Assembly (NCBI GenBank): GCA_024276465.1
Contig: JAJRXD010000065.1
Span: 1 to 64,000 of the forward strand
Reading direction: 5' to 3'
Origin: Deltaproteobacteria bacterium
Lineage (GTDB): Bacteria; Desulfobacterota; WTBG01; CAIYCZ01; CAIRTM01
DNA length: 64,000 nucleotides
Position 1 is the first letter of the stretch, and each line of letters opens with the position of its first letter. A program made the translations under genes and the position numbers. The notes below the pieces were generated by a model, which did no database searches, had not been told where the DNA came from, and was given only the letters and a program-made list of their open reading frames with translations. Positions 1-64,000 of the stretch are shown piece after piece.

Positions 1-389
1 CTTTCCCTGATAAAGCTCAACAGCTTTAATGCTGTGGGAACAGGGGTCTTTGCATTGTTAACAAGAGCCAGCTTGACGTTATAGTTTTTCAGAAATTCTC
101 TCTTGCTTGCGATAAGCCTTATCACCTCTTTTGAATAATTCCTGTTTGCTGCATAACTTACCACCTCATTGTCAGTAAGTTTTGGATTGTTGATTACTGC
201 CTGAGCAACAATCTTGTTTGTATCTTTTATCAGCAGGTTCCTGGCCTCTTTATTGCCAAGAGATGCTAACTTTATCTTCTCGCTGACAGCCATACCCGTA
301 ATCTGATTGTAAAGCGAGGAAGAATCCTTCTTATCCTTTTCTCCATCAGTTTCTTCAATAAGGTCTTTTGGGAATTGATTTTCATCCAT
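1..389 (-). CDS. Conserved helical-repeat protein, C-terminus cut by window edge
   Basis: An open frame starts at an ATG at 389 and runs off the left end, giving 129 residues without a stop. The first 30 residues are charged (MDENQFPKDLIEE). The rest is helical with repeated phrases such as KLASLGNKEARNLL, AVINNPKLTDNEVV and LALVNNAKTPVPTALKLL, spaced like HEAT or leucine-rich-variant repeats. I recall proteins with this wording as conserved in Deltaproteobacteria without an assigned function, sometimes labelled DUF2336-like; I cannot confirm the family. It lies downstream of the EF-G-like gene on the same strand, 200 bases away, with a hairpin between them, so it may have its own promoter. 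Confidence 0.75.
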   Translation of the reverse strand, partial: MDENQFPKDLIEETDGEKDKKDSSSLYNQITGMAVSEKIKLASLGNKEARNLLIKDTNKIVAQAVINNPKLTDNEVVSYAANRNYSKEVIRLIASKREFLKNYNVKLALVNNAKTPVPTALKLLSFIRE

Positions 390-516
390 ATAGTTTTAAC
401 TGTCCGTTAAGCGTTACTTGCTTCGTACATTAATTCATAAATATGGCAACATATTTTAGACATATATCTTCACCACCCGCTTCTCTCGAGGCACAGAGTT
501 CGCTGAAAACAAATTC

Positions 517-551
517 TTTATTGCTTCCGCTGAGACGCCGGAAGCAATAAA
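517..551 (-). terminator. Perfect 13-bp hairpin after the EF-G-like gene
   Basis: TTTATTGCTTCCG (517-529) and CGGAAGCAATAAA (539-551) form a perfect stem with a 9-base loop, 43 bases past the stop of the EF-G-like gene. On the minus strand it is followed by a moderately T-rich stretch rather than a clean T run, so intrinsic termination is likely but not certain. A related ATTGCTTCCGG string occurs at 6239-6249 upstream of purM. Confidence 0.55.
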
Positions 552-593
552 ACATCAGCCCCTCGGGCAGTAGAACATCGCGTAAATAAATTA

Positions 594-2678
594 TTATTCT
601 TCTCCGGCCTTTGACGCTGCAATAATTTTTTCACTCAGATGCTGGGGAACTTCATCATAGTGATCAAATTCCATTGTAAACATCCCCCTTCCGCTTGTCA
701 TTGAAGTAAGTTCTGCAGAGTACTGCTGCATTTCAGCCAGAGGAACCATTGCCTTTACAAGCTGTCCCCCCACTGACTGCTCCATGCCCAGCACCCTGCC
801 TCTTCTGCTGTTTATATCACCCATAATATCCCCTGTCACATCTTCCGGCACTGTAATTTCAACTGACATAACAGGCTCAAGCAGAACAGGTTTGCACTCA
901 ACAAAACCAGCTTTAAAACCCTTGGACCCTGCTATCTGAAAAGCCATATCAGAGGAATCAACATCATGGAAGGAGCCGTCATACAAAGTAACTCTGATAT
1001 CAACAATTGGATAACCTGCTAAAATTCCCTCCTTCATCTGGTTTACAATGCCTTTCTGCACAGCAGGTATATAATTTTTAGGTATAGCTCCACCCACTAT
1101 TTTATCTACAAACTCAAAACCACCACCTCGTGGAAGCGGCTCGATTTCTATCCATGTGTCTGCAAACTGCCCCCTGCCACCTGACTGTTTCTTGTGTTTT
1201 CCCTGGATTTTTGTCCTGCCCTTGATAGTCTCCTTGTACGGCAATTTCGGAAGCTTCATTTCTATATCAACGCCAAACTTTCTTTTCAGCCTCGCAGCAG
1301 CAACATCCAGATGCACCTGGCCAACACCTGACAAAATAAATTCCCTGGTTTCATCATTTCTTTTGAGCTGAAGCGTAGGATCCTCCTCTGTAAGACGTGC
1401 AAAGGAACCCGCCATTTTATCCTCATCCCCCCTGCTTTTTGCATAAATAGCGTAAGAAGCAACCGGTTTTTGATGCTCAAGTGCCTTAAAAAAGGCTGTT
1501 TCTCCTCCCTCATCACAAAACGTATCCCCTGTTGTTGTCTCTTTCAATTTTGCCACTGCCACAATGTCACCTGCAACTGCTCCCTCAAGAGCCTTTTGAG
1601 CTTTGCCCTCAATCTGCAAAACCTGACCGATCTTTTCTTTAACCTGTTTTTTCGCATTATATATTGTTGAGTCCGAAGATATGGAACCTGAAAAAACCCG
1701 AAAGAGAGTCAATTTTCCGGCATACGGGTCTGCAATGGTTTTGAAAACATAGGCAAACAGAGGCCCCTCTTCTTTTATTGCCACCTTTTTTGCTTCGTTT
1801 GATTTTGGATCAACAGCCTCAATCTCAGACCTGTCCAGTGGTGATGGAAAATATTGTGTAACAAAATCCAGCAGTTGTCTTGCCCCATAGTTTTTCACCC
1901 CGGCACCGCACAAAACACAATACAAATTACAATCCTTTACACCGGTTTTTATGACCTTGTTAATCTCATCACTGGTTATCTCCTGTCCATCAAGGTACTT
2001 TTCAAGGAGTTCCTCGCTTGACTCAGCAATATCTTCAATTAATTTCTGCCTCATTTCCTCAACCTTTTCGGAAATTTCTGACGGGATTTCACAATCTGAA
2101 ACATTCCCGGACTCATCTCCGGCAAATTCATATCCTTTCATTTTAATCAGATCTACAAACCCCTTAAAATTCAGATCACTTCCAATGGGTACCTGTATTG
2201 GTGCCGGATTAACCTTAAGGGTGTTCTTAATACTGTCTAATATTGCAAAAAAGTCCGTATTTTCCCTGTCAAGCCTGTTGATAAAAATAAGTGTTGGAAT
2301 ATTGAGTTCTTTAAGATGCTGCCAGACCTTTTCTGTTATTACCTGCACACCTGATGCAGCGTCTATGACAAGTACAGCTGCATCTACAACCTGAAGACTG
2401 TTATAGGTATCTGAAACAAAATTAGCATCACCAGGTGTGTCTATTATATTGACCAGATGTTTTTTCCAGTTGACATGATGAAAAGAACTCATAATGGTCA
2501 TTTTTCTATCTTTTTCTTCAGGCTCAAAATCTAAAACAGATTCACCATTATCCACCTTACAAAGACGGTCAGTCGCTTTGCCGCTAAAAAGCAATGCCTC
2601 GGCAAGTGAGGTCTTGCCTGATTTTCCGTGACCTACTATTGCAATATTTCTGATCAGACTGGATTCATTTTTTTTCAT
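594..2678 (-). CDS. Elongation factor G-like GTPase (EF-G paralogue type)
   Basis: This 694-residue translational GTPase has the full EF-G layout: G domain, domain II, and domains III-V ending in the EF-G C-terminal fold. The P-loop reads GHGKSGKTSL (16-25), G3 is DTPGDANF (80-87) and G4 is NRLD (134-137). Canonical EF-G has AHIDAGKTT, DTPGHVDF and NKMD, so this belongs to the bacterial EF-G-like branch (often called EF-G2 or FusA-like) rather than the housekeeping fusA. Members of that branch bind GTP and ribosomes, but their roles are poorly defined. The switch I motif RKMTI replaces RGITI. The gene ends in tandem TAA TAA. The start is supported by AAGGAAGG about 8 bases upstream. A sigma-70-like promoter lies at 2776-2804. 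It is apparently monocistronic. Confidence 0.9.
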   Translation of the reverse strand: MKKNESSLIRNIAIVGHGKSGKTSLAEALLFSGKATDRLCKVDNGESVLDFEPEEKDRKMTIMSSFHHVNWKKHLVNIIDTPGDANFVSDTYNSLQVVDAAVLVIDAASGVQVITEKVWQHLKELNIPTLIFINRLDRENTDFFAILDSIKNTLKVNPAPIQVPIGSDLNFKGFVDLIKMKGYEFAGDESGNVSDCEIPSEISEKVEEMRQKLIEDIAESSEELLEKYLDGQEITSDEINKVIKTGVKDCNLYCVLCGAGVKNYGARQLLDFVTQYFPSPLDRSEIEAVDPKSNEAKKVAIKEEGPLFAYVFKTIADPYAGKLTLFRVFSGSISSDSTIYNAKKQVKEKIGQVLQIEGKAQKALEGAVAGDIVAVAKLKETTTGDTFCDEGGETAFFKALEHQKPVASYAIYAKSRGDEDKMAGSFARLTEEDPTLQLKRNDETREFILSGVGQVHLDVAAARLKRKFGVDIEMKLPKLPYKETIKGRTKIQGKHKKQSGGRGQFADTWIEIEPLPRGGGFEFVDKIVGGAIPKNYIPAVQKGIVNQMKEGILAGYPIVDIRVTLYDGSFHDVDSSDMAFQIAGSKGFKAGFVECKPVLLEPVMSVEITVPEDVTGDIMGDINSRRGRVLGMEQSVGGQLVKAMVPLAEMQQYSAELTSMTSGRGMFTMEFDHYDEVPQHLSEKIIAASKAGEE

Positions 2679-2775
2679 GGGCGCTTTCCTTCCTTAATCA
2701 GGTTGTTTGAAAACAGATTTTAATGGGCAACTGCCATTCGAATTTCCTAAGTATCTTAAATTTAATGTTATTTTT

Positions 2776-2804
2776 ATTATAAGTGATAACAGGTTAGAAT
2801 GCAA
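2776..2804 (-). promoter_or_regulatory. Sigma-70-like promoter for the EF-G-like gene
   Basis: On the minus strand TTGCAT (2799-2804) and a perfect TATAAT (2776-2781) are separated by 17 bases, about 100 bases upstream of the start at 2678. The gap 2679-3091 otherwise holds the radA promoter and a 14-base direct repeat, GTTAGAATGCAACA, at 2793-2806 and 3021-3034. That repeat overlaps this -35 and the -10 of the radA promoter. Nothing else is recognised in the gap. Confidence 0.6.
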
Positions 2805-3000
2805 CAGAATTTTAAATCTTTAAACCCGGATATTACAGCAGAAAATACAAACAGGAACGAAACGCGCGGCAGGAATGGTTCTGGAATGCAGGTATATCAA
2901 AAAATCTACAGATACACAAAATCATGAATTCCTATCTTGCCAGGACAGAAAATTTTACTCCGTGGCAAACATCTGATTGCAATACCCGGGTTTAAGCATG

Positions 3001-3028
3001 TTGACAGATTTTTCAGAATTGTTAGAAT
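3001..3028 (+). promoter_or_regulatory. Sigma-70-like promoter for radA-psd
   Basis: A perfect TTGACA (3001-3006) is followed after 16 bases by TAGAAT (3023-3028), one mismatch from the -10 consensus. The predicted start of transcription is near 3035, leaving a leader of about 55 bases before radA. Confidence 0.65.
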
Positions 3029-3091
3029 GCAACAACATTAATATCATACACTAAGACAACAGTTACAGCTTTTCACTATTTACTATTTACA

Positions 3092-4462
3092 ATGTCAAAA
3101 AACAGAACTGTTTTCACATGCTCCTTTTGCGGGCATCAGGCACCAAAATGGTTAGGCAAATGTCCTGACTGCGACCAGTGGAACACATACTATGAAGAAG
3201 TTCAGACAAAAAACAGAATGTTTTCTTTACATGCTGCCAGCACCACTGAAAATCATCCTGTGCCTGTACATGAAATCAGTTTCAATGCTGAAGACACTTT
3301 TGTAACAGGCATTGACGAGCTTGACAGAGTTTTAGGCGGAGGCATTGTAAAGGGAGCAGTGATACTCATCGGCGGCGATCCCGGAATCGGAAAGTCCACA
3401 CTGGTACTTCAGGCTCTCACCAGTCTTGCACAAAATGGGTGTAAAGTTCTTTATGTTTCCGGTGAAGAATCCCTGAGACAAATACGCATTCGCGCTGAAC
3501 GGTTAGGTTCCACTTCCGAAAGGCTCTACATACTTACCGAAACATCTCTTGAACAGATAATTAATGAAATCAGGAATTTTCAGCCGTCTATTTTAGTAAT
3601 TGACTCTGTCCAGACAATATATACTTCAGAGCTTGAATCAGCACCCGGAAGTGTAAGCCAGATAAGAGAAACATCTGCAAGGCTTATCAATCTTGCAAAA
3701 TCAACTGAAACTGCCTGCTTTTTAATTGGGCATGTGACAAAAGAAGGTGCAATTGCAGGGCCCAGGGTTTTGGAGCATATGGTTGACACTGTTCTGTACT
3801 TTGAAGGAGACAGGGGACACTCCTACAGGATACTCCGTGCAGTTAAAAACCGCTTCGGTTCAACGGATGAGATCGGGGTTTTTGAAATGGAAACAGGAGG
3901 TCTGGCAGAAGTTAAAAACCCTTCAGAGCTTTTTATTGCAGAACGTCCTGAAAACTCGGCAGGGTCCACAGTTGTCCCAAGCATGGAAGGAACACGGCCC
4001 ATATTAGTGGAAATCCAGGCTCTTGTAGCACCCACATCACTTTCCATGCCCCGCAGGACAGCTATCGGGGTGGACTACAACAGAGCATCTGTTCTTGTAG
4101 CAGTACTTGAAAAAAAAACAGGGATCAAGCTTTACGACCAGGATATTTTTTTAAACATCGCCGGAGGCATCCGTTTAAATGAGCCTGGAGTGGACCTTGG
4201 TGTTATTACATCCATTGTTTCAAGCAGGATGGATCAGCCTGTTGCGCCCCTGACCGCAGTGTGCGGTGAAGTCGGGCTTACAGGTGAAGTCAGGGCAGTG
4301 GGCCAGATTGCATCGCGCATCAAAGAGGCAGAACGGCTTGGATTTTCAAAATGCCTGATTCCGAAAAACAACCTGAAAAATACTTTTAACAAAGGGAAAA
4401 TAGAAGTTATTGGATTCAGAACAATTAAGGATACAATTGAATATGTTTTCAACCAGAAATAG
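3092..4462 (+). CDS. radA: DNA repair protein RadA (Sms)
   Basis: This 456-residue protein is full length for RadA, the RecA-like helicase that drives branch migration during recombinational repair. The N-terminus has the C4 zinc finger (Cys10, 13, 24, 27). The ATPase core has Walker A GGDPGIGKST (94-103) and the family-specific KNRFG motif near residue 250. The C-terminal third is the Lon-protease-like domain (VALTAVCGEVGLTGEVRAV-type segment, written here as PLTAVCGEVGLTGEVRAV). It is the first gene of a pair with psd, 18 bases apart. The match to the family is complete and leaves no real alternative. Confidence 0.97.
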   Translation: MSKNRTVFTCSFCGHQAPKWLGKCPDCDQWNTYYEEVQTKNRMFSLHAASTTENHPVPVHEISFNAEDTFVTGIDELDRVLGGGIVKGAVILIGGDPGIGKSTLVLQALTSLAQNGCKVLYVSGEESLRQIRIRAERLGSTSERLYILTETSLEQIINEIRNFQPSILVIDSVQTIYTSELESAPGSVSQIRETSARLINLAKSTETACFLIGHVTKEGAIAGPRVLEHMVDTVLYFEGDRGHSYRILRAVKNRFGSTDEIGVFEMETGGLAEVKNPSELFIAERPENSAGSTVVPSMEGTRPILVEIQALVAPTSLSMPRRTAIGVDYNRASVLVAVLEKKTGIKLYDQDIFLNIAGGIRLNEPGVDLGVITSIVSSRMDQPVAPLTAVCGEVGLTGEVRAVGQIASRIKEAERLGFSKCLIPKNNLKNTFNKGKIEVIGFRTIKDTIEYVFNQK

Positions 4463-4480
4463 AAAGGCAATGGGTTTCAA

Positions 4481-5155
4481 ATGCCATCATTCATAGCCCG
4501 TGAAGGTTATTCGATTATCATGACAGTTTTAGCTGTAGCAGCAGCACTGCTTTTTTTTTCATTCATCACTGATGCCAGATTTGCTTTTCCATTGCAGATC
4601 CTTGCATCAGCAGTGTTTCTTTTTTTTGTTTTCACCCTGTTTTTCTTCAGAGATCCTGAACGAAAAACAGGTTTGAATCCCAGCGCCCTGATTGCCCCTG
4701 CTGACGGAACCATAATTGCTGTTAAAGAGATGAATGAACCCCGGTATTTAAAAGGAGGTTCAACAAGAATCAGCATTTTCATGTCAGTATTTAATGTTCA
4801 TGTTAACCGGTCGCCGATAAACGGGTTAATAGAGTTAGTGCACTACAATCCCGGTAAATTTATCTCTGCCTTCAAGGAAAAGGCATCAGAGGATAATGAA
4901 AGCCTCCTTGTGGGGATACAGGGGCAGGAGAGTTATAAAAAAATTGCTGTGAAATTTATAGCAGGGCTTATCGCCAGAAGGATTGTTTTTTATAAAAAAC
5001 TCAATGACACGATCAGTCAGGGGGAAAGAATTAACCTGATACGATTTGGATCACGGGTTGACCTGTACTGCCCCAGGGGAACAGAAATCAAAGTCAAAAA
5101 TGGAGATAAAGTAACAGCAGGTGAGACTGTGATAGCCCTGTTTAAAAATCCGTAA
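4481..5155 (+). CDS. psd: Phosphatidylserine decarboxylase proenzyme
   Basis: This 224-residue protein is the short, type A form of the membrane-associated enzyme that converts phosphatidylserine to phosphatidylethanolamine. Two hydrophobic helices occupy residues 10-30 and 36-56. The catalytic core has APADGTI (72-78) and FNVHVNRSP (104-112). The self-cleavage site is Gly190-Ser191 in RFGSRVD, which yields the pyruvoyl alpha chain. It follows radA closely and overlaps the 3' end of the convergent purM by 14 bases. I would have expected pssA beside it, as in many genomes, but it is not in this window. Confidence 0.95.
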   Translation: MPSFIAREGYSIIMTVLAVAAALLFFSFITDARFAFPLQILASAVFLFFVFTLFFFRDPERKTGLNPSALIAPADGTIIAVKEMNEPRYLKGGSTRISIFMSVFNVHVNRSPINGLIELVHYNPGKFISAFKEKASEDNESLLVGIQGQESYKKIAVKFIAGLIARRIVFYKKLNDTISQGERINLIRFGSRVDLYCPRGTEIKVKNGDKVTAGETVIALFKNP

Positions 5156-6194
5156 ATTTTACGTCACATTTCCTTTTTGTGCCCTTGCTCTCAATTTCTC
5201 CAATAACAAAAGCTTTTTCATTTAAAGCATTGAGACGCTGAATTACATCCTCTTCATCTTTCTGGCGCACCACTAAAACCATACCAATTCCATTATTGAA
5301 TGTCTTAAGCATCTCTTCATCGTCAATACCGCCTTCTGATTGTATAAGGCTGAAAACAGGCGGGACATCCCAGCAACCCAGGTGGATATTGGCCATGCAG
5401 CCTTTGGGGAGAATCCTTGATATATTGTCAACAAGCCCTCCTCCGGTTATGTGAGCAATCCCGTGAATTTGAAAATCCCTTAAAAGGTTCAGAATGGTTT
5501 TTACATAGATTTTTGTCGGTTTAAGCAGTTCTTCACCCACTGTACATCCTAACTCTTCAAGAAAATCTTCCGGGTTCATTCCCTTTTTGTCAAATATCAC
5601 TTTTCTTGCCAGAGACAGTCCATTGCTGTGAACACCGCTTGAAGCTATCCCTACAATTTTATCACAAACAGTAATTGATGAACCATCTATAATGTTGTCC
5701 TTTTCCACAACACCTACAACAAAACCTGCTACATCATAATCTCCATCTTTGTAAAACGAGGGCATTTCAGCTGTTTCACCCCCCACAAGAGAGCACCCTG
5801 CCTGCCTGCATCCAACAACAATTCCTTTAACAAGATCAGTTAAAATATCTTCATCAAATTTACCAATTGATATATAATCAAGCATGAACAAAGGTTCTGC
5901 GCCCTGAACCACAATATCATTTACACACATTGCAACAAGGTCTATACCGATAGTATCATGTTTGTTCATCATAAAAGCAATCCGCAGCTTTGTTCCGACA
6001 CCGTCTGTTGAGGAAACAAGAACAGGTGCATTATACTTTTCATTGTGCAGGGCAAAAAAGCTGCCAAAACCTCCGATATCCGACACAACTTCAGGTCTCA
6101 TTGAAGGTTTAACAAGGGTTTTCAAAGACTTTACAAATTTATTAGCAGCATTTATATCAACACCTGCATCCTTGTAAGTAATTTTTTTATCCAT
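5142..6194 (-). CDS. purM: Phosphoribosylformylglycinamidine cyclo-ligase (AIR synthase)
   Basis: This 350-residue protein carries out step five of purine synthesis, ATP-dependent closure of FGAM to AIR. Family signatures include YKDAGVDINAAN at the N-terminus, STDGVGTK (63-70), DIVVQGAEPLFMLDY, GGETAEMPSFY and ITGGGLVDN. It starts at an ATG at 6194. It is convergent with psd, with a 14-base tail-to-tail overlap, and divergent from the SGNH hydrolase. No other pur gene is near. Confidence 0.97.
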   Translation of the reverse strand: MDKKITYKDAGVDINAANKFVKSLKTLVKPSMRPEVVSDIGGFGSFFALHNEKYNAPVLVSSTDGVGTKLRIAFMMNKHDTIGIDLVAMCVNDIVVQGAEPLFMLDYISIGKFDEDILTDLVKGIVVGCRQAGCSLVGGETAEMPSFYKDGDYDVAGFVVGVVEKDNIIDGSSITVCDKIVGIASSGVHSNGLSLARKVIFDKKGMNPEDFLEELGCTVGEELLKPTKIYVKTILNLLRDFQIHGIAHITGGGLVDNISRILPKGCMANIHLGCWDVPPVFSLIQSEGGIDDEEMLKTFNNGIGMVLVVRQKDEEDVIQRLNALNEKAFVIGEIESKGTKRKCDVKFTDF

Positions 6195-6343
6195 ATTTTA
6201 GAAAACTTTCTCTGTTTTGTTTACGTATCAAACATATTATTGCTTCCGGCCTTTACTTCAGAAATACGGGTAAAGAATAGGGGAAGCAGGAAAGGATGTC
6301 AACCTCAAAGGGATTTTAAAATCAAATCAATTATTGTCAGAAA

Positions 6344-6940
6344 ATGAACATTCAAAAAACCATACAAAAGCTTGCTGCAGGTCAGACAATAACTATTGCC
6401 GCCCTGGGAGATTCACTGACTTACGGGTGGATGGTTAAAAAGGGATATCTTGACTTCTTAAGGCAAATGCTGACTGCAAAATATCCGGGCAGCATTATAA
6501 AAATTATTAACAGAGGAATTCCAGGGGATACTGCCGAAGGGGGGTTGCTCCGGTTACATGCCCATGTCATAAAAACCAATCCTGACTTGACATTAATACA
6601 ATTCGCGCTTAATGACGCGTTTTCCGGATATCCCCTTGTAGAATTTCAAAACAATATTATGGAAATAGTTAAGAAAATTAAAAAATATACTTTATCTGAA
6701 ATACTGTTAATGACCTCATCTGCATTGGATGAAAGAGAAAAACACACTGTTGAGCACTATTACAACTGCCTGAAGTTTGTTGCTGAAAAAGAATCTGTTC
6801 CAGTTGCACTTGTTCATGAATACTGGGAAGCGAAGATATCAGGAGGAACACAATTCAGCCTGCTGGTTCAGGAAGACCGTGTGCATCCCACTGAGGAAGG
6901 CTACCGGTTAATGGCTGAAGCGGTTATGGAGCTGGTTTAA
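6344..6940 (+). CDS. SGNH/GDSL-family hydrolase
   Basis: This 198-residue esterase-type protein has the blocks of the SGNH superfamily: GDSLTYGW (22-29, catalytic Ser24), the oxyanion Gly in RGIPGDTAEGG, Asn in QFALNDAF, and the catalytic Asp-His pair in DRVHPTEEGY near residue 178. It has no signal peptide, so it is probably cytoplasmic, like TesA-related or lysophospholipase-type members. The substrate cannot be told from sequence. It stands alone between purM (divergent) and a 625-base gene-free stretch. A hairpin begins directly after the TAA. Confidence 0.88.
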   Translation: MNIQKTIQKLAAGQTITIAALGDSLTYGWMVKKGYLDFLRQMLTAKYPGSIIKIINRGIPGDTAEGGLLRLHAHVIKTNPDLTLIQFALNDAFSGYPLVEFQNNIMEIVKKIKKYTLSEILLMTSSALDEREKHTVEHYYNCLKFVAEKESVPVALVHEYWEAKISGGTQFSLLVQEDRVHPTEEGYRLMAEAVMELV

Positions 6941-6962
6941 CCCGAATTATTAAAAATTCGGG
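6941..6962 (+). terminator. Hairpin directly after the GDSL gene
   Basis: CCCGAATT (6941-6948) pairs perfectly with AATTCGGG (6955-6962) across a 6-base loop, starting at the base after the TAA stop. No T run follows, so it may be a 3'-end stabilising hairpin rather than a true intrinsic terminator. Confidence 0.4.
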
Positions 6963-7320
6963 GACATCCATATTGGTTTCTCATAGTCTTCTTGTAATAA
7001 CCGTGGTTTTGACCCTGAAAACACCATTATTGGACCAATATTAGCCCCTTTTTAATCATAATTACAAGTATTTACGACTGCTTATCTTGGCCCGACCCCG
7101 TACCTTCCTTCTCATGAAACAAACCATCCTGTTGAAATCTCTTTAAATTTTTCAAAAAAGAATGTGTACGCTAATATTTATTCCCGTAAAAGTGATAAGT
7201 GTTTGATATTGCTTTATTTTATTAATGCTCAAAAATAGAGCAGTTTGCTGTCCCGGCCTTAAAATCAGGACTTAAAACTGTTTTTCACACTGTTTTCCAC
7301 AGGAAACCAACAATCATTGT

Positions 7321-7361
7321 GGATTAATTAATGCCCTATATATGGTATGTTTAATTAATCC
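7321..7361. repeat. 11-bp inverted repeat with 19-base loop
   Basis: GGATTAATTAA (7321-7331) is matched exactly by TTAATTAATCC (7351-7361). Flanking TTGT and ACAA extend the symmetry with a small offset. It sits among the DnaA-box-like motifs and not in front of a gene start. Confidence 0.7.
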
Positions 7362-7496
7362 ATCCACAAGATATGCACAGGTGTAAATTCGTTGAATTAT
7401 GGTTTATGGTGCGGTTTTTAAGTGAAGTTTTGGCAAGCATGGGGTTTTCGTCTTTCTAATTCCCTGTAGCTTTATGCGTCTGTCATTCCCTGTAAA

Positions 7497-7516
7497 GAGA
7501 CTGTGTCGCAATTATG
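7497..7516 (+). repeat. Solo copy of the GACTGTGTCGCAAT end repeat
   Basis: GAGACTGTGTCGCAATTATG matches the right end of the element at 14693-14824 (there on the opposite strand) and resembles GAGACTGTGCCGCAATGA at 44573-44590. No partner end is visible nearby, so this is probably a relic. Confidence 0.5.
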
Positions 7517-7565
7517 AGTTTTATGGTCCGGATCTCAGTCTGTCCTGAAGTGTCCCTGGTTGAAG

Positions 7566-7844
7566 TCAACTTTGCATCCAGTCAGGTAAAGAGCTTTTTG
7601 TTGCTGCGGAGTAGAGAGTTTCCGGGGCAATATCGATTTCATTTTTCCAGGTTAAAACACCAACTTCATTATCGATGGAGAAGGATTTAAAAAAATCAAT
7701 GTTTTTAAATTTTTCAAAAACACCACCCTTTTTTAAATATGATGAAAAGTCAACAATTCCTGACTTGCCATCTTCAAAAGTAATTTTTATTTTATAATCC
7801 CCACAGTATTCAGCTGAAACAACATCTAACAACACGACTATCAT
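7566..7844 (-). CDS. DUF2442 domain protein
   Basis: This 92-residue protein matches the DUF2442 pattern: an N-terminal strand, then ITFEDGKSGIVDFSSYLK, a G-x-F-E-K-F segment, and the C-terminal VLTWKNEIDIAPETLY motif. DUF2442 genes are very often paired with DUF4160 genes, as here with a 7-base gap. The pair is suspected to be a toxin-antitoxin-like module, but I know of no firm demonstration. This copy is intact while its partner is frameshifted. Confidence 0.85.
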   Translation of the reverse strand: MIVVLLDVVSAEYCGDYKIKITFEDGKSGIVDFSSYLKKGGVFEKFKNIDFFKSFSIDNEVGVLTWKNEIDIAPETLYSAATKSSLPDWMQS

Positions 7845-7851
7845 CTCCTTT

Positions 7852-8113
7852 TTATTTTAATGGTTCAATCTTTTCCAGGGTTTTATTCTGTGCTGCTAAT
7901 TCCCAATCTTTTAATAATTCTTCTTTGTGCAAAGTTGCCCACTCAATTGTTAGTCCTAAGGCTCGAGGGGAAATGTTGCCTTCAAGAATACTTAAATCTT
8001 TTAATATTGATAATAACTTTTTCTCCACCATATCTTGCATGAAAATGTGGTGGATTATGGTCGTCAAAAAACATCGAAATTATTATTCCATAGAATCTTG
8101 ATAACTCTGGCAT
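7852..8113 (-). pseudogene. DUF4160 domain gene with one frameshift
   Basis: From an ATG at 8113 the frame reads MPELSRFYGIIISMFF then DDHNPPHFHARYGGEK, the classic DUF4160 N-terminus. It goes out of frame near the T4 run at 7999-8002 (AAAA on the coding strand). The next frame continues KDLSILEGN and SPRALGLTIEWATLHKEELL to a stop at 7852, the classic DUF4160 C-terminus. The total of 262 bases is one more than a multiple of three, consistent with one inserted base. GGGG seven bases before the ATG gives a plausible ribosome site. It is either a recent pseudogene or an assembly error. It lies immediately upstream of the DUF2442 gene. Confidence 0.85.
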
Positions 8114-8200
8114 CTGTAACCCCTTTTTTTTAATTATTATATCACATTTACATCATTTTTTCTTGCATAATGAATAATGCGAACGGACACTTTCCCATAA

Positions 8201-8230
8201 GTCAGGAAGGGGTCAGTCAGGAAGGGGTCA
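8201..8230. repeat. 15-bp perfect tandem duplication
   Basis: GTCAGGAAGGGGTCA occurs twice head to tail (8201-8215 and 8216-8230). A partial match, TTCAGGAAGGGGTA, occurs at 56581-56594. GGGGTCA-type strings commonly mark decayed small mobile elements in this bacterial group, which is an inference only. Confidence 0.6.
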
Positions 8231-8382
8231 AATCTCCGTTTGACTTTTACATGTCTCGGGGCTTCAGTCTGTTTGATTTGCACGGATTTTTTATAAAACC
8301 GTGATGTCTGGATATCTGTTGACCTGGAAGATGAATTTTACTATTCTTCCTCTAAACCTCGAAATTTCCAGGAGAGAAAAAC

Positions 8383-8817
8383 ATGCGCAATTTAACCGAA
8401 AAAGAGATCAGGAATCTGATGGATGAAATGATGTGGGGAACAATTATTGCTGTTGATGACGGGCAGCCTTATGCTGTTGAAACCTCATTCGCCACTGATG
8501 ACAAATTTTTATACACCGGAACTCAATGCGGAGGGAGGATGAACAGGTGCATTGAAAAACACAATAAGGTTACTTTCAAGATCTGCGACAGCACTAAAGA
8601 CACAAGGCAATACAGGGCAGCCATAGTTGAGTCAGAGGCAACGATTTTGAAAGATACAGATGAAATCAGGCATTGCCTGCGGATAATCATAACAAAGATC
8701 GGATGGTCATTATCAGGGCTTGATGCAAAAGCTGAAAAAATAGCAGCCGGGACAGGATCCCTCAGTCTCTACCGCATGCCGCTCAAAAACCTGGGTGGGG
8801 TTGGACACGGGTTTTGA
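8383..8817 (+). CDS. Pyridoxamine 5'-phosphate oxidase-family flavin-binding protein
   Basis: This 144-residue protein has the split-barrel FMN-binding fold of the Nim/PNPOx-like family: MRNLTEKEIRNLMDEMMWGT at the N-terminus, the strand PYAVETSFATDDKFLYTGT, and NKVTFKICDSTKD leading into a Y-R-A-A-I-V-E-S-E strand. Such proteins bind FMN, F420 or heme, and some confer nitroimidazole resistance. The substrate here is unknown. AGGAGA lies 10 bases before the ATG. It stands alone, transcribed toward argJ. Confidence 0.8.
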   Translation: MRNLTEKEIRNLMDEMMWGTIIAVDDGQPYAVETSFATDDKFLYTGTQCGGRMNRCIEKHNKVTFKICDSTKDTRQYRAAIVESEATILKDTDEIRHCLRIIITKIGWSLSGLDAKAEKIAAGTGSLSLYRMPLKNLGGVGHGF

Positions 8818-8953
8818 CTTCCAACAAAGTCGTCAGATTTAAATATCGAATAATGATTTTTCCCTTCGACATTCATTATTCCATGCTCAATATTCTTCGG
8901 TTTAAAGATTTTGCCTGCTCCAGTAAAAATGCAACTTCGTTTCTAACAGTATA

Positions 8954-8968
8954 CCCCGATTCTCGGGG
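8954..8968. terminator. Short GC hairpin between converging genes
   Basis: CCCCGA (8954-8959) and TCGGGG (8963-8968) form a 6-bp stem with a 3-base loop. On the plus strand a T6 run begins 11 bases later. It is a weak candidate terminator for the flavin-binding gene and sits between two converging genes. Confidence 0.35.
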
Positions 8969-8987
8969 TGTAAATTAGTTTTTTACT

Positions 8988-10184
8988 TTATGTAGTGTAC
9001 TCAGCATTTATTTTGACATACTCATAGCTCAGATCACATGTTGTGATTTCGTGGCATTTGTTACCATGATTCAGATCAATGGCAAGGCTTACTGATCTGT
9101 TTTTAACTGTTTTTTTCAGCCTGGTTATGTTTTCCTTCACCCCCTGACCATTGCGTACAGCCTGAATACCGTTAAAAAAGATACTGATTTTGTCCATGTC
9201 AAGGCTGGCTCCGGAACTGCCAAGAGCAGCCATTATCCTTCCCCAGTTAAAGTCCTCACCGAAAAATGCTGTTTTAACAAGAGTGGAGTTTGCAACCTGC
9301 AAAGCAGCCTTTTTGGCATCACCCCTGGTCCTGGCATTTAAAATGCTGACTGAGATCAGCTTTGTAGCTCCCTCCCCGTCCCTGACAATCATAAGGGAAA
9401 GTTTTTTCATGACCTCATAAAGCATTTTCTCAAAGACTCTGAAACCGCCTGATTTTCTGCTGGATACAGTTTTTTCTGACTGTCCGTTTGCAAGCACCAG
9501 AACAGTGTCATTTGTGCTCATATCTCCATCAACAGTAATTGTGTTAAAGGTCTCATCAACCTGATCCTTCAGGAGTTGGGACAGAAGTGTCTTTTCAATG
9601 GCTGCATCTGTAACAATAAAGGCTAACATTGTGGCCATGTTCGGCATTATCATGCCTGATCCTTTTGCAATGCCGGCAATCTTTACTGTTTCGCCGTTAA
9701 CAACGCCTTTAAGTGTTATAATTTTAGGGTGGGTGTCGGTTGTAAGTATGGATTCAGCAAAGTCATTAATCCTGTCTGTGGAAGCTTCTTTTACAAGCTT
9801 CGGGACTGCCTTTAATATTTTTCCCAGGGGGAAATCTACTCCGATAACACCGGTTGAACAGGGCAGAACAAGGTTTTCACTTATATCCAGATATGAGGAA
9901 ACACCGGAACAGGTCTTCAGGGCATCATCCATGCCTTTTCTGCCTGTACAGGCATTTGCATTTCCGCTGTTTACCAGTATTGCCTGTGCAAAGCCTTTTT
10001 GAAGCCGTTTTTTGCAGAGGAGAACCGGTGCTGCCTTTACCCTGTTTTTTGTAAACACACCAGCAGCTGTACATGGTTTGCTGCTCAAAATCAGCCCTAA
10101 ATCTTTTTTACCCTTTTTTATTCCGGTTGAAACCCCGGCAAAAAAAAAGCCCGGAACTCCCTCCGTGACATGAAATGGTTTCAT
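8988..10184 (-). CDS. argJ: Bifunctional glutamate N-acetyltransferase / amino-acid acetyltransferase ArgJ
   Basis: ArgJ transfers acetyl between N-acetylornithine and glutamate in the cyclic arginine pathway. The self-processing site is present as KGSGMIMPNMATMLAFI, with Thr of ATML as the new N-terminal nucleophile. The C-terminus ends in the family-typical DLSYEYVKINAEYTT. The frame is open back to an ATG at 10301 inside the secA end, but those 39 extra residues do not look like ArgJ and are encoded by a palindromic repeat at 10208-10225. I therefore prefer the ATG at 10184 (MKPFHVTEGVPGFFFAGVS), giving 398 residues, the usual length. No other arg genes are nearby. Confidence 0.93.
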   Translation of the reverse strand: MKPFHVTEGVPGFFFAGVSTGIKKGKKDLGLILSSKPCTAAGVFTKNRVKAAPVLLCKKRLQKGFAQAILVNSGNANACTGRKGMDDALKTCSGVSSYLDISENLVLPCSTGVIGVDFPLGKILKAVPKLVKEASTDRINDFAESILTTDTHPKIITLKGVVNGETVKIAGIAKGSGMIMPNMATMLAFIVTDAAIEKTLLSQLLKDQVDETFNTITVDGDMSTNDTVLVLANGQSEKTVSSRKSGGFRVFEKMLYEVMKKLSLMIVRDGEGATKLISVSILNARTRGDAKKAALQVANSTLVKTAFFGEDFNWGRIMAALGSSGASLDMDKISIFFNGIQAVRNGQGVKENITRLKKTVKNRSVSLAIDLNHGNKCHEITTCDLSYEYVKINAEYTT

Positions 10185-10207
10185 TGTTTTATTTAAAACA
10201 TCCTTAA

Positions 10208-10225
10208 CGCAGACTGGAGTCTGCG
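10208..10225. repeat. REP-like palindrome, copy 1
   Basis: CGCAGACT GG AGTCTGCG is an 8-bp perfect palindrome with a 2-base centre. Read on the minus strand its context is GGCAGCCGCAGACT, closely matching GGTAGCCGCAAACT of copy 2 at 14723-14740. It lies between the secA stop and the preferred argJ start. Confidence 0.65.
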
Positions 10226-10285
10226 GCTGCCAGACAGGAACCCTGTCCGCAGACAGGCCTGCTTCTTTTTTGTGAACCACGGGTG

Positions 10286-13210
10286 TCAGGCCCCGCAGCA
10301 TTTTTTATATTTCTTTCCGCTTCCGCAGGGACATGGTTCATTCCTGCCCACCTTCTTTTCCTTTCTTACAACAGGTTTTTTATCCTGTGATGCTTCACCC
10401 CTGCTCAGGACAAACTGCTGGGGCTGATCCGGTTCCCGGATCTCCTCCTGCTGAGCCATCTGAACCTTGAATATTTTTTCAATAAAGTCATCTTTTATTT
10501 TTTCAACCAGTTTTGAAAAAAGATCATAAGCTTCTTTCTGGTATTCTCTGAGAGGATCCTGCTGGGCATATCCCCTCAGCCCTATGCCCTCCCTAAGGTG
10601 GTCAAGGTCAAGCAGGTGATCTTTCCATATCTCGTCCAGCACACGCAGGTAAATCCATTTTTCGATCTGATGAAGAGTCTCGTATCCGAACTTCTGCTCC
10701 CTGTTTTTATATGTCTTTAATATTTCATCCAGCACATACTGCTCCAGTTCCTCGACCTTGTATTTGAGCAGTTCATCGGCTGAAAGCCATATTGCAGTTG
10801 CAAACTGCATCAGGATTGCCTCTTTAAACCCCTTGATGTCGATCTCATCAGGTGGAATATCTTCCCTGAAAAAATTAAACACTATATCACCGGAAATTTC
10901 TTTAATGTACTCCTTTACAAGCTCTTCCAGAGACTCGTCACGCAAAGCCCTGTTACGGAGCTTATAAATTATTTCCCTCTGTTTATTCATAACATCATCA
11001 TATTCCAGAAGATGCTTTCGTATTTCAAAGTTATGACCTTCAACCCTTGACTGGGCGTTTTCTATTGCCCTGGTGATAAGCTTATGTTCTATAGGTTCTC
11101 CCTCTTCCATGCCAAAACGATCCATAATGTTTGAAATTTTTTCAGCTCCGAAAATTCTCAACAGATCGTCCTCAAGAGACAGGAAAAATTTTGAGGAACC
11201 GGGATCTCCCTGCCGGGCTGCACGACCTCTTAACTGACGGTCAATTCTTCGCGAATCATGCCTTTCTGTTCCGACAATATGAAGTCCGCACGGAATCTCT
11301 TTATAACACTCTTTTTTCTTCCTGCCTTTTTTTTGAGAGTCAGGACAACTGCTGCACCCCTCACTTTCTTCAATTTCACAGTCAATGCAGCACTGCCGGC
11401 ATTTTATAACACCCGGTCCTAACTTTATATCTGTTCCCCTGCCAGCCATGTTTGTGGCAATTGTCACTGCCCCGGCCTGCCCTGCATTTTCAACTATTGC
11501 GGCTTCTTCCATGTGTCTTTTAGCGTTTAGCACTGAATGCTTTATTCTTTTAGGGATCATGCGGCTCAAAAGTTCGGATGTTTCAACTGAAACCGTTCCC
11601 ACAAGAACAGGCCGTCCCATTTCATTCATCTTTTCAATCTCTTTTATTACTGCCTTGTATTTTTCCTTTTTTGTCTTGTATACAACATCAGAAAAATCAA
11701 TTCTTCTGACAGGTTTGTTTGTCGGGATTACCATAACGGAAAGTTTGTATATTTTCAGAAATTCAGGGGATTCAGTTTCAGCTGTTCCTGTCATGCCTGC
11801 CAGTTTTTTATACATCCGGAAATAATTCTGAATGGTTATTGCAGCCAGAGTCTGTGTCTCACCTTCAATGCGCACACCCTCCTTTGCCTCGATTGCCTGA
11901 TGAAGCCCGTCACTGTAACGACGGCCAGGCAGCAGGCGTCCTGTAAACTCATCTACAATCTGCACCTGACCTTCATTAACCACATAATTTACATCTTTTT
12001 CAAAAAGCGAATAAGCCTTTAGAAGCTGGGAAACATTCTGCAGTTTTTCACTTTTTTCTGAAAACTCTTTTTCAAGTTTATGCTGTTTCTCCAGTCGTTC
12101 TTCTTCCGGAACACTATCGTATCCATCAGCCATGCTCAAATCAGGCAAAACAAAAAAATCACTGTCATTAGGTGCCAGAGCTGTACGTCCTTTATCAGTC
12201 AGGTCAATTGTATGTGATTTTTCATCAATACTGAAATACAACTCCGAATCAAGATCCCCTAATTTTTTATCCCTCATATAGTCAATTTCAACCTGGTCAA
12301 TCAGTTTTTTCAGTTTCCCATCCTTTATCATCTTTAAAAATCTTTTGTTTTTAGGGCTACCCCTTTTTACCTGCAGGAGCTTTACCCCTGCTTCATACTC
12401 TTTATCTTCTGACAGCAGGTTTTCGCTTTCTTTAAGAAGCTGACTGACCAGACTGTTTTGACTTCTGATTAATTTCTCAACATTTCCCTTGAAATGAGTA
12501 AAATAATGGTGGCCTGTTCTTTCAACAGGGCCTGATATAATAAGTGGGGTTCTTGCTTCATCAATAAGGATGCTGTCCACCTCGTCAACTATTGCAAAAC
12601 TGTGGATTCTCTGAACCTGTAATTCAGAATCAATTGCCATATTGTCTCTGAGGTAGTCAAAACCGAACTCTGTATTTGTCCCATAGGTAATGTCAGCACC
12701 ATATGCTTTTTTCCGCTCTTCCTGCGGGATGGAATGGTGAATAACATCAACGGTCAAACCTAAAAACTCATAGACTTTTCCCATCCACTCCCGGTCTCTT
12801 TTGGCAAGATAGTCATTGACTGTTACAATGTGCACACCATTACCTGTCAGGCCGTTAAGATAAGCGGGGAGTGTAGCAACAAGGGTTTTTCCTTCGCCGG
12901 TTGCCATTTCAGCAATCTTACCCTGATGCAAAACTATGCCACCAATCATCTGAACATCAAAATGGCGCATTTCAAGAACTCTTTTTGAAACTTCTCTTAC
13001 ACATGCAAAGGCTTCGGGCAGGATATCATCAAGACTTTCATTGTTATCAATGCGGTTTCGAAAATCCCCTGTCAAAGCCCTCAGCTCATCATCGTCTTTT
13101 TTGGCCATTGCAGGTTCAAGTTCATTAATATGGTTTAAAAGGGGTTGAAGTTTCTTTATCTCCCTTTCTGTCTCTGTTCCGAATATTTTTTTAATTACTG
13201 AGCCTATCAA
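10286..13210 (-). CDS. secA: Preprotein translocase ATPase SecA with a Cys-rich insertion
   Basis: This 974-residue motor drives export through SecYEG. Walker A is MATGEGKT (102-109), the DEVD helicase box is at 209-212, and the C-terminal SEC-C zinc motif NEPCPCGSGKKYKKCCGA is intact. In the second nucleotide-binding domain, between DIKLGPGV (594-601) and GLHIVGTERH, where common SecA proteins have a short linker, there is an extra stretch of about 38 residues. It carries eight cysteines (604, 607, 608, 611, 619, 622, 635, 641) and could form a second zinc site. secA is upstream of argJ on the same strand. No clear terminator separates it from trpF upstream. Confidence 0.97.
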   Translation of the reverse strand: MIGSVIKKIFGTETEREIKKLQPLLNHINELEPAMAKKDDDELRALTGDFRNRIDNNESLDDILPEAFACVREVSKRVLEMRHFDVQMIGGIVLHQGKIAEMATGEGKTLVATLPAYLNGLTGNGVHIVTVNDYLAKRDREWMGKVYEFLGLTVDVIHHSIPQEERKKAYGADITYGTNTEFGFDYLRDNMAIDSELQVQRIHSFAIVDEVDSILIDEARTPLIISGPVERTGHHYFTHFKGNVEKLIRSQNSLVSQLLKESENLLSEDKEYEAGVKLLQVKRGSPKNKRFLKMIKDGKLKKLIDQVEIDYMRDKKLGDLDSELYFSIDEKSHTIDLTDKGRTALAPNDSDFFVLPDLSMADGYDSVPEEERLEKQHKLEKEFSEKSEKLQNVSQLLKAYSLFEKDVNYVVNEGQVQIVDEFTGRLLPGRRYSDGLHQAIEAKEGVRIEGETQTLAAITIQNYFRMYKKLAGMTGTAETESPEFLKIYKLSVMVIPTNKPVRRIDFSDVVYKTKKEKYKAVIKEIEKMNEMGRPVLVGTVSVETSELLSRMIPKRIKHSVLNAKRHMEEAAIVENAGQAGAVTIATNMAGRGTDIKLGPGVIKCRQCCIDCEIEESEGCSSCPDSQKKGRKKKECYKEIPCGLHIVGTERHDSRRIDRQLRGRAARQGDPGSSKFFLSLEDDLLRIFGAEKISNIMDRFGMEEGEPIEHKLITRAIENAQSRVEGHNFEIRKHLLEYDDVMNKQREIIYKLRNRALRDESLEELVKEYIKEISGDIVFNFFREDIPPDEIDIKGFKEAILMQFATAIWLSADELLKYKVEELEQYVLDEILKTYKNREQKFGYETLHQIEKWIYLRVLDEIWKDHLLDLDHLREGIGLRGYAQQDPLREYQKEAYDLFSKLVEKIKDDFIEKIFKVQMAQQEEIREPDQPQQFVLSRGEASQDKKPVVRKEKKVGRNEPCPCGSGKKYKKCCGA

Positions 13211-13299
13211 ACCTTTTCTCCTTTTAATGAAAACAGCCTGGTAAAAGAATCCGTTTACTGCCTTAATGTCATGTCACGGATAAAATGACTTTTGACTTT

Positions 13300-13974
13300 T
13301 TACGACTTCATCTTTTCTGAAAGCTGTATATTGTGCATCAATTCTGCAATTCTCTCAGGATCCTTGCGCCCTGGTGTTTTTTCAACCCCGCTGCTTAAAT
13401 CTATGCCGTAGGGTTGAACTGCATTAATGGCTTCAACCGCATTTGCAGGTGTAATTCCACCTGCAAGAACAATTGGAACAGGGGAAGAGTCAACAATCCT
13501 GGCAGCTGCAGACCAGTCACATGTTTGCCCTGTACCTCCTTTTTTTTTACCAACCATTGTATCAAGAACAACAACATCCACCCCTGAAGTATGATATTTT
13601 TCAATACTACAGTGCAGGTCTTTAATAGAATTATCTCCACAACTGTTTTGAGGCAGGTGAACTGTTTTCCATACAGCACACCCTGTTCTGTTTTTAAGTT
13701 GTTTAATATCAGTTAAAGAGCACCCCCCAACTATCTGAACCCCGTGGGGCTTAACCTTTAAAGCGGTTGTCTCTATTTCATTTAATGTTTTTTCCATAAG
13801 GACAATTACGGGAACAGATGAAGCATTTATAATGTCTGACGCTGTTTCAATGGATACGCAGCGGGGGGAGTATTCGATATCTATAATAACGCCAATGAGG
13901 TCAGCTCCGGATTCAGCTGCAATCCCTGCATCTTCAATATTTGTAATGCCGCATATTTTAACGCAAGTTTTCAA
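13300..13974 (-). CDS. trpF: Phosphoribosylanthranilate isomerase
   Basis: This 224-residue TIM barrel carries out the Amadori isomerisation in tryptophan synthesis. VKICGIT at residues 5-11 holds the catalytic Cys. The C-terminal phosphate-binding loops are LAGGITPANA and IDLSSGVEKTPGRKD, with the catalytic Asp in VVLDT. No other trp gene is in the window. It is 4 bases downstream of a lipoprotein gene on the same strand, so the two are probably cotranscribed. The middle (around residues 85-125) is more divergent than usual. Confidence 0.95.
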   Translation of the reverse strand: MKTCVKICGITNIEDAGIAAESGADLIGVIIDIEYSPRCVSIETASDIINASSVPVIVLMEKTLNEIETTALKVKPHGVQIVGGCSLTDIKQLKNRTGCAVWKTVHLPQNSCGDNSIKDLHCSIEKYHTSGVDVVVLDTMVGKKKGGTGQTCDWSAAARIVDSSPVPIVLAGGITPANAVEAINAVQPYGIDLSSGVEKTPGRKDPERIAELMHNIQLSEKMKS

Positions 13975-13978
13975 ACCC

Positions 13979-14572
13979 TTATGCTTTTTTCATGAAGAAG
14001 GTTTTAATGTCCTTTACTATTTTCTGCAGTGCATCATCAAAATTTTCAGATTTTTTACTGTGGCACAACTTCAGCAGGATTGTTTTTGAGTCCTCATCAA
14101 ATATGACAATCTCAATTTCAATGTGGGGACAGCTGTCTAAAGAAGAGGAAAACAGATCAACAAATTCCTTTTCAGGTTTCATTTCCACTATTGCTGCCAT
14201 AACTCCTGCAGCAACTGTTCTGCCTTCCATGGCTTCCGGTACTCTGAAAATATCCTGCAGTACCTCCTGCATTTTTTTCTCTGCCAGTACATTGTCAACC
14301 ATGCTGAAATTTTTCAGAGGATACACTTTAAATGATCTGCAGTTGTCAAGCCTGAACCCTTTTTTCATCCATATCCATGAAACAGTATCATCTTCCTGCA
14401 TCCCGCTGTAATCCGATATAAGCCTTTTAGGCATTTCTATCATATTTGCTGTTGCATGTTTTACAGGCTGTTGTTTACCATTTGTCTCTTTAGCGCAACC
14501 ATGCAGGAATAAAAAGAATGTTGCAAAGATAATAGATAACGGGTAAAACACAATTAGAATATTTTTTTTCAT
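13979..14572 (-). CDS. Putative lipoprotein of unknown function
   Basis: The first 25 residues form a signal peptide ending in a lipobox, LHGC, with Cys26 as the lipidation site. The remaining 170 residues are predicted periplasmic, alternating strands and helices, with a VAAGVMAAIVE segment and an I-E-I-E-I-V-I-F-D strand near residue 150. This resembles outer-membrane lipoproteins of the DUF4410/DUF3313 style in outline, but I do not recognise the family. It sits 4 bases upstream of trpF. Confidence 0.65.
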   Translation of the reverse strand: MKKNILIVFYPLSIIFATFFLFLHGCAKETNGKQQPVKHATANMIEMPKRLISDYSGMQEDDTVSWIWMKKGFRLDNCRSFKVYPLKNFSMVDNVLAEKKMQEVLQDIFRVPEAMEGRTVAAGVMAAIVEMKPEKEFVDLFSSSLDSCPHIEIEIVIFDEDSKTILLKLCHSKKSENFDDALQKIVKDIKTFFMKKA

Positions 14573-14692
14573 GATATTGTATATTAGTTACATATTAGAT
14601 ATTGAGTAAAAGGGATGATCGGCTGTCTAACCGGTGCATCCTGGTCGTTGTTTTTTGGTATTTTTGAAACGTGCTTTTAAACCCCACACAAA
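14573..14692. other. Short spacer left of the MITE-like element
   Basis: Nothing recognisable. With 14693-15201 it makes up a 629-base stretch without a gene. The right part (14914-15174) contains an open frame whose translation has no protein-like character, and a CCCGCCAGACGGG hairpin near 15018. Confidence 0.5.
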
Positions 14693-14824
14693 GGGACTGT
14701 GTCATAATGGGCTTTTGGTAGCCGCAAACTTCAGTTTGCGTCTTTGAGCCCATGCAATTTCAATATGTCACGCCCCGCAAGCAGGACGGCTACCCAACTC
14801 TTGCATAATTGCGACACAGTCTGG
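14693..14824. mobile_element. MITE-like element with imperfect terminal inverted repeats
   Basis: The left end reads GGGACTGTGTCATAATGGGC and the right end, reverse-complemented, reads CCAGACTGTGTCGCAATTAT. Both share GACTGTGTC, and further in both share GGTAGCCG. The 132-bp unit contains a perfect 8-bp palindrome (14723-14740) and has no coding capacity. Solo end sequences occur at 7497-7516 and 44573-44590. The autonomous parent element is not in this window and its IS family cannot be named from here. Confidence 0.6.
14723..14740. repeat. REP-like palindrome, copy 2
   Basis: CGCAAACT TC AGTTTGCG is a perfect 8-bp palindrome. Its left context TAGC is shared with copy 1 at 10208-10225 read on the minus strand. 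The A-for-G change in one arm is matched by T-for-C in the other, so the pairing is kept. Confidence 0.6.
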
Positions 14825-15201
14825 AAAGCAGGGGCTTTTGTGGCTTAACCCGTAAAATCGGTTAAAATGCCTATTTTTCAATAGGTTGGAACTTCATCAA
14901 GTCATAAAGCAATTTGGTAAGGATAACTAAAAACAGCAGCAAGGTCAATAAATTATATTTAAAAATCCTTTTAACTTGCTTGAATTTAAGTTATATTTTT
15001 GATGGCTTCCTGAATCCCGCCAGACGGGACAGCGTTGCGCTGAATCCTTTCCCGGCATTAATCGGGACAACGTACAGTAAGTATGACTCATCCTGGAGGA
15101 TTTGCGCGCCCCTGAATTTGAAGCTTTTTACTTTGCCGGAGAATTTTTACTTCTTACAAAATCGTAATTTTTGAACCATAAATTTAACTTTCAAGTGTAA
15201 A

Positions 15202-16295
15202 ATGAAGTTTTCTTTTTTTAAAAGGCAGTCTCAGGAAAAACAATTTCAGAAGATACTGGAAAAGTATCACAAAGCTGCTGAACAAAACCCCGGTGATATT
15301 CGAGTTCACATAAAAATTGCAGAACTGTATCTGGAGAACAACAAAAAAGACAAAGCTGTTGAGGAGTACATGATTGCTGCCAGGGCTTACCAGGATAAAC
15401 GACTCTTTCAGATAGCTGTTGCAATTTATAAACATGTTATTTCAACTGTTCCTGATAAGGTTGATGTTTATTCTGAACTTGCTGATCTGCACTTGAGAAA
15501 TGGTTTTATTGGTGACTGTGTTGCGGTTCTGGAAAAGCTGGCCAACTATTATTATGATAATGACATGAGATACGAAGCAACCAATGTTCTTAAAAAAATC
15601 AGCAGGATTGACCCGGAGAACAAATTTTTCAAAATTAAGGTGGCAAAATTCTATGAAACCAAAGACCTGTCCGAAGAGGAAACCCTGAAACAGGGGCCAA
15701 AGGACAAATGGGATCTCACTGACAAAAAAATGATACGCAACCTTTCAATGAAACTCCATCAAAAGGGTTTTTTGACCTGGAGGCTGCTCTGCAGGATGAT
15801 GTTTCAATCAGCATTTCAACTGTTTCAGATGAAGATGAGCCTGAAATGTCACAGCCTCCTGCCAGCGGCATGACCCCTGATTCAGTTTTCAGTGAACTGC
15901 AGACAATTATGGAATCTGAATCCGACAAAGATAACCCGCAGTATCATTATAATTTAGGCCTGGCATTCCAGCGCTGTAATAAAACAGAAGAGGCCCTGGA
16001 TGAATTTCAAAAGGCATTTGACGGCCTGGAAAGTAAAGTTGACTGCTGTATAAGGATGGCAGAGTGCAACATGGCATTGAACAGATTTGATGAAGCACAG
16101 AACTTAATAAAAAAGGGTCTGGGCGTTGCTTCTTTATCAGATGAGGAAAAACTGGAACTGAATTACCAGTCGGGCCTGATATATAAAGCAAAAGGCGAAA
16201 TCCAGAAAGCCCTGAAACTCTTCAGGCAGATACATGCTCTGGACAAGAACTTCAAATCTGTCAGTATGGAAATCAAGAAACTTTCACAACAATAA
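15202..16295 (+). pseudogene. TPR-repeat protein with a single frameshift at an A7 run
   Basis: The first frame (15202-15873) encodes TPR motifs such as YHKAAEQNPGDIRVHIKIAEL and ends abnormally. From the A7 run at 15724-15730 the next frame reads NDTQPFNETPSKGFFDLEAA, then an acidic linker, then MTPDSVFSEL and more TPRs (YHYNLGLAFQRCNKTEEALD) to 16295. The total length is one base short of a multiple of three, so an A8 run would restore a single 364-residue protein. It opens the MglA-like cluster, 20 bases before the GTPase. FDLEAAL linkers between TPR blocks are familiar from deltaproteobacterial type IV pilus and motility TPR proteins. It is either an assembly error, slippage at the A run, or a young pseudogene. 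Confidence 0.85.
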
Positions 16296-16315
16296 AAAAG
16301 AGGTTAAAAGAAGAT

Positions 16316-17587
16316 ATGGCTGTTTTTAATGCTGCAAAAAGAGAAATAGATATAAAAATCGTGTATTACGGCCCGGCTTTATGTGGCAAGACAACAAATG
16401 TACAATGTATCCACAACAAGCTCAGCCCGGATCAGCGTGGTGATATTATGTCTCTTGCCACCAAAGATGACAGAACACTGTTTTTTGATTTTCTTCCCAT
16501 AGAGCTGGGAAACATAAAAGGTTTTAAAACCCGTTTCCATATTTATACAGTACCCGGCCAGGTATACTATTCACTCACAAGAAGGGCTGTTCTGACAGGC
16601 ATTGACGGGATTATTTTTGTGGCAGACTCTCAAAACAACAAAATGGAGGAAAACACCGAAAGTCTGAAGGATCTGGTTGAAAACTTAAAATATTATAAAA
16701 AAGACCTTACCACAGTTCCTTTGATCTTTCAGTATAACAAAAGAGATCTTGACAATATTCTGTCTGTTGAAGAACTGAACGATTCTCTGAACATGCTCAG
16801 TGTGCCTTATTTTGAAGCAAGTGCAATTCAGGGCACTGGCATTGTGGAAACCCTGACTGAGTGCTGCAAGCTGGTGTTGAAGCAAATGAACAGATCATCA
16901 GAAAAGAAAAAGAGCCCTCAACAGCCTTTACAAAGCATGTCTGAAGGGGACAATGAGAGTTTTGAACCCATTATAAAAATTACCAGCGAAGATATCCCCG
17001 CAACACAGGATCAGTGCCTGTCATCTGAAGCACAGAACAGTGAAAACACTCCTCAACAGCCCTCTGTTGAGTCACTTAGTCTGGAAGAACCGAAAATTTC
17101 CCACACCATGGAACCAGAGATAAAAATTGATTCTTCAGATATTTCTTCTGACACAAATGAATCCGCCATACCTGCTGAAGAAATATCTCTGCAAGAGGAT
17201 ATCCCGTCCCTGAAATTTGAAAATGAGCAGGAAGACATATCTGTTTCAGAACCTGAAATATCCCTGGATCCCCCCTCTGTTGAAATTCAGGATGAACCTG
17301 AAATATCCCTGGATTCCCCTTCTGTTGAAATTCAGAATGAACCTGAAATATCCCTGGATTCCCCTTCTGTTGAAATTCAGAATGAACCTGAAATATCCCT
17401 GGATTCCCCTTCTGTTGAAATTCAGGATGAACCTGAAACAGGCTTCAGGATAATTTCATGTGGACATCCACAAAAGGATTCCAACACATCCATAAAAATT
17501 CCGATCATTTTTAAAATTGACCAGGTGGAAGGGGAATGTATGGTTAATCTATGCATTACATTTGATGATTTTAAACTGAAAAGGTAA
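16316..17587 (+). CDS. MglA-type small GTPase with long acidic repeat tail
   Basis: Residues 1-200 are a close relative of MglA, the Ras-like GTPase that sets cell polarity and controls type IV pili and gliding. Walker A is GPALCGKTTN (19-28), Arg53 and Gln82 (TVPGQVYY) match the catalytic residues of MglA by position, and NKRD is at 141-144. Unlike MglA (about 195 residues), this protein continues for 220 acidic residues, including four 15-residue repeats (EPEISLDSPSVEIQN, residues 312-371), and ends in a small beta-rich segment. No mglB (roadblock) gene is adjacent. It lies in a tight plus-strand cluster with TPR, membrane and DUF4388 genes, which suggests a pole- or pilus-related complex. 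Confidence 0.9.
   Translation: MAVFNAAKREIDIKIVYYGPALCGKTTNVQCIHNKLSPDQRGDIMSLATKDDRTLFFDFLPIELGNIKGFKTRFHIYTVPGQVYYSLTRRAVLTGIDGIIFVADSQNNKMEENTESLKDLVENLKYYKKDLTTVPLIFQYNKRDLDNILSVEELNDSLNMLSVPYFEASAIQGTGIVETLTECCKLVLKQMNRSSEKKKSPQQPLQSMSEGDNESFEPIIKITSEDIPATQDQCLSSEAQNSENTPQQPSVESLSLEEPKISHTMEPEIKIDSSDISSDTNESAIPAEEISLQEDIPSLKFENEQEDISVSEPEISLDPPSVEIQDEPEISLDSPSVEIQNEPEISLDSPSVEIQNEPEISLDSPSVEIQDEPETGFRIISCGHPQKDSNTSIKIPIIFKIDQVEGECMVNLCITFDDFKLKR
17249..17428 (+). repeat. Four 45-bp in-frame tandem repeats
   Basis: Four consecutive 45-base units beginning GAACCTGAAATATCCCTGGA encode EPEISLDSPSVEIQN-type repeats in the tail of the MglA-like GTPase. The last three units are almost identical in DNA, so expansion is recent and the copy number is likely to vary between strains. 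Confidence 0.95.
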
Positions 17588-17605
17588 TCCTGTTAATAAT
17601 ATAAA

Positions 17606-19465
17606 ATGAAAATTTCTTTTTATGGCATTCCCCATGTTCTTTTAGCCTTCCTTGCTGTCATAGTCTTCAAAGGGTCACATCCCGGCGTTGAAGCATACAT
17701 TAACCATGTGTCACTTAATAATTTAAAAAACCCTCAAAAACTTGCACCATTTTTAGAAAGGGTTTACCAGAAAACCCTGGACAGCGGCATAACGAACTTC
17801 ACCCCTTACGCTCTCATGCTTATAAAAGAATCCCAAAAAGCTCTTGGAGAAAAAGATCTGAAAAAAGCGGAACTTTTTTCAGAATATGCAGGGAAGCTTG
17901 CACCAGATCTTCCCCCCGTAAGTAACACAAAAGCACTGGTGCAATGGAGCAAAAATAAAATTCTTGTTCACCGGCTTATCCAGGGTTATGTGAAAGCCTT
18001 TATAAAAGAGTTGCAGCACCTTGAATCTCTTTCTTTTATGCTGTTTGCAAGCCTGTTGACTGTTGCCGTGGCATTTCTGCTGACAATTTGCGTTTTCACA
18101 GCAATATCCATGATAAAATATTTTACTTTGGCATTTCATGATTTGAGGCATATTGTTACAAAGGCTGTTCCGGACAAAGCTCTCTGGGGAATGCTGCTGA
18201 TTGTTTTTTTTCTTCCGGTGTTTCTGGGTTTCTCTGTTTTGCCTGTTTGCATCTACTGGCTCATTCTGCTTTTCAGTTATCACAGTAAAAAGGAACGGTT
18301 AATAATAACAGGGGCTTTTTTACTGTTTTCTCTTATGCCGCTTGTTATCTCCGGATCATGTTTCAGCCTGTATATATCCCGGTCTGATGTTATTCAACTT
18401 TTATGGAAAGCAAACCATGGCTATTGGGACCAAACGGTCATGGAAAAGCTTGAAAAGTACAGTGAAGAACATCCTGAAGATCAGGATGTTCTTTTTAGCG
18501 CAGGTCTGCTGCACAAAAAAGAGATGAATTACAGAACATCCAGAAAATATTATGACAAGCTGATTGGTATTAACCCCGGTTTTTATAAAGCCTATATTAA
18601 CCTCGGTAATGTCTGTCTCGCTACAGAAAACTGGGATGAAGCTGTTGAGAAATACAAAACCGCAATTTCTATTAAACCTTCCTTGAGTGCAGCTGCTCAT
18701 TTTAATCTTACAAGGGCTTATCAGCAAAAATTTATGTTCAGGGAGGCTGAAGAAGAGCTGGCAAAGGCCAAGAAAATCGATAGCAGCAGAATAGACAGCT
18801 ATCTTAAGATCTATTCTGAAAACTATAATCGTCTTCTCATGGATGAAACAATCTCGAAAAAAAGGCTTTGGAACAAGGGCTATCTTTTATTCAGAGAAAA
18901 CAATGACATGGTAAATGGATGCTGGGACCTTTTATTCAGGGGCATCCCGTTCAAATATGCCACTGCAGTGGTTCTTTGTTTATTACTTTTAATGCTTATT
19001 CTTTCAAGAAACGACAAATTACGGGTAGCAATAAAATGCAAAACCTGCGGCAGATCTATCTGCAAAAGATGCCAGAGGAATATCTCCGGGGATGTCAAGT
19101 GTTATCAGTGCATTAATATATCATCACATCAGGAGGGCAGTGACTACAGGTTAATGGAAAACCAGAAAATAAAAGTAAAAAAATATTTAAAGCGTTTCAA
19201 TAACATTGGAGCTGCTCTAACCCTGTTATTGCCGGGTGCAGGCCATCTGTGGAATGGACACACTGCAAGGGGAATAATTTACCTTTTACTGTTTTGCTTT
19301 TTTGCTGTAAAACTTATTGCTGTTGTTCTGCTTGAAGGCCCATGGGAATTTGTAGTCACAGGCAAAATGACTGAAATAATAATTCTGCTGTTTTTACTGC
19401 TTTTCTTCTGGTTAATGTCTGTAATAGATACATTTAAAAACAGAAAAGTCCTGGGGGCTAATTAA
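17606..19465 (+). CDS. Membrane protein with TPR block and zinc ribbon
   Basis: This 619-residue protein starts with a signal-anchor (8-24), then a soluble region of about 110 residues, then several membrane helices between 145 and 260. Residues 275-390 form TPRs (YKAYINLGNVCLATENWDEA). A further membrane helix near 450 is followed by a zinc ribbon (CKTCGRSICKRCQ and CYQC, 480-505), and the C-terminus has helices with a TM2-like turn GAGHLWNGHTARG. I do not recognise a named family. The mix suggests a scaffold that places TPR and zinc modules at the inner membrane. It starts 18 bases after the MglA-like gene and ends 3 bases before the DUF4388 gene, so all are likely translated together. Confidence 0.8.
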   Translation: MKISFYGIPHVLLAFLAVIVFKGSHPGVEAYINHVSLNNLKNPQKLAPFLERVYQKTLDSGITNFTPYALMLIKESQKALGEKDLKKAELFSEYAGKLAPDLPPVSNTKALVQWSKNKILVHRLIQGYVKAFIKELQHLESLSFMLFASLLTVAVAFLLTICVFTAISMIKYFTLAFHDLRHIVTKAVPDKALWGMLLIVFFLPVFLGFSVLPVCIYWLILLFSYHSKKERLIITGAFLLFSLMPLVISGSCFSLYISRSDVIQLLWKANHGYWDQTVMEKLEKYSEEHPEDQDVLFSAGLLHKKEMNYRTSRKYYDKLIGINPGFYKAYINLGNVCLATENWDEAVEKYKTAISIKPSLSAAAHFNLTRAYQQKFMFREAEEELAKAKKIDSSRIDSYLKIYSENYNRLLMDETISKKRLWNKGYLLFRENNDMVNGCWDLLFRGIPFKYATAVVLCLLLLMLILSRNDKLRVAIKCKTCGRSICKRCQRNISGDVKCYQCINISSHQEGSDYRLMENQKIKVKKYLKRFNNIGAALTLLLPGAGHLWNGHTARGIIYLLLFCFFAVKLIAVVLLEGPWEFVVTGKMTEIIILLFLLLFFWLMSVIDTFKNRKVLGAN

Positions 19466-19468
19466 AAT

Positions 19469-20539
19469 ATGGCATTAGAGGGTAGAATAAAAGAATTCGG
19501 GGTTGCTGACATTCTCCAGCTCATTGCTCAACAGCAAAAAACAGGCATTCTCATGATAGAAAACAAACATGAAAAAGCAGAGGTTTATTTTGTTGATGGA
19601 CAAATAATTGAGACGCAGAGATTTCAACAGTCAGACCGCAATCCGCTTGGAGAAATACTGATAAGGGCTGGATTAATCTCCTTTCATGACCTTAAAAGTG
19701 CCCTGGCAAAACAGAAAAAAACCTGTGAACATCTTGGCCATATTCTTCTCAGAGAAGGATTTGCAACTAAAGAGCAGCTTGAAAAAACCATACTCATACA
19801 GGCATATGAAACATTTTATGATATTCTCCAGTGGTATGATGGCACATACCGCTTTATTTCACACAACATAAGCATTGACAACAGCCTGTCATCCATACCT
19901 GCACTTGAAGTAATTCTTCTTGATGTGCTCAGAATGATTGACGAGTGGCCCGGGGTAAAACAGGTCATAACCTCTTTTAACATGGTATTTGCCAGAGGGG
20001 AGAAAAAAACTGATGGCAAACTGGATTCGGATGAACTGCTTGTGTATGACCTTGTTAACGGAAGTAATACTGTTCAGGATATAGTTGACAAAAGCCTTTT
20101 GGGAAGATTTTCAGCATGTAAAGTACTTGCCGGGTTGTTTCAGAACCAATACATCAAGCTCACTCCTGCAAAGGCTAAAAAAAGAAGGCCCGGGGGGGTA
20201 ACAACCTTTCAAAAAGCTGTTGGGGTTGCTTCATACGCCGGGCTGTTCAGCATATTATCTCTTTTGTTTCTGCTTGCAGCAAAACATCCGGGCAGTGTTA
20301 TTCCACTGCCAAATCAAAAAACATGGGCCCAGTCACACATTAAACAATACCTGAGACTTGGAACAATGCAAAAGCTGGCAAAGGCCCTGGAAATATTTCG
20401 TTTAAAAAACGGACGTTATCCGGAAAAAACAGCAGAGCTTGTAAGTTCAGGAATTTTACGGGATGGCGACCTGAAAGCCTTTACTAACGAAACAATTACC
20501 TATTCTAAAAAGGGTGATTTTTATTTAATCAGTTTCTGA
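19469..20539 (+). CDS. DUF4388 (PATAN) domain protein with C-terminal membrane anchor
   Basis: Residues 1-100 are a DUF4388 domain (MALEGRIKEFGVADILQLIA, then KTGILMIEN and AEVYFVDGQII), an adaptor domain common in deltaproteobacterial two-component and polarity systems. Residues 75-125 resemble the MshEN-type helical module of pilus ATPases (GEILIRAGLIS and LGHILLREGFATKEQL). A winged-helix-like part follows, then a membrane helix at 252-270. The periplasmic tail has LEIFRLKNGRYPEKTAEL, reminiscent of pseudopilin C-termini. It is the last gene of the MglA-like cluster. The partners are unknown, but the context points to motility or secretion control. Confidence 0.85.
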   Translation: MALEGRIKEFGVADILQLIAQQQKTGILMIENKHEKAEVYFVDGQIIETQRFQQSDRNPLGEILIRAGLISFHDLKSALAKQKKTCEHLGHILLREGFATKEQLEKTILIQAYETFYDILQWYDGTYRFISHNISIDNSLSSIPALEVILLDVLRMIDEWPGVKQVITSFNMVFARGEKKTDGKLDSDELLVYDLVNGSNTVQDIVDKSLLGRFSACKVLAGLFQNQYIKLTPAKAKKRRPGGVTTFQKAVGVASYAGLFSILSLLFLLAAKHPGSVIPLPNQKTWAQSHIKQYLRLGTMQKLAKALEIFRLKNGRYPEKTAELVSSGILRDGDLKAFTNETITYSKKGDFYLISF

Positions 20540-20605
20540 CACCAGAAAAAACAGTCTTGCACTTAACCCGAACTATAACCATAACAGTAACAGCGCAACA
20601 GCTTA

Positions 20606-21523
20606 TCACATCCCTTTTATGTATCTCTCAGCATCAAGGGCTGCCATACAGCCCATCCCTGCAGCAGTTATTGCCTGTTTGTAAACAGGGTCAGTAACAT
20701 CGCCTGCGGCAAAAACACCTGGAATGTTTGTCTCTGTTCCGGTTCCTGTAAGGATAAACCCCTCTTCATCCATATCAATCTGTCCTTTAAACACTTTTGT
20801 GTTTGGAACATGACCCAGGGCTATAAAAACACCATCACATTTTATGGAAGTAATCTCGCCGGTTTTTACATTTTTGACAGAGGCACCTGTGACAGTACCC
20901 TGCTCAGGCTCATGTATATCTTCTATAACCGAATCCCACAGAAATTCCATATTGGGAACTTCAAAAGCCTTTTTCTGCATTATTTTTGAAGCCCGAAGCT
21001 CATCTCTTCTGTGAACCACCTTAACAGACGATGCCAGGCCACTCAAAAAGACAGCCTCCTCAAGCGCTGTATCTCCTCCTCCTACAACAAGCACATCCTT
21101 GCCCCTGAAAAAAAAGCCGTCACAAGTGGCACAAACAGATACTCCTCGTCCCATGAGTTTTTTTTCTGATTCAAGGCCAAGCAGTCTGGGGGATGCGCCG
21201 GTTGCAATTATAATACAATCTGTTCTTAGTTTTTCCTCTCCAATATCAACTGTAAAAGGTTTTTCTTTCAGGTTTATCCCTGAAACTTCACCGGCTTTAA
21301 ACCTGGCGTCAAATTTCAAAGCCTGCTGCTTCATATCAGCCATGAGTTTCTGGCCGTCGATTCCTTCCGGATAACCAGGCCAGTTCTCTATAACAGTGGT
21401 CGTTGTAAGCTGTCCGCCCGACTGCATACCCTCTATAACCAGGGGCTCAAGCTGTGATCTTGATGAATAAATAGCTGAGGTAAGTCCTGCTGGCCCGGAG
21501 CCGATTACAATCAAACTGTTCAT
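20606..21523 (-). CDS. trxB: Thioredoxin reductase
   Basis: This 305-residue flavoenzyme reduces thioredoxin with NADPH. The FAD-binding GSGPAGLTSAIYSSR (8-22), redox-active Cys131 and Cys134 in CATCDG, NADPH-binding GGGDTALEEA, and C-terminal GVFAAGDVTD motif are all present. No thioredoxin gene lies beside it. It converges with the MglA-like cluster; only 66 bases separate it from the DUF4388 gene. Confidence 0.97.
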   Translation of the reverse strand: MNSLIVIGSGPAGLTSAIYSSRSQLEPLVIEGMQSGGQLTTTTVIENWPGYPEGIDGQKLMADMKQQALKFDARFKAGEVSGINLKEKPFTVDIGEEKLRTDCIIIATGASPRLLGLESEKKLMGRGVSVCATCDGFFFRGKDVLVVGGGDTALEEAVFLSGLASSVKVVHRRDELRASKIMQKKAFEVPNMEFLWDSVIEDIHEPEQGTVTGASVKNVKTGEITSIKCDGVFIALGHVPNTKVFKGQIDMDEEGFILTGTGTETNIPGVFAAGDVTDPVYKQAITAAGMGCMAALDAERYIKGM

Positions 21524-21963
21524 GGTTTTTCCCTCCGTTTGTGCAATTTCATATTGTCAAAACAAACCAGAGAACACAGAGTGTTTCTCTGTGTTCCGGC
21601 TTATTGTTGTAAAGATTTTTTTATACCTTTTTCCCAATCCCTTCGCGCATGAATGCGCTCCTACATATGTTTTGCTTCAATCCTTCAACCCTCTAATCCT
21701 TTGTCCCTGTCCTTTTATTTTTTGAAATTGATTTAAAATTATTTTTAACTTGTAACACGAAACTCCTAACCCCCGGGACAAGCCCGGGATCAATGACCGT
21801 CAACCCAATTTCCTCTGTGCCTTTGTTCCTCTGTGCCTTTGTTCCTCTGTGCCTGTTCTCTGTGGTTCATGTTTTTTTTCATAAACCCTTGCTGAAAAAT
21901 CCTGTGGGACAACAGCACAAATTTTTTTTATTTTTTAATCAAAATCATTTATAATTAACTGAT
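21524..21963. other. Gene-free stretch with short tandem repeats
   Basis: No gene is seen. It holds 16-bp tandem units (21812-21858), a CCCGGG-acaag-CCCGGG hairpin (21772-21788) and an AACACGAAACTCCTAAC string (21754-21770) related to the inverted repeat inside the atp operon at 62444-62491. Confidence 0.6.
21812..21858. repeat. 16-bp tandem repeat, about three units
   Basis: CCTCTGTGCCTTTGTT is present at 21812-21827 and 21828-21843, followed by a partial unit, CCTCTGTGCCTGTTC, at 21844-21858. Confidence 0.85.
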
Positions 21964-21996
21964 ATGTTCACATGTTCATGTTTAACGGTACCATCG

Positions 21997-22200
21997 ATGC
22001 TGAATAAAAATCAAACCATAAAATGTACAAAGTGCCGGTTTTTCTATATTACATGGAATAAATCCTTTCCTTACGGGTGCAAAGTAATGGGGTTTAAGTC
22101 AAGGCGGTTACCAATGAAAACTGTTTATGAAAGCTCCGGAACACAGTGCCTGTCATTTGTCAGAAAAAAGAAAAAGTTGAAAACCGGGAAAACGACCTGA
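21997..22200 (+). CDS. Small conserved cysteine protein, possible zinc binding
   Basis: From the ATG at 21997 (an in-frame ATG at 21964 is also possible) the product has 67 residues. The core reads IKCTKCRFFYITWNKSFPYG, then CKVMGFKSRRLP, then SSGTQCLSF, with four cysteines in a C-x2-C...C...C arrangement. I have seen this wording in small proteins across Deltaproteobacteria, but they have no assigned function. The tail is Lys-rich. It is convergent with the HAD gene, 4 bases away. No clear ribosome site is seen. Confidence 0.7.
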   Translation: MLNKNQTIKCTKCRFFYITWNKSFPYGCKVMGFKSRRLPMKTVYESSGTQCLSFVRKKKKLKTGKTT

Positions 22201-22204
22201 CCTT

Positions 22205-22819
22205 TCACAACACCCCGGCGACCTCCAGTTGCCTTTCCAGCTGCGCAACCGAAATAAAATGAATTCCTTTCATTCCGCTGCATTCAGCAGCCTTCACAAA
22301 ATCTTTTATATCGTCAATATACACACATTCCTGTGGCAAAGCATCTGCCTCAGCCATTGCTTTTTTAAATATTTCATTGTGCGGTTTTTTCCTGCCGACT
22401 TTAAAGGAAAGAATAAACAAATCAAAACTGTTTAATACGGGAAAAGTCTCAAGGCAATATTCAAAATGCCACTGGTTCGTGTTTGAAATACAGAGAAGTT
22501 TGAAGCTGCTTTTCAACCTGTTAATAAGCTGTTCTATCCCCGGATTAAGTGTGAAAATACCCTTCCATACTTTCATGAAAAGCTCTATTTCAATATTCAA
22601 ATTCAATCTGCAACTCACTGCTTCAAAAAAAACATCAGGAGAAATGCTTCCTGTATCAAGCTGTTCTTCAAGGCCGGAGGAAAAAATATTTTCATAAACC
22701 TCTTCAGGAGAACAGGGGCAGTACTGTGCCAGCCTTCTGCATGTAATGAGGTGATCGAAGTTAACTATCACTTTTCCCAGGTCAAATATAACTGTTTTAA
22801 TGGGGTTAGCAGAAGCCAT
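22205..22819 (-). CDS. HAD-superfamily hydrolase (subfamily IA)
   Basis: A phosphatase-like fold with motif I VIFDLGKVIVNFD (nucleophile Asp), motif II LLCISNTNQWHFEYC, motif III Lys in KVGRKKPHNEIF, and motif IV VYIDDIKDFVKAA. The DLG variant of motif I is typical of YihX-like sugar-phosphate phosphatases. I chose the ATG at 22819 (MASANPIKTV); the frame also extends to a TTG at 22855. The product has 204 residues. The substrate is unknown. Confidence 0.85.
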   Translation of the reverse strand: MASANPIKTVIFDLGKVIVNFDHLITCRRLAQYCPCSPEEVYENIFSSGLEEQLDTGSISPDVFFEAVSCRLNLNIEIELFMKVWKGIFTLNPGIEQLINRLKSSFKLLCISNTNQWHFEYCLETFPVLNSFDLFILSFKVGRKKPHNEIFKKAMAEADALPQECVYIDDIKDFVKAAECSGMKGIHFISVAQLERQLEVAGVL

Positions 22820-22882
22820 TATTGATAAAATGTTAATAATGAAAAGTTGCTGCAAACAGATTTCTTAATACCTTCAAGCAGA

Positions 22883-23917
22883 TCATTCAGATTTAATTTT
22901 TTTTATTGCATTGTCAGCACACCATCTGACCTTGCTGTTTGTATCATTTAAAAGTTTTTCAAGACCCGGAACAGCTTCTTCAGCCAGCTCTCCCATCTCT
23001 CCCAGACTGAATGCTGCATTCTTGCGAATTCTGAAATCCCTGCTTTCAAGTGCTTCTATTAAAGCAGGAACTGCCGGCTCACCAATTTCTGCAAGTGCAA
23101 AGGCAGCATTTTTTCTAACCTCTGCCTTTTCGTCATTAAGACAAAAAACAAGTGCTGATATGACATTTCTGGTCTTTACTCCTTTTTCCCCCAGGGTTTT
23201 GACTGCCTTAGAGCGAATTATTATATCCTTGTCATTTAAGCAGGCTATGAGATCTTCTACTGTAACCTGTTTGATATTTCTCAAAGCCTGCTTTACTGTC
23301 CAGCAAAACGCCTTATCCTCATCATCCAAAGCTCTTTCGAGTGCAGGGATTGCATCTTTTGCTTTTGGGCCAATTCTTCCAAGAATTCCGGCAGCATTTT
23401 TCCTGATGAGGGGAGAGGTGTCCTGTAATATTGCTGTGAGAAAAGGAACTGCTGGTTCTCCTATTCGAACAAGTGCAGCAGCAACATTCCTGCGCACTCT
23501 GGAGTCCCTGTCGCTCAACGCTTTCACGAGGACTGGAGTGGATTGAAAACCGATCTCTCCAAGCGCAAAAGCAGCATTCCTGCGTACTTCCCTGTCCGGA
23601 TCTTTTATCAACACTTTTGCAAGATCATTGATTGCAGGTTCTGCCTCCGGCCCTATCTCTCCTAATGCAAAAGCAGCATTCCTGCGAATGTTCACCTCTT
23701 TGCTCCTCAACCCTTCAAGCAATGCTGGAATTGCAGCTTTTACATCTGAACCATATTCCTGAATAATCTCGAATCCGGATAATGCTGACCGGGGTTCTGC
23801 AGTAATATCCCCAGTACCGGTATCTGATTGAAGTTCCTGAGCATTGGATATTGCAGTAATCACGCAGCATAAAGAGATTAAAAAAAAGACGCTTCTTTTC
23901 AATGAATTTATGACCAC
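22883..23917 (-). CDS. Secreted HEAT-repeat protein
   Basis: The product has a signal peptide (VFFLISLCCVITAISNAQ) and then a continuous array of about eight HEAT units of 30-31 residues with the consensus VRRNAAFALGEIG-x-x-A-V-P-x-L. Several units are almost identical at the protein level. PBS-lyase HEAT proteins act as scaffolds; a specific role cannot be deduced. I prefer a GTG start at 23917, which has GGAG 10 bases upstream, over a TTG at 23944. tRNA-Met lies 51 bases upstream of that start and reads in the same direction. Confidence 0.85.
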   Translation of the reverse strand: MVINSLKRSVFFLISLCCVITAISNAQELQSDTGTGDITAEPRSALSGFEIIQEYGSDVKAAIPALLEGLRSKEVNIRRNAAFALGEIGPEAEPAINDLAKVLIKDPDREVRRNAAFALGEIGFQSTPVLVKALSDRDSRVRRNVAAALVRIGEPAVPFLTAILQDTSPLIRKNAAGILGRIGPKAKDAIPALERALDDEDKAFCWTVKQALRNIKQVTVEDLIACLNDKDIIIRSKAVKTLGEKGVKTRNVISALVFCLNDEKAEVRKNAAFALAEIGEPAVPALIEALESRDFRIRKNAAFSLGEMGELAEEAVPGLEKLLNDTNSKVRWCADNAIKKIKSE

Positions 23918-23967
23918 AGTTATTAATCTCCACCGGCAGGACAAAGTCAGGGTTAAAAAAAGGAAGA

Positions 23968-24044
23968 TGGTGGCGGTGCAGGGATTTGAACCCCGGACTC
24001 TGCGGATATGAGCCGCATGCTCTGACCAACTGAGCTACACCGCC
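23968..24044 (-). tRNA. tRNA-Met (CAU), elongator type
   Basis: All arms fold: acceptor GGCGGTG with CACCGCC, D-arm GCTC/GAGC, anticodon stem TGCGG/CCGCA with loop CTCATAT giving anticodon CAU, and T-loop TTCAAAT. The discriminator is A and the CCA end is encoded. The G1-C72 pair and the anticodon stem rule out an initiator. tRNA-Ile2 with a modified CAU is a less likely alternative. Confidence 0.93.
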
Positions 24045-24275
24045 ACATAAAGTCCCCGTTTACACATAAGGTGCATCCTGTATTTACTTTCAGGCATATC
24101 CAGTAATACTAAACAGCTTTACAATTCCATTTTGACAACAGTTTCTGGATGCTATCATTAATCATTTAACAAATCAACACTTGATTGTTCCAGGGGTTTC
24201 CTCAAACTTCTCTTCCTTCAATCTCCAGCCCTTTTGAGCTTGCCTGAAGAAATTTACTGCTGCCAGAAAGCTTTT

Positions 24276-24803
24276 TTATCTTTTTATTTTGACAGGGAGT
24301 TTCCGCCTGCCCCATTTAAGCGCTCTGCTGTGGGAACTAAAGTAAAGGTCTATCCTGGCTGAACCTTTAATTGCTGAACCCCTATCCTCGACAATCCCTT
24401 TGCCATACCCCGGGACATACATCACCGTCCCAAAGGGATAGTATCTTGTATCTGCAGCTATGGTCCCGGGATGAGGGAGAAGCAGCCATGGAAAAAAAAG
24501 AATGCGCAAAGGTATCATCCATGGCCTTTTCAGGCTGTCCAGTGAAATCAGCCCCGGATTGTACTGGCGTGGTTCTGTACCACTGGCGGTCAGCCCATGA
24601 TATGGCTTCCCTTTCATTGAGCTGGTCACATAATACCTGTTCCAGAAGTTTAACTTCAGGTACTTCCAGCTGCCCCTTGTCCATGAACAGCATTTTTTAC
24701 ATCCGCAATAAGCAGTTGTCTCAATCTGCCGCTTTTGAACATGGGCGCAATTTGACAGCAGAACAGAAGACAGAATGATTAAAATAAAATATTTTACGGA
24801 CAC
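24276..24803 (-). CDS. 3D-domain lipoprotein
   Basis: This 175-residue protein has a lipoprotein signal ending in LLSNC (Cys19). A cysteine cluster TTAYCGCKKCCSW is near residue 35. The C-terminal half is the 3D domain found in MltA-type lytic transglycosylases and some spore proteins: GTIAADTRYYPFGTVMYVPG, then G-I-V-E-D-R-G, then ARIDLYF, with the three Asp residues present. The likely role is peptidoglycan cleavage in the periplasm. It is 5 bases downstream of the amino-acid symporter gene on the same strand. Confidence 0.85.
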   Translation of the reverse strand: MSVKYFILIILSSVLLSNCAHVQKRQIETTAYCGCKKCCSWTRGSWKYLKLNFWNRYYVTSSMKGKPYHGLTASGTEPRQYNPGLISLDSLKRPWMIPLRILFFPWLLLPHPGTIAADTRYYPFGTVMYVPGYGKGIVEDRGSAIKGSARIDLYFSSHSRALKWGRRKLPVKIKR

Positions 24804-24808
24804 TTTAT

Positions 24809-26149
24809 TTAAGATAATTTAAAATATTTTATGGTTTCCTGATAAACCACGTAGCTCAGCCCTAACATTCCAATCAGATTTGGTATGGCCATTGCCCCGT
24901 TCATGGCATCGGAAAAATCCCATACCAGGGCAACCTTTGCATAAGCCCCGACAATAATAAGGGTACAAAATACCCATCGGTAGGGTGCGCGTGCTTTAAT
25001 ACCGAAAAGAAATTCAATGCATTCTTCTCCGTAATATGACCAGCCGATGAGTGTTGAGTATGCAAAAATACTGAGACCTATTGCAACAATGTATTTCCCA
25101 AGACCGGGCAGGAAGGTTTCAAAGGCATGCGTTGTAAGGTTTGAGCTTGTCAAGCCACTTTGCCATACATCAGGAGACAGGAGGATAACAAAGGCTGTCA
25201 TAGAACATATTACAATAGTATCAATAAAAACCTCGGTCATGGAAATAAGCCCCTGCCGAACAGGGCTGTCGGTTTTTGCCGCTGCATGGGCAATGGGCGC
25301 ACTCCCCAGACCTGCTTCGTTGGAAAAAACACCACGCGCAAACCCGTAACGAAGCGCCTGGGCAACAGCTGCACCTGTAAAACCTCCCCCGGCTGCACAG
25401 GGTGTAAATGCGTGGGTAAAAATAAGACCCAGGACATACGGGATGCGTGAGATATTAACAATAATGATAAGCATGGCAAATCCAACATAAAACAGAGCCA
25501 TAACAGGTATGACCTTTTCCGTCACTTTGCCTATTCTTTTAATACCGCCAATTATTACAATGGCTGTTAAAAAGGAGAGAATAATACCGGTTATAAGCCT
25601 TGGAATGCCAAACGCCTGTTGCAGGGCAAGGGAAACAGAGTTTGACTGTACCATATTTCCAATACCCATGGCTGCCACTGCACCGCACAGGGAAAAAATA
25701 ATTCCGAGCCAGCGAAGACCAAGCCCCCTGGAAAGATACTGCATGGGGCCACCTGATATGGTACCGTCGTCCAGTCGCCTGCGATATTTTACGGCAAGCA
25801 CTGCCTCGCTGTATTTCGTTGCCATACCGAAAAAAGCACAAACCCACATCCAGAATATTGCACCAGGGCCCCCAAGAGTTATGGCTGTTGCAACCCCTGC
25901 AATATTTCCTGTTCCAACAGTTGCCGAAAGAGCAGTGGTAAGGGCCTGAAAAGGGGTTATATCACCCTCAGCCAGTCTTGATTCCGATGGTTTAAAAACA
26001 AGACGGAATGCTAAAAACAGTTTTCTGACATTAATAAATCTGAGAATAACAGTCAGTATTAAACCAGTACCAACAAGCAGCATAAGCATGTATTGTCCCC
26101 AGACAAAACTGTTTATTGTCTGCATTGTACTGTCGATAACTTCCATCAT
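24809..26149 (-). CDS. Alanine/glycine:cation symporter (AGCS family)
   Basis: This 446-residue transporter has about eleven membrane helices. Family motifs are ALSATVGTGNIAGVATAI near residue 75, GGPGAIFWMW, the gating segment VFSNEAGLGSAPIAHAAAKT, and a Trp-rich helix 10. It imports small neutral amino acids with Na+ or H+. It is followed after 5 bases by the 3D-domain gene. Two consecutive ATGs are possible starts. Confidence 0.93.
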   Translation of the reverse strand: MMEVIDSTMQTINSFVWGQYMLMLLVGTGLILTVILRFINVRKLFLAFRLVFKPSESRLAEGDITPFQALTTALSATVGTGNIAGVATAITLGGPGAIFWMWVCAFFGMATKYSEAVLAVKYRRRLDDGTISGGPMQYLSRGLGLRWLGIIFSLCGAVAAMGIGNMVQSNSVSLALQQAFGIPRLITGIILSFLTAIVIIGGIKRIGKVTEKVIPVMALFYVGFAMLIIIVNISRIPYVLGLIFTHAFTPCAAGGGFTGAAVAQALRYGFARGVFSNEAGLGSAPIAHAAAKTDSPVRQGLISMTEVFIDTIVICSMTAFVILLSPDVWQSGLTSSNLTTHAFETFLPGLGKYIVAIGLSIFAYSTLIGWSYYGEECIEFLFGIKARAPYRWVFCTLIIVGAYAKVALVWDFSDAMNGAMAIPNLIGMLGLSYVVYQETIKYFKLS

Positions 26150-26212
26150 CCTGCAGTTTTCCTTTTTAATTAATTTTTTGGCTGGATATGATAGGGAAGG
26201 ACATACAGCTTG

Positions 26213-26599
26213 TTAAAGTATGGATAAATTCTCTGCCTCTATGTTATTATTGCCTGTCAGGCTTATTATTCTGTCTGAATCCTCCTGTTTCATTTTTACA
26301 AATTTTACCCCCATCCCTTTGGGAAAGTAGCTCTTCTCTGAATATAAATTGGTCAAAACCACCCTTCCTTCAGCCTCAATAGGCTGAGAACTGTTGGGAA
26401 GGTTTATTTTTAGAAAAACAGTGCTGTCTATCGGCAAAGGACTGTCTGTCTTAATAAAAAGCCCCCCCTGATTTACATGGGCCATGTAGGATTTTAAAAA
26501 AGTCGAAATATCTTTAAACAATATATCAACTTTTGTAATCCCGGTCAGAGGAATTCTTTTGTTCATTGTTGTTGTTTGAGGCATAGATAGCTTTTTCAT
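26213..26599 (-). CDS. PilZ-domain protein, Myxococcus-type
   Basis: The true start is taken as the ATG at 26599 because the open frame upstream lies inside tRNA-Ser. The product has 128 residues. The core VNQGGLFIKTDSPLPIDSTV, then FLKINLP, then EAEGRVVLTN and FPKGMGVKFV is the TIGR02266-like PilZ domain common in Deltaproteobacteria. Some members bind c-di-GMP, but the RxxxR motif is not obvious here. The ATG is only 5 bases past the tRNA-Ser 3' end, so the gene may be expressed from the tRNA promoter. Confidence 0.82.
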   Translation of the reverse strand: MKKLSMPQTTTMNKRIPLTGITKVDILFKDISTFLKSYMAHVNQGGLFIKTDSPLPIDSTVFLKINLPNSSQPIEAEGRVVLTNLYSEKSYFPKGMGVKFVKMKQEDSDRIISLTGNNNIEAENLSIL

Positions 26600-26604
26600 A
26601 ACTG

Positions 26605-26698
26605 TGGCGGAGAGAGAGGGATTCGAACCCTCGGTACACCTTATGGGCGTACACTCGCTTAGCAGGCGAGCGCCTTCAGCCAACTCGGCCATCTCTCC
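26605..26698 (-). tRNA. tRNA-Ser (GCU)
   Basis: This 94-base class II tRNA has acceptor GGAGAGA/TCTCTCC, an anticodon arm CTCGC-CTGCTAA-GCGAG giving GCU, a long variable arm (TACGCCCATAAGGTGTA), a TTCGAAT T-loop, discriminator G and an encoded CCA. It is separated from tRNA-Ser(UGA) only by the 215-bp palindromic element. Confidence 0.97.
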
Positions 26699-26718
26699 AC
26701 AGTCTGTAACAATATATT

Positions 26719-26933
26719 ACCTGAATTGAGCGATTCTAAAAAAACATGATTTCACTAATCCCGCTGTGTCGGGATTAGTGAAACAGCATTGAACGGATTT
26801 AAGCATTACATAAGCTTCACCTGGATGGTGAAGTGTAATGCTTACCTCAGAAGCAGACATGGATGTCTGCTGAGAATGAGTGAAATGCTGTTACACTATG
26901 CTGTCTTTATCTGAAAAATCGCTCAGCTCAGGT
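26719..26933. repeat. 215-bp nested-palindrome element, copy 1
   Basis: Terminal inverted repeats ACCTGAATTGAGCGATT (left) and ACCTGAGCTGAGCGATT (right, reverse complement) match at 15 of 17 positions. Inside are a 14-bp perfect hairpin (26750-26763 with 26770-26783, loop CTGTGT), a helix AACAGCATT/AATGCTGTT (26782-26790 with 26884-26892) that encloses two more hairpins, TAAGCATTACA/TGTAATGCTTA with an inner CTTCACC/GGTGAAG (26800-26844), and AGCAGACAT/ATGTCTGCT (26852-26871). It has no coding capacity. It fills the space between the two tRNA-Ser genes. The second copy is at 32616-32829. Confidence 0.92.
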
Positions 26934-26941
26934 CTTAATAA

Positions 26942-27027
26942 TGGCGGAGGGAGTAGGATTCGAACCCACGGAGCTTTCGCTCAACGGTTTTCAAGACCGC
27001 CGCCTTAAACCACTCGGCCATCCCTCC
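26942..27027 (-). tRNA. tRNA-Ser (UGA)
   Basis: Acceptor GGAGGGA/TCCCTCC, anticodon loop CTTGAAA giving UGA (reads UCA and related Ser codons), variable arm GAGCGAAAGCTC, T-loop TTCGAAT, discriminator G and encoded CCA. It begins 55 bases after the serS stop on the same strand. Confidence 0.97.
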
Positions 27028-27082
27028 GTCTTATCAGGCCAGTAAAATTATCACTAAACTCAGCATGAGTCAAGCTGTGATT

Positions 27083-28357
27083 TTATCCGATTTTTTCAAG
27101 ACCATTCATATAAGGCCTGAGAACAGGGGGAATTATGACACTTCCGTCTTCCTGTTGATAGTTTTCCAGAACTGCCACAAAGGTTCTTCCCACAGCCAGC
27201 CCGGAACCATTTAAGGTGTGGACAAACTCTGTCTTTTTAGTCTTTTTCCTTCTGTATCGGATACCGGCTATTCTGGCCTGAAAATTCTCAAAGTTGCTGC
27301 ATGACGAAATTTCCCGGAACACGCCCTGTGCCGGCAGCCATACTTCAATATCATAGGTTTTCGCCGCAGAAAACCCAAGATCACCAGTGCAAAGGTTAAC
27401 AACCCTGTAATGAATTTCAAGCTTTTTAAGCACCTCCTCAGCATTACCAAGAAGCTGCTCTAACTCATCATAGGAATTTTCAGGCACAGAAAACTTTACC
27501 AGTTCAACCTTATTAAACTGATGCTGCCGAATCAGACCCCTTGTGTCCTTACCATAGGACCCTGCCTCACTCCTGAAACAGGGAGTATGCGAAACATAAT
27601 AAATCGGCAGATCCTCTTCGCTGAGTATTTCATTTTGATGAATATTCGTTACAGGAACCTCTGCAGTTGGAATCAGAAAATAGTCCGTACCCTGTATTTT
27701 AAAAAGATCTTCTTCAAACTTCGGGAGCTGACCAGTCCCTGTCATGGTTTGTCTGTTGACCATAAAAGGTGGCAGCACCTCTGTATAGTTATGCTCCCTT
27801 GTATGAAGGTCCAGCATGAAGTTAATAAGTGCTCTCTCAAGCAGAGCTCCTGCGCCCCTGTAAAGGCTGAAACGTGCCCCGGCAATCTTTGATGCCCTCT
27901 CAAAATCAAGAATCCCCAGCTTTTCTCCAACATCCCAGTGGTCTCTGGGTTTAAAAGAAAACTCAGGCGGACTGCCCCATGTCCTTATCGTAATATTGTC
28001 ATTTTCCGTTGTACCTGCAGGCACTGAATCATGGGCAACATTAGGGATAAGCATGAGAATCTCTTCGGTTTCTTTTTCTGCTGTTTTCAAATCCTCCTCC
28101 AAAACTTTAATCTCCAGAGAAAGTTTTTTCATGGAAGAAAACCTTGCAGGGTCCACATGCTTTTGCTCTTTTTTCAGCTTTGCGATCTCCTCGGATGCAC
28201 GGTTTCGCTCCGAGCGAAAGCCCTCTATTTTTTTAAGAATTTCCCGTCTTTTTCCATCTGTCAGCAGAAAACTGTCAAGATTTATCTCATATCACCTGTC
28301 AGCCAACTGCTGTTTAAGACATTCACTGTTTTCTCTAACATATTTAATATCAAGCAT
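27083..28357 (-). pseudogene. serS: Seryl-tRNA synthetase with an in-frame UGA at codon 22
   Basis: From an ATG at 28357 the frame reads MLDIKYVRENSECLKQQLAD, then R, then a TGA at 28294-28292, then [20 protein letters not shown] and on without further stops to 27083. The span is 425 codons, exactly the normal SerS length. Relatives commonly have Gly before Tyr here (KRGY), so GGA to TGA is the simplest change. The catalytic domain is intact: motif 2 [15 protein letters not shown] and motif 3 [10 protein letters not shown]. Without readthrough the longest product would start at a GTG at 28156 and lose the first part of the tRNA-binding coiled-coil arm. serS is normally single-copy and essential, so an assembly error, recoding, or a second copy must be considered. 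The gene is followed by two tRNA-Ser genes. Confidence 0.88.
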
Positions 28358-28375
28358 AGCCTTCTTTTTCCTCTG

Positions 28376-28891
28376 TTAACCCTGCAACCATTTCTGAAAA
28401 TCACTGTAACCACTTGTCTGCCAGCTCTTACCATGGATTTGATTTATAAAATATCCATAAAGCTCTTCAAGAAGACTGTTCAATGCTTCAATGCTCAGGA
28501 TTCTGGCATAAAACCGCTCATCAAGGTCATTGTCTTTTGTCCGGGGCATGTCAATTTTCAGCCCTGATACTTCCAGCCTGTCAGCACGCAGAACAAAAGA
28601 CCATGTGTTTTCTCCCTTCTCAATCCTTAACCGTGCATCCCTGACTTTTTTGCCTGAGCGGATTGCCTGCTTCAGTTCAAGGCTGGTAAAGTCATCTCCT
28701 GAATAGGAAACAGTATTAGGAGGGGCTCCGCTGTCATTCTCCATTACTATTTTCCCATCAACCCATAAAGAAAACTGGAGGTCTGATGCCGGGATTTCAA
28801 ACAAGCCCGCCTTTTCATCGCTTTTATAGCAGATGTACGTAAGAAAATCCCTTCCCAGACTGCTTTGTTTCTTAAACTCTTCGTTATTCAT
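28376..28891 (-). CDS. RdgC C-terminal-half-like protein
   Basis: This 171-residue protein begins FKKQSSLGRDFLTYICYKSD and has EIPASDLQFSLWVDGKIVME, then L-K-Q-A-I-R-S-G-K-K-V, and a strand pair ENTWSFVLRADRLEVSGLKI. The order and spacing resemble the second half of Escherichia coli RdgC (GKVVTKLAL, FVMCDDGSLKRLKF). It overlaps the upstream N-half gene by 8 bases, consistent with coupled translation of two subunits. It is 18 bases upstream of serS. The assignment rests on pattern resemblance and position and needs a profile search. Confidence 0.65.
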   Translation of the reverse strand: MNNEEFKKQSSLGRDFLTYICYKSDEKAGLFEIPASDLQFSLWVDGKIVMENDSGAPPNTVSYSGDDFTSLELKQAIRSGKKVRDARLRIEKGENTWSFVLRADRLEVSGLKIDMPRTKDNDLDERFYARILSIEALNSLLEELYGYFINQIHGKSWQTSGYSDFQKWLQG

Positions 28892-29501
28892 CTGTTAAAT
28901 CAGCTGCTGATAAGTTTTTTAATAAAATTTTCCTGTTTTCAGTATTGCCTGTAAAACCTGCAAGCTCATTTGGGGTCAGCGGCAAAAGTTTAACAGCAAA
29001 TGTTCTGAAAAAATAACTGACAAATTCTTCGTTTGCTTTTGTGCTGTTTGAAAAAAACAGAACAATTCCGGTTGAGATATTCCAGCAAACATCATAAAGG
29101 GAAGGTGCTGGCAGGCTTTTTTTTATTAATCTCTGCCACACTTCATCTTTTAACATGTCCCTGTCTTTTTTTCTCAACCTTTCCAGACCGGTTGCTTTTT
29201 TATATTTTATTTCTTCGCCAAGCAAGGCAGCCTTCATGGTAAGGGCTGAAATACGCCTGACATCAATTCTCAGCGAAAAGACCATGTAGGGGTCTTTTGC
29301 ATAATGGAGGTCATCAAAAAATGATGATGCCATGTTTTCAGCTGAAACCCAGCCCATAGACTTTTCTTTAAGGCTCAGGGGGTCAATTTCCCTGAAGGAA
29401 AATTCCCTCAGCTTATCCACAGACATGGTCTTAATGTCTTCCGGGGTTCTGTCTTTCACTTTGTATCGTACATAGCTAACTGATCCCGAATATAGTCCCA
29501 T
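28884..29501 (-). CDS. rdgC: RdgC-like recombination-associated protein, N-terminal half
   Basis: This 205-residue protein begins MGLYSGSVSYVRYKV and has MGWVSAENMASSFFDDLHY, R-R-I-S-A-L-T-M-K-A-A-L, KKDRDMLKDEVWQRL, and ISTGIVLFFSNSTKANEEF. These match the order of motifs in the first two thirds of RdgC (KMGWVPP, KDSLKDEVLHSLL, NGLIMVDCASAKKAED). RdgC is a ring-shaped DNA-binding protein that restrains RecA. Here the chain stops after the equivalent of residue 200 and the rest appears as the overlapping downstream gene. Confidence 0.78.
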   Translation of the reverse strand: MGLYSGSVSYVRYKVKDRTPEDIKTMSVDKLREFSFREIDPLSLKEKSMGWVSAENMASSFFDDLHYAKDPYMVFSLRIDVRRISALTMKAALLGEEIKYKKATGLERLRKKDRDMLKDEVWQRLIKKSLPAPSLYDVCWNISTGIVLFFSNSTKANEEFVSYFFRTFAVKLLPLTPNELAGFTGNTENRKILLKNLSAADLTDE

Positions 29502-29581
29502 AACAGCTCCAAGAGTTTTTTGGTCCGTATTTTCTGAAATGTTAGATATTACATTTTAGCGACATAAATATCAAGAAAGAA

Positions 29582-29847
29582 TTACATAAGAATCTTAAAA
29601 AGGAGGGAGAAAAGAATGGGGTTCTTTTCTCTTGTAATACCAGCGTACTCCTGCGGACTATCATCACTTTTATGTCCGGCCCGAAATTTATTGTCCATAT
29701 AGCCTGTCAGTTCCACATAGGCTGATCCTGTTACGCATGTCCAGTCTGATCTTACAGTATTGCCAAAAATGCCACGAAAGCGAAACAGCACAACTGATGC
29801 CCCGTTGTCAAAGGTTACACTCCGGGTTTTTGGTTTTTATTAGGCAT
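29582..29847 (-). pseudogene. Small conserved-looking gene with probable frameshift
   Basis: A coherent frame reads PKTRSVTFDNGASVVLFRFR, then GIFGNTVRSDW, then TCVTGSAYVELTGYMDNKFR to a stop at 29582, but it has no start and is closed by a TAA upstream. An ATG at 29847 begins MPNKNQ in the frame offset by one base. Adding one C at the CC before AAAAACCC would give MPNKNPKTRSVTFDNG and 88 residues. It looks like a real small protein, but I do not recognise the family. The stretch 29502-29904 holds nothing else. Confidence 0.5.
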
Positions 29848-29904
29848 GTCTTCAACAAACGCCTTTAGGCCCTAATCTTATGGTCAACTCCTGGTGGTAC
29901 AACT

Positions 29905-30729
29905 TCAGGTTTCTTGAGAAGATCGATTTCGGGAAATAGCCTCAGCAGATATTTCACCCACAACATTTTTGTGAACCCACCCTTTTTTTTCATCACACAG
30001 CCGGATCTTAACCCATCCGGCTTGTTCCTTAAGCCACCGGAATTCTGTGCCTTCATGAAGCTTAAACAAAACCGTATCATTTATACTGTTACCGGATCTC
30101 ACCATTATCTCTCTGCCAACAACTACTCCCCTGTGAATAAAATGGAAGTTATACAGTTTAACCGCCAGGCTTGACCCTAAAACTACTGTAAAAAAAATCA
30201 ACGCATACACAGCAGTAGTAAGAACATCACCTCTATAAAACATTCTTAAAGTCAGCAAAATCCAGAAAAACAGATTCGAAATTAAAAAAACAGTTAAAAG
30301 TTCATTATTGTTTAATTTAGAATACCAGAAACAGAAGCTCTTTAAAAAAGAGAAAAACTCCCTGCACTCTATTTTGTCTTTCACAAGGTCCTGAACATAT
30401 TGAAGGTTTGTTTGAAGGTCTTCATCTCTCGGTATGAACATTTCAGCCTTTCTGTAATTAAGAAGCGCTTTGCCGACCTCCCCTTTTTTAATATATGCAT
30501 TCCCTAAATTGTAAAAAATTTCCCCGTTTACAGTGCCATTTGAAATAATCTTTTCATAACACCTGGCTGCTGTCTGAAAATCAGAATCCCTGTAGGCCTG
30601 ATTTGCCTGAAGGAACAACCGCGATACATCTGTTTCATCCCCCACCCCATTTTCTGATGCAGCAACAGAAGTGGACAGCAAAACGCAAAAAAACAGGGCA
30701 GATAAAATAACAGGGGGTTTTCTTTTCAT
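29905..30729 (-). CDS. batE: BatE-like TPR and SH3-domain membrane protein
   Basis: This 274-residue protein has a signal peptide (to about 24), TPRs (FLQANQAYRDSDFQTAARCY, then EIFYNLGNAYIKKGEVGKAL), two membrane helices (140-160 and 170-190), and a C-terminal SH3-type domain (VVVGREIMVRSG, then LHEGTEFRWLKEQAGWVKIR). This is the BatE arrangement of the Bacteroides aerotolerance (Bat) system. The start overlaps the batD stop by 4 bases (ATGA), so translation is coupled. Confidence 0.88.
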   Translation of the reverse strand: MKRKPPVILSALFFCVLLSTSVAASENGVGDETDVSRLFLQANQAYRDSDFQTAARCYEKIISNGTVNGEIFYNLGNAYIKKGEVGKALLNYRKAEMFIPRDEDLQTNLQYVQDLVKDKIECREFFSFLKSFCFWYSKLNNNELLTVFLISNLFFWILLTLRMFYRGDVLTTAVYALIFFTVVLGSSLAVKLYNFHFIHRGVVVGREIMVRSGNSINDTVLFKLHEGTEFRWLKEQAGWVKIRLCDEKKGWVHKNVVGEISAEAISRNRSSQET

Positions 30730-32594
30730 TTTTTCAGTTTTTTGTTTAGCTTTTTAGCCAGCTTTATCATGGAGTTAAGTACCTCTGCTTTTTCATCAAA
30801 AGAATACTTTTTAAACCCAAACCGGCCTGACTCAAAAAAGTCTATGATATTTTTCAATTCACCGACAGTCTCTTCTGAAACACCAGCTGAAACACCAGCT
30901 GAAACAAGCCTTACCTCCAGCTCCCCTGATGTCAATGCATTTCCGGCAATATTAAGTTTATCACCAATAAAGTCTTTAAAGGCTTTTGAGGCAGTTTCAT
31001 AATATAGACTCTCATCTTTTTTCAGGGTATTTTTAATAATCGGAAGTTTTTTATTGAAATTTTTATAGGCACTTTTAGCCCTTATAAGACCGCTGTCTTC
31101 CTCATTGTTTTCCCTAACCCTTTTTATGATCAGACATGACAGGAAGCCAAAAACAGGAAGCAGAAAACCCATTATTGTAAAAAAGGATATTGATTGAAGT
31201 TTCCCTGTGGCAAGAGAATCCAGCGAAGTATGAATGGGCAGTATGTCGTGGCCTATAATTTTTACTTCCTCTTTTGCTCCGGCACTGTTCACAGATTCAA
31301 CTACACGGAATTTTTCCTTATCAGCAGAAGGAAGAACATCCAGGGTGAAAGGCCCTGTCTTTACAGTTTCGTAGCTGCCTGAAGATGGATTAAAATAGGA
31401 AACAGTGATTGGCGGAATTCTCAGGCGTCCTTCTGTTAAAGGAACCATGGCTTTTTTTACTGTAAGCTTTCCACCAACTTTACCTCCTGAAACCAGGGGT
31501 TCAAAAACCGGTTTATCATCATACACTTTAAAATTCTGAAGGCCGCTAATGTCAATGGTTTGATGATTTTTCAGATTCCCTGTCCCGGTAAGGCTGAGGG
31601 TAAGGGTCAAAGACTCTCCAACCTCAAGTTTGCTGCTGCTCAGCTCAGAAGAAAGTTCAAACTCACCCACAAGGTTTTTGAAACCAGCTGGCCGGCCTTC
31701 AGCAGGCAGAGGTTTCACCATCACGGTTATTGGTGATGTAGCAAAAGATTTCGGCACGGTTTCTGCGCGGCTGAAAAACGGATCACTGAAAAATCCCCTC
31801 CTCTGACGCCTGCTCTGCACAACAACGTCACAGTAAAGTGTGGAAGAAGAGATTTCAAGGACACCGGTTTTCACAGGAAACAGAGCCTGCGTAATTTCAT
31901 TGACGAGATATGTCTGGCCATTTATAATTTTCTGATACTCCTTATCCTTTCCAATATGTTCTGATATAAAACCTTCAAAGGAAGGACTTTCGGTTAATTG
32001 AGCATTTGCAACCTTTACCTTGCGGTAAAACTTAAGGCAATAAATAATTTCTTCATAAAGATACGGCTTATCATTATCAACTTCAGCAGTTACAAAAATG
32101 TCCCGGCTGTTTTTTTCCTGCGGCCGGCTTTTCCGTATATTGACAGCTATCTGGTTGCTTTTTACTGTTTTCCCCTTATACTTAACCAGGAAAGGGCCTA
32201 TTGTAAAGGATCCTGTTTTTTGGGGATACAGTATATAACTGTATTCTACACTTGATGACATCTGGCCGTTTACAATGCTGACCTTGGATGATGTGCCGCG
32301 GGATTGCACCTTGAACTCCGGCATTTCAGGGAATACCGGCTCTTCACGAATTCCTTTAACCGAGAGACGCAGCTGAATGTAATCTTCAAGTGTTGCTTCA
32401 TTTTTATCCACTGTCGCAACAACTGAAACAGAAGAAGCAAAGCTTTTTCCGGGAAGGTAAACCAGAGTCAAAAAAGCACAAACAGATAAAACAAAAAATA
32501 TTTTGAATCGTGTTGCAAGTTGCGTGTTGCGAGTCACAGGTTTAAAAAAATCCCTGCTAATATTTTGAAAACAACTGCTTTTAAACATTTTCAT
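30726..32594 (-). CDS. batD: BatD-like protein
   Basis: A large secreted, membrane-anchored protein with the oxygen-tolerance BatD repeats (SVVATVDKNEATLEDYIQLR at the N-terminus, then FVTAEVDNDKPYLYEEIIY) and one membrane helix at about residues 470-490 of the product. The start is unsettled. The frame is open to a TTG at 32630, but that codon lies inside the end of the second 215-bp element. ATGs occur at 32594 and 32588. A GTG at 32537 would place the signal peptide (FKIFFVLSVCAFLTLVY) right at the N-terminus. The piece TRNTQLATR before it is encoded by a GTTGCGTGTTGCG-type dispersed repeat. Confidence 0.87.
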   Translation of the reverse strand: MKMFKSSCFQNISRDFFKPVTRNTQLATRFKIFFVLSVCAFLTLVYLPGKSFASSVSVVATVDKNEATLEDYIQLRLSVKGIREEPVFPEMPEFKVQSRGTSSKVSIVNGQMSSSVEYSYILYPQKTGSFTIGPFLVKYKGKTVKSNQIAVNIRKSRPQEKNSRDIFVTAEVDNDKPYLYEEIIYCLKFYRKVKVANAQLTESPSFEGFISEHIGKDKEYQKIINGQTYLVNEITQALFPVKTGVLEISSSTLYCDVVVQSRRQRRGFFSDPFFSRAETVPKSFATSPITVMVKPLPAEGRPAGFKNLVGEFELSSELSSSKLEVGESLTLTLSLTGTGNLKNHQTIDISGLQNFKVYDDKPVFEPLVSGGKVGGKLTVKKAMVPLTEGRLRIPPITVSYFNPSSGSYETVKTGPFTLDVLPSADKEKFRVVESVNSAGAKEEVKIIGHDILPIHTSLDSLATGKLQSISFFTIMGFLLPVFGFLSCLIIKRVRENNEEDSGLIRAKSAYKNFNKKLPIIKNTLKKDESLYYETASKAFKDFIGDKLNIAGNALTSGELEVRLVSAGVSAGVSEETVGELKNIIDFFESGRFGFKKYSFDEKAEVLNSMIKLAKKLNKKLKK

Positions 32595-32615
32595 CCAGGA
32601 AGCTCTTTTAGTAAT

Positions 32616-32829
32616 ACCTAAATTGAGCAATTCTAAAAAAACATGATTTCATAAATCCCGCTGTGTCGGGATTAGTGTAACAGCATTGAACGGATTTAAG
32701 CATTACATTAGCTTCACCTGGATGGTGAAGTGTAATGCTTACCTCGGAAGCAGACATGGATGTCTGCTGAGAATGAGTGAAATGCTGTTACACTAACTGT
32801 CGTTATCTGAAAAATCGCTCAGCTTAGGT
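32616..32829. repeat. 215-bp nested-palindrome element, copy 2
   Basis: This 214-bp copy is nearly identical to 26719-26933. Its ends read ACCTAAATTGAGCAATT and, reverse-complemented, ACCTAAGCTGAGCGATT. Both ends therefore carry A where both ends of copy 1 carry G, a paired change. The enclosing helix is perfect here (GTGTAACAGCATT with AATGCTGTTACAC). It lies between batC and batD, with its left end overlapping the longest batD frame. The rest of the batC-batD gap (32830-32940) holds only a run of AACCCGTAACACGCAGC-type repeat sequence. Confidence 0.92.
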
Positions 32830-32940
32830 TGTACCAATTGTTATATAGTTATATGATTATTTTACTATCCACTTTTGCTTAACCCGTAACACGCAGCCTG
32901 CAACCTGCAACACTTTAATACCAGTCATGAATTACTTTCT

Positions 32941-33813
32941 TCACCAGTCTTTGCCTGACCTGTATGGCCTGCCGCCCTTCATCTTCTGTTTTTTCTTTTT
33001 AAACTTGTCCCTGTTTTCCTGTGTGCTGTTCAGCCACTGTTCTGCTTCTTCTTCAGTCATTTTCTTTGCGTAGGCAGGAGCACCCTGCCCTCCCTCACTT
33101 TCTTTTTCTCTCTTTTCAGCTTCTTCTGTTCCTGCCTGTCCCTGCTCTTCCTTTTTTTCACCCTGCTCAGACTTTTGTCTGTTCTGGTCAGCTTCACTTT
33201 TCTGTTCCTGTTTCTGCCTGTTCTGGTCAGCTTCGCTTGACTGTTCCTGTTTCTGCTTTTGCCCGTTTTGACATGTTTGTTCCTGATCGCTGCTCTTCTG
33301 CTCATTTTTTTTCTGTTGCTGCTGCTGTTCTGTCTTCTTAGCGTCGTTTATCCTCCTCTTTATCTCTTCAAGAACAAACTCAAGATTCTGCTGTGCCTCA
33401 TTATCTTCAGGGTCAAGTTCAAGAGCTTTTCTATAATAGCCCACTGCATCCTCAAGTTTACCCTGCCGGTACATGGCATTTCCAATATTGTAAAGCGACC
33501 TTTCCTCAAGCTTCACATCCTGCGCCGTAGTTGCAACATCAAGATAGCCTTTAACAGCCTCTTCATAATTTTTCATTTTATAATGGGCAGATGCAATATT
33601 GTATTTCAGATCAGGGTCTTCAGGAAATTCAATCTGGGCATCTAAAAATGTGTTCAAGGCCTCATCAAATTTCCCCTGTTCAAAAAGTTCTTTGCCCTTT
33701 TGCATTCTGTCATACAGGGAAGTCGCATTGCCTTCAGAAGCAAATACCCACAAACAAAACATAAAAGATATAAGCAAAAGTATTGTCTTCATAATTAACT
33801 GATTAGACTTCAA
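32941..33813 (-). CDS. batC: BatC-like TPR protein with Gln/Lys-rich tail
   Basis: This 290-residue protein has a signal peptide (KTILLLISFMFCLWVFA), then three TPRs (LFEQGKFDEALNTFLDAQIE, LKYNIASAHYKMKNYEEAVK, SLYNIGNAMYRQGKLEDAVG), and a low-complexity tail rich in Gln, Lys and Glu with repeats of SEADQNRQK. The shape is that of BatC or of the VWA-TPR fusion BatB/C without the VWA part. It is followed on the minus strand by batD and batE. No moxR, DUF58, batA or batB gene is present upstream, where a histidine kinase lies instead. Confidence 0.83.
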   Translation of the reverse strand: MKSNQLIMKTILLLISFMFCLWVFASEGNATSLYDRMQKGKELFEQGKFDEALNTFLDAQIEFPEDPDLKYNIASAHYKMKNYEEAVKGYLDVATTAQDVKLEERSLYNIGNAMYRQGKLEDAVGYYRKALELDPEDNEAQQNLEFVLEEIKRRINDAKKTEQQQQQKKNEQKSSDQEQTCQNGQKQKQEQSSEADQNRQKQEQKSEADQNRQKSEQGEKKEEQGQAGTEEAEKREKESEGGQGAPAYAKKMTEEEAEQWLNSTQENRDKFKKKKQKMKGGRPYRSGKDW

Positions 33814-34046
33814 TATTTTTATATATTACCTGGCTGTTACAGCGGTATTGGATTGTAGCAAAAATTTTACAATTTTCAATATAATTTCATCTTCAGGAAA
33901 TTTCAAAAAATCAGATAATAAAACGGATTGTTGCTTGCAATCATAAAATGGCTGGCTAAAAACTGTTGCATCGCTTTCCTGGCAGTTCCTCCAGAATATT
34001 TCAGGTAAAGCGCTCAACAGATCCCGACTGATGGTTTTGGAAACTG

Positions 34047-35555
34047 TTAAATCGGTATGTAAAAACTAAAGGTTGAACCCTTACCTTCTCCTTTACTTTC
34101 AGCTCGTATTTTCCCTCCATGCAGTTCAATAATTTTTTTCGTAAGAGACAACCCCAGTCCCGTCCCCTCATACTTTCTGCTTGAGGACCCGTCCACCTGT
34201 TCAAACGGAGCAAAAATACGATCAAGGTCCTCCTTCCTTATGCCGATACCTGTGTCTGCTATGCTTACTTCAATTGCGGACAGTTTTTCTTTTTTTTTCA
34301 AATCCGTAATTTTTTTTACAGTCAGGCAGATGCTTCCGCCATCCTGAGTGAATTTTACTGCATTGGAAAGCAGGTTGTACAGAACCTGCTTCAGTTTGCG
34401 CTCATCAGCCTTTATAATCCCGGGAATGCCATTGATGCGCAGGGCTGTTTTAATTCCGCGCTTTGTTACCCTTTCCTGTATCATTAACAAGCTGTTTTCA
34501 AGAAGCTTTTTCATGTTGACCTCTATGGGTTCCAGTTCCATTTTTCCTGCCTCAACCTTGGAAAGATCCAGGATGTCGTTAATCAGGGAGAGCAGGTGAC
34601 GACTGCTTTGAAGAACATCACCAAGGAACTCCTTCTGGATCTCGTTCAAATCACCAGTTTTATTGTCCGCAACCAGTTCGGTAAATCCGATAATGTGGTT
34701 CAAAGGGGTTCTGAGTTCATGGCTCATATTTGCCAGAAATTCACTCTTGGCATTATTGGCAGCCTCTGCTGAGGCTCTGGCCCTTTCCAGCATCTTTACC
34801 GCTTTATCGCGCTCAACAATGCGCTGCTTCATTTTTCTCAAGCCCCATCCAATACCAGCCATACCCAACACCCACAAGATGGCAAACCCCATCTCCAGGG
34901 TCTGCTTGTAATATCCGGCAACATCCAGAAAGGGTGCCATGGGTACTGAATTGGAAATTCCTCCACGAACATCTCCTGTCTTGTATCCCTGAAAAGCATG
35001 ACATTTGAGACAGCTTTTTCTCACATAAAGGGGCCGCATCAGCCGCATATAAGGTTCACCATTGATCTTCTCTATGGAGCTGAATTCCTTTTTGCCCTGT
35101 TCAAAAGATTGAAGAGCTTTTGTTTCCCACTGGTCAGCCACGTTCTCCGGACGGATGGGATCAAGGCTTGTAATGTGCCCGTAGATTTTAGATATCTTTT
35201 TCTCCTGTTCATGTACCTGACGTGTCATATAAGCCGGGTTGATTTTTGTCAGCCTTTTACCGGAACTGGTTATAATGTCACGGTCCGGCCCCTTCAGATA
35301 AGGATTGGGTTGTATAACCTTTGTCACAGGGACATACACGCCACCGTGGGCAGCATTCCAGTTTCGATAGAGAATATCTTTTTCAAATGCAGCACGCGCC
35401 TGATTACGTGCCGCCTCCTGAGTTTTCAAGGTTTCGCGTTTAAGATTCCAGATCAATGATGCAGCTGTGACCATTGTCCAGAGTACTGCTGCACCTATCA
35501 CATAGTAACGTAATTTCATCCCTCTATCTTCTTTTCTGAAAAATTTCAGTATCAT
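34047..35555 (-). CDS. Histidine kinase with c-type heme (DUF3365-like) sensor domain
   Basis: This 502-residue sensor has a membrane helix at 17-37, a periplasmic domain of about 180 residues with a heme-attachment motif CLKCH (182-186), a second helix near 222-240, a HisKA domain (FLANMSHELRTPLN, His279) and a HATPase_c domain (N-box NLLSNAVKF, G1 DTGIGI, G2 GTGLGLSL). The sensor resembles Tll0287/DUF3365 domains, which hold heme and sense redox state or gas ligands. No receiver is fused. The kinase half is very similar to that of the kinase at 37703-39739. The 300 bases downstream (33814-34046) hold no clear gene. Confidence 0.92.
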   Translation of the reverse strand: MILKFFRKEDRGMKLRYYVIGAAVLWTMVTAASLIWNLKRETLKTQEAARNQARAAFEKDILYRNWNAAHGGVYVPVTKVIQPNPYLKGPDRDIITSSGKRLTKINPAYMTRQVHEQEKKISKIYGHITSLDPIRPENVADQWETKALQSFEQGKKEFSSIEKINGEPYMRLMRPLYVRKSCLKCHAFQGYKTGDVRGGISNSVPMAPFLDVAGYYKQTLEMGFAILWVLGMAGIGWGLRKMKQRIVERDKAVKMLERARASAEAANNAKSEFLANMSHELRTPLNHIIGFTELVADNKTGDLNEIQKEFLGDVLQSSRHLLSLINDILDLSKVEAGKMELEPIEVNMKKLLENSLLMIQERVTKRGIKTALRINGIPGIIKADERKLKQVLYNLLSNAVKFTQDGGSICLTVKKITDLKKKEKLSAIEVSIADTGIGIRKEDLDRIFAPFEQVDGSSSRKYEGTGLGLSLTKKIIELHGGKIRAESKGEGKGSTFSFYIPI

Positions 35556-35642
35556 GACAGATCACACTTGATTGCTTTTCGTTTCTGCATTTTTAAACTC
35601 ATCCTGAAAAAACACAGCCATCTGAGTTGCACGACAGGCTAA

Positions 35643-37139
35643 TCAGGGCAATTGTTCAATTACCTCCATATCCAGTTTTCCTTCATCTGCATCCTGGTGG
35701 AGAATACTCATCGCCTTTTCCCTTGACATACCTTTGCGGTAGGGACGGTCCGTGACAAGAGCATCGTAAATATCCACTATGGCCATTATACGGGCTGCTT
35801 TTGATATCTCTTCCCCCTTTAAACCATCAGGGTACCCGCTGCCGTCAAGCTTTTCGTGATGATGCCGAATTATGTCCAAAGCCATCCCTATGGTTTTTTT
35901 CAAAGGCAGACAGATATTGTAGCCTATTTCCGGATGGCGTTTCATAATTTCCAGCTCGTCGCTGTTCAGGGGGCCCTGTTTGTTTAATACATTGCCTGCA
36001 ACCCCGATTTTGCCAATATCGTGCAGGACTCCACCAAATTCCAAAGCTCTTATCTCATGTTCGGGAAGGGACATTTTTTTTCCTATGGTTACTGCCATGT
36101 CTGAAACCCTCTGGGTATGCCCCTGTGTATAGCTGTCCTTGGCTTCAACCGCATTTGCCAGGGAAAAAAGAACATTTTCAATGCTGGTTAAATTGTTGTT
36201 AAGAGTCTTAACGCTGATAAGTGATTTTGCCCTGGCCAGGAGTTCAATTTTGTTGGGAGGTTTTGTGATAAAGTCATCTGCTCCAACCTCTATCCCTCTT
36301 ACTTTAGCATCCATGTCGTCCAGGGCAGTCACCATGACTACCGGGACAAGTCGCGTATCCTCTTTCCCTTTTATGTGGCGGCATACTTCATAACCATCCA
36401 TATCCGGCATCATAATATCTAACAAAACCAGATCAACATCCGTTTTATTCATTACTGCTATGGCTTCTTCTCCGCTGCATGCAGTTATAACATCATAATT
36501 CAAAGGGATAAGAAGACCCTTCAGCAATTTAATGTTTAACGGATCATCATCAACCACTAATATCCTGGACTTATCGTGGTCGGTTCGCGTGCTTTTATTT
36601 TTAAAGCAATAAATCCTGTCTTTGCCCCTTAACTTAGCCTGTTTTAAAGCATCATGTGCCTTCTCAATAAGGCCTGTCCTGTTTGAAGCATCAGCAGGAA
36701 AAGACGCAATACCCGTGCTTATGGTTATTTCACCGTCAAAGTTTGTTATAACCGACTGCCTGATCCTTTCTGCTACTTCCTGTGCGGGTTCGGATTTGGC
36801 TTTAAACAGAATGACGGCAAAAACATCACCTGCATATCTGGCTGCAAAATCAACCTGACGGATATTTTCCTTGATCAGGCCAGCAACTTTTTTTAAAGCA
36901 ATGTCTCCATGAACATGACCGTGGGACCGGTTGTAACGAGAGATGAAATCAATGTCTATCAACAGCATCGCAAACTGGTCCCCGTGCCTTTCAAATCTTT
37001 TAACCTCCTGTTCTAAAGATATCTGAAAAAAGCCGTGATTAAACAGACCTGTGAGGCTGTCTGTAAAATGAACACCTATCTCCTTTTCGTAATTTTCCAT
37101 CAATCCTGGATCCATAGATTCCTCCTGTTTGTAAATCAA
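35643..37139 (-). CDS. GGDEF(degenerate)-REC-HD-GYP c-di-GMP signalling protein
   Basis: This 498-residue protein has three modules. Residues 25-185 are a GGDEF fold (DSLTGLFNHGFF, then GHVHGDIALKKVA), but the active-site signature is AGDVF (103-107) instead of GGDEF, so cyclase activity is doubtful. Residues 195-315 are a receiver domain (VVDDDPLNIKLLKGLL and LVLLDIMMPDMDGYEV). Residues 325-498 are an HD-GYP phosphodiesterase with HTQRVSDMA, LHDIGKIGV and DGSGYPDGLKG all intact. The net prediction is phosphorylation-controlled breakdown of c-di-GMP. It lies between the two histidine kinases. Confidence 0.93.
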   Translation of the reverse strand: MIYKQEESMDPGLMENYEKEIGVHFTDSLTGLFNHGFFQISLEQEVKRFERHGDQFAMLLIDIDFISRYNRSHGHVHGDIALKKVAGLIKENIRQVDFAARYAGDVFAVILFKAKSEPAQEVAERIRQSVITNFDGEITISTGIASFPADASNRTGLIEKAHDALKQAKLRGKDRIYCFKNKSTRTDHDKSRILVVDDDPLNIKLLKGLLIPLNYDVITACSGEEAIAVMNKTDVDLVLLDIMMPDMDGYEVCRHIKGKEDTRLVPVVMVTALDDMDAKVRGIEVGADDFITKPPNKIELLARAKSLISVKTLNNNLTSIENVLFSLANAVEAKDSYTQGHTQRVSDMAVTIGKKMSLPEHEIRALEFGGVLHDIGKIGVAGNVLNKQGPLNSDELEIMKRHPEIGYNICLPLKKTIGMALDIIRHHHEKLDGSGYPDGLKGEEISKAARIMAIVDIYDALVTDRPYRKGMSREKAMSILHQDADEGKLDMEVIEQLP

Positions 37140-37209
37140 GTATCCTGCCTGATGCGCATGACTTTCCGGAACATGCTGGCCGGTTGTTTATACAGCGCTA
37201 ATTTCAGTA

Positions 37210-37593
37210 TCAGGAATCTCTCCTGAGCTTGAGACACCGGGCTATTGTTTTCAAAAACAATCTTGTATCGATCGGCTTTGTCACGTAATCATCAGACCCG
37301 GCATCCCTTGCTTTCTGGTCATCGCCCTGCATGGCACAGGATGTGACGATTATGACCGGAATATCCTTTAATGCCGGGTCATCCTTGATAATACGGGTGG
37401 CATCAAATCCGTTCATGCCTGGAAGCTGAATGTCCATCAGGATAAGATCCGGTCTGTGTTCGTGTGCCAACCGGATCCCGATTTCAGCATCTACAGCCTC
37501 AAGGATATTATAATTATCAAGAGCAAGAAGGACTCTCATCAGCTTCATGTTCAGCTTATCATCTTCGATTACTAAGATTGTGTTGTTTTCCAT
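37210..37593 (-). CDS. Single-domain response regulator (CheY-like)
   Basis: From the ATG at 37593, with AGGGAA 8 bases upstream, the product has 127 residues and is a lone receiver domain. It has the acidic pair in VIEDDKLNMKLMR, the phosphoacceptor Asp in LILMDIQLPGMNG, Thr in IIVTSCAM, and Lys in YVTKPID. There is no output domain. It lies 109 bases downstream of the kinase at 37703-39739, its likely partner. The DivK-like wording suggests a phosphorelay shuttle. Confidence 0.9.
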   Translation of the reverse strand: MENNTILVIEDDKLNMKLMRVLLALDNYNILEAVDAEIGIRLAHEHRPDLILMDIQLPGMNGFDATRIIKDDPALKDIPVIIVTSCAMQGDDQKARDAGSDDYVTKPIDTRLFLKTIARCLKLRRDS

Positions 37594-37702
37594 TGTAAAT
37601 TCCCTGAAATTATTTTCCGTTTTTATATAACGCAAAAAGTTATCACAATTTTCAAAAAATCTTTTCTCTCCGCAGTTGAAAATTGACAGTTTCCCTGTCA
37701 CC

Positions 37703-39739
37703 TTATACCGGAATGATAAAATTAAAGACAGAACCTTTTCCATCTCCTTCACTTTCAGCCCAGATCTTTCCGTTGTGCAGTTCAACAAGTCTTTTTGTAA
37801 GAGACAGCCCCAATCCTGTCCCCTGAAACCTCCGGCTTGAGGATCCGTCCACCTGTTCAAACGGAGCGAAAACGCGCTCAAGATCCTCCTGTCTTATTCC
37901 AATACCAGTGTCCAGTACTGAAATCACAACAAAGCTGTCGTGTGTTATCAGCGACTGTGCAATCGGCATGGGCAAAACAAATTCCCCGGCATCATTACTT
38001 TTCAAATGACCGTTATCATATGACAAACAGCAGACCAGCAGAGTAATCGATCCGCCTTCAGGTGTAAATTTCACCGCATTTGAAACAAGATTGTACACAA
38101 TCTGTTTAAGTTTACGCTCGTCAGCTCTTATGATCTCAGGAATCTGTTTTACCTGCGTTGATATCCTTATCCCGTGCTTAATGGTCTTTTCTTTGAACAT
38201 GACAAGACAATCCTCCAGAACCTTCTTCAGATTGACATCTGATGGTTCCAGTTCCAGCTTTCCTGCCTCCACCTTGGAAAGATCAAGTATGTCATTTATC
38301 AGAGAAAGAAGGTGCCTGCTGCTTTGAAGCACATCATTTAAATATTCCTCCTGAGTTTCATTCAAATCTCCGAAGTTTTTATCCACAACCAGCTCGGTAA
38401 ACCCTATGATATGATTCAAAGGAGTACGCAGTTCATGGCTCATGTTGGCCAGAAATTCACTCTTGGACCGGTTGGAAGCCTCTGCTGCATCAAAGGCTTT
38501 TTTTAAGCTGACCTCCATTTTTTTACGCTCAGTAATATCTCTTGTTATTCCCAGCGCCCCGATCCTTTTTCTTTCAGGATTATAAAGGTAAACAACATTT
38601 ACTTCATTTAAAATCAATTTTCCGTCATGGCGAAAATAGTAAATCTCCCAATTGACAATCTGGCCTTTATTAATTAATTTTTCTACCATTTTATAAGTAT
38701 TATCAATATATTCCCTGTCTATCATCACGGATTGCCCATCAACGGTTTCATACCTTCCTTCCTGAGTTGGAGTAATCTCCGACATATGCCTGTTCAGCAT
38801 TCCGTTTTCACCATATTGAAAAAGTTTATTAAATGTTTTATTCACTCTGGTAATATATCCCTTTCTGTCGGTAATAAAAATACAGTCAATTGAGTTTTCA
38901 AAAATAGCATTTAACAGTTCTGTTGTTTTTTGAAGTTCATCAACGTGGCTTTTCAACTCTGCTGTGCGCTCTTTTACACGCATTTCCATCTCATCGTAGG
39001 CTCTTTGCAGCTTCTCTTCGTATTGCCTGCGTTCAATGATGTTTCTGTTCAGTTTTTTGCTCATCTCATTAACAGCACTGCCTAACTTCCCGATTTCATC
39101 TTTGCTGTCAGCCTCAAGCTTACATGTAAAATCTCCCCGGGCAATATTTGAGGATACTTCAATTACCTTATGTATAGGTCTGCTGATAATATTACCTATT
39201 AATATTGATGAGAGGACTACAGCAAGCATCAGGAAAACACTTACTACCAGCGCAATCATTGTATTTCTGTTAATGTCTGCCTGCATCCTGTTCAGTGAAA
39301 GACCCAGAGCAAAGGTCCCTGCAACAGCCCCGTGTGAACGTATAGGCAGTGTTGTCATGATTATGTCATCCCGAATACTGCAAGCAGATGTTCCACTGTT
39401 TTTTGACATATCAAATACTTGTGCCTTGTCATCATTAATGCCTGCAAACAGTTCGCCTTTAGAATCTTTTACAAGGACAAATACAAAGTCCTGATTTTCT
39501 TTCAGGATATTTAAAACTTCCATTGCAGTTTCCCTGTCCCCAAACTCTACGCTCAAGGCCAGATTATCAGCAGTCATCTTTGAGATGGCCATTGAATTTT
39601 CCATGGTCTGATTCAGAATCTGTTTCTTCTGTTGATAGGGAAAGAACATAAAGACAAGAAGTCCGACCAAACAGGCAAACAGGCTGTAAGCGCTTACTAA
39701 TTTGTATCGTATCTCCAGATTGTTGAATAAATTAAACAT
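37703..39739 (-). CDS. Membrane histidine kinase with HAMP and PAS domains
   Basis: This 678-residue protein has membrane helices at about 14-30 and 158-180, enclosing a periplasmic domain of about 130 residues (CHASE8-like by position). HAMP follows (NIISRPIHKVIEVSSNIARG), then a coiled coil, a PAS domain (AIFENSIDCIFITDRKGYIT), a HisKA domain (NMSHELRTPLNHIIGFTEL) and a HATPase_c domain (DTGIGIRQEDLERVFAPFEQ). It lies 21 bases downstream of the YfiR-like gene and upstream of the lone receiver. The order TonB receptor, YfiR, kinase, receiver is a recurrent cassette in this group (from memory). Confidence 0.94.
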   Translation of the reverse strand: MFNLFNNLEIRYKLVSAYSLFACLVGLLVFMFFPYQQKKQILNQTMENSMAISKMTADNLALSVEFGDRETAMEVLNILKENQDFVFVLVKDSKGELFAGINDDKAQVFDMSKNSGTSACSIRDDIIMTTLPIRSHGAVAGTFALGLSLNRMQADINRNTMIALVVSVFLMLAVVLSSILIGNIISRPIHKVIEVSSNIARGDFTCKLEADSKDEIGKLGSAVNEMSKKLNRNIIERRQYEEKLQRAYDEMEMRVKERTAELKSHVDELQKTTELLNAIFENSIDCIFITDRKGYITRVNKTFNKLFQYGENGMLNRHMSEITPTQEGRYETVDGQSVMIDREYIDNTYKMVEKLINKGQIVNWEIYYFRHDGKLILNEVNVVYLYNPERKRIGALGITRDITERKKMEVSLKKAFDAAEASNRSKSEFLANMSHELRTPLNHIIGFTELVVDKNFGDLNETQEEYLNDVLQSSRHLLSLINDILDLSKVEAGKLELEPSDVNLKKVLEDCLVMFKEKTIKHGIRISTQVKQIPEIIRADERKLKQIVYNLVSNAVKFTPEGGSITLLVCCLSYDNGHLKSNDAGEFVLPMPIAQSLITHDSFVVISVLDTGIGIRQEDLERVFAPFEQVDGSSSRRFQGTGLGLSLTKRLVELHNGKIWAESEGDGKGSVFNFIIPV

Positions 39740-39760
39740 TATAATTCTTTTTTCAGTTAA

Positions 39761-40417
39761 TCAGTCCTGTTGATCTACCAGTTTTACAATTCGCAGAAAT
39801 TTTGCGGCAAAATCCGCTCCCTCGGCCTTTGCCGACGAAAAATTCAGAAAAATTTTGGGCTTGCTTTCCTGAAACACAATTGCCATTGACACACCACACT
39901 CAATTACATATTCTGCCGAACTGGTGAATGTGAAAACCTTTGCTTCCCGTGTTATTTTTGTCACATCACGAATCACATCAATTTTGCCTGATGCAATATA
40001 AAGGACATTGATGTTTCCGAGAGTAATTTTATCTTTAAGGTTCCCAGCTCCTTTGTAATCAAGCAAAACCTTCTCAAACCCCAGACCACTCACCTTTTTA
40101 TCTTTAAACTTTTCCAGAGCTCCTGCAAAATCACTGGCCTGGCTTTCAGAGCAGGGTTCATCCGGAAAATAGAGAAGCCCTATGTTCAATTGTTCTGTAA
40201 CATTTTTTTTAAGATTTCTGTCGTAGGTCAGGGCAGTTAAAAACAGTTTTGCTTCAAGCTCAATCGGCAGACTCAATTGTTCTGCCCCTGCAGCACAAAA
40301 AACAGAAGTGGTTGTGATAAAAACAGTTAAAAGAAGATATATAAAAACAGCAGAATAATGTTTTATGCTGTTTTTTATGTTTGTTAAACTGCTCTGGTTG
40401 AACATGTGTGTCAACAT
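39761..40417 (-). CDS. YfiR-like (DUF4154) periplasmic protein
   Basis: This 218-residue protein has a signal peptide ending near residue 43 and a DUF4154/YfiR fold: LEAKLFLTALTYDRNL, LNIGLLYFPDEPCSESQASD, NINVLYIASGKIDVIRDVTK and VIECGVSMAIVF. YfiR proteins sit in the periplasm and hold down membrane c-di-GMP enzymes until redox or envelope signals release them. Here the neighbours are a TonB receptor (13 bases upstream) and a histidine kinase (downstream). The start could also be the second Met (MFNQSS). Confidence 0.85.
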   Translation of the reverse strand: MLTHMFNQSSLTNIKNSIKHYSAVFIYLLLTVFITTTSVFCAAGAEQLSLPIELEAKLFLTALTYDRNLKKNVTEQLNIGLLYFPDEPCSESQASDFAGALEKFKDKKVSGLGFEKVLLDYKGAGNLKDKITLGNINVLYIASGKIDVIRDVTKITREAKVFTFTSSAEYVIECGVSMAIVFQESKPKIFLNFSSAKAEGADFAAKFLRIVKLVDQQD

Positions 40418-40430
40418 ATTAAATTTTCAT

Positions 40431-42416
40431 CTAATTAAAACGCAGTGTGACCTGGCCATAGATAAGGCGCTCTGATTCATACGTGTCAGTTCCATCATTG
40501 GTTTCAGGGTGAAGCTTATCCAGCAAATTTTGTCCTGTTAGTGATAATTCAAGTTTGTCACTGAAAAGTTTTTGAGATGCCCTCACATCAAATCTCACAT
40601 ATTTATCAACTTTTACATTGCCGGTCAGGCCTTTCCATTTGGTATCATCTACGTAGTGAGCAGTCATATTCAGGGAAAAACCGTTCTGGAAAACAAAACT
40701 TGAGCCAAGGTTAAACTTATGTTTAGGAGTTCCCGGCACATCATTGTTAAGTCTTTTGTATTCAACTTCCTGAAAGGTATAATTGGCTTTTAATGTCCAC
40801 CAGGGGGTAAGTGGCAGATCAGCCGCAATTTCTATTCCTTTTGCAATTACATTGAATTCATTGTCCCAGCTGATCTTCAAAGGCCACATTTTCCGTGTAA
40901 CTACATTTTCAACAACCCTGTCCATTTCATTGTAGTATAACTCTATATTGAGAGCTATTGTGTTAAAGAGTATGCTGCGGTACCCGATTTCAAAAGCAGT
41001 CATTCTCTCGGGTTCCAGATCCTCGTTGCCATTTACTCTGGCCAGAGGAATAAAAGCCAGGGGAGACGGCAGCGTCTTAACAATGCTGAAGCTGTTTTCC
41101 ACAAAAGAAGGTGTTCTGAAAGCCCTGGAAACTGCAAAACGGAAATGATGGTCAGGCCAGGGGCTGTAAAGAACAGATCCCCGGGGTGAATAGTCCCCGC
41201 CTGTAAATGAGTTTTTTTCATACTTTATTCCTAAAATAAATTTTAAATTATCCAGAATATCTATTTCATCCTGCACAAAAAATCCAGCCAGATTATCCTG
41301 GTCGGTTTCAGGTAAAAGAAGATTGGAGTCAACCCTGGTATTCCGGTAGTTGGCTCCCCAGATGATTTGATTTATCCTGCCAAGAGCAAAAGAGTGCTGT
41401 ATTTCAACATCATACTTATCCTCTTCAATTAAAATACTGTTGTCCTTGCTGTGGGTTACAAAACTGCCATGGTATGCCTGAATTTGAAATTGGGAAGTCA
41501 GTGACAATCTATACTCCCAACGAAGCATCTGGTAATTAGACCGGACAACAGTATCGGTACGGGGTTGATACTTGGTAACATCCAGGCCCAGCACTGATTC
41601 ATTAACACCAGCGAAAACATTCAGGACTGAATCTTCAGAAAACCTGTACTTTAATCTTCCGGTTGCCTTTGGAACACGGCGAAAATCATGTACACCACGT
41701 GTGCCTTCATCCTCACGATATCCGCCGGTAATGCTGAAACTTAAAGCCTCTGAAACAGAATCGCTGTATCTGAAAACATTATCCCGGTAATATTTACTGC
41801 CTGCTTTTGAGGTAAGCATAATACCCTGATCATCTTCCGGATCTTTTGTAATAATATTGATGACACCATTAACAGAATTAGCTCCCCAGAGTGTTGCTCC
41901 CGGTCCCCGTATCACCTCGATTCGCTTAATATCTTCCAGGAACACCTCTTCGTCTTCCCAGAAAACACCTCCAAAAAAAGTCGTGTAGATACTTCTGCCG
42001 TCAATCATCATCAGCATTCGCTGTGCAAAACGCTCGTTAAATCCCCTTGCAGAAACGCCGTAGGAGTTTCCATAAATACTGACCACGTCAACCCCTGGCA
42101 CCATTCGGAAAAGGTCAGGCAGATCTACTGCCCCTGAACGTTTGATTTCCTCTTCGGTTATTACATAAACCGCATTTGGAGCCTCGTAGAGTTTCTGCGA
42201 TGTTCTGGAAGCAGTGGTTATCTCGGTGTTGAGCATCTCTTCAAGATCAAGCTCTGCAAAATCCTTAAAATCATCAGCCACTGCATTAACAGCACAAAAC
42301 AATAGAAACACAGCAACAACATGACAGATGAATACATATGATTTTAATCTCTTTTTACAGAATAAAAGTATTGATAAACTTTGAAACCAAATCAAAAAAG
42401 TAATTATGCTTTCCAT
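40431..42416 (-). CDS. TonB-dependent outer membrane receptor
   Basis: This 661-residue protein has a long hydrophobic N-terminus (signal peptide to about 48), a plug domain (TASRTSQKLYEAPNAVYVIT, then DLFRMVPGVDVVSIYG, then RGPGATLWGANSVNGVIN) and a C-terminal beta barrel ending in an aromatic residue (QVTLRFN). The wording of the plug (ELDLEEMLNTEITTASR) is that of receptors coupled to YfiR and sensor kinase genes, more likely signalling or uptake of an unknown ligand than siderophore import. A perfect 19-bp palindrome lies 79 bases upstream (42495-42513). Confidence 0.93.
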   Translation of the reverse strand: MESIITFLIWFQSLSILLFCKKRLKSYVFICHVVAVFLLFCAVNAVADDFKDFAELDLEEMLNTEITTASRTSQKLYEAPNAVYVITEEEIKRSGAVDLPDLFRMVPGVDVVSIYGNSYGVSARGFNERFAQRMLMMIDGRSIYTTFFGGVFWEDEEVFLEDIKRIEVIRGPGATLWGANSVNGVINIITKDPEDDQGIMLTSKAGSKYYRDNVFRYSDSVSEALSFSITGGYREDEGTRGVHDFRRVPKATGRLKYRFSEDSVLNVFAGVNESVLGLDVTKYQPRTDTVVRSNYQMLRWEYRLSLTSQFQIQAYHGSFVTHSKDNSILIEEDKYDVEIQHSFALGRINQIIWGANYRNTRVDSNLLLPETDQDNLAGFFVQDEIDILDNLKFILGIKYEKNSFTGGDYSPRGSVLYSPWPDHHFRFAVSRAFRTPSFVENSFSIVKTLPSPLAFIPLARVNGNEDLEPERMTAFEIGYRSILFNTIALNIELYYNEMDRVVENVVTRKMWPLKISWDNEFNVIAKGIEIAADLPLTPWWTLKANYTFQEVEYKRLNNDVPGTPKHKFNLGSSFVFQNGFSLNMTAHYVDDTKWKGLTGNVKVDKYVRFDVRASQKLFSDKLELSLTGQNLLDKLHPETNDGTDTYESERLIYGQVTLRFN

Positions 42417-42855
42417 CTTTTTTTTCCACTGTTTTAAAACATTAATTTAAACAAAACACTTGCTGATAAGTCAGCTTTCCACTCCTTCGGTTATTACTAA
42501 TAATTTATTAGTAGTTTTTGTCCCTTTTATTCATAGTTTTATTAATTTACCATGCTAAAAGTCTATTGGTCTGACTGACTGAATTAATATGCCCAGTTAT
42601 ACACATTATTCTTTTTTATGGTAATTATTGGGCATGAACAGAGCCGTATGCTATCCAAGTTAAAAAATAAAGCTGTTATTCTCCTTTCTTTGAAAGAGTG
42701 TGTGTTTCTGAATTTATCGCGAGATGGACGATTAACAATTGTCCACTGTCTCACCAAAATTTTTTACTTTGAATATTGAAAAAAAGTAGTATTATCCTGG
42801 GACAGGTCAAAAATCTGTTTTAAAAGTTTTTGTTTTAACTGAATGGAGCGGCACA
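42417..42855. other. Divergent intergenic region with operator-like palindrome
   Basis: It is AT-rich and has no gene. It contains TACTAATAA-t-TTATTAGTA at 42495-42513. On the plus strand, TATTAT near 42790 could be a -10 element for the DUF4412-like gene, but no good -35 is at the right distance. Confidence 0.5.
42495..42513. promoter_or_regulatory. 19-bp perfect palindrome upstream of the TonB receptor
   Basis: TACTAATAA (42495-42503) and TTATTAGTA (42505-42513) are exact reverse complements around one T. The position, about 80 bases before the receptor start, and the form suit a repressor or activator dimer site. It does not match the Fur consensus well. Confidence 0.5.
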
Positions 42856-43650
42856 ATGAAAAAAAAATTGTTTGTAACAGCTGTTTTGCTGGTTTTTTCT
42901 CCTGCAATCTGTTTGGCATCATCTATTAACAGGGCAAATGTATTGAAATATCTCAACTGGGAAGAGAAGAATATCTCATTCAGTGCGGACCTTATAACCA
43001 GGACCGAAACGCAGCAAAAAAAAATAACGCGGAATTCCAGAATTTATAAAAGAGGGGCTGCCTTACTCAGGGTTGATACGGAACCTGCCCTGCTTAGATC
43101 TTTTGGCCAGTCAAACAGGCAGCTGGGAGATTTTTTCCTGATAAGAAATTCGGATACACAAAAAGCTTTCTTTGTTTTTCCTGAAAAAAAGGCTTATATA
43201 GAAGCTGACACTAAAGAAATAAAAAAAATGATGGAACAGCTGGGAGGAGATGTTAAGGACAATCTCAATGGAAAGAAACAGCAGATAAAAAATTTTGAAC
43301 AGCTGGGAACAGAGTCCATTGAAGGTTTTACCTGCGAGAAAGTACATGTTATTACCGAGGATAAAAAGGGCATTGAATATGATGTCACAGCATGGCTCGC
43401 AGCTGATTATAATAATTTTCCCCTGAAAACTTTTGTTAAAACCACAATGCCCGGAGGGGCTGTTGGTACAAATGCTGCAAATTTTCAAAACATAGTAAGG
43501 AAAAAACCTGCAAAAAGTCTGTTTAACATACCTCCTGACTTCACAAAATATAAAAATCTTGTCCAGTTAAGCACGGATGGAAAAGCCGGTGCAGGAATAG
43601 AGGTCCTGAAAAAACGTTTGAAAAAAGGTGGATTAAAAAAACGAAGATAA
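42856..43650 (+). CDS. Periplasmic DUF4412-like protein
   Basis: This 264-residue protein has a signal peptide (MKKKLFVTAVLLVFSPAICLA). The body contains paired strands typical of LolA/DUF4412 proteins: FSADLITRTETQQKKITRNS, GAALLRVDTE, then KAFFVFPEKKAYIEA, an EGFTCEKVHVITED strand, and AWLAADYNNFPLKTFV. Such proteins bind lipidic ligands or act in envelope maintenance; no specific role is known. The C-terminus is very basic (LKKRLKKGGLKKRR). GGAGCGGCACA just before the ATG gives a plausible ribosome site. Confidence 0.75.
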   Translation: MKKKLFVTAVLLVFSPAICLASSINRANVLKYLNWEEKNISFSADLITRTETQQKKITRNSRIYKRGAALLRVDTEPALLRSFGQSNRQLGDFFLIRNSDTQKAFFVFPEKKAYIEADTKEIKKMMEQLGGDVKDNLNGKKQQIKNFEQLGTESIEGFTCEKVHVITEDKKGIEYDVTAWLAADYNNFPLKTFVKTTMPGGAVGTNAANFQNIVRKKPAKSLFNIPPDFTKYKNLVQLSTDGKAGAGIEVLKKRLKKGGLKKRR

Positions 43651-43802
43651 ACCAGACTGATTAAAAGCAGTCTGATGCTACCCGTACACAGCGCTATGCA
43701 TCCCGGTAATAATATTTTTTATTTAAAATTGTGCCTATCCATCCCCGCTTTAAAAGCAATACAGGCCGGCACACTCCCCCCCTTAGAGAAGGAGAAAAGA
43801 CT

Positions 43803-44468
43803 ATGACCCCAAAAAGATCATTAATAGCATTACTGCTGGTTTTGTCATTTGGCAGTCTGGCATGGGCTGAAGTGGAAGTTCATAAAGAATATTATCCTAA
43901 CAAACAGTTAAAGTCGGAAGAGCGCTATGATAACGGCAAAAAGGAAGGGCTCTTTAAATATTATTATAAAAACGGCCAGATTAAGAAAGAGGTTAATTAT
44001 AAAAATGATAAGAAGGACGGCATTTGCAAATATTATTTTAAAAACGGTAAAACAGAGAAAGATTTAAAATATAACAAAAACAGAAAAGAGGGCGTTTGCA
44101 GATATTACTAGGAAAATGGCAAGCTGAAACAGAAAGTTTTTTACAAAAAAGGCCGGAGACAGGGCATTGCAACTTATTACCATGAAAACGGTAAGCTGCA
44201 CCAGGAGTCAAACTATAACAACGGTAAGTTACACGGCATTACAAAAAAGTATAATAAATCCGGCACCCTTTTCAAAGAGGAAAACTACAAAAACGGTGTC
44301 CTGGATGGTGAAACAAAAGAGTATGGGGCTAAGGGAAAATTAAAGTGCGTTTACACATATAAAGATGGAGAAGTAATCAACAAAAAAACCCTTGGCCCTG
44401 GTGGGAAGTATTCCGTTGAAAAGGATTTAACACGCAAAAAAAATCTTCCAAAAAGAAAAAGTAAATAA
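43803..44468 (+). pseudogene. MORN-variant (YwqK-like) repeat protein interrupted by UAG
   Basis: From the ATG at 43803, with AAGGAG 9 bases upstream, the frame has a signal peptide (SLIALLLVLSFGSLAWA) and then repeats of the form YYKNGQIKKEVNYKNDKKDG. A TAG at 44109-44111 replaces the residue between RYY and ENGKLKQ, where sister repeats have Tyr, Phe or Lys. The same frame then continues for 118 codons with four more repeats to a TAA at 44466. YwqK/MORN-2 proteins of this kind are sometimes called antitoxin-like; here the signal peptide suggests an envelope protein. The lesion could be a nonsense mutation, an assembly error, or amber recoding. Confidence 0.85.
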
Positions 44469-44572
44469 TTTGTAAAAATCCGGATTTGAACTGCAGTTGT
44501 TCTGCCCGGGAAGCAGCTTCATCTGTCAATATGTTACATATAATCCAGTAATAGGGGCGCTCCCCTCGTACA

Positions 44573-44590
44573 GAGACTGTGCCGCAATGA
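44573..44590 (+). repeat. Solo copy of the GACTGTG end repeat
   Basis: GAGACTGTGCCGCAATGA matches the end sequence GAGACTGTGTCGCAAT of 7497-7516 and of the element at 14693-14824 with few differences. It lies just before the ribosome site of the transglutaminase-like gene. Confidence 0.45.
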
Positions 44591-44610
44591 ATTTAAAGGA
44601 GTTAAGTAAT

Positions 44611-45582
44611 ATGAAAAGGTTATCTGTACTCATAGCCATTATCAGCGTCTTAAGTGTTGTCTCAGGTGATGCAAGAAATATAAAATCACAAAAGTTCAAG
44701 TTAACCAGCACCTTTACTATCAAAGGTATCTCACAAGACGCAAAAGAGATTAAATTCTGGATGCCTTATCCTTTTGAGAACAGCATTCAGTCAATAAACA
44801 AAAGAGACTTTAAAGTGCCTGGCACCTATCACATAATTACAGAGAATAAATTTAACAATAAGATACTTTATGGAACAATAAAAAACATTAAGAAAGGCTC
44901 TGCCTCATTACATGTAACTTATGAAATTGAAAGAAAAGAATTAGTGAGTAACCCTGTTGATATAGAAGGTTCAGAAGATGATACATACCCACAAGAAGTT
45001 TTGAAATTTCTCAAAGGAAGCAGGCTTGCAAAAATAACTCCCCGGATTAAGGAACTGGCAAAGGAAATAACATCCGGACAGAAAACAAAACTCAACAAAG
45101 CAAAAGCAATTTACAGGTATGTTCTCAAATACATGGATTATAATAAGTCAGAACCTGGCTGGGGCATGGGAGACAGCGAAAGGGCATGTCTTATCGGTAA
45201 AGGCAACTGTACTGATTTTCATTCCCTGTTTAACTCCCTGGCAAGGGCAAGCAATATACCTGCTAAATTTGTGATAGGTTTCCCAATTCCACACAAAAAA
45301 CAGGCTGAAATAAAAGGCTATCACTGCTGGGCAGAATTTTATGTTAACAAAGTTGGCTGGATACCTGTGGACATTTCAGAGGCATGGAAGAACAAGTCAA
45401 AACAGGATTACTACTTTGGCAATCTCGACCAATACAGAGTTGGATTTACCGTTGGACGGGATATTATTTTAAACTCTGACAAGGGTGGATCTCCAGTGAA
45501 TTATTTTATATACCCATACGTTGAGATAGACGGCAGAGCAACTGCAAATGTTGAAACAACCTATAAAAGTGAATTACTCTAA
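44611..45582 (+). CDS. Secreted transglutaminase-like protein
   Basis: I chose the ATG at 44611, with AAGGAG 9 bases upstream; the frame is open further back but only through repeat sequence. The product has 323 residues with a signal peptide (MKRLSVLIAIISVLSVVS). The N-terminal half is beta-rich. The core has the papain-like triad: Cys in GKGNCTDFHSLFNSLARA, His in KGYHCWAEFYV, and Asp in GWIPVDISEAWK. Proteins of this type are usually periplasmic peptidases or scaffolds rather than true crosslinkers. It stands alone. Confidence 0.87.
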   Translation: MKRLSVLIAIISVLSVVSGDARNIKSQKFKLTSTFTIKGISQDAKEIKFWMPYPFENSIQSINKRDFKVPGTYHIITENKFNNKILYGTIKNIKKGSASLHVTYEIERKELVSNPVDIEGSEDDTYPQEVLKFLKGSRLAKITPRIKELAKEITSGQKTKLNKAKAIYRYVLKYMDYNKSEPGWGMGDSERACLIGKGNCTDFHSLFNSLARASNIPAKFVIGFPIPHKKQAEIKGYHCWAEFYVNKVGWIPVDISEAWKNKSKQDYYFGNLDQYRVGFTVGRDIILNSDKGGSPVNYFIYPYVEIDGRATANVETTYKSELL

Positions 45583-45643
45583 CAGTATGGGGCAAGGCAT
45601 TTTGCTTCACATTTTTAACAAAACAGCCACACAGGCATGTCTC

Positions 45644-46420
45644 CTAAATTTCCCATGAGAAAGCTATATTAATGCCAAACCACAGGTTATCATTTTTATC
45701 CCCCACCCCTTTATCCCTTATCCCTTCATCTAAAAGACCCGAATAATGAACTGCGGGTATCACTGCAATACTGCTGGTTACTGGAACTGACAACTCTGCA
45801 GAAACCAGAATGTCCGTAAATGTATCTTTGCGCTCCCCATAATAATACTTTGTCATGCGCTTTGTTGCATATCCAACAGTTGCACTCGTAGAAAAGGTGC
45901 TGCCAAACAACTGCTTAAGCTCAATATCATGGCTTAGACCAACAGTTATATAGAACCCGTCATTGGAACGCAGGTCTCTGTAAACAGTTAAGGTTGGGGA
46001 TAACAAAGCATCATACCCGGCAGAAACATAGAGCTCATGTGTATCCGTAAAACCGGTATGCGGAAAATCATAATAAATATAGCCCAGTGAATAGTTTAAT
46101 TTGTCAAAACTGCCTGAATAATCAAGAGTATAATCAACCTCTGTAAAATCTCCGGTATCTCCATCCCCATCGTGATTGTTGTGGACATTTGTAAGTTCAA
46201 GATTCCCCCAGACAGTAGCTGTTAATCCACCATAGCTCATCCATACATCAGGCTGAAACACAGGGTCCTCATTAGACTCTATTCCGCGCCAGAGGTATTT
46301 GCTGTTAAACGCAATATCCGTTCCAAAAGAAAGTCCAGTTCCATCCCCGGCATTAACATTAATATTAAAAGATAAAAGCAAAACAATTATGCATGTTGAT
46401 AAAGCCCACATCTTTTTCAT
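45644..46420 (-). CDS. TorF-type putative outer membrane porin
   Basis: From the ATG at 46420 (MKKMWALSTCIIVLLLS, signal peptide) the product has 258 residues. The N-terminus of the mature protein, FGTDIAFNSKYLWRGIESNE, then VFQPDVWMSYGGLTATVWGN, is the TIGR02001 signature, followed by alternating strands ending in FGINIAFSWEI. Family members often sit next to ammonium or urea transporters, as here, 176 bases downstream of the PII gene. It probably forms an outer-membrane channel for small nitrogen compounds. Confidence 0.83.
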   Translation of the reverse strand: MKKMWALSTCIIVLLLSFNINVNAGDGTGLSFGTDIAFNSKYLWRGIESNEDPVFQPDVWMSYGGLTATVWGNLELTNVHNNHDGDGDTGDFTEVDYTLDYSGSFDKLNYSLGYIYYDFPHTGFTDTHELYVSAGYDALLSPTLTVYRDLRSNDGFYITVGLSHDIELKQLFGSTFSTSATVGYATKRMTKYYYGERKDTFTDILVSAELSVPVTSSIAVIPAVHYSGLLDEGIRDKGVGDKNDNLWFGINIAFSWEI

Positions 46421-46596
46421 ATTGTTTTCTCCTCTGACAGTTATTAATGGCCAAACAAACTCCCCTGCAAAAAAAACAATCGTGGTGACCCACGCTCCAG
46501 TCCGCCAGGGAACAGATGGATCAGCAGCTTTAAAGCACAACACCTTAGTCCACTGTATTTGTTGGTTGCGAAGTGTTATTTAATGAACTTTGATTG

Positions 46597-46938
46597 TCAG
46601 CCAATAGCATTCCAGCCTGTTTCACCCGTCCTTATGCGGATACATTCAGGCAGGTCAAGGATAAAAACTTTGCCATCTCCGATCTGTCCGGTACGTGCTC
46701 CCTTAATAATTGCCTGAACCGTAGGGTCGACAAAATCATCGTTTACTGCAATCTCTAAGCGTACTTTTTTAAGCAGATTAACTTCGATATCAACACCCCT
46801 GTATGATTCATGAAATCCTTTCTGCTGACCGCAACCCAGGGCATTGGTTACTGACATCTTGTACACCCCGGACTCATAAAGAGATTTCTTTACATCATTC
46901 AGTTTTTCCGGTTGGATATATGCAATTATTAGTTTCAT
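46597..46938 (-). CDS. glnK: PII nitrogen regulatory protein (GlnB/GlnK family)
   Basis: This 113-residue protein matches [24 protein letters not shown], the T-loop with [14 protein letters not shown], and the C-terminal [20 protein letters not shown] and RIRTGETG. At the place of Tyr51 in Escherichia coli GlnB (AEYMVDFL), this protein reads VDIEVNLL, so the classical uridylylation tyrosine is missing. It lies 12 bases downstream of amt, which it presumably gates, and has a strong ribosome site, AAGGAGG. Confidence 0.95.
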
Positions 46939-46950
46939 CCTGTGCCCTCC

Positions 46951-48282
46951 TTACTGTGTAGTAAAAATTTGAAAACCACCATATGATTCCATTCCGTGTT
47001 CTCCAATATCAAGCCCCCGCAGTTCCTCCTCCCTTGGGACCCGAAGGCCAACTGTTTTCTTTATAAGGTAAAAGACAAGTCCCATGGCTAAAATCACAAA
47101 CAAACTGGCAGTTATCGTACCAAGAGCCTGGATGCCAAGCTGTGTAAAACCGCCTCCATGAAACAGGCCGTCTCGTGCAAGCCCCAGGGACTTGTGTCCC
47201 CACAAGCCAACAGCCAGCGTGCCCCAGATGCCGTTCATGCCATGTACCGGAACAGCTCCAACCGGATCGTCAATTCCAATTCTGTCAAGCATAACCACAC
47301 CAAAAACCACTATTACTCCTGCGGCAGCACCTATTATAAGGGCTTCTAATGGATTCACATAAGCACAGGGCGCAGTTATTGCAACAAGTCCTGCTAAAGC
47401 TCCATTCATAGTCATTGACAGATCGGGCTTTCCAAACTTCCACCAGACAATCAGCATAGCTGTAACCCCACCTGCGGCAGCCGACAGGTTTGTATTCATT
47501 GCAATAAGTGCAATCGCATTACCATCTCCCACTCCTAAAGTAGAACCAGGATTAAATCCAAACCAGCCGAACCACAGGATAAAAACACCAAGTGATGCCA
47601 GAGGAATTGAATGCCCGGGAATCGCTTTTGGTCGCCCATCAGCCAGAAACTTTCCAATGCGGGGTCCTAAAATTATGGTCCCGATAAAGGCTGCCCAGCC
47701 CCCTGTAGCATGTACAACTGTTGAGCCCGCAAAGTCTGCAAAGCCCATGGCTGAAAGCCAGCCATTGCCATTCCAGATCCAGTGGCCAACAACTGGATAC
47801 ACTACTGCGCTGATTATAATTGTATAGAAAATATATGCTTGAAATTTCATACGCTCTGCCATCCCCCCTGCAACAATTGTTGCAGCAGCCCCACAAAATG
47901 CAGCCTGAAAAAGCCAGAAAGCAAACAGAGGAACATCTGCCGGGTTTTCTGCTTCAGCCATGGCAAATCCTTTTAGACCCACAAGGCTGTTTCCCTCTCC
48001 AAACATGAGTGCATAACCAACAAGAAAAAACATGATGCTTGCAATAGAGTAATCAAGAAAATTTTTTGTAAGGATATTGACAACGTTTTTTGCCCTGATA
48101 AATCCTGCCTCAACCATACCAAAACCAGCCTGCATGAAAAAAACCAGGAAAGCGGCAAGCAGAACCCACACCGTGTCTAAGCCCCGGGATAAGGATACAG
48201 ATCCATTATCTGCTGCAAACAACACTGTTGCTGTACTGCAGACAACAAGCACTGAACCGGAAATGAATGTCACTTTTTTCAT
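46951..48282 (-). CDS. amt: Ammonium transporter Amt
   Basis: I chose the ATG at 48282, with AAAGGAG 6 bases upstream, giving 443 residues. A signal peptide (VTFISGSVLVVCSTATVLFA) precedes eleven helices. Family motifs include FFMQAGFGMVEAGFIRAKN, the pore residues in GGWAAFIGTII, and DDPVGAVPVHGMNGIWGTL near the C-terminus. It forms an operon with the PII gene and probably the porin. A sigma-54 type promoter lies at 48343-48358. Confidence 0.96.
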   Translation of the reverse strand: MKKVTFISGSVLVVCSTATVLFAADNGSVSLSRGLDTVWVLLAAFLVFFMQAGFGMVEAGFIRAKNVVNILTKNFLDYSIASIMFFLVGYALMFGEGNSLVGLKGFAMAEAENPADVPLFAFWLFQAAFCGAAATIVAGGMAERMKFQAYIFYTIIISAVVYPVVGHWIWNGNGWLSAMGFADFAGSTVVHATGGWAAFIGTIILGPRIGKFLADGRPKAIPGHSIPLASLGVFILWFGWFGFNPGSTLGVGDGNAIALIAMNTNLSAAAGGVTAMLIVWWKFGKPDLSMTMNGALAGLVAITAPCAYVNPLEALIIGAAAGVIVVFGVVMLDRIGIDDPVGAVPVHGMNGIWGTLAVGLWGHKSLGLARDGLFHGGGFTQLGIQALGTITASLFVILAMGLVFYLIKKTVGLRVPREEELRGLDIGEHGMESYGGFQIFTTQ

Positions 48283-48342
48283 GGTATCTCCTTTCATCAT
48301 TCATTATTGTTTGTCTCCATGGATCATTAGTTTTAGGAACAG

Positions 48343-48358
48343 GGCAACTAATATGCCG
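48343..48358 (-). promoter_or_regulatory. Sigma-54 (-24/-12) promoter for amt-glnK
   Basis: On the minus strand the site reads CGGCATATTAGTTGCC. GG (48357-48356) and GC (48345-48344) are exactly ten bases apart, and both GGCA and TTGC of the consensus TGGCAC-N5-TTGC are kept. The expected start of transcription, near 48332, leaves a leader of about 50 bases. Nitrogen-responsive control by sigma-54 is the classical arrangement for amt-glnK. Confidence 0.7.
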
Positions 48359-48605
48359 GAAACAGGAGGAATGTAATATTGCACATAACATATTGAATTT
48401 AAATGCTTTATTGTGCGGGCAGGGGCAGCAGAAAAAAACGGGCCTGTTTATTAACAGACATTATTGTCATATTGTAGTTCTATTACTACATATTTGTAGG
48501 ATTTAGGCCGGAACCATTAAAGGCTTCACCAGGTTTGACAAAGATGTTGAACCTGCCTCCGAATTATTCTAATCTGTGAGATGACGGACTTGAGTTAACA
48601 CATCT
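48359..48605. other. Region upstream of the amt promoter
   Basis: No gene is seen. Enhancer-type sites for an NtrC-like activator would be expected here; TGTGCGGGCAGGGGCAGCA at 48413-48431 is the only GC-rich block. No convincing NtrC box was found by eye. Confidence 0.4.
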
Positions 48606-48740
48606 TTATTTAAGTCCCAATTTTTTCATTTTTTTCCAAAGTGTAACACGGCTAAGCCCAAGCAGTTTCGATGCCCCGGTCTTATTCCCTCCTGCCATTT
48701 GGAGAGCTGTTAAAATATTTTCTTTTCCTGTCCTTATATC
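48606..48740 (-). pseudogene. Remnant of an NtrC-type regulator (Fis-like HTH only)
   Basis: The frame reads ENILTALQMAGGNKTGASKL, then LGLSRVTLWKKMKKLGLK and a TAA at 48608-48606. This is the C-terminal Fis-type helix-turn-helix of a sigma-54-dependent activator. No receiver or AAA+ domain lies upstream; the frame loses all resemblance above 48740 and 172 bases later the divergent methyltransferase gene begins. It sits directly upstream of the amt sigma-54 promoter, as if the regulator gene had been deleted down to its last 44 codons. Confidence 0.75.
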
Positions 48741-48912
48741 AACAGCTGAAGATGGAGACCACCAGAAAATTAGCAGACAGGTTAATGGATGTCAACGCAG
48801 AATTGATCATGCAGGAATAATATTTGACATTACATAAAAAAAATTGTTTTATTTATCCTGAAAGCGTTTGTATCCCCTCTGAATTGAATGAAAAAAAATA
48901 TCTTTATGTGAA

Positions 48913-49614
48913 ATGAACCATATAAATACTACTCATCAGGGCTCTTCTGTAACTATTGAATTTGACAAAAACGTATATTCCCCGGGAGCTCTCACAGGTC
49001 TAATCTGTGACATTATGGAGATAAAGACCGGGGACAGGGTAGTTGATGTGGGATGTGGAACCGGGTATATCGGAATTACAGCATCTTTAATCGGTGCATC
49101 TGAAGTCATCTGTATTGACCCGGAACCTGAAGCAATCAAGTGGACAAATCATAACGCAAAGCTGAATGGTGTAGAGAACCTGACCGCAATACAGGGACAG
49201 GCCCTTGACCCTGTTAAACATGAACCAGTTGATGTTATTGTCACAATTCCTCCGCAGATGCCTTACATGAAAAACTTTAACCCCTGGCGATATGGCGGTG
49301 CTGACGGCACGGAAGTAATAAGGGAAATAATAAAGCAGGCAGGTATCATTCTCCAAAAAAAAGGATCGCGACTGTTTCTGGTGCATGCTGCACTGGCATT
49401 TCCTGCTAAAGTCCGTGACACATTTTCAGAACATGGTTTTATATTTGATATTGTTAAAACAGTTGAAAAAAAAATGGATGCTTCAGAATTAAACAGTCTT
49501 GCGCCAGGCCTTACAGATTTTCTGATGGAACTTGCACGCCGGGGTATGGCTGAAATAGAGGAACGCAACGGAAAATATCATTATCCGGTGTGGTTCTACC
49601 GCGCTGTTATTTAA
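48913..49614 (+). CDS. SAM-dependent methyltransferase (HemK/PrmA-like fold)
   Basis: This 233-residue protein has a Rossmann methyltransferase core: [20 protein letters not shown] (43-62) binds SAM, the acidic residue is in [13 protein letters not shown], and the post-II motif is [20 protein letters not shown]. The catalytic N/D-PP-Y motif of HemK-type enzymes is replaced by IPPQ, so the substrate may differ from amide nitrogen. It lies 5 bases upstream of asnS and is likely cotranscribed. Confidence 0.83.
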
Positions 49615-49619
49615 ATCCA

Positions 49620-51014
49620 ATGAAAAACAGAAGAATTAAAATCAGAGACATCCTGAAATCAACCAAACCCGGAACTACTGTAAAGGCAAAGGGCTGGGTA
49701 AGGACTAAAAGGGGCAATAAAAATCTGAATTTTATTGCCTTAAACGATGGTTCAACAATTCACAGTATCCAGATTGTTGTTGATGTCCCTGAATTTGAGG
49801 ACAATATTCTGCAGCAAATTACAACAGGGGCCTGCATCAGTGTCAACGGAACTCTTGTGGAATCCATGGGAAAAGGACAAACAGTCGAGATACAGGCAAA
49901 AGAGATCAAAGTATATGGGACTGCTGATCCCGAGACCTATCCTTTACAGAAAAAAGGCCACAGTCTTGAGTTTTTAAGAGAAATTGCACATTTGAGACCA
50001 CGAACCAACACATTTGGTGCGGTTCTGAGAGTAAGGCATGCAATGGCGTTTGCCATTCACAAATATTTTAATGACAGAGGATTTTGCTGTCTGCATACAC
50101 CAATCATAACAGGATCAGATGCAGAAGGTGCAGGCAATATGTTCAGGGTATCAACCCTTGATCCGGAATGCCTGCCGCGGACAGAGAACGGAGCAGTGGA
50201 TTACAGCAGGGATTTCTTTGGCAGGGAGACAAAGCTCACTGTCTCGGGTCAATTGGAGGGTGAACTTGCTGCTCTGGCATTATCAGAAATCTACACATTC
50301 GGACCGACCTTCAGGGCTGAAAACTCCAACACTGCCCGTCATTTAGCTGAATTCTGGATGGTGGAACCTGAAATGGCTTTTTACGATCTGACTGACAATA
50401 TGGATCTTGCCGAGGATTTTATAAAACATCTTATAAATCATGCTTTGACAAACTGCATGGATGACCTGGAATTCTTAAACAAAATGTATGACAGGGACCT
50501 TGTTGCACGGATGAATTCCATTGTTGACAATAATTTTGCAAGATTAACCTATACAGAGGCTGTTGAAATATTAAAAAAATCAGGAAAAGATTTTGAGTTC
50601 CCGGTTAACTGGGGTTGTGATCTCCAGTCAGAGCACGAAACGTTTCTTGTTGAGACCCATTTTAAAAAACCGGTTATTCTGACTGACTATCCCAGGGACA
50701 TAAAAGCATTCTACATGAAACAGAATGAGGGCAGTAAAACTGTAAGGGCAATGGATGTTTTGTTCCCCAGGATAGGAGAAATAATCGGGGGGTCCCAGCG
50801 TGAAGAAAACCATGAAAAACTTTCTGCCAGAGCCAGAGAGCTGAAAATACCTGAAAAGGACATATGGTGGTATCTTGAGACCAGAAAGTTTGGAACTGCT
50901 CCTCACAGTGGTTTCGGGCTCGGGTTTGAACGGCTTATTCTGTTTGTAACAGGCATGAGCAATATCCGGGATGTTATTCCTTTCCCGAGAACACCAAAAA
51001 ATGCAGAGTTTTAA
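49620..51014 (+). CDS. asnS: Asparaginyl-tRNA synthetase
   Basis: From the ATG at 49620 ([12 protein letters not shown]) the product has 464 residues, the normal bacterial length. The OB-fold anticodon domain covers about 10-110 ([20 protein letters not shown]). The class II core has motif 2 [20 protein letters not shown] and motif 3 [15 protein letters not shown]. The Asn-specific wording ([20 protein letters not shown]) separates it from AspS. It follows the methyltransferase gene by 5 bases and is followed after 20 bases by a secreted hydrolase. Confidence 0.97.
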
Positions 51015-51034
51015 ACTAAAAGAAAGGATCTGAA

Positions 51035-52159
51035 ATGAACACAAAAAAACAACATGGCATCTGCCGCGCTTTTACAATTCTGGCAGCAATAGTCCTGACA
51101 GCTTTTATCAGTCAGCCTGTACTGGCTGCTGGTGAAAAAATAATGTTTCTGCACCATTCAACTGGTGAGGGTGTGTACTGGGAGGGCGGTGTTCCTGACT
51201 GGATTGATGATTACAACTCTACTCACGGGACATCCTACCAGATCTTTGAACGAAACTACCCTGATACCCCCTATCCATGGGAGAACTATCCATATGATTA
51301 CTGGAACCTTTGGGTTAAAGGCAACTGTGATTCCAGCAATCCTGACATTGAGTGCATGAATACGCTCACACAAAATTATGATGTTATTATTTTCAAACAC
51401 TGTTTTCCAGGGGCAGCAATTGAGCCTGATTCCGGCAACCCTGACGTAACATCATCGACAAAAACCCTGGAGAATTACAAGCTTCAGTACCGGGCGCTGA
51501 GGGATATGATGGACAGCTACCCTGATAATCTTTTCATAGTTTGGACCCTTACACCTCTGCACAGGCTTGACACCAGCGAGGATGAAGCCTCAAGAGCAAA
51601 ACAGTTTGTTGGCTGGGTAAAAAAAGAATTTTTGTTTGAGGACGGCATACTGCATCCAAATATAACAGTTTTTGACTTCTGGGGCATTGTTGCCGAAGAT
51701 AGCCTGAACCCCTCAAAAGGCAAGACAAACTGTCTAAAGTATGAATACGAAGGCAGCCATTTGCTCTCTGATTCACACCCCAACTACGATGCAAACCAGG
51801 CTGCCGGACCTCAATTTGCACAGACCATTGTCAGCGCCATAGAGAGCTATTTCGGAACATCCGACAGCAGTGACAACGGAACTGACACCGTCGATGACAA
51901 TAATACTGATAGCAATGATGATGACAGCGATGAAAATGTCAGCGAATGCCCTGCATCACAGATTCTTGGCAGTAACAATCCCAGGCTTGATAAATTGAGA
52001 AGATTTCGAGATAATGTCCTTGCTGAAACCACAGCAGGAAGAAAACTGATTGGGCTCTACTACAGCAATGAAAAAATAATCAATGATATTCTTGGTACAA
52101 GCCCTTTGCTAAAAAAATCAGCAGCTAAAATTCTGGTGGCAATCATCGATCTGTTATAG
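51035..52159 (+). CDS. Secreted SGNH-like hydrolase with CFI-type C-terminal domain
   Basis: This 374-residue protein has a signal peptide ending in LAAG (about 33). The mature part opens with EKIMFLHHSTGEGVYWEGG, resembling the first block of secreted SGNH-like proteins, and has D-S-H-P-N-Y-D-A-N-Q near residue 245, which could supply the Asp-His pair. An Asp/Asn/Thr-rich linker (275-305) leads to a C-terminal domain: CPASQILGSNNPRLDKLRRF, then RDNVLAETTAGRKLIGLYYS. This matches the C-F-I-A-T-A-type domain seen at the ends of many secreted deltaproteobacterial proteins. The substrate is unknown. AAAGGA precedes the ATG. Confidence 0.72.
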   Translation: MNTKKQHGICRAFTILAAIVLTAFISQPVLAAGEKIMFLHHSTGEGVYWEGGVPDWIDDYNSTHGTSYQIFERNYPDTPYPWENYPYDYWNLWVKGNCDSSNPDIECMNTLTQNYDVIIFKHCFPGAAIEPDSGNPDVTSSTKTLENYKLQYRALRDMMDSYPDNLFIVWTLTPLHRLDTSEDEASRAKQFVGWVKKEFLFEDGILHPNITVFDFWGIVAEDSLNPSKGKTNCLKYEYEGSHLLSDSHPNYDANQAAGPQFAQTIVSAIESYFGTSDSSDNGTDTVDDNNTDSNDDDSDENVSECPASQILGSNNPRLDKLRRFRDNVLAETTAGRKLIGLYYSNEKIINDILGTSPLLKKSAAKILVAIIDLL

Positions 52160-52334
52160 TCATAGATTACATGGCACAGAGGGTTGACGGGTTGCGGGTT
52201 AAAAATATGTTTATTTAAACGCGTAACATTCAAGTTAACAAGAAATTAGACGGGTAAAATAATATTACTTTTAATATGAAAAAGCCTTGTCAACAATAAA
52301 CCAGATGCAAAGAGGGACACTTCCCATACCCCCT

Positions 52335-54002
52335 TTACTCCTGCGCCTTAACCTCTACAACCAGGCAACCGGTAAAACTGATGTCGTACTGCTCGTTGCT
52401 TGAAGCAGCTACAAAAGGCTCCAGGATTTTATCATTGACAATGTCATAAACAGAGTAGGTCGAGCCTGGAATTAAATTTGACAGTTCCACACTTCCTGTG
52501 TAGGTGCCCTCGTTTTGTGTAAAAAATGAAAAGTAGAGATTGACTCCATTGCTCAGCAAATATGTCTCTACGGGCTTCCATGAAAAAAATGAAGTGTTAA
52601 TCCACTCCATATCATAGAACCTGTAATCTGAGTACAGGGCAAACCATTTTCTGTAGCGGTCCCCAGGGTCCTGAGTAAATTTGGTTTCAAGTACCATTCC
52701 CAGGGCAACGACCGAAGCAAAATCAGCATCACTTATTTTGTCATAGAATGCAGGGTTTCGAATCTCATCACTCCCCACATCCCCCTCGACTAACTCTATG
52801 TGGTCCCCTAAAACTGCTGCCCCGTTTATGTTGAGACCATGCAGATACTTTGCCCGTCTTCTGAACTGTAACGGGCCAACAGGATCAGATGTTATGAGCT
52901 GATTTTCACCCGGGAAGTGGTGAAAGTTCTGCGCAATACCGCAGTTACAGGTATTTATGACAAAATCCGGGTTTATACTTGCTGCCATGGTGTAGATATC
53001 TTTAAAAAGAGCTGAATACTGCAGGTGGATATCCGGATCATCTGAAATTATTTCATATACGTCATCCTGTTTAAAACCGTCTACGCCATAGCTCATGAAA
53101 CGTTTCACTATATTTATATTCCATTGCCTCACCTCTTCCAGGGATGGGTCCAGATACCAGTCACCAGTATCTTTAGAATTGCCCCATGACGGGGTAACCT
53201 TTGAGTAAAACCAGTCAGGATGGCTGGCAAAAAGATTTGTGCCAGATTCTGCAACTCCTGGTGTCCACCAGACCTTTACTTTGAATCCCTCATCATGAAA
53301 GGTTTCAATTAAATCAATGAGATCACTTTCAGTCCCGATAACATCAGGGTTTACCGGAAAATCACCTGCAAGGGCATCCCAGTCATCAGTTCCTCTGCCA
53401 TACCATCCGGAATCCAGGGTAATTGACCTGATCCCCAGCTCCTTAAACAGCGGGAGCATCTCCTTCACTATCAAAGGAGTCCAGGTTTCTTCAAAGCCGT
53501 AGGTTTCCCATACAGGGTCAAATGCCCAGTCTGGGGCTGACTGTGTGGCAATTCCCCGCTTTTGCATCTGCAGTGCAAACTCCCTCAGGGCCTCGTAGTA
53601 GTCTCCCTGATGGGTATACTTTACAATGTTGCTCCCCCCCTGTGCTTCAATCGTAACAGCCCCTGAATCCTCAACAATCAGTTGCACCGTAAACAGCTCA
53701 TGCTGGTCGGAAATATTGAAAAGCGCAACCCCACCCTGCTCAGACCAGATGTCAACAAGAGGTATCCCTCCCAGCCAGGGAGCACCCATGGTGTAAACCC
53801 CCTCAGTACTGTCAGTTGCCTGATAAACCAGGTCATCGCCCCAACCATTGCCCTGCGGGATACCGTTGAAAACCATCACCTTATCCGCAACAATGGTTGC
53901 ACTTTCATCCCACTCGTCACTTAGAGTGCAGGCACACAGAGCAACGATGATAAGCATGATTATATATATACTGCGCAATAAATTTGTTTGGTTCATAAGC
54001 AT
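52335..54002 (-). CDS. Secreted GH36-type alpha-galactosidase-like lipoprotein
   Basis: This 555-residue protein has a lipoprotein signal (LIIVALCAC). The TIM barrel of clan GH-D is seen in DPVWETYGFEETWTPLIVKE, IRSITLDSGWYGRGTDDW, FKVKVWWTPGVAE, and the nucleophile segment GVDGFKQDDVYE (Asp after Lys-Gln). NTCNCGIAQNFHHFPGENQL replaces the usual C-G-G-G-G-R block and is followed by TSDPVGPLQFRR, which would hold the acid/base Asp. A C-terminal beta sandwich ends the chain. The likely substrate is an alpha-galactoside, but other sugars are possible. It converges with the secreted SGNH-like gene. Confidence 0.83.
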   Translation of the reverse strand: MLMNQTNLLRSIYIIMLIIVALCACTLSDEWDESATIVADKVMVFNGIPQGNGWGDDLVYQATDSTEGVYTMGAPWLGGIPLVDIWSEQGGVALFNISDQHELFTVQLIVEDSGAVTIEAQGGSNIVKYTHQGDYYEALREFALQMQKRGIATQSAPDWAFDPVWETYGFEETWTPLIVKEMLPLFKELGIRSITLDSGWYGRGTDDWDALAGDFPVNPDVIGTESDLIDLIETFHDEGFKVKVWWTPGVAESGTNLFASHPDWFYSKVTPSWGNSKDTGDWYLDPSLEEVRQWNINIVKRFMSYGVDGFKQDDVYEIISDDPDIHLQYSALFKDIYTMAASINPDFVINTCNCGIAQNFHHFPGENQLITSDPVGPLQFRRRAKYLHGLNINGAAVLGDHIELVEGDVGSDEIRNPAFYDKISDADFASVVALGMVLETKFTQDPGDRYRKWFALYSDYRFYDMEWINTSFFSWKPVETYLLSNGVNLYFSFFTQNEGTYTGSVELSNLIPGSTYSVYDIVNDKILEPFVAASSNEQYDISFTGCLVVEVKAQE

Positions 54003-54092
54003 GAATTTCTGTTGTTGCTCAAAAACAGCCTTTGTCTACAATAACGCATGAAATAAAAAATACTGTCTGAATTGCAGAAGTTGAATATGACA

Positions 54093-54129
54093 ATGTTATA
54101 AAAAGTAAAATATTTACTTTTTATAACAT
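54093..54129. repeat. 17-bp perfect inverted repeat
   Basis: ATGTTATAAAAAGTAAA (54093-54109) and TTTACTTTTTATAACAT (54113-54129) are exact reverse complements around a 3-base centre. It lies 91 bases upstream of the GH36-like gene and could be its operator, or an end of the ATPase cassette. Confidence 0.75.
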
Positions 54130-54140
54130 ATTTTTTGACA
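54111..54140 (+). repeat. 30-bp direct repeat, left copy
   Basis: TATTTACTTTTTATAA then C then ATATTTTTTGACA. It matches 56061-56090 at 29 of 30 positions. The two copies are exactly 1950 bases apart and enclose the DUF4143 ATPase gene. Confidence 0.85.
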
Positions 54141-54351
54141 ACACATCTGATTTATTAAAAAGATAAAGCCCGCAATATTAATCATCCCGTAAAAAGTGTT
54201 TTTTCTTTAACACTCTGCAATTTTTTGATGTTTGGCTGATAAAACTAAAAACTTTTGTTTCTGACACAGCAACTGATCTGAAATTTCCAAACAGCATTAA
54301 AATTTGTGCAGCACGGTAGTAACTTCAACATAAAAAAGACGGGCACATTCC

Positions 54352-54516
54352 ATGAAAAAAACATTGCTGCTTCTCATCATTCCTGTGGCTGTATGCTTTG
54401 CTGCCTGCCCTGCAGCTTTAATTCTGGCCCCTTTACCTCTGTGTCTCTCTCACGATGTTAAAAAATGCTTGATTTATCTTCCATTGGAAGATAATATTAG
54501 GCTATGGATTTGCTGA
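54352..54516 (+). pseudogene. Truncated secreted or lipoprotein gene head
   Basis: The frame opens with a clear signal peptide, MKKTLLLLIIPVAVCFAACP, then AALILAPLPLCLSHDVKKC, and stops at 54516 inside the start of the ATPase gene. It ends without any mature domain, so it looks like the 5' end of a gene cut by insertion of the ATPase cassette. A genuine tiny secreted peptide cannot be excluded. Confidence 0.45.
54474..54494 (+). promoter_or_regulatory. 21-bp palindrome over the ATPase ribosome site
   Basis: TTATCTTCCA (54474-54483) and TGGAAGATAA (54485-54494) are exact reverse complements around one T, ending 9 bases before the ATPase ATG. The right arm contains GGAAG, the best ribosome-binding candidate, so the hairpin would hide it. 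Alternatively it is a protein operator. Confidence 0.6.
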
Positions 54517-55817
54517 TAGAGAAAATAATCGCCGATTTTCAAGAGCGTGACCTGCCTTCTCTTACCCTGCGTCATCAACAACTGCCTGCTGTTCCTGGCA
54601 AAATTGATAGCATTATAGGCATGAGGCGTACAGGCAAAACCTTTTTCATCTATCAAATTATTGCTGACATTCTCTCGCGGGGTATTGAGAAGTCAACAGT
54701 GCTTTATATCAATTTTGACGATGATCGACTGTACCCCCTCACCGCTGCTGATCTGCACCGCGTTACCGATGTTTACCACCGTCTTTACCCTGAAAACAAG
54801 AACAGGTTATGTCATTTTTTCTTTGATGAAATTCAAAACATTCAGGGCTGGGAGCGTTTTGTCAGGCGTTTAATCGATACTGAAAATGTTCAAATAGCAC
54901 TGACCGGATCTTCCGCAAAACTGCTCAGCCATGAAATTGCAACCACGCTTCGGGGCCGGTCAATCGCCACTGAGATTTTTCCGTTCAGTTTCACCGAAGT
55001 CCTGTCGCATGAGGGTATTGTCATTGATGCATCACCGCGCCCCGGTGCAAAACAGCGAGCCTTGCTGCAGAACCGCTTTCGCAATTTTTTAACAGCAGGC
55101 GGTTTTCCTGAGGTGCAAAATATAGCCGCACCCCTGCGCATACGAATTTTGCAGGAATATGTTGATGTAGTAATTTTGCGGGATGTTGTTGAGCGATATA
55201 AGATTGGTAATATCCAGCCGCTTCGTGCTATGATTCGCCATCTTCTGAGTGCTCCTGCGACAATGTTCAGTGTTAATAAATTTTATAACGATCTAAAGTC
55301 ACATGGAATATCATGCGGCAAAAATACGTTGCACGAATTATTCGATCATCTTTGTGATGCCTACCTTTTATACCCTGTTTCAATTTATTCCCGATCACAA
55401 AGAGCGAAAAGAGTCAATCCGCGCAAGGTTTATGCTATAGATTCGGGGCTTGCACACGCATTTGCCCACAGTCCGACTGCAGGCTGGGGGCACCTTCTTG
55501 AAAATGTAGTTTTTATGGAACTCCGGCGCCGAAACCTTGCAATCGAATATTATCGGACCAAAAATGGTTTTGAAGTAGATTTTATTACAACATCACACGA
55601 CGGCACCCTTATGTTGATTCAGGTGTCAGCAAGATTAGCGGATCCGGACACCCGATATCGTGAAATACGGGCACTTAGCGATGCCATGGAAGAAACAGGT
55701 ATTCCGCACGGCACAATTCTGACACTTGACGATGAGGAAATTATCGAAACACGGCACGGAGATGTCAACATTTTGCCTGCCTGGCTTTGGATGTTAAAAA
55801 AATCAGGCAAAGTTTGA
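54504..55817 (+). CDS. AAA-family ATPase with DUF4143 domain
   Basis: This 437-residue protein has the AAA_14 ATPase (GMRRTGKTFF at 39-48 as Walker A, HFFFDEIQNIQGWERF as Walker B, and a sensor region LTGSSAKLLSHE) and the C-terminal DUF4143 domain (PRKVYAIDSGLAHAFAHSP, then LLENVVFMELRRR and YYRTKNGFEVDFI, a restriction-endonuclease-like fold). These ATPases are common, often multi-copy and patchily distributed in bacteria and archaea, and their function is unsettled. The gene is bracketed by 30-bp direct repeats and a truncated neighbour, which suggests a mobile cassette. Confidence 0.93.
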   Translation: MDLLIEKIIADFQERDLPSLTLRHQQLPAVPGKIDSIIGMRRTGKTFFIYQIIADILSRGIEKSTVLYINFDDDRLYPLTAADLHRVTDVYHRLYPENKNRLCHFFFDEIQNIQGWERFVRRLIDTENVQIALTGSSAKLLSHEIATTLRGRSIATEIFPFSFTEVLSHEGIVIDASPRPGAKQRALLQNRFRNFLTAGGFPEVQNIAAPLRIRILQEYVDVVILRDVVERYKIGNIQPLRAMIRHLLSAPATMFSVNKFYNDLKSHGISCGKNTLHELFDHLCDAYLLYPVSIYSRSQRAKRVNPRKVYAIDSGLAHAFAHSPTAGWGHLLENVVFMELRRRNLAIEYYRTKNGFEVDFITTSHDGTLMLIQVSARLADPDTRYREIRALSDAMEETGIPHGTILTLDDEEIIETRHGDVNILPAWLWMLKKSGKV

Positions 55818-56060
55818 TTTTTTTAATTGATTTAGCTGTTTTTATAGCATTCCAGGTATGTCTGGGGACGCAGCAGTTATTTATTTATGAGACAGAAAAA
55901 AAGAGTGTCACTGGCATGCCAGTGGATTATTCCCTCGATTTAGTATTGATATTGATTACCCTTGTTCTTAAAGATATCCCTTAAAAGCAATAAAGCATAC
56001 TATAGAAAAATCAACTGTCATGAGCTGAATATATATAAATTTATATAAAATAGAGTTGAA

Positions 56061-56090
56061 TATTTACTTTTTATAAGATATTTTTTGACA
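56061..56090 (+). repeat. 30-bp direct repeat, right copy
   Basis: TATTTACTTTTTATAA then G then ATATTTTTTGACA, one base different from 54111-54140. Its TTGACA is followed after 17 bases by TATCAT, so it could also act as a promoter, but no gene follows on this strand. Confidence 0.85.
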
Positions 56091-56165
56091 CCCTATTTAT
56101 TATATTATATCATTAATGTCCAAAACAAGATATTAACATATTGTTTTTGCATGTGTTTCAAGGTT

Positions 56166-56254
56166 GAGATTGCTTCGGTCGTACCTCCCTCGCAATGACA
56201 TTAACTGTTTGATTTTGCTTTGCATTGTCATTGCGAGCGAAGCGTGGCAATCTC
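56166..56254. mobile_element. Small inverted-repeat element (GCAATCTC type)
   Basis: The left arm GAGATTGCTTCGGTCG...CTCGCAATGACA and the right arm TGTCATTGCGAGCGAAGCG...GCAATCTC are imperfect reverse complements around about 25 bases. Strings of the form CATTGCGAGCGAAGCG with GCAATCTC are familiar as short palindromic repeats in many bacterial genomes. It has no coding capacity. Other copies are not present in this window. Confidence 0.65.
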
Positions 56255-56609
56255 GTTCTTGGACAACAATGATATTATATAATACTTTTATTACTAAAAC
56301 AAGGGCTCACCAAGCAACAAATTTTATTTAGAATAGTGATAAGTTACTTCTAAAAAATGTATGTGGACAAACATTGGCTACAGTTTTTCTCTGAAATAAA
56401 CACAGATTATTGTGATGTGGTTTAATAAAAACAGACACAGAAGTGGTCTGTAAGGATTGAAACACAAAATAGTGGTGCTGATTTGCCGTTTGTAGAGGTG
56501 ATCGAGTCTGTTATTACTATTCAATAATCATTTTTATTTTGTTTGATTGTTTGTCATTCTGAGGTCAGGCGGTACAGTATTTCAGGAAGGGGTAATAAGA
56601 GCAAGGAGT

Positions 56610-57029
56610 CTAAGGGCCTTCATTCCCTGCAACTTTAATTCTTGCCCTGGCCCTGAGCAGTGCATCTTTTGCACGTTTCAAGTCAAGACTCCTGTCTTCT
56701 GAATCAATAATCTGTTCTGCTCTTTTCTTCGCGGCAATTGCCCTCTCAAGATCAATCTGCTCTTTCATCTCTGCACTTTGTGCAATTATGGTCAGACCAC
56801 CGCTGTAAACCATGAAAAAGCCTTTGTCAACAAAAGCATTAAACTTCTTTTCCGGGTCTCCGCTTGCTCTCAGCACTCCTGTATCTAAAGTCCCGATCAG
56901 GGGCGCATGCCCAGGCAGAACACCAATTGGTCCCATGCCAGTGGGAATTACCGCTGAGTTTACATAATCATCTATTAATTGTTTTTCCTGAGTAATAAGC
57001 TCAAGTTTATAACTTTTTCTGTCTGTCAT
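56610..57029 (-). CDS. atpC: ATP synthase epsilon subunit
   Basis: This 139-residue central-stalk subunit of F1 has the N-terminal beta sandwich (KLELITQEKQLIDDYVNSAV, IGVLPGHAPLIGTLDTGVLR) and the C-terminal helical hairpin rich in Ala, Arg and Lys (AIAAKKRAEQIID, then DALLRARARIKVA). It is the last gene of the atp operon, one base after atpD. No strong terminator follows. Confidence 0.97.
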   Translation of the reverse strand: MTDRKSYKLELITQEKQLIDDYVNSAVIPTGMGPIGVLPGHAPLIGTLDTGVLRASGDPEKKFNAFVDKGFFMVYSGGLTIIAQSAEMKEQIDLERAIAAKKRAEQIIDSEDRSLDLKRAKDALLRARARIKVAGNEGP

Positions 57030-57030
57030 T

Positions 57031-58449
<1,419 letters not shown>

Positions 58450-58496
58450 TTAGTTGATAATATTATTATAATTTACAGATGATGTTTTTGATTGTT

Positions 58497-59372
58497 TTAA
58501 CCATTCAGTGCTTCAACCCCACCAATAATGTCTATAAGTTCTCGTGTGATGGTTGCCTGCCGTGCCTTGTTATAAGTCAGGGTAAGCTCCTGAATAACTT
58601 CTTCTGCATTGTCATTGGCATTACGCATGGAAACCATTCTGGCTGCATATTCGCTTGCAAGTGATTCTATCACAGAATGATAGAGTTGTGTTTCCAGATA
58701 ACTTGGAATAAGCTGATTTACGACTTCAGCAAAGCTGGGTTCAACTATGAAATCAACTGACCATTTGACAATTTCTCTTTTTTCCTCCTCGGTAAGCTGG
58801 GGAATTGGCAGATGCTGAACTGTTTCAGGAACATGCACCAGCACATTTTCAAACTTGCTGTACAAAATATAAACGCTGTCAACCCTGCCTGACGTGAACC
58901 CATCCGTCAGATATCCATTAATGTCTTTTACTTTCTTTTCAATATCATCACCCCATGGCACATCATGATATTCTTCAATATTGTATCCCATTTTGGACAG
59001 GGCATCGCAGCCTTTTCGCCCGATGGCAATAATGGATATTTCTTTTTCACTGTGCTCAGTAAAAAATTTTTCAACAGCATTTATCACATTTACATTAAAT
59101 GTGCCACACAGCCCCCTGTCAGAAGTTATTACAATCAGATTTATTTTCCTGATCTCTTTTTCGGAAAACATGGGGTGCTCCACCTCGTCAACCGATGAAC
59201 AGAGTGACCGCATTATGGTTCCCATGCCGTTCACATAAGGCCTGGAGCTTTCTGCCTGTGTGCGAACCCTGTTCAGCTTAACCGCAGCCACCATTTCCAT
59301 TGCTTTGGTTATCTGCTGGGTTGACTTTATTCCCCGTATTCTTCTGAGTATCTCTCTTGGTGACTGTGGCAT
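58497..59372 (-). CDS. atpG: ATP synthase gamma subunit
   Basis: This 291-residue rotor shaft has the conserved N-terminus MPQSPREILRRIRGIKSTQQ, then ITKAMEMVAAVK, the central ITSDRGLCGTFNVN, and the C-terminal MVSMRNANDNAEEVIQELTL, then NKARQATITREL. It is 5 bases downstream of atpA. Confidence 0.98.
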   Translation of the reverse strand: MPQSPREILRRIRGIKSTQQITKAMEMVAAVKLNRVRTQAESSRPYVNGMGTIMRSLCSSVDEVEHPMFSEKEIRKINLIVITSDRGLCGTFNVNVINAVEKFFTEHSEKEISIIAIGRKGCDALSKMGYNIEEYHDVPWGDDIEKKVKDINGYLTDGFTSGRVDSVYILYSKFENVLVHVPETVQHLPIPQLTEEEKREIVKWSVDFIVEPSFAEVVNQLIPSYLETQLYHSVIESLASEYAARMVSMRNANDNAEEVIQELTLTYNKARQATITRELIDIIGGVEALNG

Positions 59373-59377
59373 AATAA

Positions 59378-60898
59378 CTATTTGAATGTTTTTTTAAATT
59401 CTTCACAGGCTGTTTTAATGTTCTCAGCCACATCGCCTGTCAGCTCATTCGCTTTTTTCAGGGCCTTATCAATATTCGGAAAATTCTGTTTTACAAAACT
59501 TAAGAATTCTTTTTCAAAGGCCTTAATACGATCTGTGGGAACATCATCAATCAGGCCCTGTCCTGTTACATAAACAATAACTACCTGGTCATCTACTGAA
59601 TAAGGCTGATACTGTGGTTGTTTAAGAACCTCTATCAGGCGCTCACCTCTGCTGAGCTGTGCCTGCGTGGACTTGTCAAGCTCCGATCCAAACTTTGTAA
59701 AGGCTTCCAGTTCCCTGTACTGGGCAAGGTCAAGACGAAGGGAACCTGCTACTTTCTTCATGGCCTTGTTCTGAGCGTTTCCACCAACTCGTGAAACCGA
59801 AAGTCCTGCATTAATGGCCGGTCTGACTCCGGCATAAAACAGGTCGCTTTCCAGATAAATCTGGCCGTCGGTAATGGAAATAACGTTTGTGGGGATATAG
59901 GCTGAAAAGTCTCCTGCCTGTGTTTCAACTATCGGAAGCGCAGTAAGGGATCCGCTTCCCAGTTCATCACACAGTTTTGCCGATCTTTCCAAAAGGCGGG
60001 AATGAAGGTTGAAAATATCTCCCGGAAATGCCTCTCGCCCGGGAGGGCGTCTTAGAAGAAGCGAAACCTGCCTGTAGGCAACAGCATGTTTCCACAAGTC
60101 ATCATATATTATAAGAGCATGCTTTCCGTTATCTCTGAACTCCTCTCCCATGGCACAACCTGAAAAAGGAGAAATATACTGGAGGGGCGCAGGATCACTT
60201 GCATTTGCTGCAACAACAATTGTATATTTCATTGCATCATATTTCTCCAGCGTCTCAACAACCCGCAGGACTGTCGACTGCCTCTGCCCTATGGCAACGT
60301 ATATGCAGTAGACCGGGTCACCTGCTTCATATGCTTCCCTTTGATTTATAATAGCATCTATTGTTATTGCTGTTTTTCCTGTCTGCCGGTCACCAATGAT
60401 GAGCTCTCTCTGTCCGCGTCCTATTGGTATCATGGAATCGATAGCCTTGATACCAGTCTGCAGAGGCTCCTTAACAGGCTGCCTTTTTACAACATTGGGG
60501 GAATCATTCTCAATTGGTCGAAACTTATCACTGTCTATCGGACCTTTTCCATCAACCGGTTCGCCAAGAGCATTTACTGCGCGCCCTAACAGGGCATCCC
60601 CAACAGGCACAGATATTACCCTTCCCGTTGATTTCACTGTATGGCCCTCCTTGACTTTTCTGCTGTCTCCAAGGAGTACTGCCCCTACAGAATCTTCTTC
60701 GAGGTTAAGTGCTATGCCATGCACACCACTTTCAAATTCTAACAGCTCGGATGCCTTGCATTTTTCAAGGCCGTAAATACGGGCAACACAGTCTCCTACC
60801 TGAAGCACTGTTCCCACGCTCTCCATTTTAAACTCTTCTTTATAGTTTTCGATTTCCCTGCGTATGACTGATGTTATTTCTTCTGCTTTTAATTCCAA
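59378..60898 (-). CDS. atpA: ATP synthase alpha subunit
   Basis: This 506-residue non-catalytic subunit has the P-loop [10 protein letters not shown] (about 170), a beta-barrel N-terminus ([20 protein letters not shown]), and the C-terminal [20 protein letters not shown]. It begins 30 bases after atpH and is full length. Confidence 0.98.
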
Positions 60899-60928
60899 AA
60901 CCGATAGCTCCTTTTATTGTTGTTTCGC

Positions 60929-61492
60929 TTATGCAGCTGTTTTCAATTGCCCCATTTCAGCAAGCAGGTGTTTCTGAAGGCGGTCAAGCCTGCCTGTTAC
61001 ACTCCCGTCAATCACATTCGTGCCTATGAAAATCTTTACCCCGCCAAGAACAGTTCTGTCAAGTTCATGCTCAACCTCAATTTTCTTTTTCAGTCTCTTT
61101 TCAAGTTCAGCTTTCATGCTTTCAATCTGCTCTGTTGTAAGCCCTGATGCTGAAATGACCTTTGCTCTTATAATTCCACGAAGCTTGTCCGAAGCAACCA
61201 CATACTCCTTATAAATAAGTTCCAGTATTCTTTCCCTCTTCTTATGGATTATATAACAGATAAACCTCTCAAGAAGATCAGGTATTTTCTCAGGAAACAA
61301 TTCACGGAGAAGTTTTTTCTTGCGATCCCTGGAAATGGTTGGATTATAAAAAATCTCTGTTACAGCTTTGTTTTCTTTAATAATTCCGTCAGCACTTTTG
61401 AGGGCATTAAGAACTTCATCGACACAATTCTTTGCTTTAGCCGCCTCAATGAGGCCCCGAACGTAGCGAAGTGTTACCTTTCGTTCAATCAA
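60929..61492 (-). CDS. atpH: ATP synthase delta subunit
   Basis: This 187-residue peripheral-stalk cap has an N-terminal helical domain with YVRGLIEAAKAKNCVDEVLN and a C-terminal GGVKIFIGTNVIDGSVTGRL, the family signature. Its start overlaps the atpF stop by 8 bases. Confidence 0.96.
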   Translation of the reverse strand: MIERKVTLRYVRGLIEAAKAKNCVDEVLNALKSADGIIKENKAVTEIFYNPTISRDRKKKLLRELFPEKIPDLLERFICYIIHKKRERILELIYKEYVVASDKLRGIIRAKVISASGLTTEQIESMKAELEKRLKKKIEVEHELDRTVLGGVKIFIGTNVIDGSVTGRLDRLQKHLLAEMGQLKTAA

Positions 61493-61997
61493 CTTTCATC
61501 CTTCCAACTTCTTTAATAACATCATCAACAAGCTTTTCAGCTTCACTGCTCGAAATGGTTTTCCTGACAATTCGCGAAGCAATCTCAACTGATATGCTTA
61601 CCACATCACCACGGATTTCCGATATGACTTTTTTCTTTTCCTGCTCAATCTCGGCAAGCCCTTTATCCTTTATCTGGGCAGTTTCCTGCCGCGTTTTTTC
61701 AATAATCTCCTGGCCTGCCCTCTCAGCTTTTTGTTTTGCAGTTTGAATTACATCATCCGCTTCTTTTCTTGCATCCAGAAGTTTTTGTTCATACTCTGCT
61801 TTCAGAGCCTGAACCTCCCCGCGAATATTTTCATTTTTTTCATAAGCGCCCTTAATCTCATCCCCACGCTTCTGAATCATTTCCATAACCCTTCCGAACA
61901 GGAACTTTTTCAGCAATACATAGAGAATAAGAAACCCTACAAGCTGTATAAAAACAAGCTTAAAATTCAACCCTAACTGTTCTAATAAATCTTCCAT
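61485..61997 (-). CDS. atpF: ATP synthase subunit b
   Basis: This 170-residue protein has one N-terminal membrane helix (LVFIQLVGFLILYVLLKKFL) and a long charged coiled coil, the peripheral stalk. Only one b-type gene is present; there is no b' copy, so the stalk is probably a homodimer. It lies 34 bases after atpE. Confidence 0.96.
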   Translation of the reverse strand: MEDLLEQLGLNFKLVFIQLVGFLILYVLLKKFLFGRVMEMIQKRGDEIKGAYEKNENIRGEVQALKAEYEQKLLDARKEADDVIQTAKQKAERAGQEIIEKTRQETAQIKDKGLAEIEQEKKKVISEIRGDVVSISVEIASRIVRKTISSSEAEKLVDDVIKEVGRMKVD

Positions 61998-62031
61998 AGA
62001 TTGTCTTTATTAATTTAATGTAGTTAGCAGG

Positions 62032-62307
62032 TTAATGACTTAAAGCCTTAATAACTTCCAGAGCTTCTCCTGGAGCAGGAATTTTACCCATTAAAAGAAT
62101 CCCGATAACAAGAGCATATATTGTAAGGGCCTCAATAAGAGCAGCTCCGATAATCAAAGTAGTACGGATTGTCCCGGCTGCTTCTGGCTGTCGCGCAGTT
62201 CCCTCCATTGCCGCAGCAACTGCCCGGCCTATACCGGCACCACCGGCCAGTGCTGCAAGTCCAAGTGCAAGACCAATACCTAATCCAATCATACCAAAAT
62301 AAATCAT
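62032..62307 (-). CDS. atpE: ATP synthase subunit c
   Basis: This 91-residue hairpin of the rotor ring has a glycine-rich helix 1 (GLALGLAALAGGAGIGRAVA), the RQPE loop, and helix 2 with the ion-binding Glu in IGAALIEALTIYALVIGILL. Aligned to sodium-type subunits from the RQPE loop, the Gln of helix 1 is replaced by Ile and the Ser after the Glu by Ala, so proton coupling is predicted. A 266-base gap separates it from atpB. Confidence 0.97.
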   Translation of the reverse strand: MIYFGMIGLGIGLALGLAALAGGAGIGRAVAAAMEGTARQPEAAGTIRTTLIIGAALIEALTIYALVIGILLMGKIPAPGEALEVIKALSH

Positions 62308-62573
62308 AATGCAAACCTCCCTTTGTAAATCGTTATTGAAAACCTAATTAAATAAACTATTAACTAACCCTGATAAACCTGAACCAAACAGATTGAAAAA
62401 TTTGAAAATCAAATCGATTCAGTGAAGGAACAGCATGTTGCAAGTTAGGAGTTGCGTGTTAAAAACAGTCTTTAAGCCCGCAACTCCTAACGTTTGGTTA
62501 ATCAGAGATAACACAAAATATTTTACCCCTAAACACAAAAAAATAACTTTTAAGAAACTGAAACAGGCCTCAG
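62308..62573. other. Gap inside the atp operon between atpB and atpE
   Basis: It has no gene. It contains the 13-bp inverted repeat at 62444-62491. The gap is long for neighbouring genes in an operon and may contain an internal promoter or a processing site. Confidence 0.5.
62444..62491. repeat. 13-bp inverted repeat between atpB and atpE
   Basis: GTTAGGAGTTGCG (62444-62456) and CGCAACTCCTAAC (62479-62491) are exact reverse complements with a 22-base loop. Related strings occur at 21754-21770, 32513-32537, 32880-32911 and 52190-52200, so this is a dispersed repeat as well as a potential hairpin. Confidence 0.75.
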
Positions 62574-63395
62574 TTAGTGCTCCTCGTGATCTTCTGTTGC
62601 CAGACTTATATAAACTGCTGAAAGCAGTGTAAATACCGTTGCCTGAATAGTGCTGAACAGCAATGCCATAAAAATCATAATCACATGAAAAGGCAGGGGT
62701 ATCCAGCCAAAAACAAACGGGGTAAGTGTTACAAGAAGGGCAAGGGTTAAATCCTCACCGGTTATATTGCCAAAGAGACGGACTGACAGAGAAACAGGCC
62801 TTGCTAAATCTCCGATTATATGGATTGGGAGCATGAGGGGAGCAAGAAAAAGCGGGTCCACATAATGTTTAAAATACTTAAGCCCCTGTACTTTTACTCC
62901 GGCAACATTATACGTGAAAAATACAGTTATGGCTAAGGCCAGCGTAGTGTTAATCATATTTGTCGGTGAATGCATGAAGGGAATAAGCCCCCAGAAGTTC
63001 ATCAGGATTATATAAAGAAATAAAGTCCCCAGATAGGGTAAGAACTGAGCAGTTTGTTTCCCAAGTATATCATTGAAAAAGTCATAAAGACCCTCCACAA
63101 TAATTTCAACAAATGCCTGTGCCCCCCTCGGGATCCTTTCCATCCTCCTGGTTGCCCAGAGAGAAAAACAGACCAGAACTATTCCAACCAGACAGGACAT
63201 GAAAACAGGAAGCCATTCATGAAGGTTGAACCCGAAATATTCGTGGTGCATGTCCAGGCCCATGAAATCAAGAAAAGAAGGAAGTTCAAGGGACTGCTCA
63301 GCAGCTTTTGCGACAGCCTCACCATGGGCTTCAGAACCTGCCAGAGCCTGACTGACAGCAGCAACTGCATGATCTGTGTTTCCTGCAGGGTTCAT
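62574..63395 (-). CDS. atpB: ATP synthase subunit a
   Basis: This 273-residue stator subunit has six membrane helices. The essential Arg is in RPVSLSVRLFGNITGEDLTL, and the C-terminal helix contains LFSTIQATVFTLLSAVYISL. The N-terminus has an unusual Ala/Glu-rich preface of about 40 residues (AVAAVSQALAGSEAHGEAVA). The ATG directly follows the atpI TAA. Confidence 0.97.
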   Translation of the reverse strand: MNPAGNTDHAVAAVSQALAGSEAHGEAVAKAAEQSLELPSFLDFMGLDMHHEYFGFNLHEWLPVFMSCLVGIVLVCFSLWATRRMERIPRGAQAFVEIIVEGLYDFFNDILGKQTAQFLPYLGTLFLYIILMNFWGLIPFMHSPTNMINTTLALAITVFFTYNVAGVKVQGLKYFKHYVDPLFLAPLMLPIHIIGDLARPVSLSVRLFGNITGEDLTLALLVTLTPFVFGWIPLPFHVIMIFMALLFSTIQATVFTLLSAVYISLATEDHEEH

Positions 63396-63791
63396 TTATT
63401 TCACTATACTTTTAAAATGATCGGTTAAACCTTCAATTATTATTGCAATCTGAGTGACTGCTATGCCACAAACCAGAGCTATAGGATTAATGACAATGTT
63501 TTTAAAAACATACCAGAGCACAAAGCCAAGAATAATAAATTTCAGGACCGATACTGTTACGGCCATGGAAATCAGAAATGACCTTTTTTTTCTGCTTTTC
63601 TTCCTGACAAATATCTTAACTGTCCAGCACACAACAGCGTAAAAGCTGATGCTGATTACAGACCCGATTATCAGTCCATAGGTTATGGTATCGTTACCTG
63701 CCGACAGTGAAGCCAGCAGCAGTACTGCTGACAGGACTACAGATAAAAAAAAATTCTTGCAGTAGGATTCAGGGCCATCAAAATTAATTAA
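63396..63791 (-). CDS. atpI: ATP synthase subunit I-like protein, start unclear
   Basis: The frame encodes about 125 residues with four membrane helices (FFLSVVLSAVLLLASLSA, ITYGLIIGSVISISFYAVVC, VSVLKFIILGFVLWYVF, IALVCGIAVTQIAIIIEGL), the shape of AtpI, which helps assemble the c ring. It ends in TAA directly before the atpB ATG. In this frame no ATG, GTG or TTG occurs between the upstream TGA at 63794 and the first helix. An ATG at 63778 (MALNP) is in another frame, which one added base would join. The first in-frame GTG (63632) would cut the protein to 78 residues. Confidence 0.7.
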   Translation of the reverse strand, partial: LINFDGPESYCKNFFLSVVLSAVLLLASLSAGNDTITYGLIIGSVISISFYAVVCWTVKIFVRKKSRKKRSFLISMAVTVSVLKFIILGFVLWYVFKNIVINPIALVCGIAVTQIAIIIEGLTDHFKSIVK

Positions 63792-64000
63792 TCATCATTA
63801 TTTTGTTTTTTTTCGGTGTCACATACTTCTTTTGTTGACTGTATGAATTTAATGAACGCACCTATCATAAACAGTATTAAAAAAATGAGCATAAACCATG
63901 GTTCTGTACCGAACCGCCGGTCAATGTAGCTGCCTACAAAGTACCCTGCAAAAATTGAGGCTCCCATCATCAGGCCAAAGCTGCCGACAAGTGTCACAGC
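63788..64000 (-). CDS. AtpZ-like F0F1-ATPase accessory protein, cut by window edge
   Basis: The frame enters from the right end and reads TLVGSFGLMMGASIFAGYFV, then GSYIDRRFGTEPWFMLIFLI, then LFMIGAFIKFIQSTKEVCD to a TAA at 63788. Two membrane helices joined by a short D-R-R-F-G-T-x-P-W turn are typical of AtpZ/AtpQ-type proteins that open atp operons. AtpZ-AtpI has been proposed as a Mg or Ca channel serving the synthase. The true start is outside the window. Confidence 0.8.
   Translation of the reverse strand, partial: AVTLVGSFGLMMGASIFAGYFVGSYIDRRFGTEPWFMLIFLILFMIGAFIKFIQSTKEVCDTEKKQNNDD

Follow-up and report, generated by a model that had tools for sequence, protein, structure and literature searches.

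A four-gene unit around an MglA-like GTPase without MglB in uncultured Thermodesulfobacteriota

Genes of the locus

The window, that is, the whole stretch of deltaproteobacterial DNA analysed here, comprises 64,000 nucleotides and belongs to a draft genome of 4.1 Mb (181 contigs, 95% complete). Among its genes are four tightly packed ones specifying an SgmX-like TPR protein, an MglA-like GTPase, a multi-span membrane protein (MEM) and a PATAN (DUF4388) protein (Table 1). The coordinates and spacings given in the preliminary description were confirmed, the intergenic gaps being 20 (TPR/GTPase), 18 (GTPase/MEM) and 3 (MEM/PATAN) bases, but the TPR gene, which had been read as a single frame, proved to lie in two different ones. 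A scan for promoters and terminators was uninformative, and no pilus genes lie in or beside the module. The divergent gene on its upstream side encodes a putative lipoprotein with no match in Pfam. Also near the module, at 22883-23944 on the reverse strand, is a gene for a 353 amino acid protein consisting almost wholly of HEAT/PBS-lyase-like repeats, which is conserved in locus L033.

Table 1. Features of the module and its flank in the window
Feature	Position	Strand	Basis
Putative lipoprotein, 197 aa, divergent	13979..14572	-	blastp 31-41% in eight neighbouring loci
SgmX-like TPR gene, 5' frame	15202..15873	+	ORF; 223 aa, final ~35 aa out of frame
SgmX-like TPR gene, 3' frame	15846..16295	+	ORF and SgmX profile match
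MglA-like GTPase	16316..17587	+	423 aa; M. xanthus MglA match, motifs, AF2
GTPase C-terminal four-stranded beta domain	17435..17584	+	alignment, pLDDT 76-89
MEM	17606..19465	+	Pfam TPRs, invariant cysteines in alignment, hydropathy
PATAN (DUF4388) protein	19469..20539	+	PF14332, NF053729, PilF/MshE/PilB N-domain matches

The N-terminal frame of the TPR protein (aa 15-159) corresponds to positions 19-163 of SgmX (NF052243; E=2e-20), its top NCBIfam family, and the C-terminal frame (aa 12-147) to positions 876-1014 of 1065 (E=4e-11), close to the SgmX C-terminus and the site of the MglA-GTP-binding TPRs. SgmX was matched by all 13 TPR relatives scanned, colinearly at both ends, and was not listed at E<=1e-6 for five control proteins rich in TPRs, whose general TPR scores were very strong (for the four longest of these, among the 25 matches listed). 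The intact relative L033 scores 102 bits, far below the SgmX equivalog cut-off of 1800, as is expected of a protein one third as long (approximately 363 aa against 1060 aa) and thus not full length. Since both ends of SgmX are matched, the window protein resembles these ends minus the middle. In SgmX, binding of MglA-GTP falls to the last three TPRs (TPR12-14; PMC7668184) and activation of type IVa pili (T4aP) to the first eight (PMC11580455). Judged by its sequence, the TPR protein is a short SgmX/Bd2492-type protein and, since SgmX and Bd2492 are effectors or partners of MglA-GTP (PMC7519303, PMC7668184, PMC3983030), it is by analogy likelier to be an effector than the GAP that the preliminary description had suggested, a role that found no support.

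Comparison of the frames places the break in the TPR gene at a one-base shift in a homopolymer-rich stretch, AAAAGGGTTTTTT, at ~15761-15773, with an FFDL motif, almost invariant in intact relatives, directly downstream. The intact relatives are single ORFs of 339-371 aa. The shift is possibly a sequencing or assembly error or else a recent mutation, between which a 181-contig draft does not distinguish. Although the site contains A-AAG-GGT and T-TTT-TTG, resembling slippery heptamers, programmed -1 frameshifting was set aside because the relatives use one frame. Decay of the system in this genome, with the TPR gene inactivated by the frameshift, would likewise explain why two overlapping frames replace one ORF; we consider it unlikely, though by no means negligible, given that both TPR halves are still open and similar to the relatives, that the GTPase, MEM and PATAN genes are intact, and that the shift falls in a homopolymer tract of a 181-contig draft assembly.

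The top PDB matches of the GTPase are MglA structures, that of M. xanthus (6hjh) being matched with a phmmer E-value of 2e-67 and 53% identity across the G domain. The catalytic residues Arg53 and Gln82 are in place as previously described, the latter within a TVPGQ motif (78-82) that is present in the window protein and in all 27 module GTPases, together with the Arg53 context. Nevertheless this is not a plain MglA: the G domain (aa 1-193) is followed by a disordered linker (~198-374, pLDDT mostly 23-30) and a folded tail (~376-420), an undescribed C-terminal β-domain of ~45 residues. At 287-553 aa the module GTPases exceed the single domain of ~195 aa that serves as the Group 1 criterion. 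The AF2 model, based on only 8 sequences, is poor for the G domain and confident for the tail. The beta-tail is conserved in module members and recognisable in some tailed GTPases outside their clade. It has no relative among PDB sequences or in Pfam, and the idea of a roadblock domain hidden in it is unsupported for that reason.

MEM contains an N-terminal hydrophobic segment, a TPR region (251-448), a Cys4 zinc ribbon (478-502) in which C478, C481, C499 and C502 are invariant in the alignment, and a C-terminal PGAGHxW membrane segment, so that the TPRs and zinc ribbon noted earlier are both borne out. The DUF4388 assignment of the last protein is equally secure (PF14332; E=3e-29, 101.9 bits against a cut-off of 25). 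Its residues 4-160 form a PATAN domain with an MshE/PilB-N-like insert (aa 59-107), which matches NF053729 (E=8e-14, 51 bits against a cut-off of 38) and, by profile, the N-domains of PilF, MshE and PilB in the PDB. The Arg of the RLG motif, which we take to be the ligand-contacting residue in MshEN c-di-GMP receptors, is replaced by Pro in the window; binding of c-di-GMP by the PATAN protein is doubtful because this Arg is kept in only 4 of the 12 rows of the alignment. One clear TM helix (aa 251-269) is followed in the AF2 model by a short extracytoplasmic tail with a long helix and a hairpin. The pseudopilin-like character claimed for this tail is less secure than the domain assignment, its similarity to pilins being weak in Pfam (T2SSG, E=0.048), in the profile comparison with GspG (E=0.09) and in Foldseek, where pilins and GspG pseudopilins are among the matches and the top one is the pilin PilA4 (E=0.58). 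The similarity is lost in some members (L044, L046).

Distribution of the module and of MglB

The order TPR-GTPase-MEM-PATAN is whole in 20 loci from six families (f1, f3, f13, f24, f37 and f46) and recurs in f2 and f4, where the end of the locus truncates one of the genes. The gene order on whose conservation the preliminary description had made its proposal depend is therefore found in eight families of the phylum, and the four-gene cluster is real, beyond chance. With the exception of three weak matches from other groups, the named loci are from uncultured Thermodesulfobacteriota or deltaproteobacterial MAGs. A MEM profile built from 14 rows was too divergent for the contig scan; a tighter set recovered only 10 loci, all of them MAGs. 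The unit also occurs in parts. MEM-PATAN pairs without the GTPase lie beside unrelated genes in f6, f12, f15, f18 and f36, TPR-GTPase pairs stand alone in f28, and a second copy of such a pair is found in f24 (L043, L149). The unit therefore appears as two sub-modules joined, of which the MEM-PATAN half, existing as it does without the GTPase, may serve a purpose of its own.

Neutral synteny of unrelated genes would account for the neighbours secA, trpF and the divergent lipoprotein gene, which flank the module and are kept within f1 and f2. Outside these two families the flanks differ and those neighbours are gone, the lipoprotein gene thus being no core part, but the four genes are still in order, and the TPR-GTPase and MEM-PATAN halves also travel as pairs. 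The gene order across families and the GTPase tree already disfavour this explanation, which we regard as highly improbable.

In the 4.1-Mb, 95% complete window genome, which encodes a single MglA-like GTPase, no Robl_LC7 domain was found at E<=0.1; the absence of MglB observed earlier within the window thus extends to distant sites. The phylum was surveyed through 297 genomes, in 34 of which the genes for GTPase and MEM are neighbours on a single contig. Robl_LC7 is absent from all 34 of these and present in 119 of the 134 other GTPase-bearing genomes. Genomes within a family are not independent, and the count by family, 0/7 against 57/61 (lists tabulated by hand), is the fairer one. The earlier suggestion of a conserved assembly around an MglA without MglB is thus supported by the gene order and these counts.

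A tree of 63 rows places the module GTPases, along with a few TPR-linked or duplicate copies, in a single clade (95/98); they do not group with M. xanthus MglA, which is in another clade (90/90) with the MglB-coupled GTPases. The residues separating the two sets cluster in switch II/alpha-2 (Y84, T88, A91, V92 and T94 in protein numbering), in a comparison that includes only six MglB-coupled sequences.

Several other GTPases came to light in the course of this work. Two loci of one family (L060:8374-8973 and L061:8296-8895, genus g2) carry a second, tail-less copy of the module GTPase of 199 aa, with a TPR fragment just upstream in L061. The neighbours of tailed GTPases outside the module clade are different and mostly unnamed. 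Such GTPases include proteins of 947 aa with a very long, strongly acidic tail (L124:4742-7585, reverse strand) and of 606 aa with a very long tail (L128:3561-5381). Those of L050, L052, L127 and L135 adjoin proteins of ~340-360 aa, with weak HEAT repeats in L050 and no Pfam family in L052 and L127, which are possibly another type of orphan-MglA partner. Short MglA-like GTPases (214-226 aa) of a second, deeply diverged group, all from one family (L065, L066, L069 and L070), keep TVPGQ and adjoin genes for proteins of ~440-490 aa and ~800 aa.

Relation to described systems

The closest parallel is the MglA-SgmX (FrzS, SopA) pathway of T4aP in M. xanthus, with which the module shares a Group-1-type MglA bearing Arg53, TVPGQ and Gln82 (PMC7519303, PMC7668184, PMC11580455) and a TPR protein with similarity both to the N-terminal part of SgmX, which activates pili, and to its MglA-binding C-terminal part. 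It differs in lacking MglB, in forming one operon-like unit, in the long linker and C-terminal domain of the GTPase and in its two added membrane proteins; the TPR protein, at one third of the length of SgmX, is without the middle, FrzS-binding TPRs. In Bdellovibrio, which has no MglB, MglA (Bd3734) binds the 353-aa TPR protein Bd2492 and is linked to pili (PMC3983030). This resembles the module, with its putative TPR partner of ~350 aa, but the Bdellovibrio genes are not adjacent, the TPR gene lies with tamAB, the MglA is tail-less and no PATAN or MEM genes are reported beside either gene (PMC3983030). SofG, an orphan MglA of M. xanthus, is similar by description, having the intrinsic Arg, no known GAP and a role in positioning the pilus ATPase (PMC4316618). 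The PATAN domain is shared with the Synechocystis PATAN-CheY regulators PixG, PixE and LsiR, which act on PilB1 (PMC7690835, PMC10519157), PATAN domains binding PilB in this organism (PMC10519157). Unlike these, the module protein possesses an MshEN-like insert, a TM helix and a periplasmic tail, and no receiver domain.

The preliminary description had called the assembly undescribed. MglA without MglB, MglA-TPR pairs and PATAN near MglA are already known (PMC3983030, PMC7519303, PMC4316618), PATAN genes near Group 1 MglA having been noted in 2014 (PMC4316618). For the unit of four genes, the clade of tailed GTPases and the exclusion of MglB from it the term stands, no description having been found in the literature searched, which leaves most subscription journals outside; nor did that literature yield a publication joining DUF4388 and MglA. 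MglA biology is built on the GTPase-GAP pair of MglA and MglB. In the lineage-wide group described here MglB is missing, the catalytic residues are kept, a putative effector gene adjoins and membrane partners are co-encoded; it offers a small operon in which to study how a Ras-like switch of bacteria returns to its off state when there is no roadblock GAP.

Proposed role and its alternatives

The role that we favour, with somewhat better than even confidence, is control of a type IV filament machine, type IVa pili being the likeliest, by an MglA/SgmX-type unit that is complete in itself and operates without the MglB GAP/GEF. In this scheme the SgmX-like protein would be bound through its C-terminal TPRs by the GTP-bound tailed MglA and directed to an envelope site or pole, where its N-terminal TPRs may help to recruit or activate the pilus extension ATPase. 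MEM and the PATAN/MshEN protein would form a membrane receptor through which the switch docks onto the base and motor of the pilus. Here we infer the physical interactions, the pilus as target and the source of stimulation of GTP hydrolysis. How SgmX is linked to the pilus motor has been stated to be unknown, and PATAN proteins co-occur with SgmX in STRING (PMC11580455); the module offers candidates for this missing link. A PilT-family ATPase over the cut-off was present in all 32 module genomes tested and missing in 4 of 18 controls without the GTPase. This is weakly permissive of the pilus reading, since PilT is nearly universal in the phylum, and presence of PilT or PilM discriminates module genomes poorly.

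Of the polarity, pilus or secretion assembly proposed earlier, the link to pili stands as the best guess, by virtue of the SgmX-like TPR protein and the PATAN protein with its PilB-N-like domain. That the module instead acts on a different machine, belonging to the type IV filament superfamily or to the envelope, such as a T2SS, TamAB-like secretion or polysaccharide export, appears unlikely. The GspG-like tail of the PATAN protein alongside a PilB/GspE-type N-domain, with its weak profile and Foldseek matches to pilins and pseudopilins, would fit such a machine, MshEN-like domains are found outside pilus ATPases too, the Bdellovibrio TPR partner of MglA lies within the tamAB operon (PMC3983030), and MEM-PATAN pairs adjoin housekeeping genes in other families. 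The resemblance of the tail falls short of significance, however, and is lost in L044 and L046; the SgmX homology and PATAN-PilB precedents point to pili. About as doubtful is the broader notion that these GTPases are an MglA subfamily of their own, vertically inherited, whose MglB GAP/GEF has given way to regulation internal to the module, through the disordered tether and new beta-domain, the membrane PATAN-MEM pair, or both. If true, the unit would be an autonomous, membrane-docked pilus polarity switch, Ras-like and with a built-in or non-roadblock regulator.

A GAP in place of MglB, supplied by the TPR protein or the MEM/PATAN pair, seems quite improbable. Since the module GTPases retain Arg53 and Gln82, GTP hydrolysis is still under selection though MglB is gone; the class-specific substitutions in switch II/alpha-2 are those expected if the regulator had changed. 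No module protein is roadblock-like, however, and the proteins to which the TPR protein is related are effectors that bind MglA-GTP (PMC7519303). In SofG, for which no GAP is known, the two residues are likewise retained (PMC4316618), so that a slow intrinsic rate may suffice.
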